A DNA stretch of 45,476 nt, from the NCBI GenBank assembly GCA_016868975.1, contig VGFD01000002.1, forward strand, positions 1 to 45,476, written 5' to 3'. The notes under the pieces are model-generated. The model saw nothing but the letters and a program-made list of their open reading frames with translations, was not told the origin of the DNA and did no database searches. Positions 1-45,476 of this stretch are shown in pieces. A program made the translations under genes and the position numbers. Every line of letters starts with the position of its first letter. Position 1 is the stretch's first letter. The DNA is from Armatimonadota bacterium. Lineage in GTDB: Bacteria > Vulcanimicrobiota > Xenobia > RGZZ01.

Positions 1-77
1 TGGTGGACGGGATGTATCTCGTGGCCGGCCTGCTTGCCTGGTTCGCGTTTCAGGCTCTGTCGAGCGGCCTCCTTTAA
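1..77 (+). CDS. C-terminal tail of a protein truncated by the window edge, probably membrane (…VDGMYLVAGLLAWFAFQALSSGLL*)
   Basis: Open frame from base 3 to TAA at 75-77; hydrophobic peptide. Confidence 0.45.
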   Translation, partial: VDGMYLVAGLLAWFAFQALSSGLL

Positions 78-115
78 CCTGCCATCCTGCAGGAGCGCCG
101 AGCGGCTTGCAGATC

Positions 116-799
116 TCAGACCACCCGATCGTTGCGGGAGACATTTAGCAGTCGCTGCAGCTCCTCGTCATAATGGCCGAATTTCGCTCGATAATCCTCA
201 ATGCTCGCGGAAATGACCTCCACGGCCTCGTCGCGGTCGTACACATGCGTGATCTCGGTAGGCGGCGGAGTCTCGCCCGGCGCCTGCTTATAGGTCAAGA
301 AGTAGTGCTGCAGCCGGTCTACCAGCGGCTCCGGCACCTCGCGCACCGACTTCCACGCGCCGTAAGTGAGGTCGCCCTCCAGAACGGCGACGATCTTGTC
401 GTCCGCCTGCCCCTTGTCGATGAGCCGCAGCCCGCCGATGGGATGGCACACCACGAGAATATCGGACTTCTCGATCGGTTTCTCGGTGAGCACGCAGATA
501 TCGATCGGATCCCCGTCCCCGGCGATGCCCTCGCGCTGCGCGCGCTTCGAGCAGTAGGCGCCCACCGCGTCCCCACAGTACGTGCGGGGAATGAAGCCGT
601 ACAGCGTGGGGCACAGGTTGGAGAATTTCTGCGGCCGATCGACCTTCAAGTGGCCGCTCGCCTTGTCCACCTCGTATTTCACGCCGTCGGTGGGGGTCAG
701 CTCGATGTAGGCGTAAAACGCGTCCTTGCGGTTGGGAGCGTGGGAGGGCAGTCCGTGCCAGGGATGCGCTTTCACGTAATGCTGGAGGACGTCCTTCAT
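116..799 (-). CDS. ppa: Inorganic pyrophosphatase (family I-like)
   Basis: GDGDPIDICVLTE, YGFIPRTYCGD and KADDKIVAV-like motifs; 227 aa; 4-nt overlap with upstream gene. Confidence 0.85.
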   Translation of the reverse strand: MKDVLQHYVKAHPWHGLPSHAPNRKDAFYAYIELTPTDGVKYEVDKASGHLKVDRPQKFSNLCPTLYGFIPRTYCGDAVGAYCSKRAQREGIAGDGDPIDICVLTEKPIEKSDILVVCHPIGGLRLIDKGQADDKIVAVLEGDLTYGAWKSVREVPEPLVDRLQHYFLTYKQAPGETPPPTEITHVYDRDEAVEVISASIEDYRAKFGHYDEELQRLLNVSRNDRVV

Positions 800-1665
800 T
801 TCTTATCCTTTCGTGGCCCGATGATGGCTTGCAGCCGCGAGGGAAGCGGGCTGGAAAATTGCAGCCGCTCACCGCGCACCGGATGCACGAAGCTGAGGGT
901 GGCCGCGTGGAGCGCCAGGCGTCGCGCCGGGTCGGTGCGCGCGCCGTACTTGCGGTCGCCGGCCACCGGGTGCCCGAGTCCCGCAAGGTGCACGCGGATC
1001 TGGTTCTTGCGCCCGGTTTCCAGGATAATCTCGACCAGCGAGTATTTCTTGCCGGGTTTCAACACCTTGTAATGGGTGATGGCGGGTACGCCGTCGTCGG
1101 CTTCGTACACTTCCAGCCCGCGATTCTCCTTGAGGGGGCGGCGAATCGTGCCTTCGGCCTGGGAAGGCGTGCCTTCCACGATGGCCAGGTAGTTCTTGTC
1201 CACTTCGCGCCACCCGTTCTGCAAGGCGCGCTTCACCGCCTCGCTGCGCGCGAACACCAGCAATCCCGAGGTCCCCTGATCCAGCCGGTGCACGATGAAC
1301 ACGCGCGCCTCCGGGTCCTGGCCGCGCGCATACTCGGTGAGCACCGCGTACGCGGTACGCTGGTTCTCGGTTTCGGAGGCCATGGTGAGCAGGCCGGGCG
1401 GCTTCTCCACGACCAGCACGTGCTCGTCTTCAAAAATAACTTTCAGCCCGTGGGGAAGGGACTCGGGCGCGGGCCGTTTCTCGAAGTGCACCACAATTTC
1501 GTCGCCGGGCTTCACCGGATGGCTTCCGCGCGTGATGGCCACGCCGTTCACCACCACCGAGCGGAAGCGCAGCAGCTGCTTGATGCGCGTCCCGCGCGCG
1601 CCAGCGAGCGCGCTGCTCAAAAATTCCTCCAGTGTGGAAGCGGCTTTCGCCTGGTAGCGGTGCAT
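796..1665 (-). CDS. RluA-family pseudouridine synthase with S4-like N-terminus
   Basis: HRLDQGTSGLLVFARS catalytic motif (HRLDxxTSG), GRKNQIRVHLAGLGHPVAGDRKYG. Confidence 0.92.
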   Translation of the reverse strand: MHRYQAKAASTLEEFLSSALAGARGTRIKQLLRFRSVVVNGVAITRGSHPVKPGDEIVVHFEKRPAPESLPHGLKVIFEDEHVLVVEKPPGLLTMASETENQRTAYAVLTEYARGQDPEARVFIVHRLDQGTSGLLVFARSEAVKRALQNGWREVDKNYLAIVEGTPSQAEGTIRRPLKENRGLEVYEADDGVPAITHYKVLKPGKKYSLVEIILETGRKNQIRVHLAGLGHPVAGDRKYGARTDPARRLALHAATLSFVHPVRGERLQFSSPLPSRLQAIIGPRKDKK

Positions 1666-2336
1666 CAGGCGCCCAGCCGAAACACGACCACCATGGGCCA
1701 GCCCACGTACGGGGCCGCGCGGGGATACGCATCCGCCAGCGCCTGGTCCACGAAGTGCTCGCTCATTTCGATCAACGGCGCACCGCTCCGAGCGATTGCG
1801 TTGATCATGTCGGCCATTTGATTGCCATGCCCGGCCGGGCGGATTTTTACTCCCTCGTCCGGATCCACGAAGGCGGCCTGCGATCCCTTCAGATACATCG
1901 CCGGGTGCATTGCGGTGACGAGCACGGGTCCGCGGCTCACTCGCACTGCCTCGGAAAAGAACAACGGCAGATTTGGCAGATGTTCGAGGACCAGCGAGGA
2001 CAGCACGAAATCAAATTCGCCATCGATGAACGGCAGAGGCTGGCTCAGGTCGTGCTCGATCCAGGCGACCTCCGACGCACCCGGTTTGCGCCGCGCCTCC
2101 CCGAGCATCCCCGCGGAAAAATCCAGCCCGGTGACGAAGGCGCCGCGCGCGGCCAGCGCCAGGGTGTGACGCCCGGTTCCGCATCCCAGGTCGAGCACGC
2201 GCAGGCCGCCCACGTCTGGAAGGTGCGGCGCAAGGGTGGCCGTTTCCAGTGCCGTCATGGGATTTCCATCTTTTTCGTAGATGGGTGCCCAGCGATCGTA
2301 TCCTTCCCGGGTGGGAACGTCTCGTATCGTGATCAT
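1665..2336 (-). CDS. Class I SAM-dependent methyltransferase
   Basis: VLDLGCGTGRHTLALAARGAFVTGLDFSAGML motif I; FDFVLSSLVLEHL. Confidence 0.9.
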   Translation of the reverse strand: MITIRDVPTREGYDRWAPIYEKDGNPMTALETATLAPHLPDVGGLRVLDLGCGTGRHTLALAARGAFVTGLDFSAGMLGEARRKPGASEVAWIEHDLSQPLPFIDGEFDFVLSSLVLEHLPNLPLFFSEAVRVSRGPVLVTAMHPAMYLKGSQAAFVDPDEGVKIRPAGHGNQMADMINAIARSGAPLIEMSEHFVDQALADAYPRAAPYVGWPMVVVFRLGA

Positions 2337-4198
2337 TGCGGCATCTCCGAAAGCTCGCTCCAGCGCTCCATCGCCTGATCCAGGCGGCGGCTCAGCGTCT
2401 GCAGCTCGTCGTATAGTTTCTGGGTGCGCACGAAGTCGCTGGAATCTTTCGCCAGCAACCCCTCAACGACTTTGCGGCGCGCCTCAGCGGACTCGATCTC
2501 GGTCTCCAGCGTTTCCAGTTCGCGGCGCTCCCGCATGCTCATCTTGCGGGGCTTGGCGGCGCCTACCGCGGGTTGCAAGGGCGCGGGTCGCACAGGTCGT
2601 GCAACAGGCGCTTCGGGCGCTGCGGCCCGCAAGGCCTCGGTGGCGCTGTAATTTCCGGCATATTCCCGAACTTGCCCGTCGCCCTCAAACGCGAAGACCG
2701 ACTCCACCGTACGATCCAGAAAATAGCGGTCGTGGCTGACCACCACCAGGCATCCGGAAAACCCGTCGAGATAATCCTCCAGCCGCACCAGCGTGGGGAT
2801 GTCGAGGTCGTTCGTCGGCTCGTCCAGGATCAGCACATTGGGATTGCGCATCAGCACCCGCAGCAGGTACAGCCGACGGCGCTCGCCGCCGGAGAGCCGG
2901 CCGATGGGCACTTGCTGCAAAGGCCCGGAAAACAGGAACCGCTCGCACATCTGGGCCGCCGAGAGCGTCCGACCGTCCGCGGTGGGCACCGAATCCGATT
3001 CCTCGCGGACGTATTCGATGACCCGCATGTCGTCGTCAAGGGCGCGGCTCTCCTGATCGTAGTAGCCAATCGCGACGGTGGCGCCAGTGGAAATCTCCCC
3101 GCTGTCCGGCGCGAGCCTTCCCACCATCATCTCCAGCAGCGTGGTCTTGCCGCAGCCGTTGGGGCCGACAATTCCCACGCGGTCGCCGCGCTTCAGCGTG
3201 TAGGAGAAGTCGCGCACGATGGAGCGCCCGTCAAACCGCTTGCTTACGTGGGTCATTTCGATGGTCCGGGTCCCCAGCCGGCGGCCGGCCACGTTGATTT
3301 CCACGTGCCGCGCCGCTTCCTCGCGGGGGGCGGACACCAGCGACTCCGCGCGCTCCACGCGGGCCTTCTGCTTTGTGGCGCGTGCCCGTGGGCCGCGGCG
3401 CAGCCAGTCCAGTTCGCGGCGAATCAGGTTGGCGCGCTTCTCATCCGCGGCCGCGCGCTGCGCCTCCTGCTCGGCCTTTTTCTCGAGATACGCCTCATAA
3501 TTTCCCACGAACGTCTGCACGCGACCCCGCTCGATTTCCAGGGTGCGGGTGGTGATGCGATCCAGGAAATAGCGGTCGTGTGTCACGAGGAGCAAGGTGC
3601 CGGTGAAGCGGCGCAGATATTCCTCCAGCCACGCGACGGCGTCGGTATCCAGATGGTTGGTGGGCTCGTCGAGGATCAAGAGGTCGGGCCGCGTGATGAG
3701 CGCGTGCGCCAGGGCCACCCGCTTGCGCTGGCCGCCGGAGAGCGTCCCGATTCGCGCGTCCGTGTCGACGATCCCCAGCCGGTTGAGTACCGTGCGGGCG
3801 TTGGTCTCCAGGTCCCAGGCGCCCGCCGCCTCCAACTGGTCGGCAAGGCGGGACAGTTTTTGCGGATCGCTGGCCGCTGCATGGCACGCCGCCTCGTAGT
3901 CATGCAGCAAGCGCATCGTATCATTGCTGGCCACGAAGACCGCGTCCAGCACGGTGAGCGACTCGTCGAACAGCGGATTTTGCGCGAGGAATGCCACGCT
4001 GGTGCCGCGCGCCACCACCACGCGTCCGCTGTCCGGCGCCTCGCGGCCGGCGATAATCCGCAGCAGCGTCGACTTGCCGCAGCCGTTCGCGCCAATAATC
4101 CCCGCCTTCTCGCCGTAATCCACGCCCAGGGTGATCCCTTCCAGGAGCGGCTCCGCGCGGTAGCTGCGGCTCAGGTTTTCCAGGCTGATGATGGACAC
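2333..4198 (-). CDS. ABC-F family ATP-binding protein (Uup-like)
   Basis: Two Walker A (GANGCGKST, GPNGCGKTT), two LSGGQ/LSGGE signatures, LILDEPTNHLD / LILDEPTNDLD, C-terminal coiled coil. Confidence 0.95.
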   Translation of the reverse strand: MSIISLENLSRSYRAEPLLEGITLGVDYGEKAGIIGANGCGKSTLLRIIAGREAPDSGRVVVARGTSVAFLAQNPLFDESLTVLDAVFVASNDTMRLLHDYEAACHAAASDPQKLSRLADQLEAAGAWDLETNARTVLNRLGIVDTDARIGTLSGGQRKRVALAHALITRPDLLILDEPTNHLDTDAVAWLEEYLRRFTGTLLLVTHDRYFLDRITTRTLEIERGRVQTFVGNYEAYLEKKAEQEAQRAAADEKRANLIRRELDWLRRGPRARATKQKARVERAESLVSAPREEAARHVEINVAGRRLGTRTIEMTHVSKRFDGRSIVRDFSYTLKRGDRVGIVGPNGCGKTTLLEMMVGRLAPDSGEISTGATVAIGYYDQESRALDDDMRVIEYVREESDSVPTADGRTLSAAQMCERFLFSGPLQQVPIGRLSGGERRRLYLLRVLMRNPNVLILDEPTNDLDIPTLVRLEDYLDGFSGCLVVVSHDRYFLDRTVESVFAFEGDGQVREYAGNYSATEALRAAAPEAPVARPVRPAPLQPAVGAAKPRKMSMRERRELETLETEIESAEARRKVVEGLLAKDSSDFVRTQKLYDELQTLSRRLDQAMERWSELSEMPQ

Positions 4199-4314
4199 GG
4201 GCGGGGCTTCCCCAAATGAAAGGGGCCTCCTGCGGGGCTGCGTTGCGAGCCGCGCGGGAAGCCTCTTTGAGATACCAGAGTGAGAGATGAGGAGAGAGAT
4301 GGACCTGTGTTGAC

Positions 4315-5262
4315 CTACTTTCCTTTCCCAGTGCCTTCGTTGCGCATTGAAGTGTTCTCGATGGTAATCGTCTGCTTGCTGCCGTCGTTCATCGTGATCT
4401 CGACCTGCGATCCGTTGGGGAACGACGCGCCCGGCTTCTTGAAGCGGAAGTGGGGGCGGTCGCCGTTGCCCACGCCCGAGAACTTGCCCTCGTCGAGGAC
4501 CTGGCCGTCGGGGCTGAGCACCCGCACCGACTGTACCTTCCCCGCGTAGTTCGGGGGGAGCAGGATGACGAGGTTGCCGTCCGAGTCCGAGGTCGGCTTC
4601 CAGAGGAAGCCCGCGGGCGCGTCCGGGTTGGCGATCGTCGGGCCCTTGGGGGAAGCCGGGCCTCCGGCGGCCGGCGCGGCGCCGGCGTCAGCGGCGGGCT
4701 TCTCGTTGTTGGGGTCGTTGGCGCCGCCCAGCAGGTCGAGCACCGCGCTGGCGTTCTTCGGGTCGAGCTCCTTCAGGGAGGCCTTGCTGTCGCCCGCGGT
4801 CAGCTCGTCGAGGGACTGCACGCCGTTGGCGCCGATGACGCCCGCGCCGGCCGCCTTCAATTCCTGGTTGTTGAGCTTGCCGTCGTTGTTGGCGTCGAAC
4901 TGGCGGACCAGGCCGGCCAGGCGATCCGCGGTGGCCTTCTCCTGCTCGTCCACGCCGCCGCTGCCGTCGAGGTCGTTGTTGCCGCCGAAAGCCTGCAGCC
5001 CGTCGCGAGTGTCCTTCACCTCTTTGTCGGACAGGTCGCCGTTCTTGTCAAAGTCAAAGGCCAGCACGCCGTCGCGAGCGCCGTCGTAGCGGTTGTCGCG
5101 ATCCAGGTCGAGGCCATAGCCCTGCACGTCGCGGCCGTCCTGCGTGCGGACGCTCGCGTCGACGGTCTTCACACTGGTCGTGGTGGGCCCGGTCTCGCTC
5201 TTCTGGGCGGGCTGTGTCGTGGTGGGGCGGTTCTGGGTAGAGGTGGAGATGCTGCTCGTCAT
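4315..5262 (-). CDS. EF-hand repeat protein with C-terminal FlgD/Ig-like region
   Basis: Three canonical EF loops: DFDKNGDLSDKE, DLDGSGGVDEQE, DANNDGKLNNQE; start taken at MTSSIST. Confidence 0.7.
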   Translation of the reverse strand: MTSSISTSTQNRPTTTQPAQKSETGPTTTSVKTVDASVRTQDGRDVQGYGLDLDRDNRYDGARDGVLAFDFDKNGDLSDKEVKDTRDGLQAFGGNNDLDGSGGVDEQEKATADRLAGLVRQFDANNDGKLNNQELKAAGAGVIGANGVQSLDELTAGDSKASLKELDPKNASAVLDLLGGANDPNNEKPAADAGAAPAAGGPASPKGPTIANPDAPAGFLWKPTSDSDGNLVILLPPNYAGKVQSVRVLSPDGQVLDEGKFSGVGNGDRPHFRFKKPGASFPNGSQVEITMNDGSKQTITIENTSMRNEGTGKGK

Positions 5263-5411
5263 TTCTGTAGTCCCTCCTGCGCTGCCGACGTCCTCGTTTC
5301 GTGGACACAGCATATCCCCCGAGGGTTGGGGGGCGGTTTGGAAGCGGCTTGGAGATGTTAACATTGTGTAACACAGGGCGGGTCGGTGGACAGATTGAAC
5401 AGATCGCGCCC

Positions 5412-6572
5412 ATGGATCTCCCCCCCGAAGTAGTCCGCCTGGTGGACGATCTCTACTGCGGCGTGGACCCTGCCGACGCGCTCGCGCTGGCCGAGGACTG
5501 GCGCGCGCGCAGCATCCGCACCCTCGACCGTGAGGCCGGCGTCTTCGTCTCGACAGCGGATGAGTCGGCCCTGGAGAACGCGCGCTACCTCCTGGAGCGG
5601 CTGAGGTTCCCGGTGGCCGGCGGCGAGCCGGCGGCCCGCAAGGTCATGACCGACGTAGCGGAACTGGTCCCGATGCTGCGGCGCGTTTCCCGCAACCGCC
5701 TGCGGGTGTGGTTCGTCGACGCGGAGCCACTCGACGCGCTGCTGGTGGCCGGCGTGGCGGTCGCGCAGGGGCGGGGACAGGCGGAGGCGGTGGTGCGGCG
5801 CCTCTCGCCGGCCGCGCTGTACATGCGCGATCTGTACGAGCACTTCCGCCAGCGCGCGCCGTCCTTGCCGGACAGCGTGCGAGAGGAAGTCCGCCACGGC
5901 TTCGACCGCGTCACCGACGGCCTGGAGCTGCTGGGGACCTGGCTGACGGACGGCCGCAAGGAGACACTGGAGCGCGCGCTGTGCGCCTTGCGCGCGGGCT
6001 GCGAGGCGGTGTCCCAGGTGGAGCGCTGGCGGGCGGCTGGCGAGCGCACTCGGGCCGCCGTGCCGGTGGGTGGCGAGCCGCTGGGCGCGCTGCTCGACGC
6101 GGCGCGCTGCGGGGACGCGGACCGTGCGGCGCGGGCGGCCCGCTTCCGCGAGGTCTGGATGCCGCGGCTCTATGGCTTGCTTGAGCAGTTCCGCCAGGAG
6201 CTGCCGCTCAATCTGGAGACGCGCGATGTCTTGCTCGAAGAATTAGGGGAGGCGCTCGGCGCGCTCGACGGCACGCTGGAGTCCTCCGACGCGACCGAGC
6301 TGGAGTCGGTGGTGAAGCAGCTGGAGCAGGCGTTCGCCAGCCTGCGGGGCGGCGTGGTGCGCGTCGAGCAGATCGGTGACGCCCGGCTGCAGGAGATGGC
6401 GCGTCTGATTTCCGGCGTGTGGTTCGGCACCGTGCCGCTGCTTGGATTGCTGACCCGCATGCCGGAGCTGATGCGCGACGACGACGCGGACGAAATCGAG
6501 GAGGCGGCCCGCCATCTGGATTACTATCTGCAGACCGGCGAGCGCTTCCACGTGCAGGCGGCGCTGGATTGA
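5412..6572 (+). CDS. Hypothetical, predominantly alpha-helical protein
   Basis: Long ORF with coding-like composition, start at MDLPPEVV; no recognised family. Confidence 0.6.
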   Translation: MDLPPEVVRLVDDLYCGVDPADALALAEDWRARSIRTLDREAGVFVSTADESALENARYLLERLRFPVAGGEPAARKVMTDVAELVPMLRRVSRNRLRVWFVDAEPLDALLVAGVAVAQGRGQAEAVVRRLSPAALYMRDLYEHFRQRAPSLPDSVREEVRHGFDRVTDGLELLGTWLTDGRKETLERALCALRAGCEAVSQVERWRAAGERTRAAVPVGGEPLGALLDAARCGDADRAARAARFREVWMPRLYGLLEQFRQELPLNLETRDVLLEELGEALGALDGTLESSDATELESVVKQLEQAFASLRGGVVRVEQIGDARLQEMARLISGVWFGTVPLLGLLTRMPELMRDDDADEIEEAARHLDYYLQTGERFHVQAALD

Positions 6573-6612
6573 GTCACGGCGGCGGCCGCGAAACCCGTGG
6601 CGGTGGCGGAGG

Positions 6613-6930
6613 ATGACGATTGATGGCGACACCATGATTCCGTGTCAACTGAGAGAAAATGACGTCGTGCTCTACGTGACCGGCACTCTGGAATGTGCGC
6701 GCGCGGCGGCGCTTCTCCGCGAAACTGGCGTCCGCTTCGTTACGGTGGGCGTCGAGACCGAGCCCGCCCTTGCCCAGTCGGTCGCCGAATATTCCGGCTG
6801 GCCCACGTTTCCGCAGCTGTTCGTGCAGGCACAATTCATCGGCGGCCTGCAATACGTGGAGGAAATGGCACGCACCGGCGCTCTGCAGCACTTGCTGCGG
6901 GATTTGCCGAGGAGCCTTCCGGGAAATTGA
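6613..6930 (+). CDS. Glutaredoxin-like protein with non-canonical active site
   Basis: WPTFPQLFVQAQFIGGLQYVEEM matches the Grx WPTxPQLFVNGxFIGG signature; CGFS/CPYC replaced by CARA. Confidence 0.7.
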   Translation: MTIDGDTMIPCQLRENDVVLYVTGTLECARAAALLRETGVRFVTVGVETEPALAQSVAEYSGWPTFPQLFVQAQFIGGLQYVEEMARTGALQHLLRDLPRSLPGN

Positions 6931-6982
6931 CCTGCATCCACCGCCCGCAAGTTGCGGATCAACTTACCGCTTGCGACCTCGG

Positions 6983-9900
6983 CTACAGCTTCGAAACCAT
7001 GTCGTCCAGGTCGCGGTTGAGCCACTGCAGGCCCGCCTTGACCTGGTCGGCGTTTTCCTTCTGGCCGCCCTTGCCCGCGTTCTGGTAGAGCGTGATGTCC
7101 GAGCGGTCGCGCAGGGTCTGCATTTCGCCGCTCTTCACCGTCTCCGCGATCTCGTTCTCGTGGGCGCGCTCGCCGTACGGCAACTGCGCGGCCTGGAACG
7201 CCACGTGGTTGAGCATGGTGACGTCGTTCAGGCCCGTCTTGTCGGTGGCCGCGATCAGTCCGGCCAGCACTTTCTTCAGACCCGCGATCGACTCGCACTC
7301 CTCGCCGCGGAAATCCGCGAGGTAAAGGGCCAGCGTCAGCAACGGCACCGCGTTGGCGCCCGCCATGCGGGTTCCTCCGTCGGGACGGTCGGCCAGCGTG
7401 AGCGTGTACTCCTTGTAAAGCTGGTGCGTGACGTCGGCGCCCTTGTCGGTCTTGGAGGCAATCGCCTGGCGGGTGGCCTCGCGAATCGCTTCCGCCTTCT
7501 CTTCGGAAATCTCCGGCACGCCGTAGAATTTCGCGATGTCCTCGCGCGACATTTCCGCCACCTGCGGCGTGTTGCAGGAAATTCGCTGGCGCGTCGGCGC
7601 GAAGCCCACGAACGGATTCTTGGGATCGGCGAACGCGCGGTCCTTGCCGGCCTTCCAGCCCACGTTGTGCGCATCGGCGGCCGCGGATTCCACCAGCTTG
7701 CCGACCACGTCTTCCAGCACGGCCGAGCCGCTCTTGCCCTGAATGGCTTCCAGATGCTTGTAGAGCCACTCGGCGGCCGGCTGCAGCGTGTACTCGTCGA
7801 GCTTCGCCAGCTCAAGACCGTTTTCGTGGATGGTGTGCCAGCCCTGGAAATCCGTGCGCACTTGCGTCTTTACCGTGCGTCCGGTGGACTTGGGCGCGTC
7901 GATCTGGTGGTCGAACGAGCGCTCGCCCACCACCACCTGCGAGGCCAGGAACGCCACGCGGTGGACCTTTTCCAGCTCTTTCACGCCGAGGTCGTCCTTG
8001 CCGCCCAGCATGTTGTCGAGCACGTAGCGGAGGTCCTCGCCGCGCCGGAAATCCTGCAGATACAGGGATAAAGCCAGCGGGGCCACGGCCACTTCGCCGG
8101 ACAACCGCACCGACTGCTGCTGGTCGAGCATTTCCGCGTAGGTCAGGAAATGCGGGTCGAAAATCGTCGAGCCGACCGCCGCCTTCTTCACCGCGTCCAG
8201 CTTCCACTCGGGGATGTCGGCCTGCGGCGCCTGCGCCTTGAGCCACTCGGCGATCTGCGCGTTGCTCATGCCCGCCACGTCGCGCGTGACCAGGACGCGC
8301 TCGGGCGCGAATCCCAGAAAAGCGCTTTCCGGATCCATCAATTCGCGATCCTTGGCGCGCTTCCAGATCTGGTGTGCGTCCGCCGCGGCCTCGTCGAGCA
8401 TCCTCGAAAGCACCGCGTTGAGCAGGCGCTCCTTGGTGGTGCCGGTGACCATGTCGGCCATCGCGTCCACCAGGTGGGCCAGGCGATTGTCTTCGGAGAG
8501 CAGCGGGGTGATGTCGTTCATCGCCACTTCCAGGCCGCCGAAGGTGACCTGGCCGCACTCGCCGGGAATGCGCTGCGGCGCGGCGCCGGAATATTTCGTG
8601 GGTTTGCCCCAGAAGTCGATGGGTTTTCCGTCCGAGCCCGGCACGCCGACCTTGCCCAGGTAGAAGCCCTTCTCGTCGTCAAGAATTCCGGCCGGATCGA
8701 CCGGCGTATTCGCCAGCGGATAAAAGTCTTTGTAAAAGGGATCGACGGCCTTGAAGCCGTTCTCTCGCAGGATGCGGCCCTCTTTGTCCAGCTTTGCCAG
8801 GAACGGCATGCTATGGTCTTCGATGGCCAGCGGGTTGCCCTTGTCGTCGCGCAGGATGTCGCCGTCGTCGGTGCGCACCGGGCGGCCCTTTTTGTCGCGC
8901 TCGATGGCGTACTTCATGGGCTGGCCATTTTCGTCGAGGCGCAATTTCATCGGAGAGAAGAAGCCGAGATCCGGCGACACCACCTGGATCTTGTTCCACT
9001 CCTGGGCCCTGGTTAGCTCGTTTTCGAAGGTTTCCTCGTGCCCGTCCAGGATGGCGTCCAGGCAGCCTTGCAGGTGGCGCGTCTGGTGGTCGCGCTTCCA
9101 CAGGTCGAAGCAGCCCTGGTAGGTGACCTTGGTGTGGCGGCAGTCGGATTGCCCCAGCATGATCTCCACCGCGAGGTTCGTCTGGCCACTGCCGGAAATG
9201 CGGCTGTGGCACACGTCGTGGCGCGCCTGGGTGAACTTGTCGCGCTTCTTGTGGACGTCCGAGTCGAGGTCTTCCATGAGCCGCTCGCCGGTCTTCTGAT
9301 CGTAGAGCGCGAATTTCGTGTCGATGTACTTGTGCACGCGGGAGTGAAAGACGGGGAAATCTTGCGGCCGGTCGATCTTGTCCAATCCCAGGTGGAACAT
9401 CACCTGGCGCAGTGCGCGCACGGTCTGGCGGTTGATGGGGGTGTCGGCCACGCCGCCGCGGCTGACGAATTTCCACGAGCCGCCAACGAACTTGGAGTTG
9501 AAGACCTCCTGGAAGGTGGTGGCCTTTTTGAAGATGCGGTCGGTAATTTCTTTCTGGCGCAGATCTTCCGGCGACAGCGACGAGTCGGCGGCGCTGAAGT
9601 TCTTCAACGAGCGCAGCTCGGCCTGGGCGTTCGTGATGAACGCATTGAGATCGAAGCCAGGCTTTGGCGGGAAGCCGCCTTCGGTGCGCTCGGCCAGCTT
9701 GCGCACCATGAAGTTGACCAGACCGACGTCCTTGCCTTCTTCCTTCTTGGTTTCGCCGAACCACTGCAGGTTGTCCGAGGTGGACTGCAATTCCCAGCCC
9801 GCCTTTGCCGCGTTCAGCAGCCGCGGCAGCAGGTCATGCACTGTCTGCGGCTGGTCGAGGATGGTGGCCAGCTCGGTCTGCGTGGCGAGATTCCAGAAAT

Positions 9901-11656
9901 CGGTGCTGGTGCGGCCGCCCTCGCGCATCACTGAGTACTGCACGAGCGGCGCGGCCAGGTTGGCGGTGCGCTGGTTGCCCAGGGCCAGCTCGTTGTACAG
10001 CCAGTTGATGCCGGGATAATATTCGAAATCCACGCCGAACCCGGCGAGGTAATAATCGCGCGACACCTCAAGCGCCTTGCGGCTGATTTTCAGGAGGTTG
10101 CGTCCGCACGGAGCGCCGACGTTCTTCTCGACGAATTTCACCAGGTCGCGGTCCACGTTGCCGCGGTCGGTGACGTCCGTCATCAGCTCGTCGATGCGGG
10201 CATTGCAGACGGCCTCTGTGATGGCGCCGTCCAGCGGCTTGCCGGTGAGCGCGCGGCCCAATTCGAATAATTTTTCACGGGTGGCCTTGCCGCGGACCAT
10301 CTTGCCGGCCAGCTTGTCCAGGGCCGAGGAGGCGGCCGACCGCACTTCCTCCTTGAACATGGCCCACTCGTCCGGTTTCTTGCTGCTCAACGTCTCGGCG
10401 GCCTTGAAGGGATCCGCGGCATCCAGAATGGCCGCCGCGTCCCAATTTTCACGCTTGAGACCGGTGGCGTCCTCGACGAATTTCAAGGTGTCTTCGACCG
10501 CCGCTGCGTCCCTTGTCCGCGCCTTGAGTCCCTCGACGCGCGCGTTGAAGCGTGCGGCGGTCTTTTCCAGCGCGAGGTCGCCGACGCGCTTGCCGTCAAG
10601 ATTCCAATCCACGGTGGGGACGTTGGAGACTTGCGCGAACAGCGCCGTCAGATCGGCGGATTTTACCTTGCCGTCGATCTGCTTTTCGGCCTCCTGGTAG
10701 ACCATCTTGTAGGCCTTGCCCATGCCGCCCAGGACCTCGCCATTGATGCCGAGGTTTCGATAAATGTTGCGGCGGCTCGCCTCAATGAATCCCATGGGCC
10801 CGTGGTGCACGGTCTGCACCCGCTCGTTGATATACGCCTCGGACTCGCGGATGCTTTCCTTTACCTTTTTCTGCTTGTTCAGGCAGACGATGTAATATTC
10901 GCGGGGAATCTCGTAGCTCGGAAGATAATCGTTCTTCTGCCGCATCTCCTCGTAGAAGCGGGCGGAGTCGGCAAAGGCGCCCTGGTCCTGGTAGGCCTCC
11001 ATCAGCATGGTGACCATGTCAGGATCAAGCTTGACGCCTTCGCGGTTCTGTTTCTTCTCGAACGCGCGCAGCTCGTCCACGGTGACCTTGCGCTTGGAGC
11101 CGTCCTTCTCCTTGAGCAGCTTGCCCAGCTCGGCCAAATACTTGCCGTGCTGCTGGGCCCACTCGAATACCTTCGGCTGGCGCTCGGCGATGGTTTCGCG
11201 CGCGTGCTCGGGCGGGATTTCCAGGAAATCCCCGAGGGGCCCGAGGTCGCGCGGCGGGATCGAGGAAAGCGGATTGACGAATTGCGGCTCGTCGGTGACC
11301 GGCTCGGGGTTGAGCGCCTTGAGAAGGTCGGGCTGTTGAATCTGTATCTGGCCGTTAGGGCCCACCTGCACCGGGATGAGCGTCCCGTCGGGGCCGACGA
11401 CTTGCAGGCCGTGGTCGGTCATCTGCAGGGTGATGGGCGGCGCCTGCAGGGAGCGCTCCTCGGTGGGCGTGGCGGGCGCCTGGGGAGCGACCTTCGCTTC
11501 AGGAAGGGGCGGCGGAGCGGGCGCGGCGGTGGTGGCCAGCGGCCCGGAGAGCGTCACCGCATCCTTCGGGGTGACGGTTGCCTCGGGCGCTTCCGGGGAG
11601 GTCCCCCGGGTCTGCCGGGCCGGAAGAAGAATCGTGGTCTGTTTGATGGGGTCCAT
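6983..11656 (-). CDS. Giant 1557-aa hypothetical protein with internal duplication
   Basis: Single uninterrupted ORF; C-terminal repeats share AAADAH…W…KDR…DP…F.GFAP and ALSLYLQDFR / TLALYLADFR. Confidence 0.8.
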   Translation of the reverse strand: MDPIKQTTILLPARQTRGTSPEAPEATVTPKDAVTLSGPLATTAAPAPPPLPEAKVAPQAPATPTEERSLQAPPITLQMTDHGLQVVGPDGTLIPVQVGPNGQIQIQQPDLLKALNPEPVTDEPQFVNPLSSIPPRDLGPLGDFLEIPPEHARETIAERQPKVFEWAQQHGKYLAELGKLLKEKDGSKRKVTVDELRAFEKKQNREGVKLDPDMVTMLMEAYQDQGAFADSARFYEEMRQKNDYLPSYEIPREYYIVCLNKQKKVKESIRESEAYINERVQTVHHGPMGFIEASRRNIYRNLGINGEVLGGMGKAYKMVYQEAEKQIDGKVKSADLTALFAQVSNVPTVDWNLDGKRVGDLALEKTAARFNARVEGLKARTRDAAAVEDTLKFVEDATGLKRENWDAAAILDAADPFKAAETLSSKKPDEWAMFKEEVRSAASSALDKLAGKMVRGKATREKLFELGRALTGKPLDGAITEAVCNARIDELMTDVTDRGNVDRDLVKFVEKNVGAPCGRNLLKISRKALEVSRDYYLAGFGVDFEYYPGINWLYNELALGNQRTANLAAPLVQYSVMREGGRTSTDFWNLATQTELATILDQPQTVHDLLPRLLNAAKAGWELQSTSDNLQWFGETKKEEGKDVGLVNFMVRKLAERTEGGFPPKPGFDLNAFITNAQAELRSLKNFSAADSSLSPEDLRQKEITDRIFKKATTFQEVFNSKFVGGSWKFVSRGGVADTPINRQTVRALRQVMFHLGLDKIDRPQDFPVFHSRVHKYIDTKFALYDQKTGERLMEDLDSDVHKKRDKFTQARHDVCHSRISGSGQTNLAVEIMLGQSDCRHTKVTYQGCFDLWKRDHQTRHLQGCLDAILDGHEETFENELTRAQEWNKIQVVSPDLGFFSPMKLRLDENGQPMKYAIERDKKGRPVRTDDGDILRDDKGNPLAIEDHSMPFLAKLDKEGRILRENGFKAVDPFYKDFYPLANTPVDPAGILDDEKGFYLGKVGVPGSDGKPIDFWGKPTKYSGAAPQRIPGECGQVTFGGLEVAMNDITPLLSEDNRLAHLVDAMADMVTGTTKERLLNAVLSRMLDEAAADAHQIWKRAKDRELMDPESAFLGFAPERVLVTRDVAGMSNAQIAEWLKAQAPQADIPEWKLDAVKKAAVGSTIFDPHFLTYAEMLDQQQSVRLSGEVAVAPLALSLYLQDFRRGEDLRYVLDNMLGGKDDLGVKELEKVHRVAFLASQVVVGERSFDHQIDAPKSTGRTVKTQVRTDFQGWHTIHENGLELAKLDEYTLQPAAEWLYKHLEAIQGKSGSAVLEDVVGKLVESAAADAHNVGWKAGKDRAFADPKNPFVGFAPTRQRISCNTPQVAEMSREDIAKFYGVPEISEEKAEAIREATRQAIASKTDKGADVTHQLYKEYTLTLADRPDGGTRMAGANAVPLLTLALYLADFRGEECESIAGLKKVLAGLIAATDKTGLNDVTMLNHVAFQAAQLPYGERAHENEIAETVKSGEMQTLRDRSDITLYQNAGKGGQKENADQVKAGLQWLNRDLDDMVSKL

Positions 11657-11833
11657 GAACTGTCTCCGCCTGCGTGTTCCGGCAATGATAGACCCGGGAC
11701 CTGAAGGGAACCTGAATTGGCCATGGCTCGGGCGTTGTCCTTGTACTCCCTCCCGTCGCGTTGGCCAGACGGGTGCGGTTCACGGGGCGCCCGCGCGCTC
11801 CTGGAGGCATCTCTCTGACAGGTTCGAACTACC

Positions 11834-14332
11834 GTGGGCATGAGTGAGGCCACGGTATCCCTGGTAGTACACGGCTCGCACGAAACCCGCGAGTACCCTC
11901 TGGAGCCGGGGCGGCGCGTCACCATCGGCGCTGACCCGAGCAACGACGTTGTCATCGGCGAGGACGGCGTGCAGCCTCGCCACGCCGCCATCGAGTGGGA
12001 CGATGAAGGACCGGCCGTCGTCGACGTCGCCGCCCCCACCGACGTCTTTCTGAACGGGCAGCGGGTGGCCCGCGGCCCCCTGGAGAACGGCGACTTCATC
12101 AAGCTGGGCACCGCGCGGCTGGTGTTCCACGAGAGCGCGGCCGTGAGCGGCGCCGCGCTGCGCGGAACGGTGCGCGGGCGCGTCGTCCGCGTCGTCCTGG
12201 AGTCTGACTGCTTGCGCATCGGGCGCGGCGGGGACAACGACGTCGTGCTCGACCATCCCCAGGTGGCGCGCCGTCACGCCCGCGTCGAGAGGACCGCCGG
12301 GGGCTGGACGCTGCTCGACGAAAAGGACATGTACGGCACCTTTCTCAACGGCAAGCGGCTGGACGGCGCCGCGCCGCTCCAGGAAGGGGACCGCTTCACC
12401 ATCAGCGCGTTCCACTTCCGCCTGGTTGGCGACGCGCTGGAGTATTACAGCGAGGCGGGCAATGCGCGGGTGGACGTGCTCAACGTGCAGCGGGTGGCGG
12501 GCGGCAGCCGCATCATTTTGCACGACGTGTCGTTGTCGATTTACCCGCGCGAGTTCGTGGCGCTGGTGGGCGCCTCCGGCGCCGGCAAGAGCACGCTGAT
12601 GAACGCGCTCTCGGGATTTCGACCAGCGGATGCGGGCCGTGTTCTTCTCAATGGCACCGACTACTACGCGCACTTCGACAGTTTCCGCGCGAGCCTGGGA
12701 TTCGTGCCCCAGGACGACATCATCCACCGCGAGCTGACCGTGGAGCGCGCGCTTCATTATGCCGCCTGCCTGCGCCTGCCGGAGGACTCTTCCGAGGAGG
12801 AGCGGGCCCAGCGCATCAACGAGGTGCTCCACGATCTGCACCTGACCGAGCGCCGCGACACGCCCATCGCCAATCTTTCCGGAGGCCAGCGAAAGCGGGT
12901 CAGCATTGGAGTGGAGCTGCTCACCCGGCCGCGGATATTCTACCTGGACGAGCCCACGTCGGGCCTCGACCCCGGCATGGAAACCGAGCTGATGCGGATT
13001 TTCCGCAACCTCGCCGACAAGGGCCACACCCTGGTGATCGTCACCCACGCGACGAAAAACATCACGCTGTGCAACAAGATCGCGTTCATGGCCGAGGGGG
13101 GATATCTGGCGTTCTACGGCTCGCCGCAGGAGGCCCTGGAATTTTTCCGGGCCGACGACTTCAGCGACATCTACTTGAAGATCCAGAATGAGAGGACGCC
13201 GGAGCAGTGGCAGAACGAATATCGCGCGTCCCCCTACTACCAGCGCAACGTAGGGAACCGGCTGGCCGAAGTGGAGACCCTGGCCCGCGAGGCGGCCGCC
13301 GAAGCGCGCGAGGAAGGCGCCGTGGAGCGCGCCGCGCCGCGGGCCTCCGCATTGCGCCAGTACGGTATTCTCACCCGGCGCGCTCTCGAGATTCACCTGC
13401 GCGATCGGGGGAACCTGGGGATCTTGATGGGCTCGGCGCTCTTGATCGCGCTCTTGATCCCGTTTCTGTTTCCGGACCCCAACCTGCTGCAGCCCTTTGT
13501 GTTCGCGGATTTCAATTTTCCGCCGGCCGCCGACGGTCCGCGCGATCCGTCGTCAATTACGGACAACTACGGCAAGGCGCGCCAGATCGTGTTTTTCACG
13601 ATTATCGCCGCCATTTTCTTCGGCGTGAACAACGCCATCCGCGAGATCGCCCGGGAGATTCCAATCTATCGGCGCGAGCGCACGGTCAACTTGCAGATAC
13701 CTCCTTACGTGTTTTCCAAGCTGACCGTGATGGCGGCGCTCTGTCTGACGCAGGTTGCTTTGCTCACGCTGGTCATCGGTTTCCACCTCAAGGTGCCGGA
13801 GGCGAGCCCGCTGTTTTATGCGAAGCTGCTCGCCCTGCTCTGGCTGGGCTCGCTGGCCGCGATGGCCATGGCGCTCGCTTTTTCCGCGTTTGCCAGCAAT
13901 GAGAACAAGGCCGGCTCGGCGCTGCCGGTGCTGATCATACCGCAGATATTCCTGACCGGCATTTTTCCTCGCCTGACCGGGACGGCCGCGCTGGTCACCA
14001 ACTTCGGGCTGACCAAATGGATGTATGAGACTCTCCACCACCACCTGCGGCTCTGGAACATCTTTCCCTCGCCGCAGACTATCACCAATCCGCAGGTTGG
14101 GGCCGGCCTGCAGATGATGGCCAACGACGCCAGCGTCGATTGCGCGGTCATTCCCTGCAAGGCTCAGATGGCGCTGGCCGACCTGCAAGACCTGATCGAC
14201 GCCGGGGCGAAAGCCATGCCGCCGCCGGGCTATTCCTACCTCCACTACATGACCGTGTTGCTGGGCTTCTTCGTGTTTTTCACCGCGCTCACGTGCTGGT
14301 TCCAAAAACGCAAGGACTGGCAGCGGGATTAG
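11834..14332 (+). CDS. Tandem FHA domains fused to an ABC-2 (ABCG-like) transporter
   Basis: Two FHA modules (HAAIEWDDEGPAVVDVAAPTDVFLNGQRV; RRHARVERTAGGWTLLDEKDMYGTFLNGKRL), Walker A GASGAGKST, LSGGQRKR, YLDEPTSGLDP, C-terminal TM segments. Confidence 0.93.
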   Translation: MGMSEATVSLVVHGSHETREYPLEPGRRVTIGADPSNDVVIGEDGVQPRHAAIEWDDEGPAVVDVAAPTDVFLNGQRVARGPLENGDFIKLGTARLVFHESAAVSGAALRGTVRGRVVRVVLESDCLRIGRGGDNDVVLDHPQVARRHARVERTAGGWTLLDEKDMYGTFLNGKRLDGAAPLQEGDRFTISAFHFRLVGDALEYYSEAGNARVDVLNVQRVAGGSRIILHDVSLSIYPREFVALVGASGAGKSTLMNALSGFRPADAGRVLLNGTDYYAHFDSFRASLGFVPQDDIIHRELTVERALHYAACLRLPEDSSEEERAQRINEVLHDLHLTERRDTPIANLSGGQRKRVSIGVELLTRPRIFYLDEPTSGLDPGMETELMRIFRNLADKGHTLVIVTHATKNITLCNKIAFMAEGGYLAFYGSPQEALEFFRADDFSDIYLKIQNERTPEQWQNEYRASPYYQRNVGNRLAEVETLAREAAAEAREEGAVERAAPRASALRQYGILTRRALEIHLRDRGNLGILMGSALLIALLIPFLFPDPNLLQPFVFADFNFPPAADGPRDPSSITDNYGKARQIVFFTIIAAIFFGVNNAIREIAREIPIYRRERTVNLQIPPYVFSKLTVMAALCLTQVALLTLVIGFHLKVPEASPLFYAKLLALLWLGSLAAMAMALAFSAFASNENKAGSALPVLIIPQIFLTGIFPRLTGTAALVTNFGLTKWMYETLHHHLRLWNIFPSPQTITNPQVGAGLQMMANDASVDCAVIPCKAQMALADLQDLIDAGAKAMPPPGYSYLHYMTVLLGFFVFFTALTCWFQKRKDWQRD

Positions 14333-14353
14333 ATTGGGTGTACAATAGCCAAC

Positions 14354-16192
14354 GTGCGACTCAAGAAACGGGGAACGGCGCTGGCCACGGTCTTGCTCGC
14401 CTCGGGGGTATTGCTGGTGGTCTGTATGGCGCTGGGCACCATGGCCATTCTCGATCTGGACGTGTCGAGCTCCTACTCGATGCGCTCCCAGAGCTTGCTG
14501 ATGGCCGAGGCGGCCGTCAACCAGCTCATCGCCGAGATGGATCGGGCGCAGGAGCGGGAGATTGAGGAGGGCGGCGGCAGCGGCCTGGAGATGAGCGACC
14601 TGCCCCGTCTTGACCTGCTGGCCCGTTTTCGGGACCCGGTGTTTCCCGCCGGTGCCAACCGTTTTCCGGGAGAGGTCTTCATCACCTTCGACACGCGCCA
14701 CCAAATGGGCCACTATTCGGTGGACAACTCCTACAACGAAGCCCCGGCCGCCGGCTGGCTCGATCGGGGCACCAGCAACCGCTCAGTGCCGCCCTTTTCG
14801 ATTGACCTCCTGATCCAGACGAAGATAGGAAGCCGCGCCACCTGGTACCAGGCCACCCTGCGGCGGCGCTGGCCATACGTGCTGTGCACCCCGGGGCGGG
14901 TCACGCTGATGGGCGCGCCGACCTACGCGAGAGACCGCAAGACCACCACGGTCGTGCCCTCGGAGGTGACCGGCAACATCTTCAACCTCCCGGGGGTATC
15001 GTTCAGCCCGTCGCCGCCGCCGGACGCGTCCCCTCCGCCGCCGCCGGACACGGACCAGAGCATCTTCGTCGACGTGAACCTGATTGACAACCTGCTGGGC
15101 GTGCTGCCGCCCAACACCGCCACGGTGAGCGTGGGGGGAGAGTCGTCGGTGAAGGTGCTGCTGTCCGACGGGAGTTACGGCCCCTCGGTGCGGGTCACCA
15201 GCATCGGCAACATGCTGCTCGGGTCGGTGGACGTGGGCGCCGAGGATCCCAACGCGGGCATCGACGTGTACCCGGGCAACAGGGCGGTGGGCTCCTTCCG
15301 CCAGGACGTGAAGCCGTTCAACCTGGAGAAGAGCTTGCAGCGCGCGTTCCAGCTGCCCAGTTACGGAAATTTCCGGGAAGTCCCGCTGCAGGCGGACCCG
15401 CCCGGCTGGCGGCCCGAGCCGGTGCCGGGGCCGGAGTCGGCCGAGGATCCCAACAGCGAGTCGACGACGCCGTCGCCTTCCCCTTCCCCCAGCGAGGAGC
15501 CGGAGGATCCCGGCCCGCCGCCCTTCTTCGTGCTCTATGAGAATCTCGTTCTCAGCGGGCCGCCTCCGCCGGAGGACGAATCATTCAATTTTGACGAGCG
15601 AGGGTGTTACCGGATCAGCACGCCGGCCGGCAACCGCTACATCGTCAACGGCAACCGGCGCAATATTTATTACACGGGGAAAGGAATCGAGCTGCACGAC
15701 TGCATGCTCTACATCGCCGGAAATCTGGATCTGTCTTCCACGCTCCCGCTGGCGGGCGGCGCGGCGACAGTTCCGCCGCTGCGCGGCAATAACGCGACCC
15801 TCATCGTGGACGGCACGCTCATCGTCAACAACGGCTCGCTGAGCGGCAGCGAGGATGGCATGGTGATTTATTGCCGGCGTCTGGTGACGGCCGCGCAGGG
15901 CACCTATCACGGCTTGATCATGGTGCAAAAGAGCGCCGCCATCTGTCCCGCCTTCCCGGGCGCGAAAATCGAGATTCAAGGCGGCATCGTGTGCGGCGGC
16001 GACCCGGTGCAGCTTTTCGCGCTCAACCCGAATTTCGATCCGGAAGCTCAGGGCGGCGGCCCGGAGGAAGTGGACGTCCGTCTCGACGGGCTCCATCTGT
16101 GGTCCACGCACTTGAAGTACGATGCCCGCTACCTCAAGACCTTGAACCGCCTCGGCCCGCTGACCCTGCTGGCCCTGCGCCAGATCGAGTGA
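14354..16192 (+). CDS. PilX-like prepilin with a large C-terminal beta-rich domain
   Basis: GTG start; KKRGTALATVLLASGVLLVVCMALGTMAI N-terminal TM segment; Pro/Ser-rich linkers; strand-rich C-terminus. Confidence 0.65.
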   Translation: MRLKKRGTALATVLLASGVLLVVCMALGTMAILDLDVSSSYSMRSQSLLMAEAAVNQLIAEMDRAQEREIEEGGGSGLEMSDLPRLDLLARFRDPVFPAGANRFPGEVFITFDTRHQMGHYSVDNSYNEAPAAGWLDRGTSNRSVPPFSIDLLIQTKIGSRATWYQATLRRRWPYVLCTPGRVTLMGAPTYARDRKTTTVVPSEVTGNIFNLPGVSFSPSPPPDASPPPPPDTDQSIFVDVNLIDNLLGVLPPNTATVSVGGESSVKVLLSDGSYGPSVRVTSIGNMLLGSVDVGAEDPNAGIDVYPGNRAVGSFRQDVKPFNLEKSLQRAFQLPSYGNFREVPLQADPPGWRPEPVPGPESAEDPNSESTTPSPSPSPSEEPEDPGPPPFFVLYENLVLSGPPPPEDESFNFDERGCYRISTPAGNRYIVNGNRRNIYYTGKGIELHDCMLYIAGNLDLSSTLPLAGGAATVPPLRGNNATLIVDGTLIVNNGSLSGSEDGMVIYCRRLVTAAQGTYHGLIMVQKSAAICPAFPGAKIEIQGGIVCGGDPVQLFALNPNFDPEAQGGGPEEVDVRLDGLHLWSTHLKYDARYLKTLNRLGPLTLLALRQIE

Positions 16193-16554
16193 GGCGCGGG
16201 CTCTCCATTCTCGAAGTGATTTTCGCCATGGCGATTTTATCTTTGTTGTTTCTTTTCGTGCTGGGCATCCTGCCGACCGGGGTGAGATCAATTAAAAAAT
16301 CCGAGGATATGGCGGCGGCCGCCGCCTACAGCGTGGAATTGATCGAGGACGCCCGCCGCAACATGCCGCAGGCCGGCGCGCAGACTTTCAGGCTGACGCT
16401 GAACAATACCGAATTTGTGATGGTGCGGGAAATCTACCGGGTGGACGCGGCGCTCACCGACATCGCCGTTACCGCGTCCTGGCAGCCCAACACGCCGCCG
16501 CTGCGCTACGTCACGCGCCTGCGCGGCCAGCTGCCGTCCCCGTCGCCGCGATGA
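16189..16554 (+). CDS. Type IV pilus/T2SS prepilin (minor pseudopilin)
   Basis: GTG start overlapping upstream TGA; RRGLSILEVIFAMAILSLLFLFVLGILPTGV prepilin N-terminus. Confidence 0.8.
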   Translation: MRRGLSILEVIFAMAILSLLFLFVLGILPTGVRSIKKSEDMAAAAAYSVELIEDARRNMPQAGAQTFRLTLNNTEFVMVREIYRVDAALTDIAVTASWQPNTPPLRYVTRLRGQLPSPSPR

Positions 16555-17186
16555 GGCGCCGCGGCTTCACCCTGGTGGAGATCCTGGTGGCGGGCGGCCT
16601 GCTGCTGCTGCTGCTGGGCGTCGTCTGGTACCTTCTGGTGCCGGCCTGGCGCGCGTACATGAAAGGAGATCGCAAGTCGGACGTGCAGCGCAACAGCATG
16701 GTGGTGGGCGCCCGCATCGCGCAGGAATTCCGCAATGCCTACGGCTCGTCGGTGGCGGTGAAGAAGATCCCGGTCACGACGCCGGACGGAGAAGTCCGCC
16801 AGGACGCGGTGATTTTTCTCTCGGATCTCGATCTGCGCGGCGACCTGCAATTGACGCCGGACGGGGATCCGATCTGGCAGAAAAGGGTGGTTTTCTACCA
16901 CGACGGGGAAACCAACCAGATCCGCTCCAAGGAGATCCCGCTCGATCCCCCGTCGGTGGATCCAGATCCGCTGATTGTGGAGACCTTCGATCGCAGCCCG
17001 AAGGACCGCATCATCGCGCGTCACGTGAAGGAGCTGAAATTCAGCTGGGATCTGGCGCCGAGCCTGCAGATCATCGTGCAGGCCGAGCGCGAGGGCTATA
17101 CCTCCCGCTTCGAAACCAGCGTCACCCCGCTGCTCGACGCCTTCGTCCCGCCGCCCCCGCCGCCGAGCTCGAGCCCGTCGCCGTAG
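16551..17186 (+). CDS. PulJ/PilW-like prepilin
   Basis: MRRRGFTLVEILVAGGLLLLLLGVVWYLL; overlaps upstream stop (ATGA). Confidence 0.85.
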   Translation: MRRRGFTLVEILVAGGLLLLLLGVVWYLLVPAWRAYMKGDRKSDVQRNSMVVGARIAQEFRNAYGSSVAVKKIPVTTPDGEVRQDAVIFLSDLDLRGDLQLTPDGDPIWQKRVVFYHDGETNQIRSKEIPLDPPSVDPDPLIVETFDRSPKDRIIARHVKELKFSWDLAPSLQIIVQAEREGYTSRFETSVTPLLDAFVPPPPPPSSSPSP

Positions 17187-17270
17187 CTTGGGCGTCCGGA
17201 CAAGTCCAGGAGAGGTTTTGTTGCTTGATCGTGTGACTCACATTGCGCATACGCCTTGGAGTGGGAATGG

Positions 17271-18713
17271 TCAAACGCGCCAGGCGTCGTAGGTGTGGCC
17301 CAGCTTCAGCATGGTGTCGACCCGCTCGAACAATGCGTTTATGGCCTTCGGGTGGAGCAGGTCCTCTAATTCCGCGGTAATTTCCTTGCGGTGTTTTTTC
17401 AGGCTTTTCAGCGCCGCGGTGGCCTCGTCGTCGAGCTTGACCTGCTTGTCGAAATCGTAGTTGATGCCGCCCTGCTCCTTGTTTTGCAGCGGGAAGCAGA
17501 GGCCGTGATCGATGGGAATCGCTTCGACGTCCTGTTTGCCCGCCACCATCCAGTTGCCGTTGTGGCGGTCGGTGTTGCCCAGCACGTTGTCGAGCACCGC
17601 CATGCGCCGATAAGAGGAGTTGCGCGCGCTGGAGGAAATCTGGGAAGCGCGCTTGGAATCCTCGGCCTGCTCGACGCCGTTGAGCCACCACATCATCGCG
17701 CCGTTCTGGCGTCCCATCTTGCGGTAGACGGTGGGCTGGACCTTGCCGTAGTGGCCCATCCAGCGATCCACGACGTAGGCGGCCGCCTCCCGCTTGCCCT
17801 GATTTCCGGCTTCGATCTGATCGCGCAGAACGCTCTTGTCCTCACCCGCCGAAGGCTTCCACATGGCCTGCGCGCGGTTGCTCAGACCCACGTGGGTGCT
17901 GGCGTTGATGCCGGTGCCAATGCTCTGGGTTTGGGCGATGCGCGCGTCGGTGTCACGCAGGTACGCTTCCGCCACCGCGTATTCGGCCGGCGTGCTGGGG
18001 ATTTTCATCATCGGCAGCGCGGCGAAATGCGCGGCGGCGCCGCCGATGGGGCCGGCCACCGGGCCGGCCACCCGCAAGCCCAGGAAACGCATGGTTTTCG
18101 CGAGCCATCCCGTCGACCGCTCGGGGATGGTGACGGTCACCGTCGGCTCATTCGCGGGCATGCGCAGCATCGCTTCGGCTTCGTGCGGGTGGAGCAGCGT
18201 TTCCTCGCGGTTGCTTGCGCGAACCACGCCATCAGGCAGGCTCTCCATGAGGTGCGGGGCATTGGCCACGCGCAGCGACGGGGGCAGCGTGCTGGCGCGC
18301 TTGTGCTCGTGCGAGATGGCGCGCTTTTCGGTCTGCAGCGCGCGCTGCACGGCGGAGACGTCCCCACCCTGCTCGCGCATCCGGCGCACAATCGCGGCGG
18401 CAACCTGGTTGGGCGCCCCAAATCCCACGCTGCCCGCGGCGAACAGCGCGAGGCCCTCCTGGAGCGCGGCCAGCCGATCGGTGGACCTGTCTTCGGTGGC
18501 GCGCACGGCGGCGTGGACGATGCGCAGCGCTTCCTGCTCGTCCTTCGAGCCGGCCTGGCGCACCACGCTGTCGACGTCGGCAAGGGCGTCCTCGGCGTCC
18601 AGCACCTGGCGCGTGGTCGCGCGAAACCAGTGGGGCTGCTGCGCGCGCTGCAGCCCCTGGCGCGCGATGGTGTCGAGGCGTGGCTCCACGTGGGAAAGGT
18701 TCAGCAGCCGCAA
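17271..18713 (-). CDS. PI3/PI4-kinase-like (type II PI4K-like) kinase-fold protein
   Basis: AMWKPSAGEDK (candidate ATP-binding Lys), REAAAYVVD, VLGNTDRHNGNWMV catalytic loop, AIPIDHGLCFPLQNK (compare PI4KII IDNGLAFP). Confidence 0.75.
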   Translation of the reverse strand: MRLLNLSHVEPRLDTIARQGLQRAQQPHWFRATTRQVLDAEDALADVDSVVRQAGSKDEQEALRIVHAAVRATEDRSTDRLAALQEGLALFAAGSVGFGAPNQVAAAIVRRMREQGGDVSAVQRALQTEKRAISHEHKRASTLPPSLRVANAPHLMESLPDGVVRASNREETLLHPHEAEAMLRMPANEPTVTVTIPERSTGWLAKTMRFLGLRVAGPVAGPIGGAAAHFAALPMMKIPSTPAEYAVAEAYLRDTDARIAQTQSIGTGINASTHVGLSNRAQAMWKPSAGEDKSVLRDQIEAGNQGKREAAAYVVDRWMGHYGKVQPTVYRKMGRQNGAMMWWLNGVEQAEDSKRASQISSSARNSSYRRMAVLDNVLGNTDRHNGNWMVAGKQDVEAIPIDHGLCFPLQNKEQGGINYDFDKQVKLDDEATAALKSLKKHRKEITAELEDLLHPKAINALFERVDTMLKLGHTYDAWRV

Positions 18714-18805
18714 AGCGGACTCCTGGGCAGGTGATCGGGCGCACTTTCCGCGGGTCGCCGGGGCCTTACCATGTCCACAGACACTTGCAGGGAGGCAGAA
18801 AGCGC

Positions 18806-19711
18806 ATGACGTCCTGGTTTGAGCCTTCGTCCTTCATCGCGGCGACCATGATGGCCGCCCTTTGGCCGAATTCGACACCCTCTCCCCAGGAAGATGCCCT
18901 GGGCCGCACCCCGCTGCATCACGCGGCCGCGGGCGGCGACGTCGAGCGGGTGGTGGCGCTCATCGGACAGGGATGCTCGGTGGACGGCGCCAGCGACGAG
19001 GGACTCACCGCCCTGCACGAAGCCGCCTGCTGCGGCCGCAGGGAAGTCGCCGAGGCGCTGCACCGTCTGGGCGCCGATCTGAACCGCCGCACGGACGCCG
19101 GCATGACGCCGCTCGCCCTGGCCGTCGTGGGCGGCCACCTCGCCCTGGCCGGCGACCTGCTCGCCTGGGGAGCGCGCGTCAACAAGACCAACCGCGCCGG
19201 CGAGACGCCCCTGCACATCGCGGCCGAGCGCGGCTGGGCTCGCATCGTGGAAACGCTGGTCAGGCGCGGCGCCGCGCTTGAAGCGGTGGATTGCGAGGGC
19301 TTCACCGCGCTGCACTTCGCCTGCCGCTGCGGCCAGACCGGCGCGGCGCGCGTGCTGCTGAGCCACGGCGCGTCGATGGAAGCGCGGACCGACGATGAGT
19401 GCACGCCGCTCATGGTGGCGGCGTCCGGAGGATGGCTGGAAATCGTCTCCGCGCTGGTCTGGCGAGGTGCCTCGCTGCACGCCTGGGATCACTTGCGCGC
19501 GACCGCCCTGCACCACGCCGCCAGCGCCGGGCACCGCGCGGTGTGCGAGATGCTCGTGCGCTCGGGGGCCGACCTGTCAGCCCGCGACGCGTTGGGCAAG
19601 ACGCCTGCCCAGGCGGCGGCCGGCTACCCGGATGTGGAGGGGATGCTCACGCCGCGGCCGCCTCGCGCGAACAGCGGCGAGGTGTCGTTCAAGACGCTGC
19701 GCAGCGCGTAG
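18806..19711 (+). CDS. Ankyrin-repeat protein
   Basis: About 7-8 ANK repeats (GRTPLHHAAAGGDVERVVALI…, GETPLHIAAERGWARIVETLVRRGA…); RBS GGAGG before ATG. Confidence 0.92.
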   Translation: MTSWFEPSSFIAATMMAALWPNSTPSPQEDALGRTPLHHAAAGGDVERVVALIGQGCSVDGASDEGLTALHEAACCGRREVAEALHRLGADLNRRTDAGMTPLALAVVGGHLALAGDLLAWGARVNKTNRAGETPLHIAAERGWARIVETLVRRGAALEAVDCEGFTALHFACRCGQTGAARVLLSHGASMEARTDDECTPLMVAASGGWLEIVSALVWRGASLHAWDHLRATALHHAASAGHRAVCEMLVRSGADLSARDALGKTPAQAAAGYPDVEGMLTPRPPRANSGEVSFKTLRSA

Positions 19712-19732
19712 TAGAACAGGGAGGTCACACAC

Positions 19733-20134
19733 ATGCGCAAGAGGCGCGACTCGGGATTTACACTGGTGGAAATCATGATCGTCATCGCCATCATGGGAGC
19801 CCTGCTGGGAATTCTGCTGCCCAGCTACACTCACGCGATGGCGCAGGGAAAACTCTCCGCCTGCAAGAGCAACCTGAAAAACCTCTCCACCGCGATTGAA
19901 ACCTACCGGAACGATTACGGCGGACAGGCGCCGCCGATGATGCGGAGCCTGGCGCCGACCTACCTCGCCGTGCTGCCCACCTGCCCGTCACGCGGAGAAA
20001 CCTATTCGCGCAGTGTGAGCGACGACGCGCCGGACTCCTACGTGCTGTTCTGCCGCAACTGGGGCCACGGCGAACTGGGGCTCGCGAGCAATTTTCCGCA
20101 ATACTCACCCGCGGTCGGGATGCTGGAAAAGTGA
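19733..20134 (+). CDS. Prepilin (GspG/PilA-like)
   Basis: MRKRRDSGFTLVEIMIVIAIMGALLGILLPSY. Confidence 0.9.
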   Translation: MRKRRDSGFTLVEIMIVIAIMGALLGILLPSYTHAMAQGKLSACKSNLKNLSTAIETYRNDYGGQAPPMMRSLAPTYLAVLPTCPSRGETYSRSVSDDAPDSYVLFCRNWGHGELGLASNFPQYSPAVGMLEK

Positions 20135-20141
20135 CGCCTGA

Positions 20142-20630
20142 CTAAAGACTGGAGTCGTCCCGCCAGTTGAGCAGCTTGAAATAGTTGGGGTTGGGGCCGC
20201 CGCCGACCCGCAGGGTCGGGGCCACGTCCAACTCGGCGTGGAGCCTGCGGCGGGCCTGAGGGGCGCTCTCGCTGCCCAGCGTGCCCTGGCTGGTGAGCAG
20301 CACGACGCGCCAGGGCGCCCGGGATTTCGACATGTCAATGGTGACCGTGTAGCGGCCGAGGAATGCGCCGTCGACGTCGGTGAAGTCCTCGGCGTACGAG
20401 TAGGTGAGCGTATCGTCAGTCAGCCGGGGAGGAAACGACGGGTCTTTCTCGAGTTTCGCGCGCGCGTCTTCCAGGCCGGCTTCGGCGATGGCGGCCGCCT
20501 GCGCGGACTGGGAGGCCTGCATCGCGCCGCGATATTGCGCCATCTTGATGCCCAGCAGCGCAAGCCCCATCACCAGCAAGATTGCGGTGACGCACATGCC
20601 GACCACCAGCGTGAAGCCGCGCCGCCTCAC
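20142..20630 (-). CDS. PilX-like minor pilin
   Basis: GTG start; RRRGFTLVVGMCVTAILLVMGLALLGIKMAQYRGAMQASQSAQAAAIAEAGLEDAR. Confidence 0.75.
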   Translation of the reverse strand: MRRRGFTLVVGMCVTAILLVMGLALLGIKMAQYRGAMQASQSAQAAAIAEAGLEDARAKLEKDPSFPPRLTDDTLTYSYAEDFTDVDGAFLGRYTVTIDMSKSRAPWRVVLLTSQGTLGSESAPQARRRLHAELDVAPTLRVGGGPNPNYFKLLNWRDDSSL

Positions 20631-21171
20631 TGCCCGATCCTCAGGCGCAGCCGGGTGGAGAGCGTTTTTACGATTTTTCCGTCCTGAAATGAAGCGTCGA
20701 TCTGGTAGAGGCCTTTTCCCTGCGCGGCGCACGAGAATCCGGCCACGCCTTCGGCCACCGCGTCGCTCCGCGCGGTTCCCTGCGCTGTGGTGACCGCGCG
20801 CAGCAGGACGCCGTTTTCCACGTGGTAGGAAATCGTGAGCATGGCCGCCGCGGGGTAAGCATCCCACGCCGCCGGAGTGGGGGATGGAGAGGCCGGAAGA
20901 GGGTTTCGTCGTCCGGATCAATTCGGGTGAAAGTCAGCGTGGATGACGTCTGCCCGGCCGACGGCGCGCTGACCACGACCGCTTCGGCAAGCTCGTCGCG
21001 CACCCGCTGCACCGCGGTCTGCCCGGCCCGCAGCGCGGTGTCCTTCTGGGACGTTTAGCGCAGCGCGCTGCCGTACTCGGCGCACAGCCCGGCCACCACG
21101 CCGAGCACGAGCGACACGAGAAACAGCGTGGCCAGCACTTCCACCAGGGTGAGGCCGCGGGCGCGTCACAT
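20627..21171 (-). pseudogene. PulJ-like pseudopilin, disrupted by two in-frame stops and one frameshift
   Basis: ATG(21171)-TGA-RARGLTLVEVLATLFLVSLVLGVVAGLCAEYGSALR-TAA(21057-21055)-TSQKDTALRAGQTAVQRVRDELAEAVVV…DDETLF, then -1 frameshift to PASPSPTPAAWDAYPAAAMLTISYHVENGVLL…LRIGQ*. Confidence 0.75.
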
Positions 21172-21245
21172 CAGGGATCCGCAGCCCGTTGTCTGAGCGC
21201 CATGCAGGGATCTTTCGCCGCCCTTGAGGGCGCGCCTGCAAGCGC
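21172..21245 (-). pseudogene. Putative C-terminal remnant of the interrupted prepilin (…QGALAGAPSRAAKDPCMALRQRAADP*)
   Basis: Frame ends in TGA that overlaps the ATG of the next gene (TGATG), as expected for an operon; boundary is approximate. Confidence 0.4.
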
Positions 21246-21297
21246 GCCTTGCCGTTGAAATGAAATTAGCGTGCGCGTCGAGAAAACAAAGGACACC

Positions 21298-22359
21298 ATG
21301 GCAGGCCAATTTGAATTGCGCATCCGCGCCGGGCGCGACTGGGCCGCGCCGCTTGAGGGCACTCGTATCGTGATCGGCTGCGATCCCTCGTGCGACGTCG
21401 TATTGCCGGACGACGGCCGCACCGCGCGTCGCCACGCCATCCTGCACCTTGCGCCCGAGGGCCCCTCGCTGGTGGATCTGCAAACCACCAGCGGCACGCT
21501 GCTCAACGACGTGCCAATTTCCAACGCGGGACTGGTACACCTTGACCGCATCGGCATCGGCGGGGCCATCCTGGTATTTCGCGACGCCGGGCGGGAAATC
21601 GATCCCGACGAGATGGCCGATCTGCTGCGTCACGAGGGCATCGTCGCGGCCGGCTCATTTGCGTGGCCGGGCATTTCGCTGGTGCCCGTCGAGCCGGTGG
21701 CTGACGACGCGGCGATCATCCGGCGCCTGGCGGATATTGCCCGCGAAAATGACGAAATGCGGGCCCGCGCCGAACGCGAGGCCGAAGCCGGCGGGCGCTT
21801 CGTGGGCGCCGTCGGCCGTCGCGTGGTCGACGCCGTCCGCAATGGCGCGCTGCACTTTACGCCGCAAGGCCGCGCCGACGATCTCACCATCTTGTTCGCC
21901 CGCTTGCACGCCTTTGAGGAAAATCCGCTCGACACTTTGCCCGCGCGCCTTAACGCGATTTTCGAGGATCTCGCGGATCGCATTTTCGAGCACGACGGCG
22001 TGGTCTGCCAGTTTTTGAAACACCGCCTGCTGGCACTTTTCGGAGGCCCCTGGACCACGTACGCCGCCGACGAAGCCGCGCGCCAGGCGGTTCGCGCCGC
22101 CGCCGCCATCGCGCCGCTTGGAGCGTGCGTCGGCATGGCTTGCGGCCCGGTCCGCCTGGGACGGGTCGGCGCGCGACGGCGCAGCACCGTGTCCGCGCAG
22201 GGAGACGCGGTCAACGTGGGCGCGCGCCTGTGCGGGCTGGCCGCGCCCGGGGAAATCCTCGTCTCGGCGCCGCTGGCCGATCGCCTCGGCACGACGCTCA
22301 CGCCGCGCCACGGCCTGACCCACAAGTCCGGTGAGCCGCTCCCGGCGTTCGTCCCGTGA
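21298..22359 (+). CDS. FHA domain fused to a degenerate class III nucleotidyl cyclase domain
   Basis: FHA: RIVIGCDPSCDVVLPDDGRTARRHAIL…SGTLLNDVPI; cyclase fold: DLTILFARLHAF, FLKHRLLALFGGP, AQGDAVNVGARLCGLAAPGEILVS. Confidence 0.8.
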   Translation: MAGQFELRIRAGRDWAAPLEGTRIVIGCDPSCDVVLPDDGRTARRHAILHLAPEGPSLVDLQTTSGTLLNDVPISNAGLVHLDRIGIGGAILVFRDAGREIDPDEMADLLRHEGIVAAGSFAWPGISLVPVEPVADDAAIIRRLADIARENDEMRARAEREAEAGGRFVGAVGRRVVDAVRNGALHFTPQGRADDLTILFARLHAFEENPLDTLPARLNAIFEDLADRIFEHDGVVCQFLKHRLLALFGGPWTTYAADEAARQAVRAAAAIAPLGACVGMACGPVRLGRVGARRRSTVSAQGDAVNVGARLCGLAAPGEILVSAPLADRLGTTLTPRHGLTHKSGEPLPAFVP

Positions 22360-22690
22360 GCGGGCCGTGGACGCTGCTCTACGTGCGCTCTTCACGCGGC
22401 ATCCGCATGCGCCGGGTAGCCATCCCCGCCCAGGGAGTTGCCGTCGGCTCGAATCCCAAAGGAGGCCTTGCGCTTGACGCGGACGGCGCGGTGGACGATC
22501 GACATTTCGAAATCACGCTGGACGCGGGCGGCCCGCTCTTGCGCGCCCACGGTCCGGTGCGGGTTAATGGCAATCTCGTGGAAGGAGCCCGCCTGCGCCA
22601 CCTCGATCGCATCGAAGCCGGCACCTCGCGCCTCGTCCTCTACGACGACGCGGCCGCGCCCGCGCCGCGCCGGGCCGCACGGGCGCTGGA
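22356..22690 (+). CDS. FHA-domain protein, native 3' end uncertain
   Basis: GTG start overlapping upstream TGA; DDRHFEITLDAGGPLLRAHGPVRVNGNLVEGARLRHLDRIEAGTSRLVLYDD; downstream of about 22691 the frame is antisense to other genes. Confidence 0.55.
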
Positions 22691-22745
22691 CACCGGCCGC
22701 GATGAGCAGCTCGAGCATGGAGAAGCCGCGGCGGCGAGTTCTCAC
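22691..22745 (-). pseudogene. Truncated prepilin N-terminus (VRTRRRGFSMLELLIAAG…)
   Basis: GTG start at 22745 overlaps upstream TGA (GTGA); consensus prepilin peptide, then similarity stops abruptly. Confidence 0.65.
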
Positions 22746-23092
22746 AAGTCGCCCCCGATCCGGGCCGTCCCGCTCAGAGGCTCGCCGCTGAGCGGGACGC
22801 GCTGCTCCTGGTGGCCGGCTCGCACCGAACAATACGTCGGCCTTCTCGAGCAGACCACCGAGAGGCGCAGCTCAAACGCGCCGTCGGCGGAGATCGGCTT
22901 GCGGACGTCGAGGGGGATTTCCGGAAAGTGGAAGTCGACCACCGTCTCGCCCACGTCAGCCACGTCCCGCACCACGATCTCGAGGGGACGCGAGGAACGC
23001 TGCTCGGGTCGGCCGCCCGCGAACGCAAAGAGCGCGGCGATCACGAAGCCGAGCAGCAGGACGGCGGCCAGGATTCGGCTTTTCCGCTTCAC
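22742..23092 (-). CDS. Small membrane-anchored hypothetical protein
   Basis: GTG start with GAGGAG upstream; VKRKSRILAAVLLLGFVIAALFAF TM segment; C-terminal domain ending GTARIGGDL*. Confidence 0.6.
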   Translation of the reverse strand: MKRKSRILAAVLLLGFVIAALFAFAGGRPEQRSSRPLEIVVRDVADVGETVVDFHFPEIPLDVRKPISADGAFELRLSVVCSRRPTYCSVRAGHQEQRVPLSGEPLSGTARIGGDL

Positions 23093-23220
23093 GGCGGCTC
23101 CTCGCGCTGGGATTTTTCCCATCGTAACAGGGGCCGCCGGGGCACGAAGTGATCGGAGACACTTTCACCACGCGTGTCATCAGGTGGAATATAGCAATCG
23201 TCGTGTCGAATTTCTTTCCG

Positions 23221-24302
23221 ATGCAGGAAACCCGCCCGTCATGGCTGCAGCGCAGGCGCATTCCTGCGTCGCTGCTCATCCCGTACACCCGGCAGTTGGC
23301 CACCATGCTGGCGGCCGGGGTGCCCACCCCCGCGCCCTCGACGGCATGGCGCGCACCGGGGACAACCTCGTGCTGAGCGCGGTGACGCTGGAGCTGAGCG
23401 CGGCGGTGGCGCGCGGCTTGAGCCTGTCGCAGGCGCTCGCCATGTACGGGCGGGTGTTCCCGCCCATTTTCGTGGCCATGGTGCGGGCCGGGGAGGAGGG
23501 CGGATCGCTGCGCCGCACCCTCACCCAGCTCGCGGACTGGATGGAGCGGGACGACCGCGCGGCGCGCCGTCTCAAGGCCACGATGGTTTATCCCGGATTC
23601 GTGGTGGCGCTCACCGCGGCGCTCACGCTGGCGTTGTTCTACTGCGTGCTTCCCCGGTTCGTGGACATCTTCAACGACATGGGCGTGACCCTCCCGGTAA
23701 TCACCCGCGGGCTCATGGAGATCACCCGGGCGGTCCGCAATCCGTGGGCGTGGCTGGCGGTGGCCTGCCTGGCCGGCGCGGGTGCGGCCGGGCTGCGTGC
23801 CATGCGCGCGGATCCTGGCGGGCGCCTCCGTATGCAGGCGCTGTCGTTTCGGATTCCGCTGGTGGGACCGCTGCTGGAGCGCAGCACGCTGGCCCGCTGG
23901 TGCGCGATGGTGAAGCTCATGCTGGGCTGCGGCGTGGGCCTCGTCCCCACCCTGCAGATCGCCGCGCTGGCCAGCGGGAGCGCGGTGCTGCAGGCGGACG
24001 CCCGCTCGCTGGTGGACGCGGTGACCAGGGGCCTCACGCTCAGCCAGGCGATGCAACGCCGCCCGCGGATTTATCCCGCGCTGCTGGTCTACATGGCGCG
24101 GGCCGGCGAGGAAACCGGCGACCTCGGGGAAATGTTCGGACACGCGGCGGTATTTTATGACCTCGACGTGGCGACGCGGCTGGAGATTTTGACGGCGTCG
24201 CTGGAGCCGCTGCTGCTCAGCGCGATCACCATCGGCGTGGGCGCGCTGGTGATCGCGATTTTCGTGCCGATATACGGGATGGTCCGCACGGTGGGGCCGT
24301 GA
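23221..24302 (+). pseudogene. GspF/PilC-like inner membrane protein, frameshifted near base 23330
   Basis: Frame 1 RRRIPASLLIPYTRQLATMLAAGVPTP; frame 2 RALDGMARTGDN…MVRAGEEGGSLRRTLTQLADWMER…YMARAGEETGDLGEMF…VIAIFVPIYGMV. Confidence 0.75.
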
Positions 24303-24308
24303 CGGGTA

Positions 24309-24602
24309 TCAAACGCGAGCCTTCCAGTCGCGGGGATTTCGCCGCCCGTGCATGACTGCGATGACCGCAATGCGTTCGCGCTCTTCCACGAAGAACACGG
24401 CGTACGGGAAACGGTGCATCAGCGCGCGCCGTACATCGGGATGCACTCTCGGATAACGGGCCGGATTCATCTCAATGGCATCGAGTGTAGTAAGAAGCTC
24501 GTCGAGGAATTGCTGTCCGAGAAGTTGCGCTTGCCGCTCATACCAGACCGAGGCCTCCTCCACGTCCCATTCGGCTTCAGGGAGGAGATAGGATGGCCTC
24601 AC
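24309..24602 (-). CDS. ParE/RelE-family toxin
   Basis: AEWDVEEASVWYERQAQLLGQQFLDEL…YPRVHPDVRRALMHRFPYAVFFVEERERIAVIAVMHGRRNPRDWKAR. Confidence 0.9.
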   Translation of the reverse strand: MRPSYLLPEAEWDVEEASVWYERQAQLLGQQFLDELLTTLDAIEMNPARYPRVHPDVRRALMHRFPYAVFFVEERERIAVIAVMHGRRNPRDWKARV

Positions 24603-24808
24603 AGACGCTTTCGAATCTGCTCAATTGCCTCTCGGGCCGGTCTGCCTGGGGAACCGCTTGAACGGTAGGTTTCGAGGCGTCGGTCAAGCTCGCGTTTTTG
24701 CTCCTCGGTCAGAGGCAAGGCATTCTGGTCCACGGCAATGCTGTCCCAGATATCTTCCACGAGCTGGATTCGTTCGGATACCGGCAGGTCGCGAATGCTC
24801 TGATCCAT
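24599..24808 (-). CDS. Addiction-module antitoxin (TIGR02574-like)
   Basis: LPVSERIQLVEDIWDSIAVDQNALPLTEEQKRELDRRLETYRSSGSPGRPAREAIEQIRKRL; 4-nt overlap with toxin. Confidence 0.88.
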   Translation of the reverse strand: MDQSIRDLPVSERIQLVEDIWDSIAVDQNALPLTEEQKRELDRRLETYRSSGSPGRPAREAIEQIRKRL

Positions 24809-26226
24809 CAAACTGAGGTTCGCTCTGGCGGGTCGGTTTCCTTTGGCAGCCAGAACACGAACGTGGCGCCGCCGCCCGCGGTGGGCTCGACGCGGATCTC
24901 GCCGCGGTGGGCTTCCACCAGGCCGCGCGTGATCCACAGACCCAGGCCGCTCCCCTCGCGGGCCGTGGTATCGCCGATGCGCTGGAACGGATCGAAAATC
25001 CGCTCGCGCTCTTCCGCGGGAATTCCGGCCCCGTGATCCACCACCCGGAACACCACCGCGCGATCGGTTTCCTCCGACTCGACGATTACCTCACGGCCGA
25101 TCGGCGCATATTTTATTGAGTTGGACAAAAGATTGGTGAAAATCTGCCGCAGCTTGGCCGGGTCCGCCGCCAGCGCCTCGCAGCGCACCTTGTTGGCGAT
25201 GACCGGACGGTTTGTTGCTTCGGTGGCTTCTCCGATGAAAGCAATTTCCTCGTCCACAATCATTCGGGGGTTCACCTGGCTGCGATGCGTCTTGAAGCTC
25301 GGTGACGGCGTGGCTTCGGCGGAGGTCTGGCGGGCGGCCTCGAGATAAGTGTCCACCAGCGACCGCGCGCGCCGAGCCGCGTCGGAGATCTGCTCGATGA
25401 GCCGCGAGCGCTCGGCCGGTTCCTCGCTGTGGTCCGCGGCGTAGGCGGCCATCATGATCACGCTCAGGGGATTTTTTAGATCGTGCGCGGCCACTTGCAG
25501 GCTGTCCGACATGGCGGCGCGCTGCGCCGTGACCTCGCGCGCCTCCAACTGTCTGCGGCGGGTTTCCTCGCGCAATTGATCGGCGTGCAGGGCGGCGGCG
25601 AGCAAGGCGCCGATGGCTCGAATGAAGGGGAAATCATCCCTGGTGAGCGGCATCTCGGGCGCCGGCGTGTCCACGCAGAGCACGCCGAGAATTTCCTCGC
25701 GCGCGATGAGCGGCACGTAGATGGCTGTCTGGATGCGGTTGAGCACCACGCTGGGCGCGTCGCTCACCGCGGCGTGCTGGCTCGATCCCTGGAAAAAGAA
25801 CACCGCGTTGCCCGACTCCACCGCGTAGCGCGCCATGGAGGCGCTCACCGGGCTCCTGGGCAGTCCCTCGCGGCGCAAGACCGCCTCCGGGAGGAGCGAG
25901 CGCAGCCCGAGCACCGGGTCGGGCGGCCATTTCGCCACCGTCACCCGCTGGGCCGAGGGCACCACGTCAAAAATGCGGCGCAGCGCCGTGGCCATCAAGT
26001 CGAGGCCCTCGCAGCGCAGCATCTGCTGCGCGATGTCGGAAAGCGCCTCGACGGCGGTCTGGGCCAACGCGCCCTCGCGGACGATGGCGCCGACTTCCGC
26101 GGACGTGGCGTCGGCCTGCGCGCTCACCATGACGTCGGGATTCATGCGCCAACTGGGTTCAACGGCCAGGGCGGGCTTGCCTGTCGGTCGGGCAGTGACG
26201 CCCCACGGGGAGGATGTCGAGGCCAC
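24808..26226 (-). CDS. GAF-domain sensor histidine kinase (start may be internal at 26145)
   Basis: GAF-like region, H-box VAAHDLKNPLSVI, N-box NLLSNSIKYAP, VVDHGAGIPAEERERIFDPFQR, GSGLGLWITRGLVEAHRG. Confidence 0.92.
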   Translation of the reverse strand: MASTSSPWGVTARPTGKPALAVEPSWRMNPDVMVSAQADATSAEVGAIVREGALAQTAVEALSDIAQQMLRCEGLDLMATALRRIFDVVPSAQRVTVAKWPPDPVLGLRSLLPEAVLRREGLPRSPVSASMARYAVESGNAVFFFQGSSQHAAVSDAPSVVLNRIQTAIYVPLIAREEILGVLCVDTPAPEMPLTRDDFPFIRAIGALLAAALHADQLREETRRRQLEAREVTAQRAAMSDSLQVAAHDLKNPLSVIMMAAYAADHSEEPAERSRLIEQISDAARRARSLVDTYLEAARQTSAEATPSPSFKTHRSQVNPRMIVDEEIAFIGEATEATNRPVIANKVRCEALAADPAKLRQIFTNLLSNSIKYAPIGREVIVESEETDRAVVFRVVDHGAGIPAEERERIFDPFQRIGDTTAREGSGLGLWITRGLVEAHRGEIRVEPTAGGGATFVFWLPKETDPPERTSV

Positions 26227-26276
26227 GTGGGCGCCAGGCTGGTGCGTCGGCCGGACGACCGCTTCCCAGGTGGGTA

Positions 26277-26306
26277 CTGACTTTTCGGTATGGCTTATAG
26301 TATGAT
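26277..26306 (+). promoter_or_regulatory. Possible sigma70-like promoter: CTGACT-18 bp-TATGAT
   Basis: -35 box 4/6 and -10 box 5/6 to consensus, immediately before the TTG start at 26316. Confidence 0.3.
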
Positions 26307-26315
26307 CAAGCCGAA

Positions 26316-27947
26316 TTGCCGACTTTTCAGGTAAAAGCGTTTCGGCTGGACGGGTCGGCCGTCCAGATGCAGATCACCGCGCGGGACAACATGGAGGCTT
26401 ACGCCACACTGGAGGCGCAGGGCCTGACTCGCATTCGCCTTCAGGAGGCCGAGCCGGCCAGCGGGACACCGTCCCTGTCCGAACTTCGGCGGGCGCGCGC
26501 GGGGGCGGAGTCGGTGGATGCCACGGTCACTGATTCGCCCGATACCTGGCCGACGCCGACCCGGGCCAATCGCCTGCAGGTGGACAAGAGCGGGGAGTCG
26601 CTGGTGGTCCGTAAGCCGAACGAGCCGCTGGTCACCCGGCAGATGCCGGGGGTCAGTGAGCCGAACGAGCCGCTGGTCACGCAGCAAATGCCGGCCGCGA
26701 AGAACCCGGACCGACCGGCCGAGTCGGTCCCGCGGCGCACGGTGTCCGCGCGGACCACCCGCGAGATGCCCGCCGAGCCGCGCACCCGCGGTCTGGCCGT
26801 GGTGGACGAGCCGCTGGAACGCTCCGAGCCTGCCCGGCCTCGTGCCGACGAAGAGCCGCCCAGCATCTGGAAGCCGCGCCCGCACAAGCCGGTGGACCCG
26901 CGCAAGCGCGCCATGCCGGCCGTGGACCGCATGAATTTCTTCAGCAGCCTGTCCGCCATGCTGAGCGCCGGAATTCCCCTGATGCGCGGCGTGCGCTCGC
27001 TGCAAGAGCAATATTCCGATCCGGTGTCGGCGGCGACCATGACCCACCTGGCGACCACGGTGGCGCAGGGGAAATCCCTGTCGACGGCCATGGCGGGGCT
27101 TCCGCTCACCTTTTCCAAGCTGCAGGTGGGCTCGGTGCGGGGGGCGGAGAACGCCGGAAATCTTCCCAGCGTGCTCGGCCGCCTGCACCGCTACGACGAG
27201 CGGACCCTCTCGCTGCGGCGCGAGGTGCAGTCGCACATGAGCTATCCCATCATGGTGTTCGGCTGCGCGCTGGTGTTGATTCTCTTTGTGGGCCGATTTT
27301 TGTTGACGGGAATGCTGCCGGTGCTCGAGCAGGCGCGGGTGAAAATCAATTTCACGACCTCGGTGGCGATTTCCATCGCGCGCGCGCTGGAGCATCCGCT
27401 GGTACTGCTGCTCTGCGTGGCGGCCGTGGCGGCGGGTGTCTGGCAGTTGATGCGCTGGCTCAAGACCCAGAGGGGCGCCTTGATCCGCGACCGCTTTCTC
27501 ATGGAGGCCCCGCTGCTCCGCGGTCCGCTGCGCAAGGTGGAGACGGTGCGCGCCTGCGAGTCGCTTGCCACGCTGTACGGCAGCGGCATGACGATTTTGC
27601 AGTGCCTGGAGGCCGTGCAGTCGTCGTCGGACAACACGGTGGTGCGCATGGCGCTGGCCAGCGTGGTGGAGGACGTCCGCGAGGGGCGCTCGCTGGCCCA
27701 GTCCCTGCAGCGCACCGGATTTTTCGACAAGACGGTGGTGCAGCTGGTCTACGTGGGCGAGGAAACCGGCAATCTCGACATGGCGTTCACCAAGATCGCG
27801 CAGTACAACGATCTCGAGGTCCGCACCGCGCTGGATCAATTTACCGCCGCAATCGAGCCGGTGATGATGGTAATTCTGGGGGTGACCGTGGGCATCATCG
27901 CGCTGATGGCGTTCGCTCCGCTGTTCCAGGTTCTGCAGACGCTGTAG
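26316..27947 (+). CDS. GspF/PilC-like inner membrane platform protein with a long linker
   Basis: TTG start; MPTFQVKAFRLDGSAV…; MNFFSSLSAMLSAGIPLMRGV; two GspF halves; VYVGEETGNLDMAFTKIAQYND. Confidence 0.9.
   Translation: MPTFQVKAFRLDGSAVQMQITARDNMEAYATLEAQGLTRIRLQEAEPASGTPSLSELRRARAGAESVDATVTDSPDTWPTPTRANRLQVDKSGESLVVRKPNEPLVTRQMPGVSEPNEPLVTQQMPAAKNPDRPAESVPRRTVSARTTREMPAEPRTRGLAVVDEPLERSEPARPRADEEPPSIWKPRPHKPVDPRKRAMPAVDRMNFFSSLSAMLSAGIPLMRGVRSLQEQYSDPVSAATMTHLATTVAQGKSLSTAMAGLPLTFSKLQVGSVRGAENAGNLPSVLGRLHRYDERTLSLRREVQSHMSYPIMVFGCALVLILFVGRFLLTGMLPVLEQARVKINFTTSVAISIARALEHPLVLLLCVAAVAAGVWQLMRWLKTQRGALIRDRFLMEAPLLRGPLRKVETVRACESLATLYGSGMTILQCLEAVQSSSDNTVVRMALASVVEDVREGRSLAQSLQRTGFFDKTVVQLVYVGEETGNLDMAFTKIAQYNDLEVRTALDQFTAAIEPVMMVILGVTVGIIALMAFAPLFQVLQTL
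26614..26703 (+). repeat. Two tandem 45-bp coding repeats (KPNEPLVTRQMPGVS / EPNEPLVTQQMPAAK)
   Basis: AGCCGAACGAGCCGCTGGTCAC recurs with a 45-bp period. Confidence 0.85.
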
Positions 27948-28000
27948 GAAGAGGTGACACCCCCCGGTGTCGCCAACTATTGCCCAGGAGGCCGATTTCG

Positions 28001-28636
28001 ATGAGTTTCCGAACCGTTCCGCAGAGTCGCCCGGTGGCCCGCGGCCCAAAGGGAGTGGCCGCCCTGTTTCCGCGTCAGGGCGAGTGGACCGAGGCGGACT
28101 ATCTCTCCCTTCCCGAGTCGTCACGCATTGTAGAGCTATCAAATCAAAGGCTGGTGATTCCCGACTTACCAGGCGATCGTCATCAAAATGCCGTCGTGGA
28201 ACTCGTTGCCGCCATCCGCGATTTTGTGAAACAGCGGGATCTCGGGTACGTTCGCGTGGCGCCCATGCGGGTCCGACTGTGGCCGGGCAAATTTCGCGAG
28301 CCCGACATCCTGTTTCTCACAAAGGCGCACCGAGACAGGCGCGGAGAGGAATTCTGGGGAGTGCCTGACCTCGTGGTGGAAGTCTTGTCGCCGCGTACTG
28401 AACGTTCCAGCGGAACAGAGCAGGTGGACCGCCGGGAGAAATTTCGCGAATACCAGAAGGCGGGTGTGAGCGAGTACTGGCTGGTGGATTTGAAGCTCGC
28501 CTGCATTGAGATTTTTGTCCTGCGCGACGGCATTTACGAGCTTCTAGGCAAGTGGGGAGAAACCGAGACGCTGCGCTCCGAGTTGCTCGCCGGCTTTACC
28601 ATTGACGTTGCGGGAATTGTCTGTGCGCCCGATTGA
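28001..28636 (+). CDS. Uma2-family (DUF820) restriction endonuclease-fold protein
   Basis: WTEADYLSLPES…EPDILFLTKAHR…VPDLVVEVLSPRTE…KFREYQKAGVSEYWLVDL. Confidence 0.9.
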   Translation: MSFRTVPQSRPVARGPKGVAALFPRQGEWTEADYLSLPESSRIVELSNQRLVIPDLPGDRHQNAVVELVAAIRDFVKQRDLGYVRVAPMRVRLWPGKFREPDILFLTKAHRDRRGEEFWGVPDLVVEVLSPRTERSSGTEQVDRREKFREYQKAGVSEYWLVDLKLACIEIFVLRDGIYELLGKWGETETLRSELLAGFTIDVAGIVCAPD

Positions 28637-28639
28637 GAC

Positions 28640-30709
28640 TCACACGGGGTCGACCGGGATCGACAGTGAGATCCTTCCGCGGTCCACCTCCACGGCCACG
28701 ATCTCCACCTCGATGACCTCCCCTACGGAGAGGCTCTGCCCGTGGGGAATTCTCGTGCGGTGCACGAGGCCGTCCTGCTTGACGCCGATGTCCACGAAGG
28801 CGCCGAAGTCGACGACGTTGCGCACCGTGCCGCGCAGTTGCATCCCCACCCGGAGATCCGAAGCGGACAACACGTCGCGGCGCAGCAGTGGGCCCGGCAC
28901 GTCCTCGCGGGGATCGCGGCCGGGACGGGCGAGTTGTTCGAGGATGTCGCGCAGCGTGGGCACGCCGCAGCCCAGCACGGCGGCCAGATCCTCCGCGCGC
29001 TGGCCGGTGGGGCGTTTCATCACCTCGCGCGCCACCGCGTAGCTCTCCGGATGAATCGCGGTGTTGTCGAGCGGCTCCTTGCCTCCGCGCACGCGCAAGA
29101 ATCCAGCCGCCTGCTCGAACGCTTTGGGCCCCAGCCCGGCTACCCCCAGAAGGGTTTGGCGGCTGTTAAAAGGGCCGTTTTTATTCCGATGGGCCACGAT
29201 TTTCTCGGCTAATTTCGGACCCACGCCCGCCACGTGGGTGAGCAGGGCGGGGGAGGCCGTGTTCACCTCCACCCCGACGCGGTTCACCACGCTCTCCACC
29301 ACGCCGTCCAGCGCTTTCTTCAGGTTGCCCTGCTCGAGGTCGTGCTGGTACAACCCCACGCCGATCGACTGCGGATCGATTTTCACCAGTTCGGCCAGCG
29401 GATCTTGCACCCGCCGCGCGATCGACACCGCGCCCCGCATGCTCACATCGAGGTCCGGCAATTCCGCGCGGGCCAGCGGGCTTGCCGAGTACACGCTGGC
29501 CCCGGCTTCGTTCACCATTAAATAGTGCACCTTTGGAAAATCCGCCAGCAGTGCCGCGACGAGCGATTCTGTTTCCCGCGACGCCGTTCCGTTGCCGATG
29601 GCCAGCAGCGTGCCGTGGTGACGCCGCAGCAGGCCGGCCAGTGTCTGCAGCGCATCCTCGCGGCGATTTTGCGGGGGATGTGGATACATCGTGGCGGTGT
29701 CGAGCACCTTGCCGGTGGGATCTACCACCGCGACCTTGCAGCCGGTGCGAAACCCTGGATCGACGCCCAGCACCACCTGCCCGCCCAGCGGCGGCTGGCC
29801 GAGCAGCGCCCGCAGATTCTCCCCGAACACCGCGATCGCATGGGCCTGCGCATGCTCGGTGAGCGCGCGGCGCACGTCGCGCTCAATGGCGGGCAACAGC
29901 AGGCGGTCGGCCGCGTCCTCGACGGCGAGGCGCAGTTGCTCGCTCCAGGGGGATCGCGTGTCGGGCCGGAAGTCGGCCGCAATGGCGTCGCGCCAGTCGC
30001 GCTCGGGGACCACGATCTTCACGCGCAGCACCTTCTCCGCCTCGCCGCGGTCCATCGCCAGGATTTGATGGGGTCGCAGGCGCGAGACGCCCGCGTTGAA
30101 GGAATAGTAGTCGCGGAAGACCTGTCGCTCGTCCTCGGACCTGGGCGCGCGCGCGCATTCGATCGACGCGAAGCGGAGCGCCTTGTCCCGCAGCCTGCCG
30201 CGCACGTCGGGATGGTCGGCGATGATCTCCGCCACGATGTCGCGGGCCCCGGCCAGCGCGGCGTCGCTGTCCGCGACCTCGTCGCCCAGGTAGCGCCGGG
30301 CGGCCTCCGCGGGTCGGCTGTTGGGCGGCTGTTCGATTATCTGGCGGGCCAGCGGCTCCAGCCCGCGCTCCCGGGCCACCGTGGCGCGCGAGCGGCGCTT
30401 CGGCCGGTACGGCGCGTACAGATCCTCCAGCGCGGTGAGCGTCTCCGCTTCGTGAAGGCGCTTGCGGAGCGCGTCGCTGAGCTTTCCCTGCTCTTCGACG
30501 GAGGCTTCGATGGCGGCGCGCCGCTGTTCGAGCGCGCGCAGTTGCCCGATGCGGTCGATGACCTTGCGCAATTGCTCCTCGTCGAGCCCGCCGGTCGCCT
30601 CCTTGCGGTAGCGCGCGATGAAGGGCAGGGTGTTTCCGGCGTCAAGCAGGTCGGCGGTGGCGGCCACCTGCTGCGGGCGAACGTTCAGCTCTCGGGCGAT
30701 GCGGTCCAT
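28640..30709 (-). CDS. tex: Tex-family S1 RNA-binding protein
   Basis: LPFIARYRKEATGGLDEEQLR, VLGVDPGFRTGCKVAVVD, ASVYSASPLARAELPDLDVSMRGAVSIARRVQDPLAELVKIDPQSIGVGLYQHD, C-terminal S1 domain. Confidence 0.97.
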   Translation of the reverse strand: MDRIARELNVRPQQVAATADLLDAGNTLPFIARYRKEATGGLDEEQLRKVIDRIGQLRALEQRRAAIEASVEEQGKLSDALRKRLHEAETLTALEDLYAPYRPKRRSRATVARERGLEPLARQIIEQPPNSRPAEAARRYLGDEVADSDAALAGARDIVAEIIADHPDVRGRLRDKALRFASIECARAPRSEDERQVFRDYYSFNAGVSRLRPHQILAMDRGEAEKVLRVKIVVPERDWRDAIAADFRPDTRSPWSEQLRLAVEDAADRLLLPAIERDVRRALTEHAQAHAIAVFGENLRALLGQPPLGGQVVLGVDPGFRTGCKVAVVDPTGKVLDTATMYPHPPQNRREDALQTLAGLLRRHHGTLLAIGNGTASRETESLVAALLADFPKVHYLMVNEAGASVYSASPLARAELPDLDVSMRGAVSIARRVQDPLAELVKIDPQSIGVGLYQHDLEQGNLKKALDGVVESVVNRVGVEVNTASPALLTHVAGVGPKLAEKIVAHRNKNGPFNSRQTLLGVAGLGPKAFEQAAGFLRVRGGKEPLDNTAIHPESYAVAREVMKRPTGQRAEDLAAVLGCGVPTLRDILEQLARPGRDPREDVPGPLLRRDVLSASDLRVGMQLRGTVRNVVDFGAFVDIGVKQDGLVHRTRIPHGQSLSVGEVIEVEIVAVEVDRGRISLSIPVDPV

Positions 30710-30749
30710 GCTTTGAGGTTTTTTTCAGACGTTTGCGGTACCCTGCTCC

Positions 30750-31304
30750 TTGATGGACGCTATCGGCAATCAAAGAATCACTGCCCGCCTGAACGTGGCG
30801 AACGCCTTTGCCACGCGGGGCGGCTTTCCCACCGCTCCCGACCTGGGCGGCTTCGTCAGCCTTGCGGACACGGTGTGGCTTACCCCGCCGCCCGCGATGC
30901 CGATGTCCGACGCCGACCTGAACGCCTTCCTGAGCAAGATGCGCGAGATGAAGCAGCAGGCGCTGCGCGACCGCGCGCTGCGCGGCGGCTCGCCCGGCGG
31001 GCCGGTCAACCCGGAGAAGGACAAGGAGAAGCAGGGTCCGCTCGACGTGAAGGCCCACGGATACTACGAGGGCGACAAGTTGATCGCGGTGCGCGAGATC
31101 CGCGTGTTCGAAGTGGGAAATTATCGCAAGCGAACTTACAACACGTTCCCCGGCGGCTGGCCGGACAACTCGCTGCGCATGGACAACGCGCGGGTTGGAA
31201 AAACCTACCGCGTGAAAGTGACCTGGGAGAACGGGACTAGCCAGGAAAAAGACGTTGCCATGGATTCTCCCAACGGCACCAGCGTCGACGTCTGGAAATA
31301 CTGA
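30750..31304 (+). CDS. Hypothetical protein
   Basis: 184-aa ORF with coding-like composition; no recognised domain. Confidence 0.55.
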   Translation: MMDAIGNQRITARLNVANAFATRGGFPTAPDLGGFVSLADTVWLTPPPAMPMSDADLNAFLSKMREMKQQALRDRALRGGSPGGPVNPEKDKEKQGPLDVKAHGYYEGDKLIAVREIRVFEVGNYRKRTYNTFPGGWPDNSLRMDNARVGKTYRVKVTWENGTSQEKDVAMDSPNGTSVDVWKY

Positions 31305-31313
31305 TCGCGCCAA

Positions 31314-31688
31314 TCAGGTTTCGGAATCGCTGCGGTTGCGCTGAATGAACTCCGCCCAGCGCTTTTCAATTTCTGGGGACAGCTCGTTGAATTGCAGGCC
31401 GCCCACAAATTGACGCTCGCCTTCAGTGTTGAGCCACACCACATGGCCGTGCATGGAAACCGGCTTTGACTCCGGCGACAGCACCACGAAGAGCGTGACT
31501 TCCTCGTTGACGTACACCGGGTGCTGGCTGACGAAGCGCATCCCGCCAACGCTGACATCGTCGGTGAAAATGTTGAAGTCCTCGCCGCGCTGGCGACACA
31601 CCACGCCGAGAATCATGCGGATCCGCTCGAACTCCCGCTGCTCGGAAACCTCAGTGGTGGGCTCCTCCTGGCGCCGGAACCACTTCAT
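31314..31688 (-). CDS. PilZ-domain protein (predicted c-di-GMP binding)
   Basis: REFER (RxxxR) and DVSVGG (DxSxxG) motifs. Confidence 0.82.
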   Translation of the reverse strand: MKWFRRQEEPTTEVSEQREFERIRMILGVVCRQRGEDFNIFTDDVSVGGMRFVSQHPVYVNEEVTLFVVLSPESKPVSMHGHVVWLNTEGERQFVGGLQFNELSPEIEKRWAEFIQRNRSDSET

Positions 31689-31689
31689 C

Positions 31690-31983
31690 TCACACGCTTG
31701 CCTCCTTGAAGTGCTTTACGAACAAATAGTCCTTTTCGAGATACTCGCGCGCGGCCTCGATAAGGGCCTCGTTGGTGATGCGGTCGTCCACCGCGATGAC
31801 CGCCGCGAAGATGGCGGAGCGATCCAGGTAGCGGCCCCTGGTTTCCTCATCGCGGGCCAGTTCCTCGACGCGTGTCTTGATGTTGCGCAGCACTTCCTTC
31901 TCTTCGGGGGACACCGAGGCCATGCACTGACCGAGCCGCTCTCCGGCGGTTTCCAGCTCGTTCTGGTACGGATTCTCTGACAT
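31690..31983 (-). CDS. Hypothetical helical protein
   Basis: MSENPYQNELETAGERLGQCMASVSPEEKEVLRNIKTRVEEL…; adjacent to the PilZ gene. Confidence 0.6.
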   Translation of the reverse strand: MSENPYQNELETAGERLGQCMASVSPEEKEVLRNIKTRVEELARDEETRGRYLDRSAIFAAVIAVDDRITNEALIEAAREYLEKDYLFVKHFKEASV

Positions 31984-32045
31984 GCTGCGCTCCTCTCGTG
32001 GTGGGGCTGACGGCTTCCCGCTGGGGAGCCGCGTTCGGCCCCTGT

Positions 32046-32891
32046 TCAACGCCGCGCCGAAGGTTCCCCCCACTGCGGCGCGCCGGGCGGCGGCACCCGA
32101 CAGGCCGGGGGATAGTCCACGCGCACCAGACACAGTCCCTGGGGGGGCGCGGGCGCCGACGCCTGCCGCGCGTCGCGTCCGCGTAGCACGCGCGCCGCGG
32201 TGCCCGGGGGACGCCGCCCGGCCGCGACGTCCACCAGCGTGGCCACCAGCATCCGCACCATGCGGGGAAGAAACGCGTCCGCCTCGATCTCGAGATGCCA
32301 CAGGGGCAGGCGCTCGACGAGGTACGACGGGGATGCCGCCCCCGGCGCGAGCCGCCGCCATTCGAGCCGGTGGATGGTCCGGAAGTAGTGCTTGAGGTCC
32401 TCCCCGCCGCTGCAAAACGCGCGGAAGTCGCGCCGGCCCAGGAGCGCGGCCCCCTCACTTTGCAGCAGGTCGAAGTCAATCTCGCGGGAATAGTGCCACG
32501 CGCGCTGGGCCACCACGGGCCGTGGGGTGGCAGCCACCAGCAGGTGATACTGGTAGGTGCGGCGCGAGGCGCTGTGCCGCGCGTGGAACCAGGGCGGCGC
32601 TTCCCAGGCGTGGCGCACCCCGATGCGCCCGTGCGCGTTCCGCACCAGGGCGCGCACCAGCGTGTCCAGGGGGCGCGCGGACTCGGTCCGCACGTGCACC
32701 ACCTGTCCGGTGGCGTGCACCCCCGCGTCGGTGCGCCCGGCGCACACCACGGTGACCGGCTCGTCGAGCACCTCCGAGCAGATGTCCTCCAGCAGGCCCT
32801 GCACGGTGGGGATGGCGGGGTCCTTCTGGCGCTGGTAGCCGAGAAATCCGCCGCCGTCGTACTCGATCCGCATGGCGATGCGGCGGGTCAC
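32046..32891 (-). CDS. truA: tRNA pseudouridine synthase A
   Basis: GTG start VTRRIAMRIEYDGGGFLGYQRQ, CAGRTDAGVHATGQVVH, ALVRNAHGRIGVRHA. Confidence 0.95.
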   Translation of the reverse strand: MTRRIAMRIEYDGGGFLGYQRQKDPAIPTVQGLLEDICSEVLDEPVTVVCAGRTDAGVHATGQVVHVRTESARPLDTLVRALVRNAHGRIGVRHAWEAPPWFHARHSASRRTYQYHLLVAATPRPVVAQRAWHYSREIDFDLLQSEGAALLGRRDFRAFCSGGEDLKHYFRTIHRLEWRRLAPGAASPSYLVERLPLWHLEIEADAFLPRMVRMLVATLVDVAAGRRPPGTAARVLRGRDARQASAPAPPQGLCLVRVDYPPACRVPPPGAPQWGEPSARR

Positions 32892-33688
32892 GGGAGCCAC
32901 GGCGTTCCGGCCAGCAGCAATCCCCCGAGCAGCAGCGCGAGGACGTCGGTCCAGCGGAACTCCAGGCCCACCATGCGGGTGCGTCGGACGCCGCCGCGGT
33001 AGCAGCGCGCCTCCATGGCGACGGCGAGATCCTCGGCCGCGCCGAACGCCTGCACGAAGAGGGGGACCAGTACCGGGACAAGCACCCGCGCGCGGCCCAG
33101 CGGCCCGCCCTGGTCGAAGCGGGCGCCGCGGGCCATCTGCGCCTTGATGATGCGCTCGGCGCACTCCACCAGCGTCGGGATGAAGCGCAGCGCGATGCTG
33201 GTCATCATCGCGAGCTCGGTGGTCGGCACGCGCAGGATGCGCAACGGGGCCAGCAGTTTTTCCAGCGCGTCCGTCATGCGAATGGGGGAGGTGGTCAGGG
33301 TGAACAGCGAGGTGAGCAGCATCAACAGCGAAAGGCGGGCGGCCATGAGGCCGGCCTGGGACACGCCGTCCTGGGTGACGCGCAGCGGTCCCAGGGCATA
33401 GAGGAGCGGACCGCCGCGGACCAGCAGCATGTTGAACGCCACGGTGATGGCCAGCAGCATCGCGATGGCCCGCAACCCGCCCAGGAAATAGCGCGGCGTG
33501 AGCCCGGCGGCGAGCGCTCCGGCCACGCACCAGACGAGCATGGCGGCGAGAGACGCCGGGCGGCTCACGTTGAAAGTGACCACCATCGCCGCCACCAGCA
33601 GAAATATCTTGGTGCGTGGATCGAGCCGATGCACGGGACTGTCGCCCGGCACGAACTGACCCACGGTCACGTGCCGCATCAGTTCCAC
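32888..33688 (-). CDS. ecfT: Energy-coupling factor transporter transmembrane protein EcfT
   Basis: SPVHRLDPRTKIFLLVAAMV, ARGARFDQGG, MEARCYRGGVRRT; 4-nt overlap with truA. Confidence 0.92.
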   Translation of the reverse strand: MELMRHVTVGQFVPGDSPVHRLDPRTKIFLLVAAMVVTFNVSRPASLAAMLVWCVAGALAAGLTPRYFLGGLRAIAMLLAITVAFNMLLVRGGPLLYALGPLRVTQDGVSQAGLMAARLSLLMLLTSLFTLTTSPIRMTDALEKLLAPLRILRVPTTELAMMTSIALRFIPTLVECAERIIKAQMARGARFDQGGPLGRARVLVPVLVPLFVQAFGAAEDLAVAMEARCYRGGVRRTRMVGLEFRWTDVLALLLGGLLLAGTPWLP

Positions 33689-33764
33689 GGCGGCAGCCTT
33701 TCAACGAACCTTCGCCGCTTTCCTCATGCCGTGCTACATTGTTTCTTCTGTGGAGGTTTGAGCC

Positions 33765-34119
33765 GTGAAACTGGATCATCTGCACCTGCACTCCGCCGAT
33801 CTTGGCGCAGCCCAGGGGTTCTACGAGAAATGGTTTGGCTTCCGGAAGTGCCCCCACGAAGAGCCGATGCTTTCCTGAAGAATCCGGACGGATTCTTGCT
33901 GGCAATATTTCCCACCGAGGCTGGCGAGCGGCCGATTCCGGACTGGTTTCACTTCGGGTTTTCGCTGCCGTCGGGCGCGCAGGTCGAGGCGCTTTACGAC
34001 GAAATGAGGGCGGCTGGCGTGAAATCACCAGCCGCGGCCTGATGCGCTTCGATGACGCCGTCACGTTCTACTGTATGGATCCCGACGGCCACAAGGTCGA
34101 AGTGCGCTGGGAGGCCTAG
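33765..34119 (+). pseudogene. VOC/glyoxalase-family gene split by two apparent single-base deletions
   Basis: KLDHLHLHSADLGAAQGFYEKWFGFRKCPHEE / DAFLKNPDGFLLAIFPTE…DEMRAAGV / EITSRGLMRFDDAVTFYCMDPDGHKVEVRWEA in three successive frames. Confidence 0.75.
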
Positions 34120-34160
34120 TCACGGGTGGCCGCCTGCGGTTTATCTCCAGCGTAGGGCTC

Positions 34161-35132
34161 TTATTTGACTACTTTGTAGGTCACGGTGCTCAGCCCGTAC
34201 ACCGCGTCCCGCGGGTTGAAGCGGGTGTTCGGGCCGATGCTCTTGTAGCGGGTGGACATCTGGCTGGCGCGCTCGGCGATCATTTTCTGGATCGCCTTGG
34301 CGGTGTCGGTCACGAACTCGTCGGAGGACGCGACCGGAATGACGCCGCCCTCTTCCCACGCCTCTTCGCGCGCGGCGGTAGTGGCTGGCGGCTTTGAAGC
34401 CTGGGGTTTGGCGGCCTGGGGCTTCGCGGCCTGGGGGGCCGGCGGCTTCGCGGGCTGCGGCTTGGGCGCCGGGGGCGTCGCGGCCGGCGGCTTCGCGGGA
34501 GGAGGCGGCGGCGCGGCCGGGCCGTCGGTTTCAAACTCGTCGGAGGCGACGACCGTGGACGTCGTGGCGTTGGCCTGCGGTTTGGGAGTCTGCACGGTGG
34601 CCGGGCGCGTCGGGGACGGAGCCGGCGGGCGCGGCGTCGAAACCGGCGCGGCCGTCTGCGGGCGGGGCTTGTTGGCCATGCCGCTGATCTTGTGGAAGGC
34701 GGCCATGTCCAGGGGTTTCTCGGTGGCGATGACCTGAATGGTTTCCTTGCCGACCGGGCCGTATTGTCGCAGCAGTTGTCCCGCGTTGTCCCTCAGGTGG
34801 AACGCCTCGCCGGCCTGCACTCGATTTTCGGAAGAGAACGGGCTCGGGCAGATGATGGACGTCTGTCCTTTGGAATTGATGTAATAGAGCACGATGTAGC
34901 AATCGCGCGCCGCGGTGATGGTGACGTCCATCTCGTCGCCGATGCGGTACACCGGCTTGTTCGTCTTCAGGGTCACCGGGAAGCGCGCCCACCTGTTTGC
35001 CTGGCTGGCCAGCGCCGGTTGGGCTCCGATGTTCTTGGTGTCGATGGATTTCTCGGTAACCATGGCGGGCGCGGCATAAGCGGCGCCGCTGGCCCATGCG
35101 GCCAGGAGCAGGCTGAGCAGAAACTTCTTCAA
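34161..35132 (-). CDS. Secreted DUF4384-like protein with Pro/Ala/Lys-rich linker
   Basis: Signal peptide LKKFLLSLLLAAWASGAAYA; KPVYRIGDEMDVTITAARDCYIVLYYINSKGQTSIICPSPF. Confidence 0.75.
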   Translation of the reverse strand: MKKFLLSLLLAAWASGAAYAAPAMVTEKSIDTKNIGAQPALASQANRWARFPVTLKTNKPVYRIGDEMDVTITAARDCYIVLYYINSKGQTSIICPSPFSSENRVQAGEAFHLRDNAGQLLRQYGPVGKETIQVIATEKPLDMAAFHKISGMANKPRPQTAAPVSTPRPPAPSPTRPATVQTPKPQANATTSTVVASDEFETDGPAAPPPPPAKPPAATPPAPKPQPAKPPAPQAAKPQAAKPQASKPPATTAAREEAWEEGGVIPVASSDEFVTDTAKAIQKMIAERASQMSTRYKSIGPNTRFNPRDAVYGLSTVTYKVVK

Positions 35133-35274
35133 GGTGTTGACCCTCCTTTTCGGGGCGACTGTCGCCACCACCCCTTTGACGCGAATCGCGCATGTTTCTT
35201 GCACGTCGCCGGATCTCCTCGCCCCGGCCTTTAGCCGCAGGATTCGACTCAAGGCGCGCGAAGATTGGCGCCGC

Positions 35275-36138
35275 ATGTTGACCCGACGTCGATACTTCAA
35301 CGCGATCTGCGCGGTACTCTACGTCCTGCTTGGCCTCCCCGCGGCCGCGCAAGTGGACAAGCGCTCGGTCATTGAGGGCGGCAAGCGCGTCGGAACCTAC
35401 GAGCTTGGCAAGAAGTGGTCGGCCTATGAGAAGGTCCTCGGGACGCCCAGCAAGACGCAGCAGTCCGAGAACGCCGAGAACGCCCGTCTTGTGGTCTACA
35501 AGCAATACGGCATGGGCTTCTTCGTGAAGAAGGACCTGGTGAACGGCATGTACGTGGACAGTCCCCTCTTCGTGACGGTGGAGGGAGTGCGCGTGGGGAT
35601 GCCCAGCAGCGGCGTCGAGAAGGCCTACGGCGCGCCCGAGCGGGTGGACGACAGATACGTCCGCTATCCCGAGAAGGGCCTCGCGTTTTATTTCGACAAG
35701 GGAAAGGTGACCCACATTTACGTCTTCGACAGGGAAGAGCGCGATCTGGCCAGCGGAGATCGCCGCATCGTGCCCGGCTCGCGGGTCGGCGGAATTCAAT
35801 TAGGCACCAGCCTCGACTTCGTCCTCAAGCAGTGGAAGAACCCGACGCGCCGCGGTCCGCTGCCCTCCAAGAAGGGCGCCGAGCTGTGGTCCTACCAGCG
35901 GCACGGGGTGATCGTGGTGGCCTACGAGGGCCGCGTGGACGGCGTCTGGATATTCAACCCTGAATTCCGCACCGGTAAGGAGATTCACGTGGGCAGCGCG
36001 CGCAACGAGGTGGTTGCGGCCTACGGCAAGGCCGACCGCAAGGAAGAAGAAATGGAGATTTACAGCAAGCTTGGCCTGGGTTTCCTCTATAAGGAAAACG
36101 GCAAGGTTGGACAGATCATGGTCCTCGAAACGGAATAA
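35275..36138 (+). CDS. Secreted protein of four tandem, about 65-aa repeats
   Basis: Signal peptide; repeated VG…S/G…V…Y/LGxP…Y…G…F…KG.V..I.V pattern. Confidence 0.7.
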   Translation: MLTRRRYFNAICAVLYVLLGLPAAAQVDKRSVIEGGKRVGTYELGKKWSAYEKVLGTPSKTQQSENAENARLVVYKQYGMGFFVKKDLVNGMYVDSPLFVTVEGVRVGMPSSGVEKAYGAPERVDDRYVRYPEKGLAFYFDKGKVTHIYVFDREERDLASGDRRIVPGSRVGGIQLGTSLDFVLKQWKNPTRRGPLPSKKGAELWSYQRHGVIVVAYEGRVDGVWIFNPEFRTGKEIHVGSARNEVVAAYGKADRKEEEMEIYSKLGLGFLYKENGKVGQIMVLETE

Positions 36139-36152
36139 CAGGAGGCTAGAAA

Positions 36153-37082
36153 ATGCGTCACAAGATTACCGTGGTGGGCGCCGGAAACGTTGGGGCGACC
36201 TGCGCGCAGCGGCTCGCCGAGCGAAATTACGCGGACGTCGTGCTGGTGGACATCGTCCCCAACATGCCGCAGGGCAAGGCCCTCGACATCATGCAGGCCG
36301 GCCCCATCTACGGCTACGACACGCTGGTGATTGGCACCAACGGCTACGAGGAGACCGCCGGCTCGGATGTCGTGGTCATCACCTCCGGCCTGCCCCGCAA
36401 GCCGGGCATGAGCCGGGACGACCTCCTGTTCGCCAACATGGACATCGTGAAGAGCGTCGTTCAGAATATCTCGAAAACCTCGCCGAACGCGGTCCTCATC
36501 GTGGTGACCAATCCGTTGGACGCGATGTCGCAGCTGGCCTGGCAGGTCAGCGGATTCCCCGCGGAGCGGGTCATGGGCATGGCCGGCGTGCTCGACACCG
36601 CGCGTTTCCGTACCTTCCTGGCGATGGAATTGAAGGTATCGGTCAGCGACGTGAGCGCGCACGTGCTTGGCGGGCACGGCGACACCATGGTGCCGGTGCC
36701 GGAATTGACCACCATCGGCGGCGTGCCGGTTTCGCACCTGCTCACCGACGAGCGCTTCGAAGAAATTGCTCAGCGCACCCGCGACGGCGGCGCGGAAATC
36801 GTCAAGCTGCTCAACACCAGCGCCTGGTACGCGCCTTCCGCCGCGGTGGTGGAAATGGTGGACGCAATCCTGCTCGACAAGAAGAAAGTGCTCCCGGTGT
36901 GCGCGCTGCTGCGCGGCCAGTACGGCATCAAGGACCTTTACGTCGGCGTGCCGGCCAAGCTCGGCCACAAGGGCGTCGAGGAGATCGTCGAAGTCAGGCT
37001 GACCGAGAAGCAGCGTGCCGAATTGCAGAAATCGGTCGACGCGGTCAAGGAAAACTGGGACAAGATGACCGCGAAGCTCTAA
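36153..37082 (+). CDS. mdh: Malate dehydrogenase
   Basis: [64 protein letters not shown]. Confidence 0.95.
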
Positions 37083-38105
37083 GTGACGCGCGTCCTTCTT
37101 CTGATCGCCCTGCTGGCCTGGCTGCCCGGATGCGGCGGAAATTCCGCTCCCTCCGCTTCCGGGACGCCGGCCGGCCTCTTGACCAACGGCGCGGATCCTA
37201 TTCTGGAGATCAAGAGTCCGTCCGGCAGCCGCACGGTCGCGCTGTCACAGTTGATCCGCGAGGTGCCGGTCAAGCGGGTGACGGTCAACGATCCGCTTTA
37301 CGGACGTGACAAGACCTACGATGGATTTTCCCTTGAGGACCTGGCGTCCTATTCCCAGAACCTGCGCGCCGAGAGCGTGATTTTCCACTGCCGAGATGGA
37401 TTTTCGCTGCGCATGCCTTTTGTCGCGGCGCGCAAGGCGGGTCTCGTGCTCACCTTCCACGATCTGGAAATGTCCGAGGGATTTCCCAGCAGCCTCGACA
37501 ATCCGATATTCGTCGAGCGGCGCAACAAGGCGGCTGCCTATCTGCAGGCGCACCATCTCGAGTACGAGCAGGCCAAGCACGGCCGCACGCCCGCCCAGAA
37601 ACGCATCGTGCAAGAATATGAGACGGCGCGCGGCGAGCGGGACCGCTGGGCGCGGCGCGTTGACGAGCTGAACCGCCTGGGGAATATCGGCCCGTTCCAC
37701 CCGGTGCTGCTGCGCGCTCTTGCCGTCAAGGACCTGGTGGACTGGGACGCACCGGACGCGGTGCGGGCCATCGAGTTCGAGCACGTGGTTCCCTCGGGAG
37801 GGCGTGATTATCCGGCCGGGGCGGCCGCCGACAGCCCGGTGATGACCGGCTACAAGCTGTTCCACGCCAAGTGCCTTTACTGCCATGCGATGAATGGGGG
37901 CGGCGGACGCAGCGGGCCGGAGCTGAACATTCCAGTGAACGTCACCGAGTACTTGAAAGAGGAGTACGTCATTGCGTTCATCCTGAACGCGCGCGCGGTG
38001 CGGGCCCGCTCCATGATGTCTGTCCAGCCGGAAATTACCCGCCAGGACGCGGAGCGCATCGTCGATTACCTCAAGTACATGAAGAACAACAAGCGCGTGT
38101 ATTAG
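37083..38105 (+). CDS. Lipoprotein c-type cytochrome, one heme motif
   Basis: Lipobox LPGC, C-terminal CLYCH heme motif; GTG start directly after mdh stop. Confidence 0.8.
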   Translation: MTRVLLLIALLAWLPGCGGNSAPSASGTPAGLLTNGADPILEIKSPSGSRTVALSQLIREVPVKRVTVNDPLYGRDKTYDGFSLEDLASYSQNLRAESVIFHCRDGFSLRMPFVAARKAGLVLTFHDLEMSEGFPSSLDNPIFVERRNKAAAYLQAHHLEYEQAKHGRTPAQKRIVQEYETARGERDRWARRVDELNRLGNIGPFHPVLLRALAVKDLVDWDAPDAVRAIEFEHVVPSGGRDYPAGAAADSPVMTGYKLFHAKCLYCHAMNGGGGRSGPELNIPVNVTEYLKEEYVIAFILNARAVRARSMMSVQPEITRQDAERIVDYLKYMKNNKRVY

Positions 38106-38281
38106 GACGCCCTTTTCCCTTCCAGTGCTTACGAATCCATAAACCCCGATGATTGCTGGGTTCAACGTGTAGCACATCGTGACTTCGTTGGAGGGTGCCC
38201 TTGCTGACGCGCCGGGCACCTATCACGGGCAGGGCGGTCTGCTGGACAGGACGCGGTTCGTGGGAGCCCGAACGTCCTCGC

Positions 38282-39721
38282 ATGCCGAAGTACGGATTTC
38301 TGATCGACAATCGCAAGTGTATCGGGTGCCACGCGTGCACCGTGGCGTGCAAGCAGGAGCACGAGGTGCCGCTGGGGCGTTTTCGCACGTGGGTGAAGTA
38401 CGTCGAGCAGGGCGCTTTCCCCGAGACCCGGCGGCACTTTTCGGTGATGCGCTGCAATCACTGCGAGCGGCCGCCCTGCGTTGCGATCTGCCCGGTGACC
38501 GCGCTGTACAAACGCGACGACGGCATCGTGGACTTCGATCCCGAGGTGTGCATCGGGTGCAAGGCCTGCATGCAGGCGTGCCCCTACGACGCGCTGTTTA
38601 TCGAGCCGTCCGGCGGGGCCGCCAATAAGTGCAATTTCTGCGCGCACCGCATCGAGTCTCGCCGCGAGCCCCCGTGCGTGACCGTCTGTCCGGAGCAGGC
38701 CATCGTGATGGGCGACCTGGAGGACCCCGAGTCGCTGATACGGCGCCTGATAGAAGCGCACCCGGTGACAGTGCGCGCGCCGGAAAAGGCCACACGGCCG
38801 CAATTGTATTACATTGACGGGACGCCGGCGTCGCTGGATCCGCTGGCCGCGCCGGAGCGCCAGGAATATCTCTGGAGCCAGTCCACCGCGTCGTCAGTGC
38901 CGCTCGCGTACACTGAGGAAGAATTGCAGGTGCTGGCGCGGCGAACGTACGATATCGGCCACGAGCGGCCCTGGGGCTGGAAGGTCGGTGCGTACTTGTG
39001 GACCAAGTCGATCGCCAGCGGGGCTTTTCTGGTGCCGATTCTACTCTGGATGGCGGGCGCGTGGCAGGTGCACGATGCGGTTCGGGGCGCCTGGATGGCA
39101 CTGGTATTTTTGGGAATCACCAACGTCCTGCTGGTGGCGGATTTGAAGCGGCCATGGAAATTCTTGTCGATTTTGCTGCGGCCGCAGCGAAAATCCTGGC
39201 TGGTCAAAGGCGCGTACGTCTTGATTGGCTACGGGGCCGTGCTTTCCGCCTTTGTTGTGACTCCGTTTTCGGAGGCGCGGATGCTGTTGCTGGCGCTCGG
39301 GCTGCCGCTTTCCATGATGACCGCCGCCTACACCGCATGGTTGTTCGAGCAGTGTGAGGCGCGCGATCTGTGGCACTCCCGGTGGCTGGCGCCGCATCTC
39401 GTGCTGCAGGCGGTGATCGCGGGCAGCGCATGTCTGGGAGTTGGCGCACTGCTGGGCGCCGCGCTCTTGTTGGAGATGCTCGTATTTCTGCCGCTCGAGC
39501 TGCGCGGCCACACTCGGGCTGGGAAGCAGGCGGCGGCCATCATCACCCGGGGCGCGCTGTCGATGTTTTTCTGGATGGGCGTGGTGTGCCTGGGGCATTT
39601 GCTGCCGCTGCTGTTGCTTGCCAGCGGATTCTCGCTAATGGCCGCAGTATTTGCGCTCGGCGGATTGCTGCTCTGGGAGCATCTGTACGTCGTAGCAGGA
39701 CAGGCGGTGCCTCTGAGTTGA
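38282..39721 (+). CDS. 4Fe-4S ferredoxin subunit fused to NrfD/PsrC-like membrane subunit
   Basis: CIGCHACTVACKQEH, CNHCERPPCVAICP, CIGCKACMQACP, CNFCAHR…CVTVCP; then multiple TM helices. Confidence 0.92.
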   Translation: MPKYGFLIDNRKCIGCHACTVACKQEHEVPLGRFRTWVKYVEQGAFPETRRHFSVMRCNHCERPPCVAICPVTALYKRDDGIVDFDPEVCIGCKACMQACPYDALFIEPSGGAANKCNFCAHRIESRREPPCVTVCPEQAIVMGDLEDPESLIRRLIEAHPVTVRAPEKATRPQLYYIDGTPASLDPLAAPERQEYLWSQSTASSVPLAYTEEELQVLARRTYDIGHERPWGWKVGAYLWTKSIASGAFLVPILLWMAGAWQVHDAVRGAWMALVFLGITNVLLVADLKRPWKFLSILLRPQRKSWLVKGAYVLIGYGAVLSAFVVTPFSEARMLLLALGLPLSMMTAAYTAWLFEQCEARDLWHSRWLAPHLVLQAVIAGSACLGVGALLGAALLLEMLVFLPLELRGHTRAGKQAAAIITRGALSMFFWMGVVCLGHLLPLLLLASGFSLMAAVFALGGLLLWEHLYVVAGQAVPLS

Positions 39722-42408
39722 GCGAGACGATTTTTGGATCGCGCGGGCCGCACGCGGCTGCTTCAGGGCCGGTGGCGTATCCTCCGCCGGAGACCTGGGA
39801 CGACTGGGTCGAGTACGACGCGAAAGCCTGGCCCCGAAAAAGGGAACGGCGCTACATGCTGGTTCCCACCATTTGTTTCAATTGCGAGGCGGCGTGCGGG
39901 CTGCTCGCCTTTGTAGACAAAGAAACGATGAAGATCCAGCGTCTGGAGGGAAATCCGCACCACCCCGGCAGCCGCGGACGCAACTGCGCCAAGGGTCCCG
40001 CCACCATGAGCCAGGTGAACGATCCGGAGCGCATCCTGTATCCTTTGAAGCGGGTGGGCCCGCGTGGCGGCGGCAAGTGGGAGCGCGTTTCATGGGACGC
40101 GGTGATGCGCGATCTGGCCGGCCGCTTGCGCAAGGCGTTGCAAGAAGATCGTCGCACCGAGGTGATGTACCACGTGGGGCGGCCCGGGCACGACGGCTAC
40201 ATGGATCGCGTGCTGCAGGCCTGGGGCGTGGACGGCCACAACAGCCACACGAATATCTGCTCGGCCTCCGCGCGCGTGGGATACATGCTGTGGAAAGGCT
40301 CCGATCGGCCGGCTCCGGATTATGCGAACGCGCGCTTTATTCTTCTGCTGTCGTCGCACCTGGAGGCCGGGCATTATTTCAATCCGCACGCGCAGCGCAT
40401 CATCGAGGCGAAGATGAGCGGCGCGAAAATTGCCACGGTCGACGTGCGCCTGTCCAACACCGCCTCGATGTCGGACTACTGGCTGCCCACCTGGCCGGGC
40501 AGCGAGGCCGCATTGCTGCTGGCCATGGCAAAGGTCCTGATGGACGAGGATCTGGTCGACTGGGCCTTCGTCGAGAAATGGGTCAACTGGCGCGAGTGGC
40601 TGGAAGCCGAATTTCCGGATGGGCCGGCGACGTTTGAGCGCTTTCAGCAGCGCCTGCGCGCGCAATATGCGGACTTCACGCTGGAGTATGCGGCGCGCGA
40701 GACGCGCATCGAGCCGTCGGTCATCGCGGAGGTGGCCCGCGAGATCGGTCGGGCCGGCTCGCGGTTCACCGCGCACGTGTGGCGCAACACGGCCAGTGGC
40801 AACCTGGGCGGATGGCAGGTGGCGCGCGCCCTGATGCTGCTTCACGTGTTGACCGGGAGCGTGGGCACCGAGGGCGGCCTGCTCCCCAACGAGTGGGCCA
40901 AGTTCGTGCCGAAGCCGTTCGTCAAGCCGCCGCCGCAGAAGGTGTGGAGCGAGATTTTATTTCCCGTCGAGTGGCCGCTGGCGCACTACGAGATGTCGTT
41001 TCTGTTGCCGCACTTGCTGCGCGAGCGGAACGAGCGTCTCGATCTGTATTTTACGCGCGTGTTCAATCCGGTGTGGACGTACCCGGACGGCTTCTCCTGG
41101 ATCGAGATGCTGCGCGATGAGTCCCGCGTGGGGTTGCACGCCGCGCTGACGCCGATCTGGAGCGAGACGGCGTGGTACGCGGACTACGTGCTTCCCACCG
41201 GCCTGGGCGCCGAGCGGCATGACTTGATGAGCCAGGAGACGCACGCATCCCAGTGGATTTCTTTCCGCCAGCCGGTGATGCGGCGCGCAATGGAGCGCAT
41301 GGGACGCACCGTGACGGACACGCGCGAGGCGAATCCCGGCGAGGTCTGGGAAGAGGACGAGTTCTGGATCGAGCTGTCCTGGCTGGCGGACCCCGACGGG
41401 AGCCTGGGCATTCGACAATATTTTGAGTCGCCGTACCGGCCCGGCGCGAAAGTCTCCGTGGAAGAATATTATCGGTGGATATTTGAGAACTCGGTGCCGG
41501 GACTTCCAGAAGCGGCCGCGAAGGAAGGGCTCGATCCTTACGGATACATGACGAAGTACGGCGCCTTCGAGGTGAGCCGCGACACGCACGGGCGGCACGA
41601 GGTGACCGGCCAGTTTCCCACCCCGTCGCGCAAGCTCGAGTTCTACTCGCCGACAATGAAGGAGTGGGGCTGGGAGGAAGAGTCGCTGCCCGGCTACGTG
41701 ATGAGCCACGTGCACCCGGATCGGCTGGGCGCGGGAGAATATTTGCTGGTGCCAACCTTCCGCCTGCCCACGCTGATCCACAGCCGCAGCGGAAATGCCA
41801 AGTGGCTGTACGAGATTTCCCACCGCAACCCGCTCTGGGTCCACCCGAGCGATGCCGAGCGACTGAGTCTGGACGAGGGCTCGCTGGTGCGGGTGACCAC
41901 GGAGATCGGATATTTCGTGACGCGCGCCTGGCCCACGGAGGGCATCCGCCCGGGCATCGTGGGCTGCTCGCATCACCTGGGCCGCTGGCGCCTGCAGGAT
42001 GACGTCGGCGGAGAACGCTGGAGCACCAGCCTGGTAAGCCTGGCGGAAGAGGCGCCGGGCAAGTGGCGCATGCGCCAGAAGGAAGGCATCAAGCCATTCG
42101 CCTCAGCCGATCCGGACTCCGAGCGAGTCTGGTGGACCGACGCGGGCGTGCATCAGAATATCACGTTTCCAGTGCAGCCGGACCCGGTGAGCGGCATGCA
42201 CTGCTGGCACCAGAAGGTCCGCGTCACCCGGGCCAGCGATGACGACCGCTACGGCGACGTGTTCGTGGACACGAACGAGGCCTACGAAGTGTACTTGCGC
42301 TGGAAGAAAATGACCCGCCCGGGTCCGGGCCCCGACGGCCTGCGCCGCCCGCTGTGGCTGAAACGCCCGGTCCGCCCGGAGGAGGCGGCGTTCTACGTGC
42401 CTCGTTGA
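39718..42408 (+). CDS. Molybdopterin oxidoreductase catalytic subunit (PsrA/PhsA-like, DMSO reductase superfamily)
   Basis: CFNCEAACGLLAF…C 4Fe-4S motif, NPHHPGSRGRNCAKG, HTNICSASAR putative Mo-ligand Cys; TTG start overlaps upstream TGA. Confidence 0.92.
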   Translation: MSETIFGSRGPHAAASGPVAYPPPETWDDWVEYDAKAWPRKRERRYMLVPTICFNCEAACGLLAFVDKETMKIQRLEGNPHHPGSRGRNCAKGPATMSQVNDPERILYPLKRVGPRGGGKWERVSWDAVMRDLAGRLRKALQEDRRTEVMYHVGRPGHDGYMDRVLQAWGVDGHNSHTNICSASARVGYMLWKGSDRPAPDYANARFILLLSSHLEAGHYFNPHAQRIIEAKMSGAKIATVDVRLSNTASMSDYWLPTWPGSEAALLLAMAKVLMDEDLVDWAFVEKWVNWREWLEAEFPDGPATFERFQQRLRAQYADFTLEYAARETRIEPSVIAEVAREIGRAGSRFTAHVWRNTASGNLGGWQVARALMLLHVLTGSVGTEGGLLPNEWAKFVPKPFVKPPPQKVWSEILFPVEWPLAHYEMSFLLPHLLRERNERLDLYFTRVFNPVWTYPDGFSWIEMLRDESRVGLHAALTPIWSETAWYADYVLPTGLGAERHDLMSQETHASQWISFRQPVMRRAMERMGRTVTDTREANPGEVWEEDEFWIELSWLADPDGSLGIRQYFESPYRPGAKVSVEEYYRWIFENSVPGLPEAAAKEGLDPYGYMTKYGAFEVSRDTHGRHEVTGQFPTPSRKLEFYSPTMKEWGWEEESLPGYVMSHVHPDRLGAGEYLLVPTFRLPTLIHSRSGNAKWLYEISHRNPLWVHPSDAERLSLDEGSLVRVTTEIGYFVTRAWPTEGIRPGIVGCSHHLGRWRLQDDVGGERWSTSLVSLAEEAPGKWRMRQKEGIKPFASADPDSERVWWTDAGVHQNITFPVQPDPVSGMHCWHQKVRVTRASDDDRYGDVFVDTNEAYEVYLRWKKMTRPGPGPDGLRRPLWLKRPVRPEEAAFYVPR

Positions 42409-42428
42409 CGACCGGCCGACTCACGGCG

Positions 42429-42521
42429 TGAAGCCACCGGGTGGCTAAAGTCGGTCAAATGAAGCCACCGGGTGGCTAAATTCGCTCAAGTGAAGCCGAC
42501 TGCGGGCTAAACTCGCGTGCC
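42429..42521. repeat. Three tandem 31-bp units, two containing a perfect short hairpin
   Basis: TGAAGCCACCGGGTGGCTAAA(GTCGGTCAAA / TTCGCTCAAG), then a diverged third unit TGAAGCCGACTGCGGGCTAAACTCG. Confidence 0.85.
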
Positions 42522-42531
42522 CAGCGTCGGA

Positions 42532-43464
42532 TTACACCGACCCGCCCGCGGCGCTGCCCATCCTGGCGCCTACCTTCGCGCCCGCCGCGATCCCCAGGAA
42601 TGCGCCCGCCACCAGTCCCGCGGGCAGCGCGAACGGCATTGCCACCGCGGCTCCCAGGGTGCCGCCGCCCAGGGCCTTGCGAATCGAAGAGCCCACGAAC
42701 GACATCGGGCGCTCCACCGACTCCACGCGGGCCCGCGACTCCGGCCACTGCTCGCCCACGTGCGCGTTGTAGCGCTCCAATCCGCCGGTGCACGCGGCCA
42801 CGCCGATCGTGCCGCCAACGGTAAGCCCCGTCACAAGCCCGGCGGCGCCGCCCACTATCCCCCCGACCAGTCCGCCGAGCGCACGCAGGCCACCGCGCGC
42901 CAGACCCGGCTCGGCCGTCGGCGCGACAGGCTTGCGTACGCGCAGGCGCCACGTCGTCTCGCCAGACGTGCCTGAAGCCGTCGGCGCGGGGTCGCTCTGA
43001 ATCACGTGCAGGTCGCGCAGCAGATCCGCGCGCTCGTGCTGGATGTCGTGCAGGCGGTCCTGCGGTGCGGGGTTCCGTACCACCAGCGACATCTCCTCAT
43101 CCGCGAGGAACTTCAGGCGGCTCAGCACCTTCTCCGCATCCTCGCCGTCGCAGCGGATGCGCTGGTGGGCGACTTCCAGGGTCGCGCCGCGAAGCAGGCC
43201 CAGCAGCTCCTCGTGGTGGTGGTCGCGCACCTCGTGGTTGCAGCGCATCAGGCGCATGGCGCCCTCCACGGTGCCGCGCTGCAGCCCGAGATTTTCCACC
43301 GACTGGCGGGTGAATTCCGAACAGGAGGGCTCGAAAATGCACGCGGCATTGTTCCCCGCGTTGTAGTCGCGGGAAATGTGGCGCTGGTAGAAGCGGATTG
43401 CGCTGTCGCCGAGAGTGCGCCCGATGGATGCCACGGAGAGATCCCTCCTTTCCTCTCCCAGCAT
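42532..43464 (-). CDS. YidD-like domain fused to a long glycine-rich C-terminal membrane region
   Basis: IRFYQRHISRDYNAGNNAACIFEPSCSEFTRQSVENLGLQRGTVEGAMRLMRCN; GGLVGGIVGGAAGLVTGLTVGGTIG and LPAGLVAGAFLGIAAGAKVGARMGSAAGG. Confidence 0.72.
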   Translation of the reverse strand: MLGEERRDLSVASIGRTLGDSAIRFYQRHISRDYNAGNNAACIFEPSCSEFTRQSVENLGLQRGTVEGAMRLMRCNHEVRDHHHEELLGLLRGATLEVAHQRIRCDGEDAEKVLSRLKFLADEEMSLVVRNPAPQDRLHDIQHERADLLRDLHVIQSDPAPTASGTSGETTWRLRVRKPVAPTAEPGLARGGLRALGGLVGGIVGGAAGLVTGLTVGGTIGVAACTGGLERYNAHVGEQWPESRARVESVERPMSFVGSSIRKALGGGTLGAAVAMPFALPAGLVAGAFLGIAAGAKVGARMGSAAGGSV

Positions 43465-43571
43465 ATCCCGAGTCGCGGCGCGACGGAATGCCCGTCATGT
43501 TAACAACCGGCGTTTCATGAGTTTTCCAGGCCGATTCCCTACCATGGCCATGAGAAAGGATCTCGGCACAG

Positions 43572-45128
43572 ATGGTAAACGTCTCCGCCCCTCTCCCCGC
43601 AAAGACGCTCCAGGAAGTCCGCGACCTGTGGAAGGGCGATCAGGACCATTATTTCAGCGCGGGCCACTCCGAGTCCGCGGACGGGCGGGTGCGCGCCGAG
43701 GTCGGCTACGACTACGGCTCCTGCGGCGAGGCGGGGAAATCCTGGGTCTCGATATCCGAGAACGGCCGCGAGTTGCGCACCTACCGCGTGAAGCAGAGCA
43801 ACCGCCTGGAGCATCCCGTGGTCTCGCCCGACGGCGACTCGGTCTACGTCCAGCAGAACAAAGGGGACAGCTACAAGGTCGTCGAGCTGGACACCCACGG
43901 CGGCGGCCTGTTCAGCAAGCGCACCGCGTTCCGCCTGGGGCGTCAGCCGCTGTCCGCCATCACCGCCAAGCCGGATGGGAAGTCCCTGGTGCTCGCGCAG
44001 GACAACGTCCTCTCGGTCTACGATCGCCGTGGCGGGTTTCTCCCGTGGGCGAAGCGCTTCTGGAACTGGCAGGGCAATCCGCGCGAGGTCGGCAAGCTGC
44101 CCGAGCCCGCGCGCACGGTGAAGTGCCTTTCCGACGGCAGCGTGTACGTTCGCCCATCCTACGCGCGGCGTGCCTACATCGTGTCGCCCGATTTTGAGAA
44201 GATTCGCCGCGTGCCGCTGGAGGAGCTCGATCCCTCCGGCTATCGCAGTGAGGTACGCTCACACGCCAGCTGGATTCCCAGGGACAAGATCGACGCCTTC
44301 GTCTCAGACGACGACTGGCTGGTCACCGATGAGGCCGAGGTGAAGGCCCACGCGGCAAAACCGTCCCCGACGAATGATCGGGTGGCGGTTGTCACCACCG
44401 AGGACAAGCAGTCGAAGCTGTGGCTGTGGGACGTGGGCAGCGCGAAGGCCCGTCCGATTGCGGACCTTCCCATCGAGGGCGACGCCCGGAACCGCGAGGT
44501 GAAGTGGGCGCAGGACGGCGGATTCATCCTGGTGACCCAGGGCGTGCGCGGCGCGGGCACGGAAGCCATCGTGGCGGACGCCGCAAGCGGGAGATTCTGG
44601 CCGCTCGCCAACGTCGAGGGCGGCAAGGGCATCGAGATCTCGCCCGACGGCCAGCACGTGGCCGCCGTGTCGGGCCGCGACGGCACGCTCACGCTCTGGG
44701 ATCGCGCCGCCGGCAAGACCGAAGTGCAGCCCATCGACCAGAAGGGCCGCTCGATGGCGGATGCCTCGGTCAAGTTCACCCCCGACGGCAAGCACGCGGT
44801 CGTCATCGCGCGGCCCGCGCAACTGCGCCAGTTCGAGGTGCACGTGAGGTCGCTTGACGGCGCGCTGCACGAAGTGATTCCGGCCGTGGACAGTCCTTCG
44901 CTTGACGGTGCCACGCTGAGGTTCCGCATCGGCGACCAGGAGCAGACCGTCTCCCTGCCCGAGGGGCTGGCCACGCTCAAGGAGCAGCCCTGGTACGTGA
45001 ATCCGTCGACCGGGGCGCTGTTCGGCGGCGATGGGAAGGATGGCCTGAAGGTCGAGCGCGGCGACGAGCACGTGAACGTGGGCGGGATCGTGGTTCCCGT
45101 CCGCAAGCCAGATGCGGCGGGCGCCTGA
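43572..45128 (+). CDS. Beta-propeller (WD40/TolB-like) protein
   Basis: Repeated PVVSPDGDSVYV, AKPDGKSLVLAQ, EISPDGQHVAAVSGRDGTLTLWD, KFTPDGKHAVVIA. Confidence 0.8.
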   Translation: MVNVSAPLPAKTLQEVRDLWKGDQDHYFSAGHSESADGRVRAEVGYDYGSCGEAGKSWVSISENGRELRTYRVKQSNRLEHPVVSPDGDSVYVQQNKGDSYKVVELDTHGGGLFSKRTAFRLGRQPLSAITAKPDGKSLVLAQDNVLSVYDRRGGFLPWAKRFWNWQGNPREVGKLPEPARTVKCLSDGSVYVRPSYARRAYIVSPDFEKIRRVPLEELDPSGYRSEVRSHASWIPRDKIDAFVSDDDWLVTDEAEVKAHAAKPSPTNDRVAVVTTEDKQSKLWLWDVGSAKARPIADLPIEGDARNREVKWAQDGGFILVTQGVRGAGTEAIVADAASGRFWPLANVEGGKGIEISPDGQHVAAVSGRDGTLTLWDRAAGKTEVQPIDQKGRSMADASVKFTPDGKHAVVIARPAQLRQFEVHVRSLDGALHEVIPAVDSPSLDGATLRFRIGDQEQTVSLPEGLATLKEQPWYVNPSTGALFGGDGKDGLKVERGDEHVNVGGIVVPVRKPDAAGA

Positions 45129-45179
45129 CTTGACTGGGATTGATAGGAATCGCGTCGCCTCGCTATAATTGGTGCCGCA

Positions 45180-45461
45180 ATGAAAAACGAGAGCGGTTGG
45201 GTCGCGCCGTCCACGCCTGAGCACGTGCTGGGCCTCGTCGAAGAGGCCATGAAGGACGACGAGCAGCTCATCATGCTCCACCCGGACTGGTGCAAGAGCT
45301 GCGCGCTGTGCGTGGACGTCTGCCCCAAGGACTGCCTGGAAATGGACGGTCCGCTCCCCCGCCTGACCGACGCAAAGCTCTGCACCAGTTGCGGGATGTG
45401 CGAATATCTCTGTCCTGATTTTGCCATCCACGTGTTGAAGCTGCGGTGGCAAAAGGGATGA
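45180..45461 (+). CDS. 4Fe-4S ferredoxin, 2-oxoacid:ferredoxin oxidoreductase delta-subunit-like
   Basis: CKSCALCVDVCPKDCLEMD and CTSCGMCEYLCPDFAI. Confidence 0.88.
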   Translation: MKNESGWVAPSTPEHVLGLVEEAMKDDEQLIMLHPDWCKSCALCVDVCPKDCLEMDGPLPRLTDAKLCTSCGMCEYLCPDFAIHVLKLRWQKG

Positions 45462-45476
45462 TTACCGCGGAAAATA

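What the first reader, a model, noticed from the sequence alone, without database searches (positions are those of the whole stretch)
21172..22745. Two-gene FHA cassette apparently inserted inside a prepilin gene on the opposite strand
Seen: on the minus strand a prepilin gene starts at GTG 22745 (VRTRRRGFSMLELLIAAG), overlapping the upstream stop, then loses any pilin character at about 22691. Between there and about 21245 the plus strand encodes two overlapping FHA genes. At 21172-21245 a minus frame (QGALAGAPSRAAKDPCMALRQRAADP*) ends with TGA overlapping the next pseudopilin ATG (TGATG), just where the end of the missing prepilin would be in a GspH/I-J-K style operon. Inference: about 1.45 kb carrying FHA-cyclase plus FHA moved into the prepilin gene. 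No target-site duplication or terminal inverted repeat was visible by eye.
Basis: partly seen in the sequence, partly recalled or inferred. Interest (0 to 1): 0.62.

Follow-up and report, generated by a model that had tools for sequence, protein, structure and literature searches.

The report
Decayed pilin operon with FHA replacement
A set of genes for a pilus-like fibre has fallen apart in this uncultured bacterium, and two opposite-strand signalling-type genes (FHA domains plus a dead cyclase) now sit where a pilin gene belongs; this looks like ordinary gene decay and rearrangement, not a mobile cassette.

Summary
A prepilin gene starts at GTG 22745 on the minus strand, overlaps the upstream stop, and loses all pilin character after 18 codons (22692). 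An FHA–pseudocyclase gene and an FHA gene then lie on the plus strand. The lower "remnant" (21172-21245) is not supported: no frame resembles the C-termini of 37 relatives. Class relatives show what is missing. In 51 loci a PilV-like gene (V, about 250-310 aa) abuts PilW-like (W) and PilX-like (X) genes, with no FHA-cyclase gene inside. The window's T2SSF gene best matches the T2SSF genes of those operons, so this is one degraded system. V is gone, W carries TGA at codon 2, TAA and a frameshift, and T2SSF has an N-terminal frameshift; only X and an orphan membrane protein are intact. The FHA pair is single-copy, has no terminal repeats or target duplication, and its second gene has lost its own stop codon. 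A replacement during pseudogenisation (the missing V, perhaps with an H-type pilin gene) fits best. Separate deletions beside a native FHA pair, or a MAG assembly join, remain possible. Novelty is low: rearrangement within a high-turnover pilin family.

The parts
23221..24302 (+). T2SSF/GspF-like gene with a frameshift at about 23327-23331 (C5 run); pseudogene or sequence error
   Evidence: Pfam T2SSF E 2.5e-42; third-position GC switches frame between 23200-23349 and 23290 onward; closest to GspF genes of relatives' V-W-X operons, L053 40.7% identity
22742..23122 (-). orphan gene for a small protein with one N-terminal membrane segment, coding frame intact, first gene of the minus-strand operon
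   Evidence: no Pfam match, no relative in 18 class genomes, strong third-position GC in this frame
22692..22745 (-). 5' fragment (18 codons) of a prepilin gene, VRTRRRGFSMLELLIAAG
   Evidence: N_methyl E 2.3e-4, profile positions 1-16 of 27; prepilin motif absent from shuffles; position-specific score H-type 23.4, V-type 17.8
21298..22359 (+). FHA1: FHA domain plus class III cyclase homology domain that has lost both metal-binding aspartates
   Evidence: Yop-YscD_cpl 1.1e-12, FHA 4.5e-10; PDB match to adenylate cyclase 1wc0 2.2e-8; alignment with six relatives
22356..22691 (+). FHA2: FHA-like domain complete (about 22422-22646) but its own stop codon is lost; frame runs on open to 24302 through the antisense of two genes
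   Evidence: Yop-YscD_cpl 1.4e-5; ORF 22356-24302; frame composition
20627..21171 (-). PilW/GspJ-like prepilin pseudogene: TGA at codon 2 (21168-21166), TAA at 21057-21055, frameshift at about 20880-20907
   Evidence: translations, homology pieces with stops, third-position GC frame switch
20142..20630 (-). PilX-like prepilin gene, intact
   Evidence: PilX_N 4.3e-4; up to 47% identity to the X genes of relatives' operons
21172..21297 (.). 126-bp stretch between the divergent starts of PilW-like and FHA1; no detectable PilV remnant
   Evidence: comparison with 37 PilV-like C-termini; no promoter consensus found

Best explanation
This is a pseudogenised type IV pilus / type II secretion-like minor pilin locus. 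The ancestral layout was X <- W <- V, probably with an H-type pilin gene too, next to a divergent GspF-like gene. The sequence between the prepilin start (22692-22745) and the W start was lost and replaced by an opposite-strand DNA fragment carrying an FHA-pseudocyclase gene and the front part of a second FHA gene. The exchange was probably illegitimate (end-joining) recombination: no repeats flank the fragment, and both the pilin gene and FHA2 end abruptly at the same point (about 22691). Shown: the missing V, the broken W and GspF, the cut pilin, FHA2 without a stop. Inferred: that one replacement event caused the V loss, and that the other mutations followed because the system no longer worked. 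The FHA proteins probably have no role in pilus assembly.
For: In 51 distinct class loci V sits directly upstream of W (gap 2-27 nt) with no FHA-cyclase gene in the same stretch. The window's GspF is closest to the GspFs of those operons, and a divergent GspF is a known layout (L081, L082, L085, L093, L095, L100, L110, L112). W has two nonsense codons and a frameshift, GspF a frameshift, and third-position GC switches frame at both places. Other genes checked in the same contig are intact. The own genome holds no other full-length V or H of this type. Relative L055 shows an independent decay of the same kind: V reduced to its C-terminal third beside a glycolate-oxidase-like gene, W without its N-terminus.
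Against: No same-genus relative is held, so neither the intact predecessor nor an empty site was seen. No V remnant is found at the lower boundary, so the FHA pair is not proved to lie inside one gene. The 18-codon fragment scores more like H (23.4) than V (17.8). The GspF frameshift falls in a C5 run and could be a sequence error. The genome is a MAG with 8.4% contamination, so an assembly join is not excluded.
Confidence: 0.52

Rival explanations
1. The FHA pair was a long-standing neighbour of the pilin genes, and two separate deletions removed V on one side and the ends of FHA2 and the pilin gene on the other. No insertion took place.
For: Junction 22691 joins two convergent genes that are both truncated, which one deletion explains. 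FHA1 and W start divergently 126 bp apart like normal neighbours. In relatives L056/L070 a gene with an FHA-like N-terminus and a GGDEF domain (named by eye from its sequence) lies divergent from V right next to a V-W-X operon.
Against: Needs at least two deletions instead of one replacement. The L056 gene is a different, GGDEF-type protein. No relative has this FHA-cyclase pair beside pilins.
Confidence: 0.25
2. The arrangement is an assembly artefact: the MAG assembler joined pilin and FHA contigs, and some of the stops are errors.
For: MAG of 956 contigs with 8.4% estimated contamination. The GspF frameshift is in a homopolymer. Prepilin starts are conserved and numerous in this genome.
Against: W carries two substitution-type nonsense codons besides a frameshift. 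Other genes checked on the contig are intact. The missing V or H is not found elsewhere in the bin. GC is similar on both sides.
Confidence: 0.18
3. A mobile two-gene FHA cassette inserted cleanly into one prepilin gene.
For: The FHA pair lies between a pilin start and the next pilin gene in the expected order.
Against: No terminal repeats or target duplication, no second copy, no transposase or integrase among the flanking genes examined, FHA2 lacks a stop, and no pilin C-terminus on the far side.
Confidence: 0.05

Closest known systems
PilV-PilW-PilX type minor pilin operons with GspF/PilC-like platform genes, as found in 51 loci of the same class
   Same: order of W and X, overlapping starts and stops, prepilin leader, GspF-like gene of the same subfamily, divergent GspF in some loci
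   Different: V absent, W and GspF broken, an orphan membrane-protein gene and an FHA pair present
FHA-class III adenylate cyclase proteins (class relatives L008, L009, L016-L018, also L012; PDB 1wc0 for the cyclase domain)
   Same: N-terminal FHA-like domain, C-terminal cyclase homology domain, N and R of the late catalytic motif kept (VNVGARL)
   Different: about 130-200 residues shorter overall, mostly between the domains; both metal-binding Asp replaced (FCDIR to FARLH, IGDA to LKHR); FHA G-R and N-G positions degraded
Pseudogenised pilin operon in relative G008 contig 669 (L055)
   Same: same operon type, V truncated next to an unrelated gene, W damaged, X intact
   Different: the invading neighbour is a glycolate oxidase-like gene on the same strand

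Membership tests
V-W-X minor pilin operon | W-like and X-like prepilins in order, with overlapping start/stop | tested here: met
   W stop and X start overlap at 20627-20630
V-W-X minor pilin operon | PilV-like gene directly upstream of W | tested here: not met
   only 18 codons of a prepilin 1.5 kb away; no C-terminal remnant
V-W-X minor pilin operon | open, translatable W and GspF | tested here: not met
   TGA, TAA and frameshift in W; frameshift in GspF
Mobile gene cassette / insertion element | terminal repeats or target-site duplication | tested here: not met
   no repeat pair brackets the FHA genes except D1, which is the two homologous prepilin leaders
Mobile gene cassette / insertion element | recombinase gene or multiple copies | tested here: not met
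   single copy in own genome; no recombinase in the genes examined
Class III nucleotidyl cyclase (active) | two metal-binding aspartates | tested here: not met
   alignment A3
FHA domain protein | FHA/YscD-cpl fold by profile | tested here: met
   phosphothreonine-site residues degraded, binding not testable here
Type II secretion / type IV pilus system (functional) | assembled fibre or secretion activity | not testable with these tools
   needs experiment; genome is an uncultured MAG

The most novel reading that the evidence does not exclude
The FHA-pseudocyclase pair is a functional replacement rather than debris: it took over the V position, and FHA2 is now read through in frame into the GspF-like platform protein (ORF 22356-24302), placing an FHA signalling domain on a secretion platform.
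Probability: 0.04. Interest if true: 0.45.

Novelty: new member of a known kind. Interest (0 to 1): 0.2.

Why it matters
It is one clear example of how fast minor pilin operons turn over in a lineage whose relatives carry dozens of them per genome, with truncation, replacement and nonsense decay in progress at one locus. It does not reveal a new element or mechanism. If the FHA2-GspF read-through were real it would be a new domain fusion, but frame composition argues against it.

Tried and rejected
Lower pilin remnant: tested in three frames against 37 PilV-like C-termini with shuffles and a positive control; rejected. I first read one frame (...IPAWRSDNGLRIP) as a V C-terminus with one lost C; p = 0.12, not accepted. 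Target-site duplication and terminal inverted repeats: none. A second FHA-pair copy or donor in the genome or in named genomes: none; the only hit is a 29% cyclase match in a Sneathiellales MAG. FHA-cyclase loci in relatives beside pilins: none. Missing V or H elsewhere in the own genome: none full-length of this type. FHA2-GspF fusion as a real gene: long antisense frames are common here (17% of six-frame codon positions are followed by 226 or more stop-free codons), and third-position GC supports the minus-strand gene in between. A hairpin near 22766-22799 as a regulatory or mobile element: not more stable than shuffles (z -1.3). One literature search for FHA and pseudopilin clusters listed two papers whose titles and abstracts do not bear on this arrangement; they were not read.

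Full report
What was checked. The window is contig C2 (1-45476) of a MAG with 956 contigs, 93% completeness and 8.4% contamination. On the minus strand, GTG 22745 overlaps the TGA of the upstream gene (GTGA) and encodes VRTRRRGFSMLELLIAAG. This is a true prepilin leader: it is one of four such motifs in six frames of the window, against none in 40 shuffles, and Pfam N_methyl matches, but only profile positions 1-16 of 27. Pilin character stops after codon 18 (22692).

The plus-strand genes. FHA1 (ATG 21298, preceded by AAAGGA) has an FHA/YscD-cpl domain and a cyclase homology domain. Aligned with FHA-cyclases of relatives, it lacks both metal-binding aspartates (FCDIR to FARLH, IGDA to LKHR) and much of the FHA phosphopeptide site, but keeps VNVGARL. 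It is probably a pseudoenzyme. FHA2 (22356) has a complete FHA-like domain ending near 22646. It has no stop before 24302: the frame runs through the antisense of the pilin start and of the membrane-protein gene into the GspF frame. Third-position GC supports the minus-strand gene in that stretch, not the plus frame, and long antisense frames are common in this GC-rich contig.

The lower boundary. That frame is the tail of a 132-codon frame antisense to FHA1. Compared with the C-termini of 37 PilV-like proteins, it scores no better than shuffles (p = 0.79); the other two frames give 0.12 and 0.93, while 35 of 37 real C-termini give p = 0. So no remnant is shown there.

What the locus was. Searching the class with the minus-strand proteins gave many loci with the same W and X genes. 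In the fetched regions there are 51 distinct loci in which a PilV-like gene (V) lies directly upstream of W, with 2-27 nt between them, and none of those stretches holds an FHA-cyclase gene by profile. A 640-740-residue prepilin (H) often lies upstream of V or downstream of X, and a GspF-like gene is nearby, sometimes divergent. The window's GspF has its best matches among the GspFs of these operons (L053, 40.7%). The one family member with this operon, G002 contig 322, has V-W-X-H. The 18-codon fragment scores higher as H (23.4) than as V (17.8), but the family's own V (RRRGFSVLETIVALF) is also close, so its assignment stays open. If it is H, the replaced stretch covered about 2.8 kb; if V, about 0.7 kb.

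Decay. W has TGA at codon 2 (21168-21166), TAA at 21057-21055 and a frameshift near 20890; third-position GC moves from one frame to the other at that point. GspF has a frameshift near 23327-23331, again visible as a switch. X is intact. The other genes checked on the contig, including a second pilin cluster at 14.3-17.2 kb, are intact, so damage is concentrated at this locus. L055 in a relative shows a similar state reached independently.

How it probably happened. The pilin gene and FHA2 both end abruptly at about 22691, with no repeats, and the FHA pair has no other copy. That suggests illegitimate recombination that replaced pilin sequence with a broken FHA fragment, during or before the general decay. 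A native FHA neighbour plus two deletions, or an assembly join, cannot be excluded, because no same-genus genome is held and reads are not available.

Verdict. It is an ordinary decayed and rearranged pilin locus.

Noticed in passing
window 24309-24937 (-): ParE-like toxin and Unstab_antitox-like antitoxin gene pair directly beside the decayed GspF gene.
   Followed up: no
window 11834-14332 (+): ABC transporter with two N-terminal FHA-like domains, an architecture like that of mycobacterial Rv1747 (comparison from general knowledge).
   Followed up: no
window 17271-18713 (-): Protein with PI3/PI4-kinase and Fam20C-like profile matches, between pilin genes and an ankyrin-repeat gene.
   Followed up: no
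window 14354-17186 (+): Second, intact pilin cluster (large first gene, then X-like and W-like prepilins) on the same contig.
   Followed up: partly
window 22766-22799: Near-perfect 16-nt inverted repeat in the end of the membrane-protein gene, about 20 nt before the pilin start; not exceptional against shuffles.
   Followed up: yes
L055 (G008:C669) 1577-2370: Independent decayed V-W-X operon in a relative: V reduced to its C-terminal third, W lacking its N-terminus, beside a glycolate oxidase-like gene.
   Followed up: partly
G003, G008, G010, G013, G016, G017 genomes: Class relatives carry about 17-38 matches each to the V-W-X pilin query, an unusually large repertoire of minor pilin genes.
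   Followed up: partly
L056 3357-5066 (G003:C23): Gene with an FHA-like start and a GGDEF domain, divergent from the V gene of a V-W-X operon and followed by a protein kinase-like gene (named by eye).
   Followed up: partly
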